DNA from: Heliocybe sulcata | Lineage: Eukaryota; Basidiomycota; Agaricomycetes; Gloeophyllales; Gloeophyllaceae | Length of the DNA stretch: 64,000 bases | Direction: 5' to 3' | NCBI GenBank assembly: GCA_004369045.1 | Contig: ML213507.1 | Span: 1,049,078 to 1,113,077, forward strand | Shown here: positions 1 to 64,000 of the stretch, piece by piece | Layout of the letters: each line of letters opens with the position of its first letter | Numbering within the stretch: the stretch's first letter is position 1 | Program-made: the position numbers and the translations under genes | The notes under the pieces: generated by a model | What the model was told of the DNA's origin: nothing | The model's input: only the letters and a program-made list of their open reading frames with translations | Database searches by the model: none

Positions 1-1156
1 TGCTCTCAAAATCGTCCGGGTCGCAGGTCACCGCTGTATACCGTGTCGTCATCATCTCCGCCTCATAGCGTGGCAGGATCAGCTTCGGCGGTACGTCCAG
101 CTCGACGACGAGGTTCCCATTCGTGAGCTGCACACGCTTCTTAGTCCTATTCCGCCTGTGTATCCGGCCGGACGGCGCAGGACCAAAGTGCATGGTCGGA
201 AGCGGCGTAGGCGGGGAGCCCGAGAACCGGGACGACATCTTCTCGCTATCCGCGTGGTCGCCCGAGAGCAGGTACTGGCCGTCATCCAGATGTTTCTCAC
301 TACTGTAGCCGGCGTAGGGCACGTTTGCACCGTCGACGAGCTCGTACTCTTCCTCGGTGCGTTCCGGACTGGGCGACCTGGAGCGCGGAGGGTGGTAGGA
401 AGCGCGAGAGTAAATACCCGAAGCGTATGCTTCGGTATCGTGTTGGAAATGATCCACATAGCTCCCAGTTGCTGTAGGCAATTGTTCGGAGGAAGCATAG
501 GAAGCGTAAGAATCACGCGAGGGCTGCATGGTGTGGAATGAGCCATTGGGAGTGTGTTGACTATAACCTGATACTGGACGAGGTGGCGCACGAGACTGAG
601 CGGACGAGTCAACAAAAGGATCGTTCTCTGTGGGAAGCAGCGCGTTCCATTCCAAGGGCTCGCCAGAGTTGATAGTCGGTAGATACGCAGAGGGCTGGGC
701 GCGGTCATGTGAGTAACGAGATTCGTTCGCACCATCGTCGACCTTCTTAGGCTCTGTCCATCCGTACCCATGTCCCTCCTGCTCCACCGCGGTCTCTCCG
801 GAAGATGAGCTATGTCTCCCGACCGAATGTCTGTCCACTTCGGGTTGCATATTAGCCCCGGCAGGTGCAGCCGGCCCAGGTGGTAGAGTCCGAACAGGGC
901 TCTGAGATCGTGAGCGGGGCCGCAGGACTGCCTGGCTTTGCAAATGCTGAAGTGCTCTTTCGATGTTTGAAGGACCTGAAGCGTGAGTTGTGACAGGTGC
1001 GTCGGTTAAAGTGTATCTTCGTACGTCAGAACCAGCGAAGGACGCCGGCCGCGACTGTTGTTCAGAACCAGCAAAGGATGTCGGCCGCGACTGTTGTTCA
1101 TTGGGTTGGTCGTCAAGGAGTTCGTATGAGGGTGCTGGCTTTCTTCTGTTTGCCAT
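1..1156 (-). CDS. Chitin synthase, N-terminal part (runs off the left edge)
   Basis: Family 2 glycosyltransferase that polymerises UDP-GlcNAc into cell-wall chitin at the plasma membrane. Only the first 385 codons lie in the window, as one open frame with no intron needed, starting at the ATG 1156-1154. The first ~320 residues are a Ser/Pro/Gln-rich, probably disordered cytosolic tail. Near residues 330-385 comes the conserved chitin synthase N-terminal block: [19 protein letters not shown], then [16 protein letters not shown], which is diagnostic of class I-III enzymes. The catalytic domain and membrane segments lie beyond the edge. A tandem 12-residue repeat (EQQSRP[T/A]SFAGS) occurs at residues ~20-43. 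Class assignment within I-III is not possible from this part. Confidence 0.93.
1027..1098 (-). repeat. Two tandem 36-bp units inside the chitin synthase tail
   Basis: Units 1027-1062 and 1063-1098 differ at only a few bases and encode [12 protein letters not shown] and [12 protein letters not shown] in frame. The length is a multiple of three, so copy number can change without breaking the gene. Confidence 0.9.
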
Positions 1157-2054
1157 AATGCGTAGCGGTCGTAAAGCGTCGTCCAAGTTCGTCAAGTCGT
1201 GGTTCAAACACCGCTCGTGTTCGAACCGACGCGTCTAAATGAACTTGGCAGGTGACCGTGACGTGATCGGCAGCATTGCGGGGTCCTACTTTGTCACGAA
1301 TCAGCGCTCAGCACTTGCCCTCACTGCAAGCTTGCTGCACTAACACGGCAGGCAAGCTTACCCAAGACTGAAGTCGGTAGAAAAGGGACTTTATCTTCAT
1401 CACGAAGGTATCACTCAAGCCGTTCAGAAGGCTTCATGTGCTACTCTCGATTCAGAATCATGGAGCCTAGGTCAAGACATGATCACGTCCCTTGACACGA
1501 GGAAACCCTCGGATCAAACATGGGATAGACCGACTCTTCTAGAGGTTCAGCGCATTCTTCAGTGCAAGGAACGACCAGGGAACACTTTTGATGGGTAACG
1601 CGGTTGGACGGTGGTTGCGAAAAATGAAAAAGTAGAGAATGCCGTTTAGAGAGAGCATGAGAAGAGAGCAAGAGGGGTTGAGAGACTACCATCGTCAGTT
1701 ACCGTTCTTATATACCTCGAGGGTGGCGAGTGATGCCCCTAGTATTCGCTTAATTTGGTCCTTCTTCCACCATATCCGGCGACGAGGAAAATGATGTGAC
1801 ATCACCACTCGTCCCGACTCCGATAACTGCTAAGTACGCGCACGCATACAACCACCCAAGGGACAAAACACATTCTCTAGTCACCAATACAGTAGCAACA
1901 TATACTACAGGCAACATTACGTAGGACACAAGAGGAGGAAAGCGGGGTATAATTACAGTGTAAGCGAAAGAAAGACGCAGTAGAGTGATGGACAGCCCGA
2001 CACATGGCGCTACCCCAGTCCAATCATGCCAGGGTGTAGTGGCACATGTATCGG
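1157..2054. other. Intergenic: chitin synthase upstream region
   Basis: This 898-bp stretch holds the chitin synthase promoter and the 3' flank of the next gene. I see no supported gene in it; the small minus-strand frame at 1483-1692 has no recognisable content. Confidence 0.6.
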
Positions 2055-5000
2055 TTACGCCATCTTGATGCGATTCAGAAGCGGCTTTGAAGCACCCGCA
2101 CGCCCACCAACGCGCGCACTCAGTGAGCCTGCCGCTCGCTGATTCTTGCCCGAAGTCCTAGGCTGGCCCCTCGACGGATTGCTTAGACGGTTCAGCAGCG
2201 AAGGATGATCAGACTCTGGAGGTGTCACCGGTCCAGACTCCTCCTGAGCAGCTTCAGCGACTTTGCGCTTTCCTCCCCGGTTTGTCGACGTTCCAGAGGA
2301 GGCAGCTGCTGGAGGAGACGCCGGGGGCTGTGCTACAGGGCGATAGTCGCCGTAGGGGTGCTGAATCTCTCCTCGTGGATACCAAGGGGCGATGGGGTCA
2401 TCTCGGTGAAGCTGAGCAGGATCATGACCATCCCTGTAAGGGTGTGGGGGCAAAGGACCAGCATCCCTATAGTATGAGGACATATGACCAGTATCCCTGT
2501 GATGATAGGGAGACGGAGGACGGTCGTCCCTATAAGGCGGCGGAGTAGGAGGACGACCCCTGTTACCATACGGACGAGGATCATAGTCACGATACCGCGA
2601 CTCCAGGTACTTCTCCTCAAGCTCCCTATCAAGAGGAGCTCCATATCGAAGCCGCCGAATACTTATACGAGGTCTGCGGGACGGAGGGGTCGCAGCGCTC
2701 TCAGCATAGCTGGGTCCATCCTCATAGCGCGGTCGCTGCCTTGGAGGAAGATCATCCTCGTCCGGACTCCACGGGTCATACTCCCGCGGACGCTTTCCAG
2801 CAATGTACGGAGGTAGAATCGGGTCGCGCTGCGGTGGGGGAGGCGAGTAGTGATCACCTCGTCCCGGAGACCACCTATCGCTCGGAGGCAGAAGAGGGGG
2901 GGTACGTGGTCCCATGTCCTCCTGAGCCCATCCACCATCACGAGGAGGCGGCGAATAATGGTCCATCGCTGCTCGTTTCTTCTGTTTCTTCGACTCCGTC
3001 GAAGTCTGCTGCCCACGAGATCCTGAAGCGCTCGTCGGCTCACCGCTGGCATCGCTATTCTCTCCACTGGGCACCGTGTCCTTCAAGCTCTGGGGACGTC
3101 GCATTGGCTCTGCCAGAGGCGTCGCCGGGTGAGGAGGTAAAGGATGTGTAAGACGGAAGACAGGAGCCTCGGCGGAGACCGGAGATGCAGCAGTCGAGGT
3201 ACGAGTATTTGATCCCTTCCGCGCTGTCTCCACCGATGATGGAACAGCCGCGCTTGAGGACGACGCGGAAGCTCGCGTACCGGACGAACGCGAAGCGTTA
3301 GGTAGAGAACCATGCGTTTGCTGCATAACGGCTTGAGGCTGCGCAGGACTCGCGGGTACCTGAGCTGGTGGTGCCCGTCCAACAGCTGGACCAGTGCTCT
3401 GTGATGCTTCGCGTTTAACCGAAACATCAGTCTTTATTGAAGGCACCTGCTTTGCCTTCTTCGCAACCTTCTTCGCTTGATTCGCCTTTTTGGGTAACGT
3501 AGCGGGTGGCGTTGGCGCGTCGGGCTCGGACTTCACAATGACCTTGCTACCACCAGCTTGATCTTGAGCTTTCTTCGTTGCCATCTTGGTTTGTTGCTGA
3601 GAAACAGCGGAGGATCTGGTTGGAGTATTGGGCCCGTCTTGGGCCGGTACATTCCCAGCTCCAGGGACTTGGGTAGATGCTGACGCTCGCTTGGCTTCAG
3701 ATGCCAGTTGGATGGAGCTGAAAGGCATATCGGTAGATACAGTCTTGCCAGCTTCCGTCTGTGCAGGAACGAAACCTCCAGCGGCTGAGGTCTTGGACGG
3801 AGGACTCGGCGCAGCAGCCGACAGTCTCGAACCCATATGGACTGGAAGGGGTCGAATGGCCATTGAGTTCGGAGTCAGAGAAGCAGCAGAGGCGGGTGAC
3901 TGCGCTCCAGTGGAAGTAGTGATGGCTGGTGCGACCGAGTCAGACGAAACTCTCTCCGAAGTGCTCGCAGCAACGGCGCTGCTGCTAAGTACGGGAGCGA
4001 GAGGTAAATCTTGAAGCGGGATGACCTTCGAAGGCGTCTGGCTAACAGACTTCTCGAGCTTTTGCTTCTCTTTGGCCAATCTCTCGCGGATGCGGGCAGC
4101 CTGCGCATCAGCCTCCCGGTTCCTCTCCGCCTCCATCGCTGCTCGCCTAGCTTCATATTCGGCAGCACGCCTCTGATTCTCCGCCTCCTCTTTCTCGCGC
4201 ACAGCTTCACGTTCACGAGCGGCAGTTTCCTCGTCCTTCCTTTGCTCATCCAAAGCCCGAAGTTCAGCCGCACGCCGCTCTTCCTCAAGTTTCCTCTGCG
4301 CCGCCTCGGCGAGTTCAGCCTGCCGATACTCTTCTGCGACTTTGGAAGCTTCAACCTGCGCGGCGGCGGCGGCTGCCTCAGCAGCCCGTTCGCGCTCTTC
4401 TGCTAACGCACGGGCCTCGGCTTCAGCAACATGGTGCTGCTCTTCTTCAAGGCGTCGAGTCTCAGCAGCAGCTAGGTCTGCTAAGCGACGCTTTTCTTGG
4501 AGTCTCTGAGCGCGGAGTGCTTGATCGACTTGCTTCTTGTATTCCTCGATCGCAGCCAAGGCAACCTTCTTCAAAACGTCATCATTTACCACGGAGACGT
4601 TATGCTCCCGGTCGAGATTATCCACAGCGTCGCGATACTCCAGAAACTTGTGCTTATACTCCTCTAGGGTCTGCGAAACCTGATCCGCGAGAGCACAGAC
4701 TTCGCCTTGGCGGATCTGCACTTGTGCATATAATGCGGTCCATCCATCCGCCTGTTTCGCGATCTCCTGCTTGAAAGGAGTCAGGGCCGCAATCAATGTT
4801 GACTGTGCCACCTCGTTCCCGACGGGATCAACGACAGCGTCTGCGGCAAGACCGGGAGCAGTACGGGTGGGCAGCGAAGGGATATTAGAGTTTGAAGAAC
4901 CCCAGTCGTTGAGATCAGAGTCATCCGCGATCATAGATGGGACATGTGACTGGTTCACGGGTGAGATGGGATGCTGAGAGTCGTCCGTGTGCGTCGCAAG

Positions 5001-5480
5001 AAAGACGGTCTGGCCTATTGCTGTTGTAGCAGCGGGATACGATGGCTGGGAAGCGGCATTCGTTTCAGCAGTGCGGGTGCGGGTCTGCGGTGATGCAGAG
5101 TCTGAAGCTAAAAACGACGGCAGGCTGCTGCGTAATTGAGACACCGGGTGGATACCGGAGTCCGAAGATAAAGCAGGGTCGCCAGCAGCAGGATTGCCCA
5201 GGGTTTCTAATAGAGACAATCTTGACAGTGGCTTCGCTTCCTTCACGTCCATCTCTTGTTCAGATGCCTCCATTTCTTCGTTATCTGGGGAGGCAGGAGG
5301 ATATAAAAGCTCGGAGTCTGCGTCTGAAAAGCGGGTTAGTAAGGATGGAGGTTTGCCGATGGTGGTGAATCTGAAAGTTTCGAAGGTGACCGGAGGTACG
5401 GGGACGGTACCAATGGCGGGGTGAACAGGTTCGGTAGTGCTTGATGGAAGAGTCTTGAAGTTCGCCTCTGTCATTACCAA
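2055..5480 (-). CDS. Large coiled-coil, proline/arginine-rich protein of unknown function
   Basis: A single 1141-codon open frame without introns, which is unusual in this intron-dense window. I do not recognise a catalytic domain. Residues ~1-260 are acidic and Ser/Pro-rich. Residues ~314-477 are an uninterrupted Ala/Glu/Arg/Lys-rich heptad stretch typical of a long coiled coil. Residues ~480-850 are Ser/Thr/Ala-rich and disordered. Residues ~870-1060 are rich in Pro, Arg, Tyr and Asp (PPPYRDDRPPSPYH-like). Short Leu motifs recur: SLLETLG near residue 90 and SLLNRLS and PLLNRIK near the C-terminus, resembling docking peptides. A nuclear or RNA-associated scaffold is possible but is only an inference from composition. 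ATG 5480 is the first in frame; a second ATG lies two codons later. Confidence 0.85.
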   Translation of the reverse strand: MVMTEANFKTLPSSTTEPVHPAIGTVPVPPVTFETFRFTTIGKPPSLLTRFSDADSELLYPPASPDNEEMEASEQEMDVKEAKPLSRLSLLETLGNPAAGDPALSSDSGIHPVSQLRSSLPSFLASDSASPQTRTRTAETNAASQPSYPAATTAIGQTVFLATHTDDSQHPISPVNQSHVPSMIADDSDLNDWGSSNSNIPSLPTRTAPGLAADAVVDPVGNEVAQSTLIAALTPFKQEIAKQADGWTALYAQVQIRQGEVCALADQVSQTLEEYKHKFLEYRDAVDNLDREHNVSVVNDDVLKKVALAAIEEYKKQVDQALRAQRLQEKRRLADLAAAETRRLEEEQHHVAEAEARALAEERERAAEAAAAAAQVEASKVAEEYRQAELAEAAQRKLEEERRAAELRALDEQRKDEETAAREREAVREKEEAENQRRAAEYEARRAAMEAERNREADAQAARIRERLAKEKQKLEKSVSQTPSKVIPLQDLPLAPVLSSSAVAASTSERVSSDSVAPAITTSTGAQSPASAASLTPNSMAIRPLPVHMGSRLSAAAPSPPSKTSAAGGFVPAQTEAGKTVSTDMPFSSIQLASEAKRASASTQVPGAGNVPAQDGPNTPTRSSAVSQQQTKMATKKAQDQAGGSKVIVKSEPDAPTPPATLPKKANQAKKVAKKAKQVPSIKTDVSVKREASQSTGPAVGRAPPAQVPASPAQPQAVMQQTHGSLPNASRSSGTRASASSSSAAVPSSVETARKGSNTRTSTAASPVSAEAPVFRLTHPLPPHPATPLAEPMRRPQSLKDTVPSGENSDASGEPTSASGSRGQQTSTESKKQKKRAAMDHYSPPPRDGGWAQEDMGPRTPPLLPPSDRWSPGRGDHYSPPPPQRDPILPPYIAGKRPREYDPWSPDEDDLPPRQRPRYEDGPSYAESAATPPSRRPRISIRRLRYGAPLDRELEEKYLESRYRDYDPRPYGNRGRPPTPPPYRDDRPPSPYHHRDTGHMSSYYRDAGPLPPHPYRDGHDPAQLHRDDPIAPWYPRGEIQHPYGDYRPVAQPPASPPAAASSGTSTNRGGKRKVAEAAQEESGPVTPPESDHPSLLNRLSNPSRGQPRTSGKNQRAAGSLSARVGGRAGASKPLLNRIKMA

Positions 5481-6138
5481 TATGATAGGACGTCGTTTCG
5501 GCCAATACCCACACGGTAACCTTCATTCACGTTCCGTTAGCTCGCATGCCATCAGCCCCTGAAACAGGGTACAGTGTAGTAGACAAAGATTCACCGAGAT
5601 GCTTCACGACTGGGAACGTCTCGAGTGGACCGATACCAGTCAGAGGGGCCTTACGCCTAAGCTGCGGCTTCTAGATATCGGTGCTTTGAGATACAGAGTA
5701 TTGCGTCGAGGGCGAAGGTGGTAAAGCGGTGAAACGCTTTGGCCCGCAAGGGATGCAGTATATAACGGAAATTTCCGGCAAACGCCGGCGGCCGAACTGG
5801 GACGGTTCACTTGCACTGAGGGAGCTACATAGCTGCAACTTAAGTCGGCCCAAGCCATCATTCAGGCCGGTGTATGCTCACAATAGGCAGCTCTGGACGA
5901 TATCCAATCTCGCAATGGCTAGGATTTTGGCGACTTATATCCTGCGGTCGTACTTGCCCGCCCGGACCCATGGATTACCCAGGATGCGAAGCGGTTATAT
6001 GTTTCGAGTCTTCTTCTCTATATAAACCTCACGATGGTCGTCACAAGATCCCGATGGGAGTTTGCGTTCGTCCATATAATGCTGCAGATCCACCTCGTGC
6101 GATGGACATAGGTCTCCTCCCCTTCAGCTTGACAAGAA
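5481..6138. other. Intergenic region between divergent genes
   Basis: The 658 bp between the coiled-coil gene (minus) and the tannase gene (plus) must carry both promoters. The tannase side has a TATA box; no gene is supported. Confidence 0.6.
6019..6026 (+). promoter_or_regulatory. TATA box of the tannase gene
   Basis: TATATAAA lies 113 bp upstream of the tannase ATG, a usual distance for a fungal gene with a short 5' leader. Confidence 0.5.
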
Positions 6139-8529
6139 ATGCGTGCTTCAGCTGGTCTCGTCGCCCTTTGCAGCTTAACCACGGCTGTCGTGGGCGACAA
6201 TGCAGCGGAGCTATGGGAAGCCGGTTGCTCAGCGTTCACTCTCCAAGATAGTCCAGGCGTGGCTGTCGCGGGTACGGCTTACTATCCAGCGGGAGCTCTT
6301 GTCAATATCACAAATGCATTCTCGAGCATCAGCACTGACACTCTCCCCGCATTCTGTCGTGAGTTCAGCCATGACCCTAAACACAGATTGTAAATACCGA
6401 ACTCTGAAGGTGTGGAACTGCTGATCACGACGAATGCAACCTCCGGAAAGACTGCCAATACAGAGGTTTGGCTCCCGGATGCCTGGAATGGCCGCTTCAT
6501 AGGCTTTGGCAACGGTGGCTGGGGCGGAGGTGGTAAGCTGCGACCATATCCCTGACTAGACACAGACTGGACTTCCTCTATGACACAGTGAACGTGGCCG
6601 ACTTGGGATTCGTCGCTATGAATCAAGGGTGTATGTCTGGCCTCTATCCCAACAGCCTCTGAGCTGACGTCCTGATCCGCAGTTGCGGGAATGTCCACGG
6701 ATACCGGCCATAGCTCTAACGCGCTCAATGGGACATGGGGCGGCCCTCATAATGATGTACGTTTTCCCGACTATGATCATAAGAATGTGCCTCAAAAGCG
6801 ACCCCCATAGGATGCGATAATCGACTGGTCTTGGAGAGCTCTGCACCTGAGTGTGGGTGCCGGAAAGGAGGTGGTGCAGCAATATTACAGCAAACCTGCG
6901 TCCAAATCCTATTACTTGGGCTGTTCGACTGGTATGTGCATTCGTGCCAATCAATGCATTGCTAGATGACACGGGCGGATGGCGAATCTTGCAGGCGGGA
7001 GGCAAGGGTAGGATAGTGTTCACTATTTGGGCGATGGCCAGTTGCTGACCATGGGCAGGCTCAAGTCGGTCCAGGAGTTTCCCGAAGATTTCGATGGAGT
7101 GGTACGTAACACTCAGGGTTCTCCTAACTGATCGCTCATACAGGATAACAGGTTGTTGGATCGCCAGCCAATTGGATGAGCCACCTCCAGCCATGGTCAA
7201 TTCACATAGATCTCAACGTGCTGCCTGCTGGATCGCCTCAGTGGATTTCTCCTGAGCTATGGACCGGTATCATACACGACGAAGTTTTGCGGCAGTGCGA
7301 TAATTTAGACGGAGTCAGTCTTGACCCCCTGTGATGCATAGCCTCCCCACTCACTTGTAACACGCACTGCTAGGTGGTGGACGGGATCATTAACAATCCT
7401 CTCGTTTGCAAGTATGTCTCTGCGCTTCCCTAGCTCTGCATTCGCTTACGTGTTGGTAGCTTCCGACCGGAGACACTCGCGTGCCGACCGGGTCAGAACA
7501 GCTCGACGTGCCTGAATCTGGCCCAAATACAAGCATTGCACCAAATCTATTCCACTTACTACGAGACTAACCAGACATACATATTCGCTGGATACTATCC
7601 CGGGGGGGAGCAAGGCTATCCGGAAGGCCTACTGACACCGACTATTGAGCAGATCTCGCAGAACTACTATCAGTACTTCATACTGAAGTGAGTGCTTCGC
7701 TGGCGGGTCCGAGACGGTCGGGAACTGATACACCGTCGCATGCAGTGACACTACTTGGGATCCTACCACATTGAATTACAGCATCATCCAGGCTGGGGAC
7801 GAATCCCCAGTTGACCTGAATGTCCGTTTATGCATGCTGTTATAGTTTGACAGATACTAACGCGTAAGCAGGCCATAGAGACGAATATCACCGCTTATGC
7901 TGGACCCGGGCACAACGGAAAGATAATCCACTATGTCGGCTGGGCTGATCAGCTCATTAGTCCCGGCAACTCCCTGCATTATTACGAAACCGTGCATGCA
8001 TATATGCAATCGGCCACAGAATTGAACATCGATGACTACTATCGATTGTTCACTGTGCCAGGAATGCAGCACTGGTGAGTGTTTTTTGCCTGCAAAGTCT
8101 GTGCAGCGGCCGTGATCTAACACCGATGTTGATATTTCAGCCAGGTCCGTTGTCTGCTCTAAATAGTCTGATCTGCGTCGTAGTGACATCTCCGCTGTTT
8201 AGAACGGATACGGCGCTAATGCCTTCGGCGGAGCTTCTCAGGCTGCCGGTGGGACGCCTCCGTTGTCGTACGACCCCGTGCACAACGTGGTATCTGCCGT
8301 GGTTTCTTGGGTGGAGGATGGCGTCGCTCCGGACTATTTCATTGCTGCGTATTATCAGAACAACAATCAGTCTCAAGGGGTAGCGTTCACGAGGCCGCTG
8401 TGCAAGGTTCGTGCTGTGTCACCTCCGTTCATGATATCGTTTATTCACTGGCTCCAACTGCAGTATCCCCAGAACGTCGTGTATGCTGGAGGAGACGTGA
8501 ACCAGTCGACTAGCTTCTCGTGTGTATAG
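6139..8529 (+). CDS. Secreted tannase/feruloyl esterase family protein
   Basis: Serine hydrolase that cleaves gallate or hydroxycinnamate esters outside the cell during plant-matter decay. Predicted exons: 6139-6358, 6410-6532, 6589-6630, 6683-6756, 6811-6931, 6995-7007, 7059-7101, 7152-7313, 7374-7411, 7460-7687, 7746-7821, 7872-8074, 8141-8144, 8203-8406, 8464-8529, giving 538 residues, the usual family length. Residues 1-19 are a signal peptide (MRASAGLVALCSLTTAVVG). The family CS-D-HC motif is complete: C191-S192 in GCSTGG, D406 in GWADQLISP, H447-C448 in GMQHC. Other family blocks are FGNGGWGGG, GMSTDTGHSS and FPEDFDGVVVGSPANW. Exon 13 is only 4 nt and exon 6 only 13 nt; without exon 13 the frame stops just after H447. 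Substrate (tannin or feruloyl ester) cannot be told from sequence. Confidence 0.93.
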
Positions 8530-10038
8530 ATGTCGGATGTCTGCACGGCATATGTCGTGACGTCGTCAGATCCAATGTCTTGGAACGTTAGGCTGGACTT
8601 CTGCGCTGTTCAGGTGGCTGGTTAGTGAAAAAGAACCATATTATGGCGCCTGATATTTAGCTTGATAGTGGTGGTGTCATGGAGAGCGCCAGGATCATTA
8701 TGTATAGGCGCCTGTCGAGCGCCTTGTCATCGCAACGCGAGGTCTTGCAAAGCTTCAGGCCTCGTACAGTTTGCCTGGATATGGGTTGTGACACTTGATC
8801 AAAATACCTTTTCCGTTGCTGAGCTGACCCGGTGAGCTGTATGACCTGAGCGTCTGCTGATCTTTCTAGTAGGTCGTCTTATCACAATTGCAAGGCTCAA
8901 GACATTGGTTGCTGTCATTAGACGAACTCCGCTCTTTTCATTCCAAAAGTCCCATCATTCTTGGGGAGGGCCTTTTGACCGTCACGGCATTCCACAAAAC
9001 GTGTTTATCTTACTGATATATAAAGCACAGACTTTCCTTGATTGAGTTATAGCGCTTCTCAGATGACGAGATGTTGCTTGGAGAACAATCCGACAATCAG
9101 AATATAGTCTCCAGATTTGAATTCAAGGTGTTGCTCTGCTTTCGAACCACCAATGGCACGCTCAATTGGCCAAGTTGACAAGCCGAGCTTTCAGGGCCTT
9201 TCAGCGGATTCGAGACATCCGTTTCTCTGTTTCGCGGCCCTTCCGACAAGATCGCAGAATACCTGGTAGATCTTACTGGCGGTGCGTATGCCTTGAATTT
9301 TCTCTCTTACAGTGGATGCAACTTTCACATAACACAGAAAGACGTGGGGAACACTGTGTTATGATTTGAGGGCGAGACGTTCGGACGGAACGTCAGCCCC
9401 AGTATGAGTTACATCGCTTTTTAGGGCTCGTGCCTCAGCAGGTCTTCCTTTCCAATGGGGGGCGTCAATATTATCCCCGGAAGCATGCGCCTCAATGTGC
9501 GTCGACGTCGCCTGATTCAGCTCTTCAGGTTGACCAGCCGGGCAAACTTCATCCCAAACGAGCGTGATGTCCTCTCCTACGACTGCTCATCCCCAATAAC
9601 AGTGCACCCGGTGCGATCATGATCCATAGCTCATTACCAGGTGCGCCTTGGTAATAACGCAGAGCACGCTGAGACAGTCCCGACGTATTCTTAGACTCAC
9701 ACAAGGACGTGTCAGTGGACCGATGGAGACAAAAGAATGCAAGGACAGCACCTCCTATCATACAGCAAAGTCAGCGCGGCTGGCTCCGATGCGAGTGGAC
9801 CATGGACTGTGTTACCTTGAAAAATGTACGTGCCGTACTCTGCTTGACACTCGCTCCCGAATTGCGCAGCATCTTCTTACAGTTCTGCACGCATTGCTCT
9901 ACTGATAGGAATGGAGTTGCACGGTACTGTCAGGCAGGAGGTATGGGTTTTGACTTAAGCACCGCGGTCTCGACTCCTGAGCACTGCTGGCGAATATATA
10001 AAAGAATCGACTGTGAGCCGAGAGGACCCAACGAAACG
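8530..10038. other. Intergenic, no supported gene
   Basis: This 1.5-kb stretch separates the tannase gene from the dsRBD-like cluster. Only short unrelated frames are present; I see no tRNA, no repeat and no splice-consistent coding series. Confidence 0.5.
9994..10003 (+). promoter_or_regulatory. TATA box of dsRBD-like gene 1
   Basis: ATATATAAAA lies 36-45 bp upstream of the ATG at 10039, so this gene has a very short leader. Confidence 0.5.
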
Positions 10039-10392
10039 ATGCCTGGACAGAATGAACAGAACCGTAAGTATTTGGTCTCATATACCTCTCACAGTGACCG
10101 GTGCTTTCACCATCTATAGATCACCGAATGGCTTTGAACAACTGGCTTCAAGGCCACCCGCGGTTCGGTAAAGTGACCTGGGCGCAGTCCCAAGGTGGAC
10201 TCCAGCATGATCCCGTCTGGAGTGCGACGGCCTACGGTAAGATGACCAGTCCATGGAAGCATGCGCAAGTTGTACTCACGACGGCATATAGTTCGCGGCA
10301 TCGAATACGGTAAAGGAATGGGGACAACTTTAGGAGAGGCTAAGGAAAAGGCCGCATACGCTGCTCTGGCGGCTCTGAAGACGAGTCCCTGA
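10039..10392 (+). CDS. Small dsRNA-binding-domain-like protein 1 (80 aa)
   Basis: Exons 10039-10063, 10120-10236 and 10292-10392 join to 80 residues that are almost entirely one dsRBD-like fold. Helix 1 is RMALNNWLQ, strand 1 KVTWAQSQ, the loop GGLQHDPVWSATA, strand 3 GIEYGKGMG and helix 2 EAKEKAAYAALAALK. In known dsRBDs helix 1, the G..H loop and a KKxAK start of helix 2 touch dsRNA; here helix 2 has GEAKEKAA, so only part of the basic patch remains. Both introns are phase 1, and exon 2 is exactly 117 nt, as in the two downstream homologues. No other domain and no signal peptide are present. Function is unknown: dsRNA binding, or a degenerate dsRBD used for protein contacts, are both possible. 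Confidence 0.82.
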
Positions 10393-12172
10393 TTCGGTGG
10401 GTAGTTCCTTGGAAGCGCATCTGACATCCGGACTGAGCATGATGTCTGCTTGTGTTAGACAGAAGCACCGCAAACATTACTTTTTCCCAAATCGCGTTTA
10501 AATGCGATAGCAAGCTGCGGTGTAAGGCTTACTTGCAGTATTAGTATAATCATCCTCAGTTTCCTATTTCTCGACGCACTAGATGACACAGGTAGAACGG
10601 ACCTTCGCGAGTATTCGTAATCTATATTCACCTCTCAAATCACTGTCTTGATGGGAGCGAAACCAATTTGGCTGCGACTCCCCCCGAACCTGGCACTCTG
10701 CGACTCGGATACTATGACGCTGCAGGTGAATCACAAGGGAACGGGCGCTCATGATATCTGAGTTCTTGGAGCTACCAAGCGCTCATCGCCAGAGTCTGAG
10801 ACGTACCTATCGACTTCGAAGATTAATTAGCCTTCTGACCATACTCGCTGAGATGCGAGATCATGGGCGCCAACTACAATGTACAAGCGCCGGCCTGCTC
10901 CGGCATCCAACCAGACCTCCGCAAACTTCCGGGAAGATTTCACTCTTGCTGTTCTTTCATGATCAGGTTTCGTGTCTATCGTTGTATTGTGGGCACAGCG
11001 TTATTGTCAGAATTTGACTCAATCTCGTCACTTACAGCGGCTGAGGACTCTCAATTCTATCGGCGACCGCAACAACAGAACCGAGAATGGTATCGACTGC
11101 TCGCCCGCTTCATTTATCCTAGGGAAAATCCCGGCGTCCAAATCCAGTTCTTGGATCAGCTATACATGTAATATTCCGAGATGTCGCACACCAATGCCTT
11201 CTGCAACACTGTCGACGTGCTGTGGGTGCTGCTGTGCATTCACTTCCATTCCACGGTTTCGCACCGGGGCTCGTGCAACCGATGTTAACGACTACACCCG
11301 GTAACTCTTGCTTAATGCTATAGTCGCAAGTCATCCAGGTGCTACAAATCCCGTCTCGCCTCCCATCACATCATTGAGCAGTACTGCTTTGCTCAGGGTG
11401 TGCGGTACAGCCAGGTGAATTGGATCTGGCGCCTCAAAGAGACCAGAGCTGATTACCTGATTATCCTAGACGACCGATCGTTCCAGTTCCAATACGTCGT
11501 GTCCGTGACCATGTTTTTCAAATGCTTAACGTTGACGCCCTTGCCTCTCGAGATCAGGCCGGGGATGTACATCCTGAAGCCCCCGCGTGACTACGCACTC
11601 GCGGTACATGCTGTGTCCGATTGTGCCGACCTAGGAGTTCATACCAGGATTGCTTCTTCGCATACGCTCCGTCCTGAACTCAGGTCAATGCTGGCATGCA
11701 ATGACCGGAGAACGCGTCCGAGAGCAGCAAGTTGCATGTCAGCGTCATATTCCGGCTTTTTGATGGGTAGTGCTCGCTCACAGCTCTTAGTTGGTGAAAT
11801 CTAATTTGCTTACACAGAGCTCAAACAGCGTCGACAGACGGCTCGGGCGTGGAGCTTCCAGGAGGCAGTACTCAGTACCGCAACTTCGTGTTCGATGCTG
11901 CTCCCGCCGGCGCGGAGACCGCAGCCACGTACAGCAAGCCATGTATCTGTATTACCAGTTAAGTCATTCTCGAGGTTTGTTCTCTTGCCAGTGCAAAAGC
12001 AAATATTGGATTCACCGGTGTCTCTCACGGAGAAATGGGCAGTGATGTCCTTGGATATGGATAGCAGTCTTGAAGGTATAAAATGGCTTTCTCCTACTAT
12101 GCTGCGACATACCAAAGCTTCCTTATCTTCTGCCCGTTGTACGCTCGAGCAACCATTACTACCACTTCCGCT
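10393..12172. other. Gap between dsRBD-like genes 1 and 2 with possible unrecognised coding pieces
   Basis: No complete gene could be built. Two plus-strand stretches look protein-like. One is 10597-10730, with ATPPEPGTLRLGYYDAAG followed by a GTGAAT donor. The other is a possible last exon at 11810-11960 after a CACAG acceptor, with GGSTQYRNFVFDAAPAG and a Cys-containing end before TAA. They might be parts of one spliced or decayed gene that I cannot identify. Confidence 0.3.
12077..12084 (+). promoter_or_regulatory. TATA box of dsRBD-like gene 2
   Basis: TATAAAAT lies about 90 bp upstream of the ATG at 12173. Confidence 0.45.
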
Positions 12173-12540
12173 ATGGCCGCCCAGGACGATCCTTTCAGGG
12201 GTACGCGTCCTCTGGTTCAAGTACAAGCACGTATTGACACACTGCTTTCAGACTGGAAGATGATGCTAAACAATAAAATCGCCCAACGCGAAATTATGGG
12301 CAGGCTCGAGTACGAGACCACCTCGAAGGGCCCCAAGCACGACCAGACTTGGACATCTATTGCGAGGCGTGAGTGCTCATCGTCAAGTCTGAGATTTAGT
12401 CAAGACCCTGACGGTTGCGTTTAGTGAACGGTATTGAATACGGCAGAGGAACAGGACGCACTAAACTCGCTGCCGAGAACGCAGCCTCATACCGAGTCTG
12501 TGAGGCTCACGAGCGGGATAGAGCTCGCCAGCGTCGCTAA
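12173..12540 (+). CDS. Small dsRNA-binding-domain-like protein 2 (86 aa)
   Basis: Exons 12173-12200, 12252-12368 (117 nt) and 12425-12540 give 86 residues. The layout matches protein 1: helix 1 MMLNNKIAQ, strand 1 GRLEYETTS, loop KGPKHDQTWTSIA, strand 3 NGIEYGRGTGRT, helix 2 KLAAENAASYRV. It ends in a basic tail, RDRARQRR, that the other two lack and that could add nucleic-acid affinity. The helix-2 start (KLAAENAA) lacks the canonical KKxAK. Intron positions and phases are the same as in the other two copies, so the genes arose by duplication after the introns were in place. Role unknown; small size and tandem arrangement suggest an accessory or defence-type function, which is inference. Confidence 0.82.
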
Positions 12541-14383
12541 TAATTAACAGTGTGTAATTGTAGATGAATCCACTCTCGATATAGTGGAGATTGAATATTA
12601 AACCGCGATGGCGCAGACGCCGGACTTTTCTCCTTATTTTACTTGCAGAGGAAGCAGGGCGCTACTAGAGTGAGCATGCAATGAAGGAGTCAGTCGTCCA
12701 CTCGCCTCGGAATATGGATACATTCAGTACTCCGACATGCTGCTGTCTGTGGAATTGAATATCACATCGACATCTCGCGGTATAAAGGAAATGCGGAAGT
12801 CATTTGTATGAATCAGTGTCCTTCATTCTGTGCACGTGTTTCCGAGCCAGATACCTCGGCTGCGGGTAACTTGCCAGGCATTGGGCATCCACTAGTGCAC
12901 GCTGGGATTTGTAGCCCATCAGTTCCGAAAAAGCTTCCTATGTCCACACTTCGCATCTGGAGCAACAGACTCTTAAGTCCTCTATTGGTGTCTTTAGTAC
13001 TCCGATGAGCCCTTCGCTAATAATACTGAAGGCCAAGTAAAAGTGCACGCCGCGGCTTGCAAGCGGACGCTGCCACAACATATGGAAAACTCACGTGACC
13101 ATCTATTTTTGGCTATAGCTTAAGCGCCACACATTCGAAGTTGTTAGTTGTAAGTTAGTTCTCATAGATCTCATAGCTGGGAATTCGCTCTCGAGATACT
13201 TACTCGCAATGTGAGACTCTAGTCCGGCAATTAAACAATATGGTAGTGTGTCCGAATAACTTCTCCGTGACTGATGATCTCACCGGCAGTAATATTCTTG
13301 CGATACAGTCCATCCAGCAAACCACGCCGAGTCCCACGTCCGAACGGAACACGAAATGACCAGGACGCGACGGGTAACTGCTGGTTTGCCTCAGGTTATT
13401 CAGATGATTACGGCGATGCTCTCCGCAGACGCTATGCAGCCGAATCGACATGCTGGATATAATCGGCAATTACAGGGCAAGCTGAGCGCTTCCCAGCTTT
13501 TTCTATGATTTAGAACGTCTTGATACCCTACGCCATATTTAGGAATTTCTGCTCTGCTTTCATCGCATAGCTCTTGTATCAGGTGCATTAATCAAGATGC
13601 CCGTAACCAAAGGCATCGCTACAGGGATGGAACGCCTCTGGGACGGTCTGACGTCGTATGTTCCCTAGGAAAGCCGGGCGGTCACTGGTCATAACCCATA
13701 CATGCAATAGTGAAGGATCGTCGAAATTCCTCTGCTCGAAACGCTATATGGCTACCTTTGTCTCATGCATCTATGCGGCACAGGGACTCCGTATATTTGA
13801 ATCTGGTTTCCTAGCCGACTAGAGTCCACTCGGAAGGCCTTATTAGATTTCGCTGTTGTGATGGACCGACGGACGGAGGTGGCTGGTCGCCGACGTTCAT
13901 ATGCGCAGGAATACGGGGGAAAGGCGTCTTGGCGTCTGAGTCGGACCAGTGTCAAGCCATTGCTGGACTATGCTGCGCGCCGCTCGAGTAAACTCAGAAC
14001 CCGCGTCTCCCGTCCATATTCAGAAGACCGTCGGCATTGATGCTGAACACCATGCGGCGCAATCTTAGGCCCGTAAGGGAGCAAACTGGCATCCGTAGCT
14101 CGCGCAGGTGCCGGTGCACAGAACAATATAGACCTGGGGTTGCATTTCTTGATTCCAAACCTTACACTAGCTGTCCTTCGCCGTCCTACAGCATCGAGAG
14201 GTGGTTCTGGAGTTGTATGAGTCATGGATCCAACAACACTGGTCTTCGCCAAGGTCTCCTCTGCCGACGTTTCGTCACTTATGCAGAGGAGAGGTCTCCT
14301 AGGTTTCTGGTATAAAAGATTGGCTACTGCACGACACCGACTAGCAAAATAATTTACCTCCAATTGCTTCACTTGCAAGGATC
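12541..14383. other. Gap between dsRBD-like genes 2 and 3
   Basis: I looked for a further dsRBD-like copy (a 117-nt exon with LNN near its start, then a GxGxG exon) and found none. A TATAAA at about 12782 precedes a 66-codon frame at 12808-13008 without recognisable features. Confidence 0.45.
14311..14318 (+). promoter_or_regulatory. TATA box of dsRBD-like gene 3
   Basis: TATAAAAG lies 66-73 bp upstream of the ATG at 14384. Confidence 0.5.
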
Positions 14384-14748
14384 ATGGCCCCTACCGAACG
14401 TCAGCGCTCTCACTCGTCTCATGAATTCTTTACTGACAATATAGAACGGCTCGCCACTCAGACCATAGAATGCGCCTGAACAATGTCTTGGCGAGCATAT
14501 TGAAGACCCGCAAGCTGACTTGGGATGACGATTGCAGAGGGCCCCTTCATGCGCCCACATGGACTTCAATTGCCTACCGTGCGTGCAGTTCCCCCCTTCC
14601 CCAAACGCACCATTGACCAGGGATTTTTCTAGTCAACAATGTCGAGTGGGGCCGAGGGACCGGGCCTAACAGAGGCGCTGCGAGGGAAGAGGCCGCCAAG
14701 ACCGTCTTGGAGGCCCTTGTCGCCGACGGGTTAATCTCGAACGTCTGA
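14384..14748 (+). CDS. Small dsRNA-binding-domain-like protein 3 (82 aa)
   Basis: Exons 14384-14399, 14462-14578 (117 nt) and 14633-14748 give 82 residues. The start MAPTEHHRMRLNNVL parallels the HHRMALNN of protein 1, and this homology fixes the first acceptor at 14461 rather than the AG at 14444. Strand 1 is KLTWDDDC, the loop GPLHAPTWTSIA, strand 3 NVEWGRGTGPN and helix 2 AAREEAAKTVLEALVADG. The acidic DDDC and the absence of KKxAK argue for weak or altered dsRNA binding compared with classic dsRBDs. Both introns are phase 1, as in its two neighbours. No partner gene is obvious nearby. Confidence 0.82.
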
Positions 14749-15322
14749 TATACGTCGGACTACCGGCGCAGAAGGCGAGTGGACTGCTTTCCGACATTGA
14801 ATCCGACCTCCGAGCTGACGCTTTCATGTTTTAGGAGGGTTGTTTTGTCCGTTTACTGTTAACAAGCGTGATCCGCTACAGGGTTCATTGCCCGTTGAGC
14901 CCTGGCCAGTTGGCTGAGAAGAAATCCTGCTTTTGTCCCAGGGTCCTCGTCTTGCACGATGTATCAGACGTAAATATTCGGTTGGGCTAGCGAGTTTACC
15001 TGTAGATGTACTTGGCAACCGTCTGATAGAATTGCGATTGCATTGCCAGTCTATTCGGATTCAACGGAGATCCGGGGCGACTTCCGCACGCACCCTACGG
15101 CGATACATTTAGTACCCGCGTACGCGGTACACAAGAAGGTCTCTTTGACTTCAAACGGGATATAACGCCGGCCACTGCATCGTTGTAGTCCCACAATGGT
15201 GAATATATGTATGAAAGAGAGAACTAGTACAGCGTGTGCTTGTAGTAAACCATAGAAACTGGTGCGTGGTAGATGTCTGAGTCGGTCCCAAAGGGCCGGG
15301 GAATGTCCTGCCCCGATCAACT
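14749..15322. other. Intergenic, convergent 3' ends
   Basis: This 574-bp stretch lies between the 3' ends of dsRBD-like gene 3 (plus) and the SNG1-like gene (minus). No gene is supported. Confidence 0.55.
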
Positions 15323-17092
15323 CTACCATAGCCTGTGGAAACCGGCGTTCTTGTTCCTCGTGAGGCGGTACCACGTCGCTGCGGCAAGAACAATGATGGA
15401 GACGATGTTCCATACGACGAGGACGCCGAAGTTGAGGCCGAGGTGGCTGCGCGTTCCGTAGACGATGGTGAGTGTGCCTTGAACCTGGAGTAGATAGGGA
15501 TTAGTGACAGCGGTGACCGCAAGGGAGAGGAGGGGGACGTACTGCGTGGAAGAGCGGGAACCCGTAGTAGTACTTGAAGAAGCCGGGCATTTCTTCGAAG
15601 GAGTAGGAGACGCCGCCGAGATTCCAGACGACGTCTTGCGTTGATTGTTAGCACGGGCTCTAAAACAGGGTGAGGGGTACGTACAGAAGTTGAGGAAGAA
15701 GTTGAGGATCCACCAGCCGGAGATGGTCCAGAACGCCTCCAAGGCAAGACCCATAGCTAAAATATAGTCAGCTCCAACATTCACTTGTCCTTGAATTGTG
15801 AACGCTGACCTGAGATACACAGCCAGTTGAGCCTGTCCGCGAGAATCAATATCCATTGTCGAACAATACTTGATCCTACTTTACTCACATCCACAAGATG
15901 ACGAAGCCACGGCCGCCCCAGGGCGTCGTCACGGGCACGCCAAACGCCGCCTGGCAACCCGTTAAAGACAGGGCGATGAACAGGTAATGGACAGCGGGGT
16001 GAATAATACGCCATGCAATCGTGTGCCAGATGTCGAGGTGTTCGCCGAGCTGGTTGGCGAGTTGGTAGGAAGTCCCGGTGACGGCGAACACGAAGACAAT
16101 AAGCTGGCCGTCCGCGATGTCAGCCTTGTACAAATGATTGATCTGAGATCTACTCACGAAAACGGCGCCAGACAGTTGAGCACCCAGGGTAGCAGCATTA
16201 TACGCTGGCACAATGTCATTCGGCGTATATGAGAAGGGTTCGGATAGGCACTGCGGGCATTTCACGGCGTTCGCCATCGCGGTGGCGTTGTTCACGTTCG
16301 AAGACATGAAGTTCGCGACCGTGCTTTGCGAGAATTGCACGAGCGCGGGTTGCAGGACTGCTGTCATACCGGGCACGACGTGGCTGCCAGCCGTCAAGGG
16401 ATTCCGCGCGCTCTCGGATACCATCTCCACGGCGGTCGTTGGGCTGTAGCTGGAGTCGCCCGTGCTGATCGCTTGTCTCCACGCTTGCGTTGCTCCGCGG
16501 TTAACTGATCATATAGACTTGGAAGTGAGCTAAAACCAGGTGATACTAACGGGTGACACGTACTGATTATGGCGCCGAAGGCCTGTTCTTCGTAAATGTG
16601 GCGACGCACATCTGCGTTATCTTGAAATGGCTGATATACGAGCTTGAAGTGGTTGGGCGTCTGTAGCGATGCATTAAACGCTCCGCTGACTGCTCTCCCC
16701 AGATCGTCCTGATCGAAGTCGACGATGTAGATTTTGAGCTTGCCAAGGTAATTCTGCTGGTAGAAGGCGCCGTACAATATCGCACCGCAGCTCCAGACAA
16801 TCACCAGATTAATGGCAATCGAAATGGCCGCGGTGAGCAAGGCCGAGCGGCGGTAGCGCGCGAAGTCGTAATGAAAGAAGGACAGGTAGTAGAGTGGACG
16901 GTGTGGCGAAGCCGGACCGCGGGCCTGGCTGTCTGCCATGCTTGACATCTCTACGCCCTCCTTGGGCACGCCCTCGGTGCTCTTGGGAGTCAGCGTGCCA
17001 GTGGTTCCAGCCATCCTGAATGTGAGAGTGCCGCGCGCACCCTCGTCTTCAAAGGTCGTCGTGGCCATTTCGGGTTCAATTGAAGGGGACAA
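15323..17092 (-). CDS. SNG1-like membrane protein (DUF3533)
   Basis: Member of the fungal SNG1/DUF3533 family, named for yeast nitrosoguanidine resistance and linked to ABC-2-type membrane proteins. Exons (minus): 17092-16564, 16504-16158, 16103-15889, 15832-15810, 15756-15685, 15634-15543, 15484-15323, giving 479 residues. A cytosolic tail of ~80 residues is followed by a first membrane helix (SALLTAAISIAINLVIVWS), a long extracytosolic part that opens with YIVDFDQDDLG, and several C-terminal helices (LIVFVFAVTG, GFVILWMLNWLCIS, MGLALEAF, LVVWNIVSIIVLAAAT). Exon 4 is only 23 nt and completes the membrane segment WMLNWLCISAMGLALE. An in-frame second ATG lies 8 codons in (17068). Role in drug or lipid handling is inferred from the family. 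Confidence 0.9.
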
Positions 17093-19956
17093 TGTGCCAA
17101 TAGTAAACTCTCAAGCTGACTGCTATGAGAAAGGGAACAGCAGCGGGGAAGAAGAGCCTAAGCTGATATTGTTATAGCGCAATAAATGACGGCTAAGAAA
17201 GGAGAGGCGTGGGGTAAGCTTGCAGACGAGGTACGTGAAAGCTAAAGCGTCCGTACCCTGTGATGAATAAATATGAGGGCGATGCTCCACCATTTTCATC
17301 GAAACGTTCACGGGCGTATCAAGAGCCTTGGTCATCTCCTTGCAAGAAATCATTCGCGTGAAGGAATCGGGCGTGTGGCCTCGGAGAGAATCGCTCGATT
17401 GGGACGGATTTCCCCAGACCCCGTCAGCACTCGCGTAAGCCTGCCAAATGCAAACTTATCATATATCGCTTGCAATCCTCGTCTGTTCCATGTCGTCCTC
17501 GCTGTTTGGATAGCGACCGCCCTGGCGTTGATAATGCCCACTTGACGATTCATCATTCTCGGTATCCTGGTTTTGGTTTCGGTGCAATAACAAGGCTTTC
17601 GAGGCTTACTATGCAAACGCTTCGGAGAGACGTCTAGCTGGCGCAGCTATTTCCGCCCACCTGATTCTTCATGCATATCTTGATGCATCGGGTAGTATGT
17701 GATTCTCTAGTTTCGGAGTCTGAATGACGCGTGTGCACAAAGTCTCACGGTATACAGGAGGCCTATATCTTCCCGTCGTCTCTCCGAAGACTGTCCACCA
17801 CAGACGGGCACCCATGGAATCAACGTATCATCAAATTTGTTCTGTACGTACTGGCTTCGAGACCAGCAGCGACTTCTCTTCGTCTCGACTCCGCTCTGGG
17901 TAGACGATCTACCCGGCGCGGTGCAAAGCTGATCAAATCCGGATCCTATCAATCCGGATGTTTGCTATAGACCTCCGCCTGGCGGTATCTGTCGCAGCCT
18001 GAAGTCCTAGGAACCCGTGCTTTCTCTACGCTCTATCTCTCGCCCATATTGGCCCCGCAGATGGTATACGATGCTGTCCTTGTTCCAGGTACTCACGTCT
18101 CCAAGAATGCGGTCTAACTGCTACTGGCGCTATCGCGTTTATAAGCCAGTAGGTCAGTAGGTCATATGCTGATGCACTTCCGATCCTCGCTTTGATAAAC
18201 AGTCGCCACAGGAGAACTCTTATCGGGCCTAAGCTGGTACGGTACTTTTATCGCAAAGCCAACCATCCCGCTTTCTTGGGCTACCTACATAGCGCTCTGC
18301 TATAGCTGCAACTCTGGGTCTGTCGAGTCTGAACGATGGATACAAGTCGCGTGCGATACTGTCTCTGTGCCGAATATCACGGGATGATGCTTGTCTACGC
18401 TCTGAGTGGCCTCTTCATACTGCTTCTATAGAAAGCATGGCCGATGACGACAGTACGACGCTATGCTCTTCCCCACTGTGATGCAGCCTTTAAGCTCCTT
18501 GCACCGCGCTGCGCTCACCGTGGATTCCGGACAGCCCTGTTGGTTTAACACCAGCCGGGCCACGGAAGATGGTATGACGCTACAGTTGGCCCCTGCCTTG
18601 GTGCGGTGCTCCGGTTCTCAGGACATCACCATCGCCGGTCACGTACTGGTGCTTTGCTGGCACTCGCTTCATCGGCATCATTGTCGGAGGGCTGACATCG
18701 AGAGCTCTCGTGGCACGCTGTCAGCACCAAGCCGAGACGAGAGCTATCCTGTTCTCCGCTCGATTGCTAGCTCTCATTGGCCGTATCTCTCTATCAGATT
18801 GCAGCGGCATGGTAGCTCTTCTTGGTTCACCTCCTATCCCAGGACTTTTGGTCCAACTCCCCGGACGGTCATTCTACGTGGCTCCCCTACCCAAGCTCAA
18901 TGGTCTTCAGCGTTGTGTTCGGCTCTTCTTCGGGATTGTTGTCTTATCGATCTCCCTCGAGCGCTTCTTTGCGAAGTCTTCGTTCTTATGCGAGTCTGAT
19001 ACTATCTCCATTGAGCCGTTACGTTCCATTGTTGCGGAAGGGACTGGGTCGTCCATGGGCACGGTCCCTGCCGTCAGGTACCATCGTTTGCATTGGGACC
19101 AGCTTCTCCGTGGTTCCCCAGCCGTGGAGTTAGGTGAAGCTTGCCTTGTACTGCGGACGTTGCATAATTGTCAAGGTGTGATGCAATGCAATAGAGTGGG
19201 TAATTGCTACACGTGGGGTTGCTGAATAATGGAATCTCCAAGGATTCTGCGACGTGATTGGCTAGGAGCCGCTCCCAGTCGTCGAGATTACCAGTGCAGA
19301 TACACGCTAATAGCGAGTCTGCCAGACTTTTCCTGGTATGTTAGTCTGTGCGTTCCCATCACGTATGCCGGCGTTTTCTTTGGGTACCGTACCGGTTTCA
19401 CGTCATCAGCGCTTCAGCTCCTCCAGGCTCAGCAGATTACGTCCTTCCATCATCCCACCTAAGGTCGTCTACTCTGTTATGATACTTGTAAATATTGCGG
19501 CGGATTTCCTGTACAACGAACGGCTGTAGCTATGTGCGCCCATAGCTGAATATGATTGGCCCGCGCGGCATCAGTTATGATCGGCTAGTAGAAGCGACCG
19601 CCTCGGGTACGACCGAACAGCCACGGCCCTTGCAGGAGCGCTGGTGGTCGCTGATACAGAACAAACCCTTGTTCCCGTCCACGTCGCCACCCACAGCGAC
19701 TGCTCCCTTTTGTTTCTCTGGCTTTGTTGTCTCTGGCAGCGGTTGCTGTGCTTGGGTGGCGTGAGGAACGACTGCATTGATTAGGCCTGCTTTGTGGGGT
19801 ACGGCGCTCGGCCACAACGCACACCTGTGCAAGTGGCGCATCGACTGTCTTCAGGACTTACCTGGGTTTTCTGCGACGACATCGACGACGAGGACAGAAG
19901 ACTCTCTACGCTCTCATACCGCCATCGCACCCCATCGATCGTGAAGAACAGCCGTC
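17093..19956. other. 2.9-kb stretch with no supported gene
   Basis: It holds the divergent promoters of the SNG1-like and ELL genes. Open frames of up to 178 codons at 18463-18999 and 18710-19225 overlap each other in different phases and lack recognisable motifs or consistent splice sites, so I treat them as chance frames or relics. Confidence 0.45.
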
Positions 19957-22383
19957 ATGCCTTTGCCGACCGATGTGAGACTGTCGCTGCAGGGCCCTGC
20001 AAGGCCGGACGACCCGTTGCAGTCGAAACCGAAGAAAGTGATGCTAGTGAATTTAACGGCGGAGACCCTTGATGCGCTGTCAGACCATCCAAACAATCCG
20101 CGGATGGACTTCTCGTTCTCCGCGGACAAGCCAGTCAGTTGCCACACCCACTTCACTGTTCCTCTCATACTCATTCCTCATTCCCTAATCCTGTTACACC
20201 TGAACATGCACAGGGTGTCTACATTGGGGATACCTTCTATCCTATGCGTGTCGCTCGTGAACCATCCCCTTCCGAGCTCTACCTCCGCGCCGCCACAGCT
20301 GCCAAGCCCAACGCGCCGCTCAAGCTCTATGGCAATATCATCGGCAAATTCAGGGTCGACCGTCAGTATGACAAAGTAGCAGAGCAGATACGGGACAGTA
20401 CCGCCGCGGCGGAGAAGCAGCGCAATGGGCGCCAGGCGGTGCTGCTGGACAACATCCCCGCCACGACTACGAACGGCAAGAAGCGTAAGCCCGCAGCCCC
20501 GGCGAAGAAGGTCGCAGCGAGAGCGGCAGCTGCCAGCGCACAGGCACGGGTGCCGTCGCCGGCGCCGAAGGTCTCGAGCCAGCTGATGCAGGAGGCCCGA
20601 CACCGGATGATCCAATGTGTGGCGGTGCAGCCCCGCACGCAGGAGGAAGCTGTGAGGCTTGTGGGCGGGACGACAGCGAGTGAGGCCGATAAGCAGGCTT
20701 TACGCGAGCTCTTACGCGAGGTTCGTTCCATCACTGCTGCACGCTCTCGTTGTCTAACACGCATATAAGATTGCGATGGAGACGCCGCGGCCGAATAAGA
20801 TGAGCAGAGACCCGCCAACCTGGGAGCTGCAAAATAAGACATACCGCGAGGTTAGGCCCTACGAGTGGGGCCGCCTCACGGAGAAGGAGCGGACGTCCAT
20901 CGCGCGCAAGGCTCGGGTTGCCTTTCGGGACCTGGGGATACCTGAGTCCGATCCGATCTGGGCGCATGTGAGGCCCCCTCAGGGTTCCTCGGGTGCCTCG
21001 ACGTCGACGCCGCCAGTGTCGACGAGTAATACGCAGGCGGCTAAAGCCGCACCCAAGAGGCCTGCGACGAAAGCTAAGGAGAGCTCGTCGCGTGTCCCTG
21101 CACGAGAAATCCAGGCGAAGGATGAAGGGTCAAGGCACCCACTTCCGCCCAAACCTAAGCTATCGCCGAACCCTACGCCCGCACCTGCGCCTGCTAGCAA
21201 GGTGCTCGGGTCGGGATTCAAGGCATCGCCTGCTCCTGCGCCCAAGAGGGAGTCACCCTCTGTAACAGTGACGGTCGTGGAGAGGAGGAAGGTGACCGGC
21301 CCTGTGGACGCCAGGGCGGACAGGCGGAGAGAGGAGCCTGCCCCGTCAGGCAGTGCAAGACCTTTGCCGCCAATACCACCGCCGACTGCCAAGACTAAGG
21401 AGGAGAAGAAACCGGCGATGAACGCCAATACTACGGACAAAAGCAAAGCTAGGGAAGCTGATGTGAATAGAGGAGACAGTGCTGCCATGAAGAGGAAAAA
21501 GGCTGCTCTGCCGAAAGAAGAAGAAGAGGAAGAGGAGGAGGAAGGCGAAGATAGGGAGCACGTGAAGAGACGGAAGACGGATCAGGTGAAGAGGGAACGC
21601 GAGAGGGCGGAGTCCCCGCTGCCAAAGAAGCCCGTGAGACGGGATATCGAGGATGAACGGGAGCGACAGAGGCAGAAGGAGAAGGAAAGAGAAAGGGAGC
21701 GCGAACGAGAGAGGGAGATCGAGCGGGAAAGAGAGAAAGAAAGAGAAAGACGAGAGCGGGAGCGTGCAAGAGAACGAGAACGGGAGCGGGAGAAAGAAAG
21801 GGACAGGCGTGACCGCGGACGCGAACGCGAGCGGGAGCGGGAGAGGCAGCGAGAGCGGGAAAGAGATGCATCACCGCGACCTCAAAAGAAAGTTAAGAGG
21901 GAGGAACTCAGCCCCTCCATGTCCCGTGCTCCCTCCCGACTCGACCGATCTTCTCTCAAACCTAACGGTTCCAACAAGTCTCGCCGTCGCTCGCCCATCT
22001 ATACCTCTTCCGAGGATGAAGACTTCACACCACCCCGGAAGCGCGAGGCCAAACGGGAAATCAACTCTTCGCCCGCAAGTACCGATTCGCGTCCTACCCC
22101 AGGCCCGCTCCCAAGAGACCGGAACAGCCTGCGTGAGCGCTACGGCCAGAACTACCTGAAGTACCTCAGCTCCTTCCAAGACGCGGTCCAGAAGCAGAAT
22201 CGCATCAAGAAGATGCTCGACGCTTTGGACAAGAGCGGCGACTCGGTCATCAGTGCTGAGGATGAGTTTGACTTCGATGTCGAGGAGGTTGCGAGAGTGG
22301 GGAAGGTGCATCGCGAGTGGGTGGAAGAGCTGAAGAGCTTGAAGGAGGCATATGACAACGCCCCGAAAGTTGAGTCTGCATGA
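19957..22383 (+). CDS. RNA polymerase II elongation factor ELL
   Basis: Nuclear factor that suppresses Pol II pausing. Exons 19957-20133, 20214-20720 and 20770-22383 give 765 residues. The ELL N-terminal domain spans roughly residues 1-330, with the winged-helix block MIQCVAVQPRTQEEAVRLVG and the following EVRPYEWGRLTEKER. Residues ~330-560 are Pro/Ala/Lys-rich. Residues ~565-640 are an extreme Arg/Glu repeat. The C-terminal ~90 residues (ERYGQNYLKYLSSFQDAVQK ... VHREWVEELKSLKEAYD) fit the occludin/ELL helical domain. Start choice: the first in-frame ATG, directly before the conserved VRLSLQG. This is a longer linker than in animal ELL, but the domain order is standard. Confidence 0.87.
21653..21872 (+). 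repeat. Purine-rich RE/KE low-complexity coding repeat
   Basis: About 220 bp of imperfect GAGCGGGAG-like units encode alternating Arg and Glu within the ELL linker. Such sequence is expected to form a single charged helix and to be length-variable by slippage. Confidence 0.85.
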
Positions 22384-22844
22384 TTGCATGAAGGATGGGT
22401 TCATCCCACATACCTACGCGCGCTCAGGATTACGAGGAATATCACGGACTAAATGGATTGGGTCATCGTCGCTAAAGAAATTGTACTCATGTTTATCATC
22501 ACGGCTCTCTCTGTCGCTGCAAATATACTGTATTACATAGACGTCTTATTTATCTCTGGCCAATTGATTGCATGTCGTCGATCCCTTGATTCCACAGCTT
22601 GCAGCGGCTACGATTTTGAATCCTAAGAATATATCCCAAGGTCCGCGTGCAGCGAAGGCGACCCTCTTTCTATGAGAAGTTCCAAAATGTAGAACATCAC
22701 AAGGACCCTCGTAAGAGTGTATCTAGAGTGTGTCCATTCAGATCCAGCATCTGGTCAAAGCATGAGGATGATCAATCTAGATTTGTCCCTCCGACTACCA
22801 CCCATTCAAGGAAATGTATGAGAGCGTTATGCTTTTCAAATCAG
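22384..22844. other. Intergenic, convergent 3' ends
   Basis: This 461-bp stretch lies between the ELL stop (plus) and the betaine lipid synthase stop (minus). Nothing beyond 3' flanking sequence is seen. Confidence 0.6.
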
Positions 22845-25800
22845 TTACATCCGGATCGCACGCCAGAAGGATGCATACCTATGGATTGTGTCACGGCGTA
22901 TTCCAGAGAAGAATATGGGATGGAAGACGTACATGTTAACTCTGTCAATGGACGCCTTCGAACTACGAGTGGAAATGACAGTAACAGTAAAACCGTTCTT
23001 TTTGAATCTGGAGTAGACGCGCAAGTGAGTCAATAATCTCCCTCTCGCACAAGAACAAACTCTGACATACACTTCACGGTACCATGGCTTTTTCCCAGCA
23101 GACCGCCAGAGCACAATCCCGCCCGGCGCCATCGCCCGGTGGAGCTCTTTCACCTCCTCATCCACCTCCTTTGCGCCCGGCGCAAACCAGTCAAGGTGAT
23201 CCATGATGAGGGCCCGCGTCAGCGATGCAGGAGACAAGCCACGAAGGACACTAGACAACATTGAGCATGTAGCCCGTCCGCTCGCGCAATGACACCTACT
23301 TGGCAATAGACTCGGTGTGGAGCCGGAAGGCGTCGAGACTCCCGTTCTGGTTTGCCTTGAGCGTTTCAAAGCCAGCTTGAGTGAGGTAGTCTGGACATGA
23401 CTCGGGCGTATAGCGGCCCAACAGACACTGCGAAGTGAGAGTTAGTTCAGCTCAAGAACCGTATAGGGAAAACTATACCAAAAGATAAAAGTACGCCCCG
23501 TCCCGTAACGAATACGTCGAGGTAATCGAGTCGAATGTATCCCTCACGAAGTCATACGCCGTGCCATCTTCAAGTAACAGCCTCCGTTGGTTCATCGGCA
23601 CCCCAAGTGCGTTCCAGCAGAACACCGGATTCTTCAGAAGCGCCACCACCACGGGGTTCAGCAGCACAGGACGAATCTTCTCTCTCCATATCTTGTCTTG
23701 CTCATACAAGGTCCGAGCTCTGCATAACCGCTCGACGTCATCAGTAAGACCGGTCAGGCGGAAAAGGAAGCGTGCGAAACGAAGCGCGATGCCGCTGTAG
23801 CCGTGGATGTAGAATGAAGAGGAGAAGGCGTCCTCATTGAGTCGCCAGAATTGGTACGCGTTGGAGGAGAGGTAGGGAGAGATAGTGGAAGACAGGAGGG
23901 AAGAGAACTTCGGATGCTTGCCAAGGCCGAACAAGCGGAAGAAGTCGTCGTAATTGAGGGAGTGCAGGGCTGCAAGCTTCAGCTCGAGCAGATGGCCTTG
24001 ACTGTGGAGAAAACATGTTTAGATGGTCCTGCGTTGGGTCCAATGAAACCTACCAAGGGTTCATGTCGACACAGTGAATCTTCAGGAGGTCGTCAGCTTA
24101 ACGTCATCCGACCAGCTCTGCAGAGCACGACTCACTCTCTTAGGTCGAGCGTTGATGGCATAATGCAACGCATTATCACCGGCAGAAGTGATGACCAGCA
24201 TCGAATCATCCCGACCAAGTTTGAGATACTTCATGTCTTCCACAGGATCCTCCTACAGAATATACTAGGTTAGAGAGCATCACACAGTAGTCGACGTCCG
24301 CAACCTACCCAAGTGAACGAGTACATGAATGTCCGGAACTCCTTGTGCACAGGTGACTCGTAGTACGGGAGGCGCCATGGCTTTGACAGAGATTGAGAGT
24401 CAAAGACCACGAAGATGCGCGCGAGAACCGATAGACAACCCACCATCTTGATCTGATAATGGAACGAGCTCAGTGGCGGCGTGATGTTCACGGCCGTTTC
24501 CAGCCTGTGCTGCTCGCTCTCGGGAGTACTTAGCGGGATAGCGGGCTCGCCAATCTCCAGCGACGGAATGAGCTCGGACTCCTTGACCACATTACCTGCC
24601 TGCAAAGATCGAGGGGATGGCGAGCAATTCCCGATCGTGTTCCCCCCTTCGACCTCGAAGGCATGGCAGAACGCTGAGACGTCGCAGGAACGCGACCGAC
24701 CCAGCCAAATGTAATATGGTCTGTACTCTGGAGGTTAGACGCCGATGGTCAAATACAAAGGGGAGGTGCGCGTACATTCTGACGATAAACGGAAGTACAA
24801 AGCGGTTCCGGCCATTGTAGCTCTTGACTGTGCCAAACTTATACTCCAAATAATCTCTTCGATGTGGCGAGAGCGAGACATGATCGAAGTCGAACCAAAT
24901 CTGCCAGAACCACCGGCTGAGCCAGCCGCATTCCTTACTGTCACCTCCGATCGCCTTTTCGTGCAGAGAGGCTTGTCTGCCAGAGGTGTAGAAGTCGACG
25001 ACGCCGATGAGCCCCTCTTCGGGTGCCAGGACGTGGTCGATCCGGTCTAGGAGCGTGTAGAATGACGGAATCTAACCTATATGAGTGGGAGTCCATGGTC
25101 ATCTGACGGGGAAACGCGTACCATTGAAAGCGAATAGCTGAGTGTGACAAAGCCGACACTCCCCTTGGGCTCAACGCCATAGTCCCATTCGGGGAGGTGG
25201 AATTCAGAAGCGTCCTGGCACATCACGGTGACGTTGGACCAGCCGCGCTGCTTGAAACGCTTCCGCGCGACCTCGAGCAGCGGCTCACACAAGTCGACGA
25301 GGTAGACTGCATCAAAGGAGGAAATAGGAAAGAACTGGTCCATCGCTTCGATATTGTAGCCTGGAATACATATATATTAGGTTTGAATCAATGATCTCCA
25401 GAGTGACGCACCTGTGCCTCCGCCTATGTCAACCCACACCAGCCGTTTATTCGGGCTATTCTCACGCAACAGACGCAAATGAGCTGCGGACAACTCAAGC
25501 ATCGTTTCGCGGCCCCGGAGAAGACCGTTCCTCGTAGCGTCATAGACCTCCGCCTGACCCTCATAGAACTGATGCTTCTTCAGCGAAAACTCTACTATTC
25601 ATGAGAATGATAGAGTACCTGGTCCAACCGCGATCTTTGATCCGCCGTCCCTATGGGTCGCAGGAAACAGTGCCATATGAATTTGAGCTGCGGCAGGAAT
25701 TTATAGTACAGCACTCGGTGCGCATATATACAGAGCATGAATGCGATGAGGTACCTATTCACAGAGCGGACAAAATTCAGCAACATATAGGGATGTCAAA

Positions 25801-25846
25801 CAAGAGCTTGCACTCACGAGAGCATAGAGGACTCTGGGAAACCCAT
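22845..25846 (-). CDS. BTA1: Betaine lipid (DGTS) synthase, fused BtaB-BtaA type
   Basis: Makes diacylglyceryl-trimethylhomoserine, a phosphate-free membrane lipid, from diacylglycerol and SAM: one domain transfers the 3-amino-3-carboxypropyl group, the other N-methylates it. Exons (minus): 25846-25818, 25754-25619, 25568-25412, 25360-25122, 25071-24776, 24720-24444, 24380-24309, 24252-24136, 24079-24054, 24001-23479, 23427-23300, 23250-23071, 23007-22933, 22878-22845, giving 762 residues. An N-terminal membrane helix (SYLIAFMLCIYA) precedes the methyltransferase with SAM motif VWVDIGGGTGYN at ~98-109 and VDLCEPLLEVARKRF. DUF3419 (BtaA) follows from ~380: KPW/MPWRLPYYESP, FTWEDP, DMNPCQGHLLELKLAAL, AYQFWRLN, IDRVNMYASFW. 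The BtaB-first order is that of fungi. The 63-nt intron at 24443-24381 is in frame and could be retained. Confidence 0.95.
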
Positions 25847-26738
25847 GTGGTCAATCAGTCCCCTACAGTAAGGGCGACTAAGGAGGGATTTTGCGGACAG
25901 TACATCTTTTAAGAGCTGTAAGGCCCTTCAGGAGAAGCTCCGTCCGCCACCTGGACCTAAACTTCACAAGCAGAATCGATTGCACTTGCGAGGCATGTTG
26001 GACGTAGAAATCTGTCTTGGGCGAACGTGGGTCTGACAGGAAGAGTCATCGCCGAAATTAAGGGTCTTCCTCGATAGCGCTGCCAACGAACGTGGGGGGC
26101 GGAAAAGGACTTATGGCAACAACTTCCCCAGAAAATAGTCCAATGAACAGAGCAAGATGTCTTACTGGACGGTAAAGCGACTCCAGTTGATATATCAGGC
26201 CTGTTTTCGTCCGTGGAACGCAGGCAGATCTTCAAGAAGAGATGACCTGCCGCAATCCGACGTAAACAGCATTTCTTCGACAGAACATTCCAATCCTAAC
26301 TCCTCTGCTGAGACGTAAGGAGACCCTTAGGACTAGTTGTCTTTGCAGCGAACCCTCGCACGTGTGTCGGAGGGGCGTCAGGAACATGGCCGCTAGCGGG
26401 ACGCCGAGCACCCTAAAAGACATAATCAGGACCACGAAAATGCCTAATCTTCATCGACGTCGTTCATGGCATTGAAGACTGCGACAACAATGAGCAGATA
26501 GCAGGGCAGTATGGACTAATAGTCGAAGCGTTCAGAGCAAGATTGCTGGTGCACCGCCACCACGACAAGGAGGCACGCGTGACGCAACGCGTCGCTGCTT
26601 CGATCGCGTCGTCGTCGCTGTCGCCGTCGCAATGATCATCGTCGGAAGGTATAAAGACGCCGACTGCCACGTCGGCATCGACGAAGACGGGCAATCTTTT
26701 CACTGGGACCTCCATACCACTGGTACTTCCTCCTGATA
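25847..26738. promoter_or_regulatory. 892-bp shared upstream region of two SAM-dependent enzymes
   Basis: It separates the start codons of BTA1 (minus) and the methyltransferase gene (plus), so both promoters must lie here. A TATAAAG at 26650-26656 serves the plus-strand gene. No gene is supported inside it. Confidence 0.6.
26650..26656 (+). promoter_or_regulatory. TATA-like box of the methyltransferase gene
   Basis: TATAAAG lies about 85 bp upstream of the ATG at 26739. Confidence 0.4.
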
Positions 26739-28449
26739 ATGTCTCTAGATTCTGTGCTTGAAGTCGGCTATAAGCTGCTGGACCAAGTACGTGTATGTAT
26801 TGAGGCAATATGGTGATCCTAAGAAGATTCGCAGGGTCTGATACCGGATTTCGTTCTTCGCCCGGTGATACGCGCTCTCTGCAGGCAAAGATTGCGGGAG
26901 ATAGACCACGGCTCGTTCGAAGCCAGCCATACGGCCAAGATGAAGTGGATAGAACAAGTGAAAGCACGAGACACCATCGCAGATCTGACCAAGAAAGCGA
27001 ATGAGCAGCACTATGAGGTAATGAATCGTTCTATCCACTGTGTACGATGTTTCAATAGTGTTGGGGCGTCCTTACAGGTGTCGACGAACTTCATTCTGTC
27101 GTGCTTGGGTCCATATGCGAAGTACTCTTCCTGCTTGTACCCGACCGGAAAAGAGACATTGGAAGAAGCAGAAGTTCTGATGCTCGAAAGCTACTGTGAA
27201 AAAGCCCAGTTGAAAGACGGACAAGACGTTCTTGACCTTGGCTGTGGTCTGCAATACCTCCTTGAGTTGAAAGGAAATGAGCGTCCATCTGACTTCTCTT
27301 CACGCAAGGGTGGGGAAGCTTGTCTCTGTACTTAGCCCAGGTAGGCTGATTGCTCGCTAGTGTTGTAACCCACTCCAACATTTTATCCTCACAGAAATAC
27401 CCCAAATCCCGCATCGTAGGGCTCTCCAATTCCAGCACCCAAAAGCTGCACATCGACTCGAGCGCAAAAACGCAATCTCTGTCCAACCTTGAGGTTTGTA
27501 GTCATTTCAGTGGCGTGACTACGAGCACTGACTCCAACTTCCTTTCTAGATAATTACAGCTGATGTGAACTCCTTCGACTTCAGCGGATCAAGACAGTGA
27601 GTATATGCGCCTCGTATTCAAGCATACATCTTGGTTAACCAAATCATGCAGTTTCGACCGCATCCTCTCCATCGAGGTCCGTCCCGCTCCTCACGCATCA
27701 CCGGAATGTCTGATCGTCAACCCATTTTTAGATGTTCGAGCACATGAAGAACTACGAGTCCCTTCTTCGAAAGGTCTCCAGCTGGCTCAAACCAACGCCA
27801 CCCGACGGCGACGAAGCCCTACTCTTCGTGCATATATTCTGCCACAAAACCACTCCCTACCACTTCGAAGAGGGTGACGGATGGATGGCGCAGACATTCT
27901 TCACAGGTACACCCCGTCATGCCTCACTTATGTTCACGGTCACCCTGCTCTAGGACTTACCACGACATAAATTGCAGGCGGCACGATGCCCTCCCACGAC
28001 CTCCTGGTGCGCGTGTTCTTTCAAGATCGTCCTTAGGCTGAATTTTGATGCGCATTTCTAGCTATACTTCCAATCCGACTTGACTCTCATCCGCAGCTGG
28101 TACCTATCGGGAGAGCATTACTCCCGCACCCTTGAAGACTGGCTGGCCCGCCAAGACAAGAACGCCAAACAAGGTCTCGCGGAGCTGGAAAAGGACGCGG
28201 TGGCGAAGGGGTTCAGCAGCAGCGAGGCGAGGACTAAGTTCAACAGGTGAGGGTGGGAGGACGACAGGAATGATGTGTGGCTGATTTTCGGTTGGTGGAT
28301 AGGTTCAGAGTGTTTTATATCGCGTGTTCGGAGCTCTTTGCGCTGAATCGCGGGCAAGAGTGAGTTCATCTTACCTCTCCTGATATGGTTCACTCAGAGG
28401 TTATGCGTGCAGGTGGGGTGTGGGGCATTATCTATTCAAACGCAAGTAA
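26739..28449 (+). CDS. SAM-dependent methyltransferase, cyclopropane-synthase/coclaurine N-methyltransferase-like
   Basis: Exons 26739-26786, 26835-27017, 27078-27246, 27309-27340, 27395-27493, 27550-27596, 27652-27676, 27732-27906, 27978-28006, 28062-28246, 28303-28359 and 28413-28449 give 361 residues, the family length. SAM motif I is LDLGCGWGSLSLYLA at ~129-143; SIEMFEHMKNYE and the C-terminal WGVGHYLFKRK are family signatures. Upstream blocks HYEVSTNFILSCLGP and KYSSCLYPTG match the plant coclaurine-type enzymes. Bacterial relatives act on acyl chains and plant relatives on amines; the fungal substrate is unknown. It is head to head with betaine lipid synthase, which hints at a lipid or choline-like substrate (inference). 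Exons of 25, 29 and 32 nt are supported by frame and motif continuity; the intron at 27677 uses a GTCCGT donor. Confidence 0.92.
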
Positions 28450-28766
28450 CAAGGCGGTACAGTTCCCACTGCAGCGGCAAGATTATGGATCGTATCTCCA
28501 AGTAGTTCACAGTAACATTAAGAATACTATACATCCGCCAATCCAATATGCAGGAGGGTATCTAATGATGCAGTTGTAGCTGCGGCTACGGGAATAAACA
28601 GACGGTCCATAATAATCCGACCCAGACAGAGATAACGAGCGTGCGAAGCTGGTCTAATGCGATGGTAACGAGGTTGGACATGAAGGGAAGTGATGAGGCG
28701 GTAGCCCACTGAGATGTAATAAATGCACAACGGCAGATAGCTTAAAAGGCGAAAAGGGAGTCCCCG
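28450..28766. other. Intergenic, convergent 3' ends
   Basis: This 317-bp stretch lies between the methyltransferase stop (plus) and the RhoGAP stop (minus). No feature is seen. Confidence 0.6.
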
Positions 28767-31700
28767 CTAGTTGGCGAAAATGATGGGCGCATTCTCCACC
28801 AGCCATTCGACGGACATGGCCTTTGCACCCATGTCGCTGAACTCGGCACCAGCATCGCGTGACCGCATTAACGTGGCTGGATTGGCACGCGCTCAGTTTG
28901 AATTCAATCAGGCTGCGAACAGAGACACTTACGACCGAAGACGACACCCAGATTCCTTGCAGTCATCAGATTGACTTCGCTGTGTTCCATAATCCTGCAG
29001 ACATGTAAGCGAGCCGCGACGCTTAAGTGGACTTCGCACACTCACCGGTGGAGATGAAGCATCAGCGTTTTGAGCGTCTCGTAGTGCTCGCGCGGTAGCA
29101 TGTCCAGCAGATCCGCGATTGTCTCCATTCTCTTGTCCGGATCGCGGATGCCCGCGGCCGCAACAAACTCGTCGTGGAGGGAGTAGGTAAGTAGGGGATC
29201 CGGCAGTTGTCGGAAGTAGCTCTTCAAAACGGATGTAACAGAACAGATGTCGTTGAAGCGATCCGAATCCCGGAGGTCGAAAGAGGCGTAATCACCCTTC
29301 TCGAAGAGCTGGGTGATCATCTTTGACTGCCCCGAGCCACCTGTCTTGCGGTAAATGCCTTCAAGGTCCAGTGCTAAAGAGAGTGGATTAGATGTGGGCA
29401 TGGCAACGCGGAGAAAAGTCCGTACCGGCAGCTTCCACAGCTTCTATGCACTTCTCGACGATGACAGGTACGAGACGTTCGCCGTCCTTCGAATCTGCCT
29501 GTACTTGTTCAATCATGTCCCTACCAAACATGGACGGGGCTAGCATACAATGAAGTCAGTCACTTCTCCACAATCAGCGACGCAGCACATACGCAATGGT
29601 GCAATCTGTGCTGGTGGCTCTTCAAAAGTTTTCGGCGCACAGGAGGTCTGCACGTGATGAAGGCAGCGAGGATGCACAGAAATATTGCAATCTGTACGCA
29701 TTGTTAGCAACGATATAGGCAATAACTCAGTACCGTGATACGTACTTGAACACCGATGTTGTGATCCGAACATCTTGTCACCACAATGATCGCATCGCGC
29801 AAAACGCAGAGCATTGAGTGGCAGGAAGTTGTGTTCCATACGTCCTCTGGGCCGAGTCGCCTCCGCTTGACTAGGTGCGGAGATCATCTCCTTGCTGGTC
29901 TTCGTCCCCGGCCACTTGAACTTACCCGGCTTCAAGGTTGACTGCGGAACCTCAGGAATGTCAGCTTTGTTTATCTTAACAAGACTGTCGTCCGACAAAG
30001 TCGAGGATGCCGTGATGGACGTTGTCATCGTGCCCGGTATTGATCGCTGGATGTCGAACGAGCCACTCTTCTTGCGCGCCACCGGAGCCATGGTCGAGTC
30101 CATACCCGCGGACTCCATCTGTCGAATATATTGATGATGAAGCTGCGCCAATTCTTCGTTCCGGGCGCTGAGCGAGGCGGTTTCCTCTAGGAACTGTTCA
30201 CGAAGCGCCTTTAGCTCCGCGACCTCACGATTCAGTGTCTCCTTCTGCTCATTGAGGGGTACCAGTTCACGAGCATACTGACTCTTGATGTTGTCGAAAC
30301 GAACGGAAAGGGTTCTGCTTATGGGAGCATCGTTGTCCACCTCAAGATTAGGCGAGCTGAATCGGGTGTTAGTATGGCAAACCATGCTATAGCATGCGGA
30401 TGAATGTACCTCTTTGAAGCAGACAGCTCCTCGACCTCAGCCAATGTGAGATCCCTCTCCGCCTTCAATTTCGACACATGCCGCTCAAGTCCAGTGAGAT
30501 TGTTAGACAGCTCTTCAGTCAACTGACGCTGGAGATCCGTTTTCTTGCTTTCGCTATTGATCGCAGAGAGTCGAGCGGCTTGTCCCGAAAGTAGGACCCG
30601 CAGCCTGGTCACTTCAGCCTCAGCATCTCGCTTAGCCTTGACCTCCCGGTCATATTCTCCTTGAGCTACGGTCAAACCGTCCATGTACTGTTGACTCGCT
30701 CGCTGTAACACCATATGTTAATCCATAGACACGCATGCCACATAAGGGACACATACCCTGATATTGTCCAATTTACCCTTCAAAGTCGCATGCTGCGTCT
30801 TCGTCTGCTCAAGCACTCTGAGGATAGCCTCCACAAACCCAGTGTCAAGCTTGACATGTGATGCTCCGCGGTCGTTCGCATCTGACAGGACTTCCCGCAC
30901 TCTCCGAACCACTACTTCCTCACTTTCCGGTCTTGACGATTTTACAGGCTCTACGCCCGGCACGGTTAGCGTCATCCGTGGCCCGCGATTATCATGGTCG
31001 ACACTATCCGTAGATAACGAAGACCGCGATTCATAGCTGACAGACTGCGAGTAGTACCCCGACTCGGACGAAGACCGTCCTCGGGACGGCGACGCCTGGG
31101 ACGACCGTAACGATGAGTCGCCGTTCAACGCAGGTGAGCTGGAGTCGGATATTGACCTCTTTGTCGGCATATCAGACGACTGAGACGATGTGGAAGAGTT
31201 CGGTGAGTGAGCAGGTCGCACGGAACCCAAAATCTTCTTCCTCTCCTCCTCGGGACTCGGGCTGGGCGATGGCAACAGGCTAGTAGCAGAACGGCTTGCC
31301 GAGTCTTGTACACTCGAGAGCGGAGACTTGCTCGTCGGCGTCTTCGCCATGTCCAAGAACGACGACACCGTCGCGGCAGTAGGCGGCGGCGTCGGAGCTT
31401 CGACCAACTTACTCAACTGATCAACACTCTTAAACGGCCCATCGAGATTTTTGAACAGGTCCGAAAAGTCTGCCGCATTCATCGAGATCCGGATAGGTGG
31501 CAGCGCAGGCGCAATATACGTGCTCCTCGTTGTGCGCTCGACGGGGACTTCATCATCCTCGTCCGAGAAGCTTGTGGCCCTCGACAAGTCGCCCGGCCCT
31601 AGCCCATTCGTGGTTTCCACCGTCAGCTGCTTCGCGTTCTTACTTGCGTATTCCTTGGGCGGCGGCGCAGGCGGTACGCCCTCGCTCTCATCTTGCCTAG

Positions 31701-33466
31701 CATCCAGTTCCGCGTCAGTGTCCGTCCCGCTTTCTACCCCATGCGGGACATCCACTCTATGGGAAGGCGACGCGGGCGAGTTAGGTCTTGACCGGTCGGA
31801 GAACCTCGACGCAGGTCTATCTAGGAAATCCATATTAAGATCCGAGGGCGACAACCGCCGCTCTTCATATGAGCGCTGCTGGCGGAGATTTGACTGAGCG
31901 GGAGACACCCGTCCTTGCTCGATGCCAGAGTTAAGGCTGCCCGTCCGTGGCGGAATCCGATCTTGCGTGACGCTAGGCCGCAGTGGCGGCCTCAACGGAT
32001 CTGCGCGAGGATTTTCATACGTACTCGACGACACAGCACGCGTCCGCCCTTGCCGATCCATCTCCGCTGGCGCAGACACAGCGGGATGCGGCATCGGGGT
32101 CTCATAGTCCTGGAAGTACTCTCGCAGCGGTGACGGCGTGCCTGGTGAATCTCTCCCATTGCCAGACTGAGTAGATGGAGTGACTGTATGCGCCGACGCA
32201 GTCGATGATGTAGTGGGAGAGACTGGTGGGGGGCTGGTAGTGAACTGCGACAAGCCAAGACCAGGATTAATCGACTGCCTCTTGCCTGCCTTCTTGTTCG
32301 GCACATTCAATCCCTGCACTGGAGCAGTGAGGTCCGCGTCGATAGTGATATCTACCGGAAGACTCGAATCGTCCCGGCTCTTCCGTCGCTGCAGAAGACT
32401 CCCGGGACCGTTCGATATCGACGGCAGCGGCAGGGAATCCATGCGCGGTCTTGGGGCAGAGGAGGACAGCTTCGACTGGCTAGATGTGATGGAAGTATAC
32501 GAGCCGTTCCGCTGGGGTGTGCTTGGGCGGGGTTCAGCGGAAGGATGACGAGATAAGGCAGGTGATGCTGAACGGGAGCCGTTCTGTAAGGATTCTGGCG
32601 GAGCGACAGTCACAGAGAATGGTACGCTATTCCCATTGGTGTCGTTGAGAGAGCGCAGCGAACCCCTCTTGGAGGATGTTCGCTCGGGTGGGGAGGCAAG
32701 TACGCGGTCGGATTGTTTGGATGGTGGGGCAGTGGTGCTTGAGGATGGGGGCGTAAATGGACGAGATTGAGATGAAGAGGGGCCGGCCTACAGGTCATCA
32801 AGAATCAGTTGCAACGCGAGAAGGATTAGCACGCACCCTGTCGTCCTGCTTCAGCGCCCCCGCTCCTGCCAACCGGTCCAACTCTTGCCGCGCCTTTGCC
32901 AGCTCACGTTCTCGTTCCCTCTGCATCTCCTTCTTCTTCTCATGATGCCTCCTGCTTTTCGCAACGCGTTCATTATGACACTTCATACAGTAGATACCCT
33001 GGCTCGTCTTGGCGAAGACCATGTCGTCTATGAGGTTCTTGCAGACGCGACACTTGAAACAGTGCGCGTGGTACGAGTCGTCGCCAGTCATGATGGCCTC
33101 GTCGAGGATGGGCTGCCCGCAGACGTTGCAATTGTACGAGCAATTGGAGCAGATAGGCGACCCGTCGGAGAGCAGGAGGAGGTTGGTATCGGCGTTGACC
33201 TGGTTCTGGCATTTTGCGCAACGAAAGCATTGGACGTGAAAGAAAGAGTTGCTGGCGGAAGAGGTAAGCAGGCGCACGTACAGAGAGAATGGAACGTGAA
33301 TGTTAGATATGGCGGATCGCCGAGGACTTGTCAACGCTGGATCACCCACTCACCCGAATGCTACTACCACACCTCCGCTGTCATTCACCACCGACTTGTG
33401 ACATCCCGGACATAAGCTGCTCTCGTTCACGTCAGGATGGCTGCTCGTTGCGGTTGCTTCACTCAT
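28767..33466 (-). CDS. LIM-LIM-coiled-coil-C1-RhoGAP regulator (Rga1-like)
   Basis: GTPase-activating protein for a Rho/Cdc42-type GTPase in cell polarity. Exons (minus): 33466-33354, 33251-32837, 32787-30757, 30702-30410, 30356-29746, 29691-29593, 29539-29426, 29373-29046, 28994-28933, 28876-28767, giving 1391 residues. LIM1 begins CPGCHKSV at residue 19 and LIM2 begins CNVCGQPI; their Cys/His ligands are present. Residues ~180-850 are Ser/Pro-rich and disordered. A coiled coil covers ~855-1050. A C1 zinc finger at ~1124-1175 starts HNFLPLNALRFARCDHCGDK and continues HPRCLHHVQTSC. RhoGAP runs from ~1190: GIYRKTGGSGQ with the arginine finger at R1234, LPDPLLTY, and NLGVVFGPTLM. This is the domain set of fungal Rga/RgaA proteins. 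Confidence 0.95.
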
Positions 33467-36283
33467 AGCGAAGTCGTGGCGAGGGCTTCAAATAGCGCAA
33501 GAAGAGTGGCCGGCAGGAAATTACGAAGTATACCGCGAGCAGCGTAGAAATAGATACAGACAGTCCCCGTAGAGAGAATGAAGGAGAGTTGGAGGTATTG
33601 ACAGGCGGACAAGAAGTCGGGTATGAGATCGGGAAATTAGGGGTACTGCGCGCGATGGCGGCCGAATCGCTTAGAGCGCGTCAGGTGAGTGGGCGACGCG
33701 TAGAACGATGTACAGCAGAGGGAGACAGGCTAGCCAGAGCCGCAAACGTCGTTCCAGACAGCGAGCAGACGACCGGAAGGAAAGTATACCAGGACCAACA
33801 CCGTCGATACCCAAGCACGTGGCAAGCCGCAAATGCAACTTGAAGGTGAAATTACACCGCAGTTCCCCTTCCGCACCTGATTGGCGTCGTGGCTGTCGAA
33901 GGCGACGTCGAGGACAATCTTCAAGGGAATGGTCTCAGAAGATTGACCGTATGGACCTGGCTTGGATTGGCACTCGGGAAAGTCGGCAGCGTTTCGTGCG
34001 ATGTCGGCTTCTGATTTCTTCTCAAGTCTAGACGTCCTGGGCACAGTCAAGCGCCTGCCTGACCCAGTCCGAATCACCAAGCACACGTTGCGACCCCGCA
34101 ACAGCCTGAAATACCTTTCTCTATTTCATGTCACGGCAACCACACACACAATCCTCTGAGGACCCTTGCAAGTCGCGCCACCTTACCACTCTTACATCTT
34201 GTGGCCAGCCCAAGTACACCGCCATTGGTTATCCACTGTATGGGTGCCTTAATAGTCTTCTCGGGCCCGTCTGTGATTATCCCCGGTAAGATGGCTCCTA
34301 CTGAGATACGCTGATGCGTTCTAGATCTTCTTCGTCATACGGTCTCTGAAAAGAATCGGTTCCGTTCCAAGGCCGCGCTTCCTTGAAACGCTACGGCTTG
34401 CTTTGCATCTGAATGAAGCTCTTCCAGCACACGACTACCGGTCGCCTCACTATCTCCTCCGTTATCCAGTCGGCAGGGTCCACACCTTTCTCTGGACGCT
34501 CTCGTCGTCGAATCACAATTACCGCTTTTCAGGCCTCCTGCTGAGCGGTCTTACTGACTATGACAGCCACATCAACTTGCCAGCCACCGAGCATCAAACA
34601 ATCAGCCGCATTTACTTCGCCTTTTGAGTGAGCTGTCACTATTACTGTATCACCGGTACTTATTGATCCGGTTCGTGTGTATCACATCCTAGGTTGTTAT
34701 CCATTACGGGCTGTGTTAACGATCCCCATGTAACGGTCTTCATCCCTTCCACACAATAGGATTCACCGAGTTTTAAGCTGTCGAGAATGCAGTGCTCGTG
34801 ATATCTGGTGAATTGATGCAACGAACTCATCACGCCCAGTGCCCGAGTGGCAAGTGCTGCGCCTACGAGTCCAGCACAACCCACCTTTGATGCGAGCAGC
34901 GAAGAAGTCCTTAAGCGACACCATTTGCGTCCTCGAATACGGCCTACCGTGTGGTTTCCCATGTCGAAACTAGTGAGAACATGTACAGCCTGGCGACCCG
35001 CTAATGCGGAAGACAACGCGTCTTGTTGCTGGTTTGGTTTCACAAAACCGTCCACAGCTTACGCTGATATTTGCATTTTATTTCTCAACGGTCCCACAGG
35101 ATCATACCGGACTGAGGTCGTCTCTGTTGAGGTCTGCACATAAAGTGGCAAATCCGGAAAATAGTCGTTTGCCACACTCAGTCATATCCTTGCGAAATCG
35201 TTCTCAAAGCATGAAGTTGGCCGTCGGGCGGTTGCAGGATCGCATCCGGACTACTAGGACCGACGCGGGACGGTCCGCTGCTGCGGTCCGCTGCAACCAA
35301 GGTCGCCTAGCAGCTAACTCGACACTTTTCCTGTCCGTCGCGGTATCGCTCTCCCTTTCATAACCCGACTAAACCTACAAGTCCAGCACGGTTAAAGTAG
35401 ATTCTCATCGCTCCGACCTCTACATTATCGTGCAGGTGCAATATATATGAATGACCCTCCTGCAACGACCAATCACTCTGGTTCTTGTGGATCTAGTACC
35501 TCCTTTGCCTAAGTGACTGTCAAGCTGACGTCTCGCCACAGACTCAAAGGCCTTTGTCCCGCACTTTGACGTGGTAATCGAGCATAGCAGCAGTGCCCGA
35601 GAAGGGCCCAAGATGTTCTGACCTTTGTCTTTGACAGAAGAGTCCCGCTAATGCCAACGCTTCAAAGACATATCGGCTCTAGACGCTATGTACTTGACCT
35701 ATTCTTGACGAAGCCACGACGCCACAATTTACGGCACCAAGCCTGCCCTACACTGACCCGGCACCGCCACAGGGCCCTATATATAAGCGTGCCAGCTGCT
35801 GTGATGTTTCTTTATCTCTTGTGCTCGGGCATGTACTGTCGCCAGTGAGGTCCTTACCGAGGCACAGTCTTTTGCTGATTGCAAATTACACATCCGAACA
35901 CGTCCTCTAGCTTCGGCTTTAGGCAATTTTTGGAAAATCCTCAGAGGTTCTGACTCCGCCCTGTCGAAGTCGGTTCAGTTGAACTGGCAGACTGGTGGAG
36001 TCACAATGTGCTGTCGATATCTCAAATTCCTGGTAGGTCAAATGACCTTGCGTCGTGGTACTGTTAGGTAGATTGTTGGGCAAGCGACACAGGCGGCACA
36101 GGCGGCTCTGTATAAGCTGTAGGAGAGGTAAATTGCGTCGTTTGTGTACATGTACCACTTGCTTTGTAGGGAATGACTTGAATCCTGTCATACGTAGCGA
36201 CGTCTCTTCACTCAGATGCACTTGTAAATCTATGAATCAGCTTGTTCCCTAACGTCCATTTCCATGCTCATTGTATTGTCTGA
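33467..36283. other. 2.8-kb stretch with no supported gene
   Basis: It contains the RhoGAP promoter at its left end and the KTI12 promoter at its right end. Frames such as 34660-35055 (minus) and 35004-35363 (plus) have no recognisable motifs or paired splice sites. No tRNA or clear repeat was found. Confidence 0.5.
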
Positions 36284-37437
36284 ATGGCGCTGATAACGTT
36301 CTCCGGATATCCGTGCTCAGGAAAATCTCGTCGCGCCGACCAACTGAAGTCTCATCTTGAAAGTCTTCTTCAAGCCCCGTCGTACACCGGGCGAAAGCTG
36401 AAAGTCGAAATCCTATCCGATGACACCCTCAATATCGACCGCAGCGCGTATGACAGTGAGTGCGAGGGCATGTGGTGTACAGAGTGTTCGGAACACAGCT
36501 GAGCAGTACGAATGAACAGGCAGTCGCTCAGAAAAGCCAGCGCGAGGTGCGCTCTTCACCGCACTGCAGCGGCAAATGGGCCAGGACACGATCCTTATCG
36601 TCGAGTCGCTGAACTACATCAAGGGATTCCGGTACCAGATGTACTGCGCAGGGAGGGAGCTGAAGTTACGGATGTGCACTGTGCGTATCTGCATCTATCT
36701 GCTGCTGGGAGGAAGGAGGATTAACGGGGGAAGGAAGTAGGTGTACGTTCTCACCCCGGCGCAGGTGTGCAAGCGGTGGAACGAGGAGCGGACAGACGGG
36801 AGGAAGTATGCGCCTGAGACGTGCGTCTATGTTCTATCCTCGCATCGCCCAGCTTGAGATTTCACGGGGATCGAGCAGGCTCGACAATCTCATCATGCGC
36901 TACGAAGAGCCATCGTCGATGGTGCGATGGGACTCTCCCCTTTTCACGGTCGCCTGGGAGGACGCAGACGTCCCAGCACAAGATATCTGGAAAGCGGTCA
37001 CAGAGGGGATTGTGAAGCCTCCGAATGTAGGCACACAGTCGGTACGCCCGCTTCTCCATATGTCAGCGCTCCGAGTCTGCCTGAGTGACACACATACAAC
37101 GACCTAGGTCCCTAAAGCGCCGACCGATGCCCTCCACATCCTCGAATCCATCACTACGCAAACCGTCTCAGCGATCATGTCCGCCCAATCCATGAACGTC
37201 GCCACCGGCGGGCCCACCGCCCTCTCCCTCCCCTCCTCTCCGCCACTTGAAGTGCGAATAACGCTCCCGCCACGAAATGTGACGTTGTCCGAGCTGCAAC
37301 GGCTGAAGCGGCAATTCGTCAGTGTGCACAAAAAAGCGATAGTCATCGGCACGACGGAGAAGGGCCACGTCGAATTTGGGGAGAGAAGTGTGGCGGAGAA
37401 GTTTGTACAATATCTAGAGGAAAATTTCAAGCCTTGA
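36284..37437 (+). CDS. KTI12: KTI12, Elongator-associated P-loop protein
   Basis: ATPase-like partner of Elongator needed for wobble-uridine modification of tRNAs. Exons 36284-36455, 36520-36680, 36741-36820, 36879-37041 and 37108-37437 give 301 residues, the normal length. The P-loop GYPCSGKS is at residues 8-15, and ILSDDTLNIDRSAYD follows the first helix. The C-terminal half carries NLIMRYEEPSSMVRWDSPLF and the terminal block LKRQFVSVHKK. The first intron's acceptor was set at 36519 because only it keeps SSRSEKPARGALFTAL in frame. The 3' end is 111 bp from the stop of the convergent DUF4246 gene. Confidence 0.95.
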
Positions 37438-37548
37438 AGGTAGCCTCGCAATCTAGCGAGTGGTCGAACGAAATACAGATATATTACTCCAAATCCGAAA
37501 ACAGGGCATAATGGTGCATCTTCACAACTCTCTTGGATTCCAGCCTCT

Positions 37549-39468
37549 TCAGTGCTCGCACATATTCCACTCATGCTCGAACATCTGGTCATTATGCACC
37601 GTCACAAAGTTCGAGCGCTCCTGCATCAGCTTCTCCCGCTCCTCCTTCGCCTGCTCGAGCGTGATCGCTCCGTCCCTCCTTAATTCGTCCGTGATAATGT
37701 CCAACAGCTCTTGCGGGAGTGTCCGCATCCCAGGTAAGCTTGCAGTCTCTCGCATGTACCAGTCCAGCTGTTGTGGCGGGACGACGGACGTCGAGAGGAC
37801 CGTCATTGCCGGGTCGACCAGGAAGAAGGCGAGGATCTTCCTGTGTCCGGGTTTGGACAGGTCCTCGAGCTGGAACGGCGAGACACGGTGTTGTAAGATG
37901 TTAGGGAACACGAGGCACTTCCCCTCGTTCGTCTTGACGCTTCCCAACTCTTGATTCAGCGGACCGCCATTGCCGTCTAGTCCGTAGACCTGAAAATAGC
38001 CCTTGTCATCGCTCTGCTGATACTTCAATTTCTCTTCGTGGAAGCCCTGCCTGAAGCTAAGGTGGGACTCGCTGATGTTGCACGAGTCGTAATAGTATAT
38101 GCCCGTGGCTACGATGCGTTCGTTGAGCATGCCCTCGACGTGCCAGGACCCACCCGGATAGGACGGGTTCTCTGGCGTCAGGACGATGTTAGCCATCTTG
38201 ACGATCACTTGAATGTCGCGGCCTAGCAGGCTGTAGAACTCTTTCGTTGGCGGGGTGAACGCTGAAGGCTCAGGTATGAAGGGTTCGTTCTTTTCGTCCC
38301 ACAGGCTGTAGATGTGCCAGAAAGCTCTTCCCGCTAAGTGAGGGCTGCTGGTATGCTGTGCCAGGAAGGCCTCTTCGGCTGGCTCGGGTGTGGAACGACG
38401 GGGACCCTGATCATACCATCTGTATGGGTCTATCTCGAGCAAAGGCCTCTGGGGTTTCTTCAGGTCTCCTAGGACGCGCTCCCAGAGGGGCACGAACTGC
38501 TCCAGAATACCGGACAGAGTCTGATACAGGGGCTTGTGCTCGTCCGGGTGGAGGTTGTTGATGTACGACAGGGACGCCACTTCTCCCGCTTCTGAGACGG
38601 AGAAGTCGGTAGGCAGCCATTGATGCTGGATTGAGAAACAAGGGGCCTTGTGGTCTATCTCTGGCATGTAGTGACCAGTGAGATCCCTCCTCTGTTCAAT
38701 ATACTGTTGGATGGTAGGAGCGTAAAGTGAACGTGTGTCGGGATGCTTCGCAAGCGACTTGCCAAGGCGGAAGCAGTATAAAGACGGATGGACCAGGTCT
38801 AGTACTAGGCCGTCGCTTCCAGGGTGCCAGTCCTTCTGTGCTTCGGGTACGGACTCGAGGAGCGCTGCACCTCGAATGAGAGCGTCTCGAAGATCCGTCG
38901 GGACAATATTATAAGCCTGATAGACCTTGGGTATGTGGCTGGCCTAGTGAAACACAGGTCAGAGTATGCCGATTATCGGATGCATTCATCGCCATACCTC
39001 TATACCTCTGTCAGCATCGCGCTGGTCGGCCAGACACCTAAGCCAGTCAAAGGCATAGTTCAACTGTACCTTGGTTATGGGCTTCTTCGGCCACGGCGAC
39101 CCCTCCCTGACCGGCTTTCGTCGAATACGCCAAGTGCGGTTCCACATATCGACGATTTCCTGTGGGTCATCTGGTACAGTTGGCGCGGGTTCCGAGTTTT
39201 CAGGCCAAAACTTGCGCACACGCTCTGCATCCTGTTCGACGAATTCCTTGCGCCAGTTGGCGACGATACTGTCATCGCGAACTTTGTTCCACCAGTTAGT
39301 CTTCTCCATAATTTCCCCGATCAGCACCCGTATACGACGCTCAACGAGAGTCATGGCATCCCCCCGCCCTGCATGGAAGGGGTCCGGGAAGTATGGCCAC
39401 TCCTCCTCCTCGAAGTCCTCCTCGAACTCATCGGGCTCTGGCAAAGCGGCATGGTCAGTATCTGACAT
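37549..39468 (-). CDS. DUF4246 family protein, copy A (621 aa)
   Basis: Member of a fungal family of unknown function. Exons (minus) 39468-38998 and 38943-37549 give 621 residues. Exon 1 is acidic, with a conserved RIRVLIGEIMEKTNWWNKVR block. The core has GGSWHVEGMLNE with H425 and E427, then FPNILQHRVSPF with H509 and GHRKIL with R525. This His-x-Glu ... His ... Arg spacing looks like a 2-oxoglutarate/Fe(II) dioxygenase core, an inference from pattern and not a proven activity. The ATG at 39468 is preferred over 39519 because a TATA box lies at 39531-39536. It is the most divergent of the three copies: A starts exon 2 with ASHIPKVYQAY, whereas B and C start with MMHI.NVYQSY. Confidence 0.93.
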
Positions 39469-39882
39469 ATCTAAGGTCCTGCGTGACGGAAGAGAAGCTG
39501 TGGCAGCCTTCGACCGCAAAGAGAGAGGCCTTTATAGACGATCGCCTACATAGGAGTACTAGCGACCCTTGATGCGGGCAACGACGGCGTCTGTAACCTC
39601 CGCGGCATCCCGAGCATTACCATATTAGGAATATCCCGCCGTCCGAAGATGAGGCTGGACCGATGCCGCGTTCCCTGACTCGTTTACGAAGGGCGACTAA
39701 GGCAACCAGTCATAACTAGTCAGTGTCGAGTCAGATGGCGTTGCCGATGTTACTTATACAATATTTGGGCATATGGATCATGACAAGTACTTGCATAGCT
39801 ACAGTATCAATGCAGACGCGCAGCGTAGATGAGAACGGACATGAAATGCGTAAGCTAGTGTGATGCGCGGTATTTCGCCGAC
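39469..39882. other. Intergenic: promoter of DUF4246 copy A
   Basis: This 414-bp stretch lies between the copy A start and the stop of the F-box gene, both on the minus strand. Apart from the TATA box, nothing is seen. Confidence 0.6.
39531..39536 (-). promoter_or_regulatory. TATA box of DUF4246 copy A
   Basis: TATAAA on the minus strand lies 63-68 bp upstream of the ATG at 39468, nearly the same spacing as in copy B. Confidence 0.5.
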
Positions 39883-41460
39883 CTATAGGCAGGTATATAC
39901 CCGCCGTCGCCTAACACTAGCGCATATTTCAGTGCAATCACAAGGGCATGGACAATAGAATAGTACCACTTTGTCGACGGACGAAGGATGGGACTTGCCA
40001 GAACACCCACGGCTTTCCAAATATCCAAGAACGTGCTGCATTCTTTCTTGCGAGAGTTTGTGGTACTTTCCAGCAAATTTCACGGTAGTCAACTTGGGAC
40101 ATATCAGCTTCATGTCTTCGTCCGTCTGCTCAAGCACCGAGACTAGCTTCTCAGGATCGGCGTCAGTTGCGAGACTGGTCAACTCGGCATATTTGCGTAG
40201 GTGATCCAACCAGCGAGGAGAAGAAGACAAGGGCTGGTGGACCGTTAGACATTCGGTATGTCTGGACAAGAAAGATACCAGAGGTTCAAGGAGGCATACG
40301 GCATACATGGAACAGATAGTAATGGACAATCCGTAGTCCGCATTGCTCGTGGAGGTATCGTCGTCGCAGTAAATCTCGAGCCTGCCGGTGACATGATCCG
40401 TACCCAGCAGGCGGAGGTTTGCCCGGCGCGCGCGAAATGCCTTCTCCAAAAGAGATGTGCATATCGGAGGGAAGATATCCTGCACGTCACTGTATTTTTC
40501 ACCAGATCCTGTGTAAGTCAAAGTGACCTTCGTCGATGGAGGGAAAACCAGACACCGAAGGACGTATTTCAGGTCTGTCGACCAATTTTTCATGGTGAGC
40601 CGGCGAAGCTGAGGAAGCGGGACTGAGTCGTGGATAGCATGGTCACTGTCGTACAGAGGTCCAGCCTCTATGAGAGAGAGCGTCTCGAGGCGTGGACAAT
40701 TCCTGAGAACATGGAGGAAAGTCTCCATAGACGGGGCACATAGACGATCTTGGCGCTGAAGGGAAAGATGAACGAGACCGTTGGACACCATGGACGTCCA
40801 GTCGAAGAACAAACAGTCAAGATGTAAGCTTCGCAGAGATGCTGCATTGCGAATTGCCGAGGGAAGGGTTACGAGATGATCTGGAGACACGTCGTGCGAT
40901 ACCTCAACGGAAAGACTTGCCAAAGCGAGAGGATCAGTCTCTGGTATCAAGCTTTCCAAGAGGTAATTCACGTCATATCCCCGTGACAAACAGATGTGCA
41001 GACTTTGTATCTTGGACAGATACGCGGAGATTATGCGAGCAGTCTCGAGAAGTTGAAGGGTCGGCACAATCACCCTGCGCGAATGTGATGCTCTTTTGCC
41101 TCGGACAACGACGTTCACCATCGCTCCACGAGCCCTGGCAAGGAACTCCTTCCCCCATCCCAAAGAGTCAATATCAAGAACGACATTGCTCCACAGGCAT
41201 GGGTCTCCGAGGGAGATGTGACGCCAATGCGAGCAAACGTAGGTGAGCGATAGCCAAGTCTTTCGGCTTTGCAGCTGACGAACATTCGCGACGGATTGCG
41301 AGAATGCTGCAAAACGGAAGATTTCGCCTAGGAGCTCATTCGGGAGGCTCGAGATGGCCGACATGGATGTTCCCCCGGAGGCTACCCTTTCTGCTACCTG
41401 TCCATAGAATATGCATGAGGAACGATGACGTCTAGGAAGGAGGGTCCTTACCGTCAGCAT
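39883..41460 (-). CDS. F-box-like protein (about 507 aa)
   Basis: Probable substrate receptor of an SCF ubiquitin ligase, from a family greatly expanded in Agaricomycetes. The F-box is near the N-terminus: ISSLPNELLGEIFRFAAF, then TWLSLTYVCSHWRHISLGDP and CLWSNVVLDID. The rest has irregular Leu-rich segments (NAASLRSLHLDCLFF, NCPRLETLSLIEAGP) consistent with LRR-like target binding. I prefer exons 41460-41452 and 41397-39883, which remove a perfect 54-nt GTAAGG...ACAG intron; because its length is a multiple of three, the unspliced frame is also open and would add 18 residues. A TTATAAG lies about 45 bp upstream of the ATG. Target unknown. Confidence 0.83.
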   Translation of the reverse strand: MLTVRTLLPRRHRSSCIFYGQVAERVASGGTSMSAISSLPNELLGEIFRFAAFSQSVANVRQLQSRKTWLSLTYVCSHWRHISLGDPCLWSNVVLDIDSLGWGKEFLARARGAMVNVVVRGKRASHSRRVIVPTLQLLETARIISAYLSKIQSLHICLSRGYDVNYLLESLIPETDPLALASLSVEVSHDVSPDHLVTLPSAIRNAASLRSLHLDCLFFDWTSMVSNGLVHLSLQRQDRLCAPSMETFLHVLRNCPRLETLSLIEAGPLYDSDHAIHDSVPLPQLRRLTMKNWSTDLKYVLRCLVFPPSTKVTLTYTGSGEKYSDVQDIFPPICTSLLEKAFRARRANLRLLGTDHVTGRLEIYCDDDTSTSNADYGLSITICSMYAVCLLEPLVSFLSRHTECLTVHQPLSSSPRWLDHLRKYAELTSLATDADPEKLVSVLEQTDEDMKLICPKLTTVKFAGKYHKLSQERMQHVLGYLESRGCSGKSHPSSVDKVVLFYCPCPCDCTEICASVRRRRVYTCL

Positions 41461-42430
41461 GTCGAAAGTGTTGCGTAGGGGAACGACTGCACGCCTGCCG
41501 TACTTATAAGAGCACGAGCACGTACCTAGCGTTTCAAAGAGACGGGCGGACGTTATACGGGATTACGTTGTGCCAGGGACACGAGACGACTGGTTTGGGC
41601 ATGTCCAGCTGCATGCCTTGATGCGGAGCCTTGCACTACCGAGATCCGTAGCTGACATACCTCTATCTGAGAAGAATCTGGCACTTGTACCAGCTTTCTC
41701 GGGGACACCGTGCCTCTTGATGGGCCTGGCACTCGTGCGTTATGACAGACTCTGCCAGCCTTGGTTGTGTTCCAATATTTCGAACGACCATGTCAAAGTA
41801 AGTTCCTCTCATTCCGATAAGGTGCACAGTAACTGCGGAAAAATTGGTCAGTTCAATAGCGTATGTCACAAAAGCATCAATCATGGACAGGGCTGCAGCG
41901 GAACGGGTGCTGCAGCCTTTGGGGGGAAGGTGGCGTTGAACACATGATTGAAGGAGGAAGTGGACACTGCAAGCACAGAGTTCAAGTTAGAAGTCTTTGT
42001 ATACGGGCTGCGGCTTGAGGCGTGGTCATGGGTCTATCCCAACCTTCTGTAAGCTGCATGCCGGGACGGTACTTCAATAGCGGGAGGGTACTTCAATAGC
42101 GTCGCTCCGTGACGTGATGGCCTTCGCCATACCAGCGAACGTGATAAACCGGAATACGCTATATCAGTATCCTCGGTGTATATCGAGAGACGCAGGTGCA
42201 AGTAAGTGATATACTTAGGCACGGCGATCTATCCATTGTCCGTCTAACCCGCCGCAGTCCAGTGACGCTTCATCGATGTCATTTCTTCCTCGCGGTCCCT
42301 CGCTCGTCTTTAAGCGTGCAATACAAGAAGTGCCGACGGGGACCAACGCTCGGCAGACCCACGGGGAGATGAAAAGGCGTAGGCTCAGTGCCCGATCCGC
42401 GCTGACCGAGGGAGAACATTCGGTCGAAGA
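41461..42430. other. Intergenic upstream of the F-box gene
   Basis: This 970-bp stretch also contains the BTB gene's 3' flank. A 15-bp unit (GGTACTTCAATAGCG) occurs twice at about 42067-42100. The plus-strand frame 41570-41947 has no recognisable content. Confidence 0.5.
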
Positions 42431-44116
42431 CTAGACATAAGGAAGGTCAAAGACAGATAGGAGGACGTAGGAACAACACGTTCGAAACACGCACGGGTGG
42501 CCACGAAGGCTTTCGCGTGCGTTTGGCAACTGAGATGACTTAGGGAGAGAGGGGGGCTGATGCCTTCGAGGGTACGAAGGTATCGGAATACCATGGAAGG
42601 TTGGCAGGGTCCTGCAGGCTTGTATCAACACATTGTTCGCTACCCGAGGCAGTGAGAACGTGGACCCACCAAAACGAAAGCATGCTTGATATGCTAGTCT
42701 CCACTTCTCTTCAAGCAACCGCGCACATATAGGGGGGTCTGGGCAAGTACCACACTAAATACACCTCGATAGAGACGTCCGATGATCAGCGTGAAACGCG
42801 GATGTAACACAAATGAACGCACGCATTCGTACTCCTTCGCAATCTGCACAAGTCCCAGCTTCAGGACGCGCTCCAGAAACCATGTACGCCGCTTCTCAAG
42901 CTTCAACAGCGTCTCCTTGCTCAGCGTGCTCAGCTCCTCCTCTTCCCAACCACTTGGGTTGTCCAACACAAACCGGCTCGCCTCCCGGAAGAGGTCTTCC
43001 TCGCCAAGGACCTCCGCGATACGTAGCGCTTTGATTGGGCGGCCTGCAGCGTGGCTCAGGAGGAAGTTGAGAGTGGCCCGTGTAAGCGGTGGATGGCAGA
43101 GTTTATGGGACAGGTGAATCAAGCCTTCAGCATTTCCCCAGTGAATCGTGCAGGTCAGGCTTGCGGGCCGTCAGTATATGTAGGATTTGCGGAACGTGTA
43201 GAACTTACTGCGGGTAGACGAACTTGAGGAAGTCATGGATCGTGCTAGCCTGAGATCATATCTCAAGAATGGGTATGCCGCTCTTGCTAGGAGGGCGTAC
43301 CTTCTCTTCCTTGAGAACAATGACTGCCTCCGCCTCATGCTGCTTACCAGCGTGAGTTTTGCGTCTTCCTCTCTCCGTAGCATGGGCGTCCATAAGGGAC
43401 TTGGCTTTCCCCTTCCCCTGCAGTTTATCTCTCTCGACCCTGCTTTCATTCGAGGAGCTGAGGTCTCCCATGCTGGCCGCGCTCTTCTTTCTTGAATGCC
43501 CGCTCCCGCTGGGGCTACCTGCCTGTAGCCTAGCAAGGGCGTCCTCCCTTGATTTGTGCTTGTCCTGACCATCCTCTAGGTCGGCGTCATCGGAATCAAG
43601 GTCGGGATCGGCGGGAGCAAACTTGATTTCATCCTTTGCATGAGAGACAGTGATAGTAGACGAGATTGAGTGAGGCCTCTGAGCTTCGGTTTCTGCCCAA
43701 TTTCCTGACAGAGCCGCTTCGAAGAAGGGAGAGGCAAATACCAAGACCTCCTTATGCGCCCTTGCAAAGCACACCACATTAGACGTACAGCGCCGCATTA
43801 AACGTCTCCCTATCACTCACCAGAATGTCGTACTCTCCACAATGATCTTTACGGTTCCCGGAAACCGCGCGTTCAGCGTAAACGTTTCGTCGATATCTAT
43901 AGTCTCGTCATCATCGTCTATGCTCAAATCCGACACCATATCATCCATAGCACGTCGTGGATCGCATTCCTCAAGATACCATGGTGGGGAGCCCGATGCG
44001 CGAAAGATGCCTGCAGCTGCTGCGTGGGTCTCCGTCGGTGACGAAAGTGAAGCTGCAGGGGCGTGCGTCGACCGAGAATTCCGAGCAATTAGGATATGAG
44101 GCGGGTTTGTGCTCAT
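42431..44116 (-). CDS. BTB/POZ domain protein (485 aa)
   Basis: BTB proteins dimerise and often serve as CUL3 ligase adaptors. Exons (minus): 44116-43821, 43760-43301, 43249-43209, 43159-42823, 42754-42431. The BTB start is TVKIIVESTTFWAHKEVLVF, continuing ASPFFEAALSGNW. A ~110-residue charged insertion follows, and the fold resumes with IVLKEEKASTIHDFLKFVYP and LIHLSHKL. The later exons carry RRTWFLERVLKLGLVQIAKE, a Cys cluster (YECCGTCPDPPIC) and LEEKWRLAYQACFRFGG, as in many basidiomycete BTB proteins. The 68-nt intron before the Cys cluster is needed to read it. The last ~75 residues match no pattern I know, so the C-terminus is the least certain part. Confidence 0.85.
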
Positions 44117-44659
44117 TGTTTCGTCAGACCTAAGTAGTCGCTGAAGATGGGAGCTGAAGCTGAAGGGAAACTGGTCTGCCCTGATCTAGCTATGCTTAGA
44201 AGACAGTTTGCAACGCTTTGCAATCACGACTGCACAACCAGCACCGCTGATACGCGCCAATGCCTTGCTTCGGTTCTATACCATCCTTCATATCACCTAA
44301 TCTCCTATGTGAATGCTAGCTGGTATTCCGCGCCGCCGAGTTGCTCGATTCTCTTGTGTCACGGATGAACAGCACATCGACGAACGGACTCATTGAGTAC
44401 TTGGAACAAGTCGGGGATGGTATCACGTCTCTATGACCCTGCTAAGGCGGGCCCGAGACTGTGAGCCTCCTAAGCCTTTCGATTTGCCGACATGCCCACG
44501 CTGGACGGCGCCGACAAGGAGCCGACGGGCGGGATCTTCCTTTTTCGGTAGGGGGTGAGCGCTCTCTTGACGGTTTCCTTTGCCCTTCGGTCGGTATAAA
44601 AGGGGCCATCTGACTACGGGACTGCACTCGCTAGCTAATCACGCCCTCCCGTCTTTAAA
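44117..44659. other. Divergent promoter region, BTB gene and DUF4246 copy B
   Basis: This 543-bp stretch lies between two start codons. A TATA box serves copy B; no gene is supported. Confidence 0.55.
44595..44602 (+). promoter_or_regulatory. TATA box of DUF4246 copy B
   Basis: TATAAAAG lies 58-65 bp upstream of the ATG at 44660. Confidence 0.5.
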
Positions 44660-46486
44660 ATGAGCCTGGAGGATATCTCGTTCCCTAACCCATTCACCTC
44701 GCAAGGCGAGATCTTCACGCTCCTCGAGTGCCGGATCCGAGCTCTCGCAGGACAAATCCTCGAGAAACCTGAGTGGTGGCGCAAAGTCCGAGACGAAGAG
44801 ATTATATCTAAATGGCGCCAGGAATTCACAGAGCAAGACGCGGAGCTCGTAAAGAAAGTGTGGCCGAAGCTGCAAGAAGACTACGACGAATCCAATGACG
44901 ACAATGGCGACTGGAATGCAAACAAGCACTGGCCACATAAGAAGATTACGCCCGAACAGCTGAACTATCTATTCGGCTGGCTGAGATGGCTCGCGGACCA
45001 ACGCGACGCAAAGACTGGCATAGAGGTATGCCACGAGCTATGTGTGTAATGGACTCAATATAACAATTGATGGCAGATGATGCATATTCGAAACGTCTAT
45101 CAGTCGTATAGCCTCGTCTCCCTTCATCTTAGGGATGCTCTTCTAAAAGATGCCCTCGTTCTCGAGTCAGTGCCAGAGGCCGAGAAGGATTGGCACCCGG
45201 GCAGCAACAACCAAGTTCTCGACTTGATCCACCCATCACTACATTGCTTTCGTATCGGCAAAACGCTTGTGAACCATTCCGAGACAGGTTCGCTGTATGT
45301 CCCGACAGTGAAGGAATATATGGATGGCAGGAAGGATCTCAGGTTTAATTACACGCCTACTGCATTGCGTCCATCTTCTATATCTGACCAGCACCAGTGG
45401 CTGCCAACCGACTTCTTAGTCTCTGAAGACGGTGAAGTGAAATGCCTGTCGTATATCAACAACTTGCATCCCGACAGCCACAAGTCCCTGTATTCGACAA
45501 TTACCTCAATCCTTGCGAAGTTTGTACCTCTCTGGGACCGTGTCCTGTCGGACGTCCTCGCGGGTCAAGGACCGATAATAGTGGTTGATCCATACAGCTG
45601 GTACGACAACCGCAGTACGCCCCAGCCAGAGCTTGAAGGCTTCAAGCAGCAGCACCCAAAGGATGAGAACGCCGCTACAGCTGCGTACTGCCATGCCGAG
45701 GAGGAATGGTGGAATAGCAGGGATCCGTACGTTCCTGAGCCCGACGAGTTTTCTCCACCCGATGCAGAAGATAGGGTGAACTTTACCCTTAGGGGTAGGA
45801 CCATTCAAGTCATCGTTAAGATGGCGAATATTATCCTGACACCCGAGGAGCCCGAATACGCGGGTGGGTCCTGGCATGTCGAAGGCATGGACAACGAGAG
45901 GATCGTCGCCACCGGAATTTATTATTACGACTCGTCGAACGTTACCGAGTCCAAGCTAAGCTTCCGCCATGCTCTGGGTGAAGGGATGGACATGCCCTAC
46001 GATCAGGGCGATAGGCAAGGCTACATCCGGGCGTACGGTGTCAATGGCAACGAAGGCCCGTTAAACCAGGAACTAGGGTATGTTGTGACGAAGGAAGGGA
46101 AGTGCCTTGCGTTCCCGAACATATGGCAACATTGCGTTTCGCCATTCAAGCTGGACAATCCTTCGAGACCCGGACACCGCAAGATTTTGTGTTTCTTTCT
46201 CGTCGACCCGACATTGAAGATCCATTCGACGTCAGTTGTCCCACCTCAACAATACGAATGGTACATGCGCGAGTTGCGGCGGGCGCCGGCGTTGAAGAAG
46301 CTCCCGGTGGAGTTATTCGATATCATAGCGGGTCTCGTGAAAGAGGATGGGAGCGGAACGGGAGGTGCGATTACGTTGGACCAAGCGAAGGCCGTGAGGG
46401 AAGAGTTGATGGAGGAACGTGCCAATTTTGTCGTCGAGTTGAATGAAGAGGTCTACGAGATGGAGTTTAACATGTGTGAGCATTGA
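44660..46486 (+). CDS. DUF4246 family protein, copy B (591 aa)
   Basis: Exons 44660-45025 and 45077-46486 give 591 residues, with the single intron at the same place as in copies A and C (after TGIE or GIE). Exon 1 has RIRALAGQILEKPEWWRKVR. The core is GGSWHVEGMDNE (H389, E391), FPNIWQHCVSPF (H474) and GHRKIL (R490), keeping all residues of the presumed metal and co-substrate site. Next to H474 it has Cys where A and C have Arg. Its closest relative here is copy C, with nearly identical SVPEAEKDWHPGSNNQVLDL and VPPQQ..W blocks. Function is unknown; the dioxygenase-like reading is an inference. Confidence 0.94.
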
Positions 46487-47190
46487 GATCGGATAGTTGG
46501 TTTTCGGATCACTTTTGTTGGGTTCGCGTAGAATACAAATATGCGGTTTGACAATAGTAATTGCCGTAGATTGATCATTAGCGGTTGTTCCACGTCAGAA
46601 GCTGTGCAGATGAGCAGAGGTGGATATGGCTCACTGATATTCGAGCCAGGGGCTCTTCACGTAATTCTTCGGTTTTTTCATCCGCTCCATAGCGCACAGC
46701 TGCAGGGCATAAGGTAAGGCGACGCATCTTCGTGACAGATGACTGCACGTGATGTGTCACGCAGGCCTTGTGACGCCCAGTTTGTGGCGTCAGACGTACC
46801 TCAATCCTGGTGATCGCCTGAATTTGCTGCTCTCAAGCTTTTGCCACTACTCACCAGTACCACTCCCTCTGCTGTCCTCACAGTTTTATTCTTTGACACG
46901 GGCACTTCGAGGACGAACCATTGCTAGCACTGTGGTACCTCTGAAATTTCGGATCTCTTGTGAGGGTCAGAGTCTCTTCACATTCGCGGAAATATTCTCG
47001 CTGAGCTGCACAACTTACTTTACGAAGGTTTGAAAACATTGCAAGGGACGGAGTCCCTGCTCGCGGACATTCAAGTTGCTGGGCATCTACAACGGTGGTA
47101 CCCTCATGTTCGTGGGCGCTCCCCCGGAGGAGCGGCTGAAAATCTTATGGCGAATCAGAGGATGAATCTGAGTCGCTAGGTCAAACGTCA
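46487..47190. other. Intergenic downstream of DUF4246 copy B
   Basis: This 704-bp stretch holds the 3' flank of copy B and leads into the decayed DUF4246 fragment. No gene is supported. Confidence 0.5.
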
Positions 47191-47476
47191 ACTTTCATCC
47201 CTGAGCCGGCCCCCTTCACGCCTCCGAACCCCGTTGAGCCCGCGAATGCAAACATTGTCCCGACTCCTGAGAAGCCGGAATATTAATTCTGGTGTATCAT
47301 GGCACATCGAGGGACTGGAGAACGAGCAGATTGTCGCAAGTGGAATCTACTCTTACGATTCGGCCACTATTACCGAATCGAAGCGGAGCTTCCGCGCGGC
47401 ATTGCGAGGAGGACGACATCACGGGATACTTGAAGGCGTACGGGGTCGACGGAACTAGTGGCCCGCTGAAACACAT
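47191..47476 (+). pseudogene. Decayed DUF4246 fragment
   Basis: Three short pieces in changing frames match the middle of the DUF4246 genes: FIPEPAPFTPPNPVEPANAN with PTPEKPEY (47191-47283), then SWHIEGLENEQIVASGIYSY with DSATITESKRSFRAAL (47291-47405), then DDITGYLKAYGVDGTSGPL (47413-47469). The ~15-residue link before VKMAN is deleted, a stop interrupts the first junction and a frame change separates the last two. Upstream and downstream domains are absent. It is a host-gene relic left by duplication next to copy B, on the same strand. Confidence 0.85.
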
Positions 47477-48268
47477 TCATTGGGATGATACTGCCCAGAT
47501 ACTCCATGACAAAGCCTCCCACTTCCCGTGAAGGGGAGTAGGACCGTCCGGACAGAACCGGAGCGGGCGTCGTCCGAAGCTCCACGGGCCTCGTTTCCGT
47601 TCCATACATCCTACCAATCACAAGAGTTCTTGTAATATATGCGTCTTTGCGTTAAGGAAAAGGGGATAGTGTTTCTCGCAGACGGAGGTAGAAGCGTGAA
47701 TAGCTAGATACTAGAGAAATGTCAATATCATTGCAATAATCTACCCCGATACTACGCACGTACCTGCCATGCGATCATGGGCACCAGGTCAGAGCAGCGG
47801 AATCATAGCCAACGGATATCTGGACATGGAGTATGAGGGAAATCTTGCACAGGACTGGGCACGTTCTCCGACGTGGTGCACCTTGTACGTGCTCGTCGTC
47901 TACGTTTAAGAGACACAACGATGGAACACCTGCCCAGCAGCTGCACTGCAACTGTGATATGCACTCTTTGCTTCCTGCTTGAATGCCCTCGATCTTGAAA
48001 CATTATCCTTGAAGGATTGAGGTATCCCATCAGGATCCAGCACCTACAGACTATTTATCCTGCGTTCATCTTTCTTCCCGCTGAGTACGAATTCCTGAAG
48101 CGTCGGTATGAGGCAGGTAGAGGATTAAGGGTACTCCTTGGCACGTTTCTTGATATCCTGCGTGACCCACAGCAAGTAACTTGAGCCGCCCCAGTCGCGC
48201 TCGCGCTTCGACTACTCGGAGTCTTGTGCGAAGAACGCCGGAGGACGTCTTCCGTATCTTCCATATTA
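47477..48268. other. Intergenic between the DUF4246 relic and the transposon
   Basis: This 792-bp stretch contains no frame with recognisable content on either strand. Confidence 0.5.
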
Positions 48269-48302
48269 CACTGGCCTCAAAAAGTATCCGGACTCCGGTC
48301 AC
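48269..48302 (+). repeat. Left terminal inverted repeat of the transposon
   Basis: This 34-bp end is identical to the reverse complement of 49089-49122. Confidence 0.92.
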
Positions 48303-49088
48303 CTACCAACATGATCAATATTCAATGAGAACCTGGGATACCTGAGAATGTTGACTGGGATTCTTTAAGGCCTCCTGGAGTAGTACACATTGTATGTCTT
48401 GACATCTGCAATACACTGCTTTCCCGGCATTTATTTGTGTGAAAGGTAGATCATTGCATTGTGCCCGGAAAAATTGATCGATATCGCTGTTTAACTAAGA
48501 CATTACCAGTCACCACAGCTGCATGTTTAGAATCTGTGCCATCAAAAATAAATAACATGATGTCAATGGGTGCAAGGGGCTGCCCCTAGTGAGTACTAGA
48601 CAGTCTGCAGTAAGAGGTTCCTGCTGCAAGGCAAAATGAGATCCTCAGCACTGAGGCATGATTATGACTGAATTTCTGTAGCAGAAGGATTCATAATGAA
48701 GGAGTATTTATTTCCACAACAATACACTGCCGGACTTGAGCATAGTGCTGAGCTAGGTCACCAGGAGCATCAGGATGCCTTCTTTTTCAGACATGTCTGT
48801 GAGTGCCAGGAAGCAGGATCTGAATGTGGTGGTTGTTAAGACACTCAGACATCCCTCAGGGCTCCATATTCAGAGTGAAGTTCCCATCTGTTTCCACCTG
48901 GTTGTGTAGCAGTGCTGGCTCTGGGCACATGCCACACCACCAGTGAGAAGATACCGTGACACTCGCTATTCCAGCCATGTGTTGCTTCCATTAAAATGTG
49001 TAATAGTAACTACCTAAGACCCTCTAAGTCATGCCATTTTTCCTTGCCAAGCAGTGCTCCCTCCCCAACCACAACTGACCGAAGCTGA

Positions 49089-49122
49089 GTGACCGGAGTC
49101 CGGATACTTTTTGAGGCCAGTG
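49089..49122 (-). repeat. Right terminal inverted repeat of the transposon
   Basis: Its reverse complement is identical to 48269-48302, and TA follows directly at 49123-49124. Confidence 0.92.
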
Positions 49123-50271
49123 TATAAGGGGCCTTATTGAGCACTATTCGGATTCGGTATGAAGATCTATAGATAGCAATAACTCGGCGTTAAAACGCCA
49201 TAGAAGATCAGTCTTCGAGGAGTATGCTATCCTGCATTGGGCAAAGTCGAAGAACGCATGCTCACACGACCAGACATCGGGGTCTGTGGTATTGCGTTCC
49301 TTCCGTCTGTCCTGCGGGTGGCGGGAATGGATGGCCAACTTCTGCAGCGGACGTCCACCCAACGTGTCCAGCATGAACCAGCGCATCTGACCGGGTTCTT
49401 GGTTGAACAAACAAATTATCACGCCGTCGTGATCCCAATCACTAAGAGATCAGAAGCTCATTAGACGCCACTATCGACTCACGTTACCCACCAAGGACGG
49501 CTTCGTGGCCCGATAAGCTCCTCTCCGCACTGTAGTCGGTGTACAGACATGGAGTAACACCCCCCAAGCGGAGTGGGCCGCTGGAGACGTCAAGCTGTGG
49601 TTACGTGTGTATTCAAGTCATTTTCCGACTCATTAGCGTTTCCTGGGGAGGCAGAGAAAAGAAGAATGGAAGAGAACGTACTCGTGGACTCCACCTGGGT
49701 CGAGGTGTTCAGTAAGGAATCATGATTCGGATTTACATCTGATTTCGCACTGCATGGCGCGTGTAATTAGATCGGAAACAGCCAAGCGAGAGGGTATGCG
49801 GGCGGTGTCGCCGGCAGTACGCCCGAGCAGGCTGAAACAGAGCCCCGGCGTCGAAGTGGGCGGCGAGGACGGCAACTGAATCGATGTAAGATTTAGCTGA
49901 TAGCAACGAAAACAAAACAATCGAAGAAGATGGGAAAACATACTGGTTCTGTCGGAAGAGGCAGAAATGTCCAGGCAGAGAGACGGGCGGCAGTTCGGCG
50001 GCGCATGACCGGAAATGATTGGACTGGCCGGGGATGCGGAACGGGGCGTCGGCAAGGTTTGCAGCTGCACCCTTACCTGCTTTGTTTCCTACCACCGCCG
50101 CGCGCTGTGTCCATTATTTTCTGAGTTTCTCAGCATTTTCTGCGCTATCGTCGCTGGCCTGGGGACGCCTTCTGTCGTCCCCTCGCAAATCTGTCGACAC
50201 ACACGCGCAAGGACAAGCCTCGAGGCCTCCCTGCCACCCCCGTTTCATCTCCTAGGTTTCGTTTCTTCCTC
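49123..50271. other. Intergenic upstream of the membrane coiled-coil gene
   Basis: This 1.15-kb stretch has CT-rich sequence before the next start codon. No gene is supported. Confidence 0.5.
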
Positions 50272-53165
50272 ATGGGCATATCTTTTGGCGGCCTCGGCGT
50301 ACTCTTTTCGCACCACAAATCGCTCGGAGACTGGTCTGCGTATGTCGTCCCAGGCCAGGTTGAAATCAGGTCCATGTTCTTTGCCACCGTGTCACTGATC
50401 GTCTTGCTCCTGCTCGGTGAGTTATCTCTGCAATAATCCACTCATCAGCATCGATCTCGGCCTCGTTTCATGCATATATGCTCCTCGAAGCGTTCCTCAT
50501 GCACTTTCATTATCACTGGAATGTTTGTACACATGCTGAATTGACTCATTCTGTCTCTAGCATATCTCACCAATCCGTCCGAGAGCTCTTTCAGGACCTA
50601 CCTCACCGAACAGTCATTTCGCCAGCACCTCAGTCGCCTGAACGACAGCGCCGATGATGAACGCTCGGATGATTTCGGCGTACACTACACGCTTGCCCGT
50701 CGTAAGTCGTCGTCGCACCACCACCGCCACTCCGGCATAGAGACATCGCCCGTCGTGTTCTCCACTGGCGCAAAGGTTTCTCTTCGCACACCGAAGCATG
50801 TGTTCCACAACTTCGGCATTATGACCGTCGCTGCCGTCGTGCCTCTTGGCAGCAAGCCGGCCAATGCGGTGCACGATCGCAGCACACGTTCTGAGGACTT
50901 CAGTGGATCCGTAGTCTGGGATACTTGGTTCATCGGTGCGTTCGGCCGCTGGTGGCGCGGCGGCACCATCGAGTCCTGGTGGCATGACTCGCTCGTCGCC
51001 ACCAAGGACGAGGAGGGTTGCCGGTCTGGTTTGTTTGATGTCAAGGCTTCGGATCCTTGCGATCAATATATTGGTGAGTCTACGCTATAGCTTCTACCAT
51101 GCTGTAGTGCAAACGTAGCTATGAAGGGTTACCATATGCGACCACTATGCCCCCTGCGCGCTCGCCGCCGAGGCTGCGACAGCGCGAGCGGTCCACCCAA
51201 CTGCCGGCTCGGAGCTCGACTCCGCCTCCCTTGCCCAAGTCAGCGTCTCTACCGCTGCACAATTCGGACTACCGTCATGTCAATGGCGATAGCTCGCAAG
51301 CTCCGCAATGTATACAGACCTACCAGCCCGCTTCGTCGCCCGAACAGGGCCCCGTCAGAATGCTGTCTCGCAACCCGTCAAGCTTGGCTCTCTTTGACCA
51401 GTCCCCCGCAATTGCCGACATTCTACGCCAGATCGAGTCGTCCAAGGGTGCACTGGACGATGCAAAGTCCCAGCTGCACGACGTCCAGACTGCCGCCTCG
51501 CAGTCGCATGCTGGCCTGCAAGCGGATCTCGATTCACACCGCGAGAAGAAGCGCGGCGAGGATGCGAGTAGGATTGAGCTGAAGTCGCGGACGAAGACGC
51601 TCGAGGATGCGAAGCGCACCACGGACGCCGGGAAGAAAGAGGCGGAGAAGAGGTTGAGGGCTGCAGAGGCATCGAAGCACGACGCTATGCAGCGTCTCCT
51701 GTTCTTGGATAAAGAGATCCTAGCGCTGCAAGATCGCATGGCTGCCGATGAGAATGCGATCGTTAGTAACAAAGAAGGGGTAGTGGAGACGGAAGAAGAA
51801 GTAGGGAAGGCGTTGGAGGAGAAGAGGAAGGAGATCAAGGTGGCGGAGGATGTGATTGCTGCGCTGAATGCGAGGACGAAGGAGCTTGAGGAAGAGATGG
51901 AGAGGCAGAAGGACTGTCTGCAGCGCGCGCGCGACCAGGCAGAGATCAGGAAGCAGGATAGGACGTTCATCCCACTGCACGTCGTGCATGCGGAGCCGAA
52001 TGTTGACGCGTGGCCGCCCATCAGCTACGGGTCTCAGGAAACAGAGTCGCCTGAAGTCAAGCACGCGCAGGCCCATACGAAAGGTAGATCGGAGCATAGT
52101 CAGGGCTCGAGTGATTCCGAGGGGGCCAAGCCGGCCAACTTCTCTCTTGCAGGGATCTCGAACCTCAATGCCACCGCTGACAGCTCGCACAAGCTTGCAT
52201 TGCGGGCAAAGGGATATTCTATCTTTGACGATGATCTTGCCTCGCTTTCGCATACTACCTTCGCGCCGTTCGACACTGACCTACCGTCTCCTGGTATATC
52301 AATTTCTCCTGGTTCTGCGACGTTGATTCCGGACAGCCTGGTGCAGTCAATTGAGACTACCAGCGAACAGGTGCCTACCTCGGGCTACTCGGACGCTTTC
52401 GCCGATCGCGAATGGAACCCTTCACAGAGGCAGTCCTACACCGGTGGACTCACGACTTCGCCTACTTCTCTTACTGGTGGTACGTTCTTTGATGAGCATG
52501 ATCCCTTCGAAGTGCGTCCGCCGCCTAGGGAACGTTACGTACCTATTCAGCCTGGCCCGAACCATCCCGATCTGCCATTCCCAACTCGTGCGCAATCTGA
52601 TCCGCTGTCCGATGGGCAGGCCGACACTGAGGCGCAGCATCACGGTGAACAACCGTCAAATGTCCGCCGCTGGTTCTCGGTGACGTCCAGGGACAAGCCG
52701 CAGAAGGGACTGAACCCGGATGCGAAGGTGTTCAACCTAGGGAGGAAGAGGTCGTTTGGGCCCATCGGATCCAGGCCATCCAACCCTACGCCCGTCCCGT
52801 CGTCGTCCTTCACCTTCGACCCCCTTAGCCCGTCCGGTTTCACGTCAAGCGGCGTGCCATCTACCCCGCTCACCGCTGATTCGCTCTTCTCTCGCGCATT
52901 CGCACCCTTGCCGGAGGAGCGGGAGGTGCTGCGCGCGCTGGGTGGGTCGACGAATGCGAGTCTCGAGCGTCTACCGAGTCTCAGCAATGTCCCGCCATCT
53001 CCTCCCCATATCTCGGGCATCGCAGCGCAGTTATTGGCACCGCGCCGTTCATGGTTCGCCGGCCTCCCTCTCGTGCGAAAGTCGAAGTTCAGTCCTTGGG
53101 ACGACGAGGAGCCTACCGTGGAGAAGACAGGGATGGATGCCAAGGAGGAGTCGAGCGCAACGTAG
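50272..53165 (+). CDS. Membrane-anchored coiled-coil protein of unknown function (898 aa)
   Basis: Exons 50272-50416, 50561-51073 and 51127-53165 give 898 residues. One membrane helix lies at ~35-52 (SMFFATVSLIVLLLLAYLT). A ~165-residue region of conserved look follows, rich in Trp (WDTWFIGAFGRWWRGG) and with paired Cys (EEGCRSGLFDVKASDPCDQY). Residues ~310-490 form a long coiled coil (EEEVGKALEEKRKEIKVAED). The C-terminal ~380 residues are Ser/Pro-rich and disordered. The acceptor at 51126 is the one that keeps IGLPYATTMPPARS in frame. I do not recognise the family. A type II or III membrane tether in the secretory pathway or cell cortex is possible. Confidence 0.85.
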
Positions 53166-54330
53166 GGTCTGTATGTCATACAAAGGGTGCTGTTTGAACA
53201 TCCAACCGGGGGAATTGCTGTGAAGTTAAATAAGAGAAGGGAGATTCGTACATCCAGTACTATATATATTTACGACAAGAATGACAACTCGTTCCGATAA
53301 AGACATGTTCCCGCTGCACAACAGGTGCTCTGTCATATGCTTGACGATCGTCATGCCACCCTAAGGCCTGAGGTACATTAATGGAAAGCTGCAGGAAGCT
53401 GCGCACTCGCTCTTTTCACCGCTATTAATGTCATATGTGCCGAGGTCTTTGCCTCCAGCTTGGCAAGCAAAGGGTCCATGTCAAGAACTGGAATCTCTAG
53501 TGGACTTGAAGACATGCGTTTGCAATCATAAACCATCCCAGGAACAGCAGGCCTATATATCGAAACGCGAACAAGTTGTGGATGCATGGACTCCATAATT
53601 ATATGGACCAAGATATTAGAGCTTATAGGCGCCAGGCGGCCGTCACTTTTTTTTTTTTGAAAGCTGCAGTCCGTCATTGCTATTCGTATCGGTTCGTCGA
53701 CATAGAGGAGTATGTAGGTAGAGAAGGGAGGGGAAGCAGCGACTTAACATTTGAATAGTCCCTGCGAGGAGAAGGAGAACCGATTATCATACGGAAGCGG
53801 TCCCGAGGAGACGGAAAACAGAGGGAACGAGACAGGACGACGCACGTCACAGAAAATATAACGAGAATTGTAATAGAAAGCGCGCATTGTATAGCTATGG
53901 ATTGCATCGATCACGGATTGAATGGAATAGTAAGAAAACGGGATACAGACAAATGAAGGTGGGGACGAGGACGTGTGCTGTCCGGACGGCGGCGAGTGTG
54001 GGAGAAAAAATTGCAGGACGAGGAAAACACGAATGCTATCTGCTGCTATACTGACTTGATGCGGGGGTATAAAATGTGGGAATTGACTGCTAGAGACCAA
54101 CGAACCAGGCGAGAAATAGGAATAGAAAACTGGACTACAAGGACTTGTGCTTGTACCAGGCGGCGGCGGACTGCGATTTTGGCTTTCCTGCTTCCGGCAA
54201 ACATTGCAAGCGCACGGACACCAGCGGTAGCAGGCGAGGGTTTGATGAGACTTCCACACCAGGGGAAAGGATATCAAGGGCGGACGCATATAAGATTTCA
54301 TATACATCCAAATAGCGTGATTCCTGTGAA
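53166..54330. other. Intergenic, convergent 3' ends
   Basis: This 1.17-kb stretch lies between the membrane coiled-coil gene (plus) and the phosphatase gene (minus). A T-tract of about 12 bases lies at 53647-53660. No coding evidence was found. Confidence 0.55.
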
Positions 54331-56325
54331 TCATAGGCCACCATCCAGGACACCTCGTACATCTTCCACCGTTGCAAGATCGGCCAAGAAAGGACAGAGA
54401 TCGGTGAGTTCAGTGTCATGAGGGTCGTTAAACCAGGACGAGACGGGGACCGCATTATTGGGGTGGAAGATGTACGAAGCAGGAGAATTATCCAGGATGA
54501 TGGTATCAGCTATAGGCCTGCCCAGTTGCGAGAGGTCCTAGAATAACAATAGTGATGCGAGGATCAACATTAGGTGGAGTGCCCGTAGACCGGACTTCGC
54601 ACCTTCACGTAGTTACCGCGATGATTATAGCAACTCTCACGGAATAGTCGATGGGAGACCACATGGTGGATGTCAAGCTTGTCCAACACAGGATCTGCGT
54701 ACTACGGAAGCGAGAAAGTCAATATAACACGAATCGTGACAGCGACCGGGCGTACTTTGCTTAAACTCGCCGTGAAGACCACAACTTCATAGATCTCGCC
54801 CATCTTCTTCAAGAAGTTGTCCACACCAGGCCGCTTGATGACGTACACGTTGTGCCAATGGTACTCAATCTCGACAGGTACAACATAGTCCGCTTGTTGT
54901 ATCGACTGTAGATAACAGGAGTAATGATGAGCCGCCACCACGCAGGGGCGACAACGGGTAGACTACTGACCTTGAAGCTACTATGTACCAACGTCTCGTC
55001 CAGATCGAGTACCAAACACTTCCTTCCGGCATGCTGGGGTGCAATGGGAGGCAATAGAGGTCTTGGCACGCCGTCCTAACAGACTGTCAACCGGAGTCAC
55101 GCGAGACCATATGAGGATCACTTACGGGTCCTACTGGTATACCAGCGCCTCCCTGCATGATAAGCCTATCCTCCTCGTCCTCAACTTCGTCAATGGCGTT
55201 GACGTCCTCCCCCTCGTCTTCCTCTGTGAAGCTCGTCCGGTCAGACTCATCACCATCATCATGTGTGCGAGCCCGACCATGAGAATCGTCTCCCGTCGAG
55301 CCAGGCGGCTGCACAGCACCCGACGTCACCCCTTCAGTCTCAGCTTCTGGTAACAGCTTGGTCGGCGTAGAAGGCACGATGACAGGATCAGCGGGGGGTG
55401 TAGGAGGCGTTATGACGAGCGGTTCTAGTGGCGCAGGTTCAGCGGATGCGGCCTCTGATGTACTTTCTGGCGCAGCAGGCTCTGGCGCTTTCAGTTCATC
55501 CTCCTTTTGAGCTTCCTGAGCGGCCTCGCCAGGAGCAGGTGTCTTCTCCTGCTGAGCAGTGACGCCTGCTACTGGGGCTGCAGGGTGAATGTCCTCGATC
55601 TCGATGTCGTGCACTTTCGAAGAGGGTACACATGGTAAAAGCACCCGAACAAGCTTCGACAGGAACGATCGTTTCGACTTCGTAGTGCTGGCCGCCTTAG
55701 ACTGAGCCGTAGACTTGGGCGGAATTGACTTATCGGCGATGGTCGAGGACTGAGCACCTTCAGAAGAAGTCGCGTCGTGGCGAGAATGAGTATGAGCTTG
55801 GGACGGCGTTAAAGTAGCGGCTGCGGAACCTTTATCCTTGTCCTTGTCTGCCTCATTTGCCTGCTCCTGAGCATTTGCCTCCGCCGCTAGCGCTGGTGAA
55901 GAAGTGGACGGCTCGACCGTCTCTGGTGCTGGGGTAGAAGAGGAAACCTGATCCTGCGGTCCTGCTGAGGTGTTCGTACTAGGGTCCTGCCCTGCTGCAT
56001 CTTGAACGACGCTTTGAGGAGGATTATCCGAGTCCCCTGTCCCGCTCATTCCCTCCTGGATGGCGGTCTCGCTGTTTGCTTCAGGGCTCGGCGAGACCTC
56101 AGCAGCTGGACCTGCACTTGACGCAGCCTCTTGCTCAGCCGTTGCAGAGGGTTGCTCCCCCGCAGATGCGTCTGCCGCCGGGAGACCAGCGTCACCCTTC
56201 GGCGCCGGCTCCTTGCCCTTCTTGGTTGACTTGCGCTTGAAGAGGTGTTGCACTGTCGACGACGGCTTTCCGTTAGAGACGGGTTTTGAGCCGGGCGGAT
56301 CAGCGGACGACGAGGAGGGGGCCAT
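54331..56325 (-). CDS. PSR/NIF-type CTD-like serine phosphatase (586 aa)
   Basis: HAD-superfamily phosphatase of the FCP1-like/NIF group, related to yeast Psr1 and Psr2, which act at the plasma membrane in stress responses. Exons (minus): 56325-55126, 55075-54971, 54905-54756, 54701-54603, 54537-54331. Residues 1-400 are acidic, Ala/Pro/Ser-rich and disordered, except a basic patch [20 protein letters not shown]. The catalytic domain begins at ~419: [16 protein letters not shown] holds D424 and D426 of the DxDx(T/V) motif. [36 protein letters not shown] and [20 protein letters not shown] follow. The frame stays open upstream to 56511, but MAPSSSS at 56325 is the likelier start. Confidence 0.92.
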
Positions 56326-57210
56326 GGGCGACGGTAGGGCCTGAGCTGGCAGAGCAAAGGGTATCTCGAAACGTGAAGAGCAGGGGGGCGACGACGACGA
56401 CAGCCGCGCAAACAACCCTACAAGGAGTCCGCCGCGTCCCTGTTTGTACATCTGTTTGTCCCCTCGGCGCCGCCACCGCGTGCAGGGCAATTTACCCTCT
56501 TCTCCTCTCACGCTTTCCCGGCGCTAACGATCTATAGAAAATGCCTTTCCTAGTATATTATACACCCGCAGGATGCGTTTCATCACGCCCTATATCCACT
56601 ATCCGCCCCCATCTAACGAGGCTGCCCCGCATTGCTGTGTGTGATATGCACAGTCTCCTCGAGGCAAGGGGAGGAGGCACAACCGCCACGTAGGCGCTTT
56701 GATGGGAAGTGGAAGCCTGTCAGAAGCCCGCATGGAATTCGAATCAAAACTGGCATCCGCTTCTCCCAGACATACACGTACAAGGCGCATCGGGGTCAGC
56801 TGATCAGCAGGCCTGCCGTCAGTAGCGACCCTGTAGAGGATTGCAGTTGAGACGGTTATACCGGCGACGAATACTGATTGCACCCGCTGAAACAAAGCGG
56901 ACGAATACCTTCTATAGGTTGTCAGTCTCTGCGCGCGGAATAAAAATAGTGATCTTACTTGCCAGTGATGCTGCGGTAGGCCGATATCAATCGGGACATC
57001 TGTAGTGTTGGTTTGCTTCCGCTGCTGCAGCACAGCTCGTCATTACAAGGCATGGAGGACTCGCTGCCGAATAAATGTCCACGTGTTGGCTATGTCTCGC
57101 TTGAACAGCAAAGGCTTCCAAAGTATAGAGCTCAGAAGACTCTGAGAGTGTCGTCAGTGGAAATTACTACAGGGTGACCAGTGTCAATAGTAGGACAGTA
57201 GGTACTCACA

Positions 57211-57410
57211 GCGCAGTGTTCCCGGACACGAGTGGACGAGGCGCGCGGAGCGGTATTCAGTCCCATAACAGCTCCTGGAGACTGAACTCCTTGATGAGCA
57301 TGCAACAGCCGCTGCACACAGCATGTCACGCGCACAAAGGGAAATCTGACGTCGCATAGCACGGAGCAGGCGCCGACTTGCATGAACGCGGCTGCCGATC
57401 ACAGCTGCTT
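57211..57410 (-). repeat. Diverged direct repeat, unit 1
   Basis: Read on the minus strand, it shares several patches in the same order with 57561-57750: an AGCTGTGATCGGCAGC-like start, TTCATGCAAGTCGG and GTGTCCGGGAACACTGC. Similarity is patchy but collinear. Confidence 0.45.
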
Positions 57411-57560
57411 CCGATTTTCGAATATATTTCAGCCATGCGCGGTGAAGAAACGACTATCCGAAGAGAGAGTAACTCACTACCATGAACGAAGAGTATATAG
57501 CTAGGACGTCGGGAGGCCGTAGGAGTGTCCGCGTTAACCTGGGATCGGGCAAAGAGGGCA

Positions 57561-57750
57561 AGGCAATGTTCCCAGACACCAATACACTGCGCATGTGTGA
57601 ACAACTCGGGAGCGGCAGGCCTGAAACCCCAGATGATCCCGGACAACGTCTGGCGCCTAACATCCCCGCCTGGTAAAATCGCACCAGATGCCGCGTACCG
57701 AATTGTGCCGACCCGCATGAATATGACAGCTGACGATCACCGCTGCACTA
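57561..57750 (-). repeat. Diverged direct repeat, unit 2
   Basis: Counterpart of unit 1, with AGCGGTGATCGTCAGC, TTCATGCGGGTCGG and GTGTCTGGGAACATTGC in the same order. At its start one frame reads AAVIVSCHIHAGR against AAVIGSRVHASRR in unit 1. Confidence 0.45.
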
Positions 57751-59096
57751 GATTTAAAATGTACCCCACCTGCAATAACCGTGGTTAGCGAGATGGTAGA
57801 AACTGGATAGCAAGAGACTTGCTGTCCTGACCTAGAACCATGCACCTTTGACAGGACGCGTCCAGAAGTGTTATGGGTGTACGAGTTGGAAAGGTTTGAA
57901 ATGCCGTGGAGATTGCGATCCGTGATTGTCGGTACAGCATGGAGAACGGGATATCGGCCTCCGTACCTAATGATTAAATACGTGAAAGCGAATTCGGCAG
58001 CGGCTGATGAGTTCCGACAGTCTGTCGGGTTGCTGATCGCCGCGAACGCTATAGCCGAGGGTTATCTGATAAGTGCCCGGTTAACACAAGAGTGCGCACC
58101 TGCACGCGTTCAGCCGGCCATTAACACAGCCAGCAATAGTCGGCTAACTGCATAGGGCCGTGCTCTCGATATTCAGGCTCGCGTTTGAAGATGTGAACCG
58201 CCTTCTGAGATCAGCCGTTCGCCAGAATCCAGTCGCAACATCGGAGGACGCTGGCAGGCACAAACCCAAGACAGTCATTCCTACAAATTATTCGCTTCGG
58301 CTTGCAGTGTCGATACAAATCGGGATGAGGCAGAGAGGCTGGGGGCGCCGTGATATTCAGGACAGACCGGAGCGGGATGTCGACCAGCCACAGCCAACAA
58401 TGCAAGTAGTGGAGGTAACGCGGATACAATTCCGACAGTATGCGCGATGCACCTCTCGTCTCCGATCCGAAATTGGCTTTGGAGCTGGACTTGAGGCTGC
58501 TGGTGGCCAGGTAACCTTCCAGACACCGAATACGAGGAATCCAGGGAGGAGGGTGGCGAGTCAGAGTGGTCGCTGAATGGTCATCAAGGGGTTCTTAGTG
58601 ACAGAAAATGCCAAATTCCAAGCGACCTTGGTTTCCCAAGGGGGTAGAGTTGATAATAGTAATTGTGCACTCTTCTTCACGGCAGGCTGCAATTAGATTA
58701 GCGTTCAGCCACCAGTCTGGATGATTTTATCCTATTAGAATGTGGCGTACCTGCGCGACTAACAGTTCCTCTTCTTTGAAAGAGGACGAGAACGAGATCT
58801 GAGTTACCTCGATATGATGTCCTTCGGCAGTCCTTTACCCGCTCCTATGTAGGCCTGTGCACGGTCATCTTTACCTTGTGATCCGTAGGCGTGCTTTCTC
58901 CCGTAGTCAGAAAACCTGGGTTTAAGATAACTTCAGCGTGGCAACTTGGTTAGCATACCTTGTCAATTAACGCGGCTGATCTAGCAAGCACTTCAGCTCG
59001 AGCAAAGCGACCGTAAGTGGGGTAAAATAAGCAGAGATTATGATATTGATACAGTTCGGTCCATCCTCGCTCTAGTATGCATAGACAGGAGTTCCT

Positions 59097-59780
59097 CTAC
59101 GACTTTCCTGAAGGTGGTGGAGGTGTTTTGGGCCCGCCCTGGCCCGCTTCCAGCTCGTCGACCTTTGCGGCAGCGTCTGCTTCGGCATGTATTCGTTCTA
59201 ATGCACGAACAACTTTGGATTGGAGGTAATGTGAGTGTGCGGGGGGCGGTGGTGCTCGACTGCCAGAAGGTGGCGGTGAAGGAGCGGGCGGAGGTGAGTT
59301 GGCCTTGAACAGGTGCTCATAATTCTGATACGTGCATCCAGTCCGTTCAGCTCGAAAAGCAAGAATAATATAAAATCAAGTACGCACGCTTTTTACTGCT
59401 TCCATGGTCTCTCCACGCTTCACGTTAAGGATCAGCTGTGCTTCATCCAGCGTCATACGGTGGTCTCTCGTTAATCTGTCTGTGATAGATCCCGAAGTCG
59501 CGTTTCCCACCCCGGCAGCATCCACACCGCCTATAGCACCTTGTGGTCTGTGCTTAGCATCTACGTTATCAATAAGGGAGATGTCAGAACCGGTACAGGC
59601 TGAAAATCGACGCTTGGACACGTACTTTTGACCGCCTGCCTCCCCGCTTCGTAGAATGCCTTGCCAAGTATTCGTGAACCGGTCAAGACAATGTTAATTA
59701 GGATTTTTGGAGCAGACTGCAGGAAGCAGAAGTACTTATCAGTTTCCTGTTAGAAGGAAGCATCTCACAAGACTTACCAT
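59097..59780 (-). CDS. PAM16: PAM16 (TIM16), mitochondrial import motor subunit
   Basis: J-like partner of Pam18 in the motor that pulls preproteins into the mitochondrial matrix. Exons (minus): 59780-59778 (the ATG alone), 59716-59626, 59560-59388, 59324-59097, giving 164 residues. The N-terminal membrane-associated part is SAPKILINIVLTGSRILGKA. The degenerate J domain is TRDHRMTLDEAQLILNVKRG, then NYEHLFKANSPP and SHYLQSKVVRALERIHAEA; it lacks the HPD motif, as expected for Pam16. A Pro/Ser loop sits between the helices. The start codon is the whole coding part of exon 1, and no other ATG allows the conserved SAPKI start. It is divergent from RPA43 across 160 bp. Confidence 0.95.
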
Positions 59781-59940
59781 AGGTTGACAGAGCGGTGAAA
59801 ACTAGACTTATGCCGCCGGAACGGTTTGTACAGTCCTAGTCGTGGGAACAGGACCAGTTTTTACTCTATTGCATCCTTCCGCGTTGAACACAACAGCTGC
59901 TTGAGACTCAGCATTCTGTCTCTCTCAACTTCATATAATC
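59781..59940. promoter_or_regulatory. 160-bp bidirectional promoter of PAM16 and RPA43
   Basis: Two housekeeping genes start on either side of this short interval, which must drive both. Confidence 0.6.
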
Positions 59941-61158
59941 ATGTCTATGACCATGGATAATCTGGGAAAGAAACGCAAAAAGTCTCTTGCTGCTGCAGTC
60001 GACGCGGAGCAGCCGCATCCAAAGAAGTCCCGCAAGGAGGGCAAGGAGAAGAAACACACAAGAAACGACAAGGGCAAGGCAAAGGAGGTCGGAAGCGAAT
60101 TCAGGGTTGTCAGAGCGTCCTTCGTTGCATCTATTCCTCCGGTCTTTGCGAGTAATCCCCGTATGGGTGTAGAGGAGATGCTAGATTCAATGGTAATGAG
60201 GTATGTGCACCCTCCTTGGTATACGGTGAGTTCTGTGTATGGTGGAACTCGAAGATGCTTGCGTCGTTAGATATGTGCCTGCACTACAGGGCGTCGTTCT
60301 TGCGCACTCGAATCTGCAGTTCCTTGAGCAAAAGGCGTCTATAAAAGCGGACTGTCCGTACGCAGTGTGTAACGTTGGCTTTGATACGACTGTCTGGAGT
60401 CCACGCGTCGGAATGAAGCTGGGTGAGTAGCTGCATCCAAGTAACTCGTATCTGTACTAAATGATACAGTCGGACGAGTCAACCTATGTTCTCCGGACCA
60501 CATATCCCTCCTCGTACACCGCACCTTTAACGTCTCCATACCCCGTCATCATATACCCACCGACCAATGGGAGTTCGAGTATGGTCCAGCAGAAAACGAC
60601 CCTGAATTTGGCCCTCACGCTGTTCAAGATGAGGAGGACGGCCCCATGAACGCTGATGAGGGTTCAAGCCAAAACGAAGACGAGACGCATGAAATTGAAG
60701 GCGGCGGACGGTGGGTGCACAAGATCACCGGAGACCGGCTTGGAGGGACCGGGCGGCAGCTAGAATTTACCGTTATCGGGTGAGTTCTGTCTTTCCCTTT
60801 AGTGTTAACTCAGGTCTAACGTTCTCCTTGCAGCCTCACGGTCGCAAACAACATGTTATCACTGATCGGCTCGATACAACCCGATCCATTTTCGCCCGAC
60901 CACGTACCAGTCAACATGTCCTCAATCCAAGCAGAAGCAGAACCCAACGAGGACGAGGCGCCGGTCCTGGACGAGGGCGAAGTTGACAGCGATGAAGATG
61001 ACGATCCTTTCGCGAAGCTCGGCAAAATGGGCGACGAGGCTAAGCGGAAGGCGGAAGAGACTGCTACGGCAAAAAAGAAGGAGAAGAAGGAGAAGAAGAG
61101 GAAGCGGAAAGACCAGAATTCGGAGGCGAAGCAAGTAAAGAAAAAGAAGAAGACATAG
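59941..61158 (+). CDS. RPA43: RNA polymerase I subunit RPA43
   Basis: Stalk subunit of RNA polymerase I in the nucleolus, contacting the initiation factor Rrn3. Exons 59941-60200, 60271-60422, 60470-60779 and 60834-61158 give 348 residues. A basic N-terminal tail leads to the Rpb7-N-like domain (FRVVRASFVASIPPVFASNP, then YVPALQGVVLAHSNLQFLEQ). An OB-like domain follows (KLVGRVNLCSPDHISLLVHR, FNVSIPRHHIP). After an acidic insertion the OB part closes with RWVHKITGD and LEFTVIGLTVANNMLSLIGS. The C-terminus is acidic and then a dense Lys tract (KKKEKKEKKRKRK), a likely nucleolar targeting signal. Confidence 0.93.
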
Positions 61159-61379
61159 CTCTTGCCTGCACCCTTGGTTATTTTGGCTTTCACTATGGAT
61201 GGAACTGCTGCGACGGCCAAGACTCACGATTGCATCGGACTACTGATGCATTCGAAGAGATTTCTGTCTGACATCAGCCAGCTGGGATTAACCACTCCAA
61301 TTGTCACATATCACTTCTACTGGTGTATTCTCAGCTCTCCTGATCAACCTCCCAGATCCTCAAAGCGGGAATAAATCGC

Positions 61380-62037
61380 ATGCGACTAGGTAAGTCGGTG
61401 CGACCAACTCCGTATCAATTGCTCGTCTAGCCTTTCAGGATACTACCGATAGCGTCGCGACTCTTCCCATCGAGGAGTACAGCTGCGTCTATAGCGACAA
61501 CACCTACAGTCGGAGCGACGTAGTAAGTGATAACTTGTTTCCAGAGGTTCTTCTCCCATATATCGAAACTGGCCGTCATTTTCTTTCCTTCATTGGATTA
61601 AGGTAAGGGCATATTCTACGAAAGAGTAAGACCAACACAAGAATAAGACGTCGCAGTCGTTCCTCCGCTAACCGGGATTGGCCTCATCAGAAACCTACAG
61701 AGCGGCGCCCATCGTTCCCCAACACGGAACTCGATTAACCGGTCCTTGGGAATCGCGTCTCGATGCAGCTGGTTATGTTCGTCGACTATATTTTTCCGTC
61801 ACTGACAAGACGCCCTTGGAAGAAGTCGACGATGCGGCTTGAGATAGCCTTGACCTTCCGCTGGCGCGGGTACAGCAGCTTGGAGAGGGAATAGCGGCAG
61901 GTTTAATGATCTCAACCATTCATCCACGTGCGAGCAGTTGGATGGTTACTTCGGACATGGTGCTGTCAAGAGACGGGCTCCGCAGTCTATACTACAACGA
62001 TGCTTGCCCAGCACGCGAGCCGGGCACGTCAGAATAA
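61380..62037 (+). CDS. Possible small gene of unknown function (155 aa)
   Basis: A spliced model with exons 61380-61389, 61431-61602, 61701-61824 and 61876-62037 keeps one frame: SDNLFPEVLLPYIETGRHFL, then AAPIVPQHGTRLTGPWESRL, then GLMISTIHPRASSWMVTSD, ending in TAA. The middle and last exons read like real protein, and the 51-nt third intron removes an in-frame TGA. The first intron would be only 41 nt, below the local norm, so the start is doubtful. No family is recognised. It could also be a relic of a longer gene. Confidence 0.35.
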
Positions 62038-62150
62038 CGTCGAAGGGACAGTGTTAAACAACACGCCCTATTGCATACGTGTGCGCTAGACGTTTCGGCT
62101 GATAATGTTATGTATAATGCCACTAAGTAGTAAGACAGGATAAAAAGCAC

Positions 62151-62238
62151 AGGCCTTGCCAGGACTCGAACCTGGGTTATCGGAAATTGCCAGAACTGGT
62201 CAGAATCCGATGTGATAGGACCGCTACACTACAAGGCC
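62151..62238 (-). tRNA. tRNA-Gln (anticodon CUG) with a 14-nt intron
   Basis: The 88-nt sequence folds as a standard cloverleaf. The acceptor stem is GGCCTTG/CAAGGCC with discriminator T, the anticodon stem TCGGA/TCCGA, and the T arm contains GGTTCGAGTCC (the B box). The anticodon CTG sits in the loop TTCTGA, and the intron (62199-62186) starts one base after the anticodon, the canonical position. The 3' CCA is not encoded, as expected in a eukaryote. Confidence 0.93.
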
Positions 62239-62364
62239 TTGAAATAGGCCACGCGCTTTATAATGTATCCATAATTTCAAAGCATCAGGCCTTCATGAAT
62301 CACGTTCGACTTCCCTGCTTATAAAGTAACCATACAATTATCTATATCATACTAGAAACCCTTC

Positions 62365-64000
62365 TTAATGCTCGCGCATACTGAACGGTAGCTCATACAC
62401 CTGCTCGTTCTGCTTGAACACGACCTTGGCCCGTTCCTTCATCAGTTTCTCCCTCTCTTCCTTCGCGTGCTCCATCGTAATAACCCCTCCCCTGCCAGCA
62501 TCATCCGCCTTCAACCAGTCCGTGATCATCTCGAACAACTCGACAGGAAGATTCTGCATGGCTGGTGCGCGTTCCAACTCGCGCATGCACCAGTCGAATT
62601 GCTGCGGAGGCACTACGGACGTCGACAGGATCTCGATGGTAGGATTGACGAGGAAGAAGCAAAGAATCTTCCGGTGCCCAGGCTTCGATGTATCGACCAA
62701 CTTAAATGGTGAAACGCGATGCTGCCAGATATTTGGGAAGGCCAGGCATTTACCTTCCTTAGTGATCACGGATCCAAGGTTTTGGTTCAAGGGCCCATCG
62801 CTTCCATCGATACCGTATACCATCAGATAGCCCTTGTGATCGCCCTTCTGGTACCGTTGGTCCATGTCTTCACACAACGCAGTGCGGAAACTAATCTTCG
62901 ACTCTGTGACGTTCGACGAGTCGTAGTAGTAGATTCCAATAGCAACAATCTTCTCGTTGTCCATCCCCTCGACATGCCACGAGCCGCCTGCGTACTCCGG
63001 CACCTCAGGCGTCAAGGTGATGTTCGCCATCTTGACGATAACCTGAATCTTGCGCCCTTTCAGGGTGAGGCTGACCTGCTCTTTGGGGTCAGGAGGAGTA
63101 AATGGATCCGGCTCCGGGATGCAGGGTTCCTTTAGCTTCTTCCAGATATGGTAAGCGCGGTAATATTCACGTCGAGCCGCATCTGTATCTCCGGGATAGT
63201 CCTTTTGAATCACCTCCAGTACGGGCTCTGAGGGCTCTGACATGAGGCTCCGCTGGTACCACTCAAACGGATCAGCCTCAATAACTGGCCTCTGAGGGCT
63301 GGCGACGTCCGCGAGAACGCGCTCCCACAGAGGAACAAAACGCTCAAGGACAGTTGTTATTGTCAAATAGAGGGCCTTGTGATCGTCGGGGTGAAGATTG
63401 TTGATGTACGATAGATGCTGCACTTCGCCTGTTTCTGACACGGAGAAGTCGGTCGGTAGCCACTGGAACTGGCGGGATAACGAGTAAGGAGTCGAGCTGA
63501 ACGGAGTGTGCCCGAGGTCTTCTCGCGCGTCGATATACTCGTCCACTGAGGGGACATATAGCGATCCAGTTGCAGGATTCCTCACGAGCGACTTGCCGAT
63601 ACGGAGACAGTTGAGCGATGGGTGGATGAGGTCGAGCACCTGATTGTTACTGCCTGGATGCCAGTCTTTCTCTGCTTCCGGAACCGATTCAAGGACTGAT
63701 GCCCCTCGAAGGAGCGCCTCTCTGAGCTCGGGAGAAATGAGATTGTATGACTGATATACGTTCGAGATGTGCATCATCTAAAGAGGAATGTGACTTTGTA
63801 TTCGGAACATCTGGAGGTGTCTGTCGCACCTCTATACCGGTCACTGGGTCGCGCTGGTCCGCGAGCCATTTCAGCCAGTCGAAGATATAATCGAGTTGCT
63901 TCCTGGTGATAACTTTGTGAGGCCAACGCTTATTCTGTGACCATTGGCCGTAATGCTCCTCGCTGTCGTCTTCGCTGTCCGTTGGCTGAAGGTGGAACCA
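62365..64000 (-). CDS. DUF4246 family protein, copy C (partial at the right edge)
   Basis: The last exon 63777-62365 (470 codons) and 57 codons of the preceding exon (64000-63830) are present; the start lies outside. The core matches copy B: GGSWHVEGMDNEKIVAIGI, FPNIWQHRVSPF, GHRKILCFFLVNP and STSVVPPQQFDW, so the His-x-Glu ... His ... Arg set is complete. The visible part of exon 1 has RWPHKVITRKQLDYIFDWLK and ends ADQRDPVTGIE, the same splice position as in A and B. The C-terminus ends in MREH where A and B end in MCEH. No sign of decay is seen. Confidence 0.93.

What the first reader, a model, noticed from the sequence alone, without database searches (positions are those of the whole stretch)
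10039..14748. Tandem cluster of three single-domain dsRBD-like microproteins
Three plus-strand genes in 4.7 kb each encode 80-86 residues that are little more than one dsRBD-like fold (LNN helix, G..HD loop with W, GIEYGKG or GVEWGRG strand, Ala-rich helix 2). All have three exons, a 117-nt middle exon and two phase-1 introns, so they are duplicates. All lack a full KKxAK dsRNA-binding motif. Stand-alone dsRBDs this small could act as dsRNA sensors, RNA-silencing modulators or dimerising inhibitors of larger dsRBD proteins. I know of no described role for such a cluster.
Basis: partly seen in the sequence, partly recalled or inferred. Interest (0 to 1): 0.7.

Follow-up and report, generated by a model that had tools for sequence, protein, structure and literature searches.

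The report
Fungal single-dsRBD small-protein gene cluster
Three neighbouring genes of a fungus each seem to make a tiny protein that is little more than one double-stranded-RNA-binding domain; they belong to a wider family in the same genome whose job is unknown but may lie in sensing or silencing double-stranded RNA.

Summary
g1, g2 and g3 encode 80, 86 and 82 residues from three exons each, with a 117-nt middle exon and two phase-1 introns. All three spliced proteins pass Pfam's dsRBD cut-off (PF00035). A profile built only from four copies elsewhere in the genome recovers exons 2 and 3 of all three genes and no other window ORF below E 2.4.

The cluster is not isolated. I modelled seven solo-dsRBD genes in this genome (a lower bound). 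Their second intron sits at one column and phase, and so does the intron in six dsRBDs of three larger genes: an RNase III-like gene with two dsRBDs, and two tandem genes fusing a kinase to two dsRBDs, a PKR-like domain set. Codon positions show protein-level constraint. Domain matches to Argonaute, RdRP and Dicer-type RNase III are present.

The helix-2 lysines are eroded in the window genes; the loop histidine is kept in seven of seven solos. Best mechanism, inferred: weak dsRNA binders or dsRBD partners that tune dsRNA-triggered silencing or kinase signalling. Structure prediction did not run. I had no expression or cross-species data.

The parts
10039..10392 (+). g1: solo-dsRBD gene, exons 10039-10063, 10120-10236, 10292-10392; 80 aa
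   Evidence: spliced model; Pfam dsrm 31.8 bits; exons 2 and 3 found by an outside-window profile
9995..10001 (+). TATA-like element TATATAA 44 nt before the g1 ATG
   Evidence: 5 of 7 solo genes have a TATAWAW within 110 nt, against 126 of 7594 background stretches
12173..12540 (+). g2: solo-dsRBD gene, exons 12173-12200, 12252-12368, 12425-12540; 86 aa
   Evidence: Pfam dsrm 41.8 bits
12077..12083 (+). TATA-like element TATAAAA 96 nt before the g2 ATG
14384..14748 (+). g3: solo-dsRBD gene, exons 14384-14399, 14462-14578, 14633-14748; 82 aa
   Evidence: Pfam dsrm 25.0 bits
14311..14317 (+). TATA-like element TATAAAA 73 nt before the g3 ATG

Best explanation
g1-g3 are protein-coding genes of a solo-dsRBD family in a fungus. 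Seven copies were modelled in this genome, three of them here in tandem. Shown by computation: gene models, dsRBD homology, shared introns, coding constraint, and domain matches for an RNAi kit in the genome. Inferred: the small proteins work in trans on dsRNA-dependent processes. Each could lay its conserved loop histidine into the minor groove of dsRNA, or pair with another dsRBD, but lacks the full lysine cluster linked to tight binding. They would then compete with, bridge or restrain larger dsRBD proteins of the same cell: the RNase III-like protein R3, the Dicers and the two dsRBD kinases. The net effect would be to set the threshold of silencing or signalling started by viral or transposon dsRNA. 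TATA-type promoters and strong divergence fit inducible, conflict-driven genes. Identity as dsRBD genes: about 0.97. The mechanism: the confidence given here.
For: Pfam dsrm above cut-off in 6 of 7 solos. Closest solved chains by profile: PKR dsRBDs E 5.6e-10 for the whole chain (best single stretch 3.4e-4) and an RNase III E 2.2e-8. Intron in the same column (69), phase 1, in 7 of 7 solos and 6 of 6 dsRBDs of R3, K1 and K2; absent from the one other dsRBD compared, which I take for MRPL3-like from memory. Loop histidine in 7 of 7 solos. Helix-2 positions 1 and 5 both basic in 2 of 7 solos (g3 R/R, g6 K/K), both lysine in 5 of 6 domains of the larger genes (read off the alignment). Identity by codon position 0.513/0.512/0.322 over 21 solo pairs, 0.26-0.27 expected from composition. 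TATAWAW within 110 nt upstream in 5 of 7 solos against 126 of 7594 overlapping background stretches of the window and eight loci, both strands. Piwi over cut-off at 3 loci, RdRP at 6, paired RNase III domains at 2.
Against: No expression, binding or phenotype data. No fungal collection was on hand, so conservation between species and dN/dS are unknown. Net charge of the domains given is low (-2 to +5). g6 falls just below the Pfam cut-off (21.4 of 23); g4 and g6 have no TATAWAW. The loop histidine is missing from 2 of 6 domains of the larger genes (K1d2, K2d2), so it is not a fixed mark of the lineage. Nothing ties the solos to RNAi except domain kinship, a shared intron and co-occurrence in one genome. 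None of the papers listed in ten searches was seen to describe such a role.
Confidence: 0.4

Rival explanations
1. Type B reading: the solos do not bind RNA and act only as protein-protein adaptors or dimerising inhibitors of Dicer, the RNase III-like protein or the dsRBD kinases.
For: g1 and g2 each lack one of the two outer lysines of helix 2, and none of g1-g3 has KKxAK. Type B dsRBDs are described as lacking two critical lysines of region 3 and binding proteins instead (PMC5716075, passages seen).
Against: The loop histidine is kept in 7 of 7 solos, which pure protein binding would not need. g3 has arginines in both outer places and g6 lysines.
Confidence: 0.25
2. Ordinary type A reading: plain low-affinity dsRNA binders that coat or stabilise structured RNA (housekeeping or developmental), with no immune or silencing role.
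For: dsRBDs occur in many RNA-processing proteins (general knowledge); membership in the domain family is confirmed by sequence.
Against: Several strongly diverged paralogues, tandem groups and TATA promoters are, in my judgement, not typical of housekeeping genes.
Confidence: 0.2
3. Decaying or non-functional duplicates of dsRBD exons.
For: Third codon positions are not far above chance and proteins are only 30-40% identical.
Against: Open frames, splice sites and intron phases are intact in all three, all three have a TATA-like element, and first and second codon positions are far more alike than third.
Confidence: 0.05
4. Domesticated viral or transposon dsRBD (silencing suppressor) taken up by the genome.
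For: Small dsRBD proteins are used by some viruses as suppressors (one example in a listing, PMC4231766); weak NCBIfam matches of g2 and g3 to a seadornavirus dsRNA-binding protein model at E 0.013 and 0.022, far below its cut-off.
Against: The phase-1 intron shared with RNase III-like and kinase genes points to a cellular origin.
Confidence: 0.05

Closest known systems
dsRBD / dsrm family (PF00035)
   Same: g1-g3 match above cut-off (g1 profile 5-66, g2 1-64, g3 23-66 of 66); HxxxW loop, G-rich strand and Ala-rich helix 2 present
   Different: Protein is little more than the domain; helix-2 lysine cluster eroded
PKR and TRBP dsRBDs
   Same: Among the closest solved chains by sequence
   Different: Those sit in multi-domain proteins; g1-g3 carry no partner domain
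[quoted passage not shown]
   Same: The R3 gene of this genome has this domain set, and its dsRBDs share the solos' intron column and phase (R3B2 from PMC7763443 passages)
   Different: Solos have no RNase III domain; orthology of R3 to R3B2 was not tested
PKR (dsRNA-activated kinase)
   Same: K1 and K2 of this genome join a kinase domain and two dsRBDs in one gene
   Different: dsRBDs are C-terminal (N-terminal in PKR, recalled); the kinase scores best as PK_Tyr_Ser-Thr; the solos themselves have no kinase

Membership tests
dsRBD (PF00035) | Sequence match above curated cut-off | tested here: met
   g1 31.8, g2 41.8, g3 25.0 bits against 23; g4 29.1, g5 35.4, g7 27.7 above, g6 21.4 below
dsRBD (PF00035) | alpha-beta-beta-beta-alpha fold | not tested
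   Structure job interrupted; fold inferred from the sequence match only
Type A (RNA-binding) dsRBD | Region-2 GPxH loop with histidine (motif recalled) | tested here: met
   His in 7 of 7 solos; the GP before it is intact in 5 of 7 (g1 GL, g7 GS)
Type A (RNA-binding) dsRBD | Region-3 lysine cluster KKxAK | tested here: not met
   LGEAK, KLAAE, RGAAR in g1-g3
Type A (RNA-binding) dsRBD | Binds dsRNA | not testable with these tools
   needs purified protein
Type B dsRBD | Loss of the two critical region-3 lysines and no dsRNA binding (PMC5716075 passages) | tested here: inconclusive
   One outer basic residue left in g1 and g2, two arginines in g3; binding not testable
PKR (for K1/K2, not g1-g3) | Kinase of the eIF2-alpha kinase group with dsRBDs (recalled) | tested here: inconclusive
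   Kinase plus two dsRBDs present; best kinase model is PK_Tyr_Ser-Thr (K2 2.6e-43, K1 3.2e-43) ahead of Pkinase; kinase group not resolved by a tree
[quoted passage not shown]
   Two dsrm stretches (1.3e-17); RNase III marginal: Ribonuclease_3 27.2 bits (cut-off 27), Ribonucleas_3_3 30.8 bits (cut-off 35, not met); orthology not tested

The most novel reading that the evidence does not exclude
This fungus has a home-grown dsRNA alarm. Two kinases carry dsRBDs related to those of an RNase III-like gene, making a PKR-like sensor of separate origin. The solo dsRBD proteins, the three in the window among them, are its small decoys or co-activators, much as TRBP and PACT restrain or trigger PKR (that comparison from PMC5716075 passages).
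Probability: 0.13. Interest if true: 0.88.

Novelty: new variant of a known kind. Interest (0 to 1): 0.52.

Why it matters
Fungi are not known to me to have a PKR-like pathway. Two reviews of fungal immunity and cell death, searched by term in their main text, hold neither 'dsRBD' nor 'PKR'. If solo dsRBDs tune dsRNA-driven silencing or a dsRBD kinase, the response of such fungi to mycoviruses gains a second arm beside RNAi, and the question becomes testable with a handful of very small genes.

Tried and rejected
Decay remnants between g1, g2 and g3: none found by the family profiles. Four window ORFs between the genes (11316-11801 +, 10963-11301 +, 13971-14381 -, 12685-13005 +): no Pfam family over its cut-off. 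Weak match at C31 (E 0.018; L005): not found by the family profile. Weak places at C18 (E 0.39), C3 (E 0.083, with stops) and C22 (E 0.74) were not examined. Exon-by-exon search with PF00035 alone misses g1-g3 (one search lists three places, none in the window). Literature: ten searches, listings only, many of them capped (20 of 496 papers shown; 39: 8 of 8; 40: 20 of 25; 43: 15 of 61; 54: 7 of 8; 59: 4 of 4; 60: 6 of 6; 65: 12 of 19,160; 73: 10 of 10; 74: 9 of 9). No listed title or abstract start describes solo-dsRBD clusters or dsRBD kinases in fungi. Passages, not whole texts, of PMC12754623, PMC10197012, PMC12881547, PMC5716075, PMC3937382 and PMC7763443 were seen by term search. Viral contigs: the one attempt failed; the prokaryote, phage, plasmid and E. 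coli collections were not searched. L013 and L014 were fetched but used only as background.
Full report
What was checked. The window lies in a 31.6-Mb genome of 51 contigs. The three reported genes splice cleanly. g1, g2 and g3 have exons of 25/117/101, 28/117/116 and 16/117/116 nt, introns of 51-62 nt with GT and AG ends, both introns phase 1, and encode 80, 86 and 82 residues. The spliced proteins match PF00035 at 31.8, 41.8 and 25.0 bits against a cut-off of 23. The best solved relatives of the three-sequence profile are PKR (E 5.6e-10 for the whole chain, 3.4e-4 for its best single stretch) and an RNase III (E 2.2e-8).

Chance control. Because I chose the splice sites, I also tested exons without splicing. 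The g3 open stretch around exon 2, searched over the whole genome, finds itself, a place on C4 (E 2.4e-7), g2 (7.3e-6), g1 (6.9e-5) and one weak place on C31 (0.018). A profile from g4-g7, none of which lies in the window, finds six window ORFs at E 4e-8 to 2e-4, which are exons 2 and 3 of g1, g2 and g3; the next is at E 2.4. The best in one reversed window is at 9.1 and in one triplet-shuffled window at 0.86.

A wider family. Protein searches of the genome and fetched loci give four more solo copies: g4 on C4:71,094-71,450 (+), g5 on C1:526,791-527,145 (-), g6 on C1:524,323-524,715 (-), and g7 on C20 near 333.0-333.8 kb (-). g4 and g5 have 117-nt middle exons too; g6 has 165 and g7 114. g7 has a longer tail (219 aa as read; its 3' end may hold unseen introns), so it is solo only in having one recognised domain. 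Counts are lower bounds, as the search tool states, and three weak places were not examined. In a tree of 13 domains the seven solos fall on one side of a branch (100/99) from the six dsRBDs of larger genes. The root is a midpoint only, so the direction of descent is not shown. Relations among the solos, g1-g3 included, are largely unresolved; branches are long, and the program warns that the long branches of g2 and g7 meet.

Kin in larger genes. Three further genes carry related dsRBDs. R3 (C1, about 1,030.6-1,032.2 kb, minus) has two dsRBDs and a marginal RNase III-like domain (Ribonuclease_3 27.2 bits, cut-off 27; Ribonucleas_3_3 30.8 bits, cut-off 35). [quoted passage not shown] K1 (about 1,075.6-1,078.2 kb) and K2 (1,079.7-1,082.2 kb) lie in tandem some 43 kb away and join a kinase domain (PK_Tyr_Ser-Thr 3.2e-43 and 2.6e-43) to two dsRBDs (dsrm 8.2e-17 and 1.7e-18). 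In both, one open exon runs from the end of the kinase domain into the first dsRBD, so the fusion does not rest on a guessed splice. In the tree the first dsRBDs of the two kinases pair with each other (85/80), their place relative to R3d1 being unresolved; the second ones pair (99/96) and join R3d2 (82/64). That is modest support for a common origin of the kinase tail and an R3-like gene.

Shared introns. Mapped on the protein alignment, the second intron of all seven solos and the intron inside each of the six larger-gene dsRBDs fall in the same column, phase 1 (13 of 13), while the uninterrupted dsRBD of one other gene, which I take for MRPL3-like from memory, has none. The first intron of the solos falls in one column in six of seven and one column off in g7. 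Common descent within this genome is therefore well supported.

Constraint and promoters. Over 21 solo pairs identity is 0.513, 0.512 and 0.322 at codon positions 1, 2 and 3, with 0.26-0.27 expected from composition: protein-level constraint on old or fast-evolving copies. A TATAWAW element lies within 110 nt before the ATG in 5 of 7 solos (g1, g2, g3, g5, g7), against 126 of 7594 overlapping background stretches taken from the window and eight loci; g4 and g6 lack it.

Binding surface. Helix 2 reads LGEAK, KLAAE, RGAAR, VSIAK, LTAAK, KGVAK and AKDAR in g1-g7, against KQSAK and KQAAK in K1, KQSAK and KKAAM in K2, and KQVAK and KQLAK in R3. The loop histidine is kept in 7 of 7 solos and in 4 of the 6 larger-gene domains. 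Type B dsRBDs are said to lack two critical region-3 lysines and to bind proteins (PMC5716075 passages). The solos are thus between the two classes: weak RNA binding, protein binding, or both, remain open. That the loop histidine enters the minor groove is recalled, not from a call.

Setting. The genome has Piwi matches over cut-off at three loci, RdRP at six (several with in-frame stops that may be introns or decay) and two genes with paired RNase III domains, which I read as Dicers, so dsRNA-driven silencing is likely. I infer that the solos modulate it, or the dsRBD kinases, in trans. This step is not shown. Small 'DRBM domain' proteins of mushrooms in public databases are known to me only from memory and were not tested.

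Verdict. A true and well-structured finding: an expanded solo-dsRBD family of unknown role. The PKR-like kinase genes found in the same genome raise its interest. Without structure, expression or cross-species data, it stays a new variant of a known kind.

Noticed in passing
L011 8095 to L008 1198 (K1) and L008 2689-5190 (K2); C1 about 1,075.6-1,082.2 kb of the same genome: Tandem pair of genes joining a kinase domain to two C-terminal dsRBDs, a PKR-like domain set in a fungus.
   Followed up: partly
L008 2940-2990 (K2 second intron as modelled): This intron appears to start with GC instead of GT (GC-AG), while the matching intron of K1 starts with GT.
   Followed up: no
L012 5582-7172, minus strand: RNase III-like gene (marginal match) with two dsRBDs, similar in domain set to Mucor R3B2.
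   Followed up: partly
window 37552-38943 (-), 45071-46483 (+), 62368-63777 (-): Three DUF4246 genes in 26 kb.
   Followed up: no
L010 3988-4152, minus strand: g6 has a 165-nt middle exon instead of 117 nt, with 16 extra residues after the LNN motif.
   Followed up: no
L002 1501-1686 (C1:1917433-1917618, -): A dsrm match inside a 923-residue open frame, not identified further.
   Followed up: no
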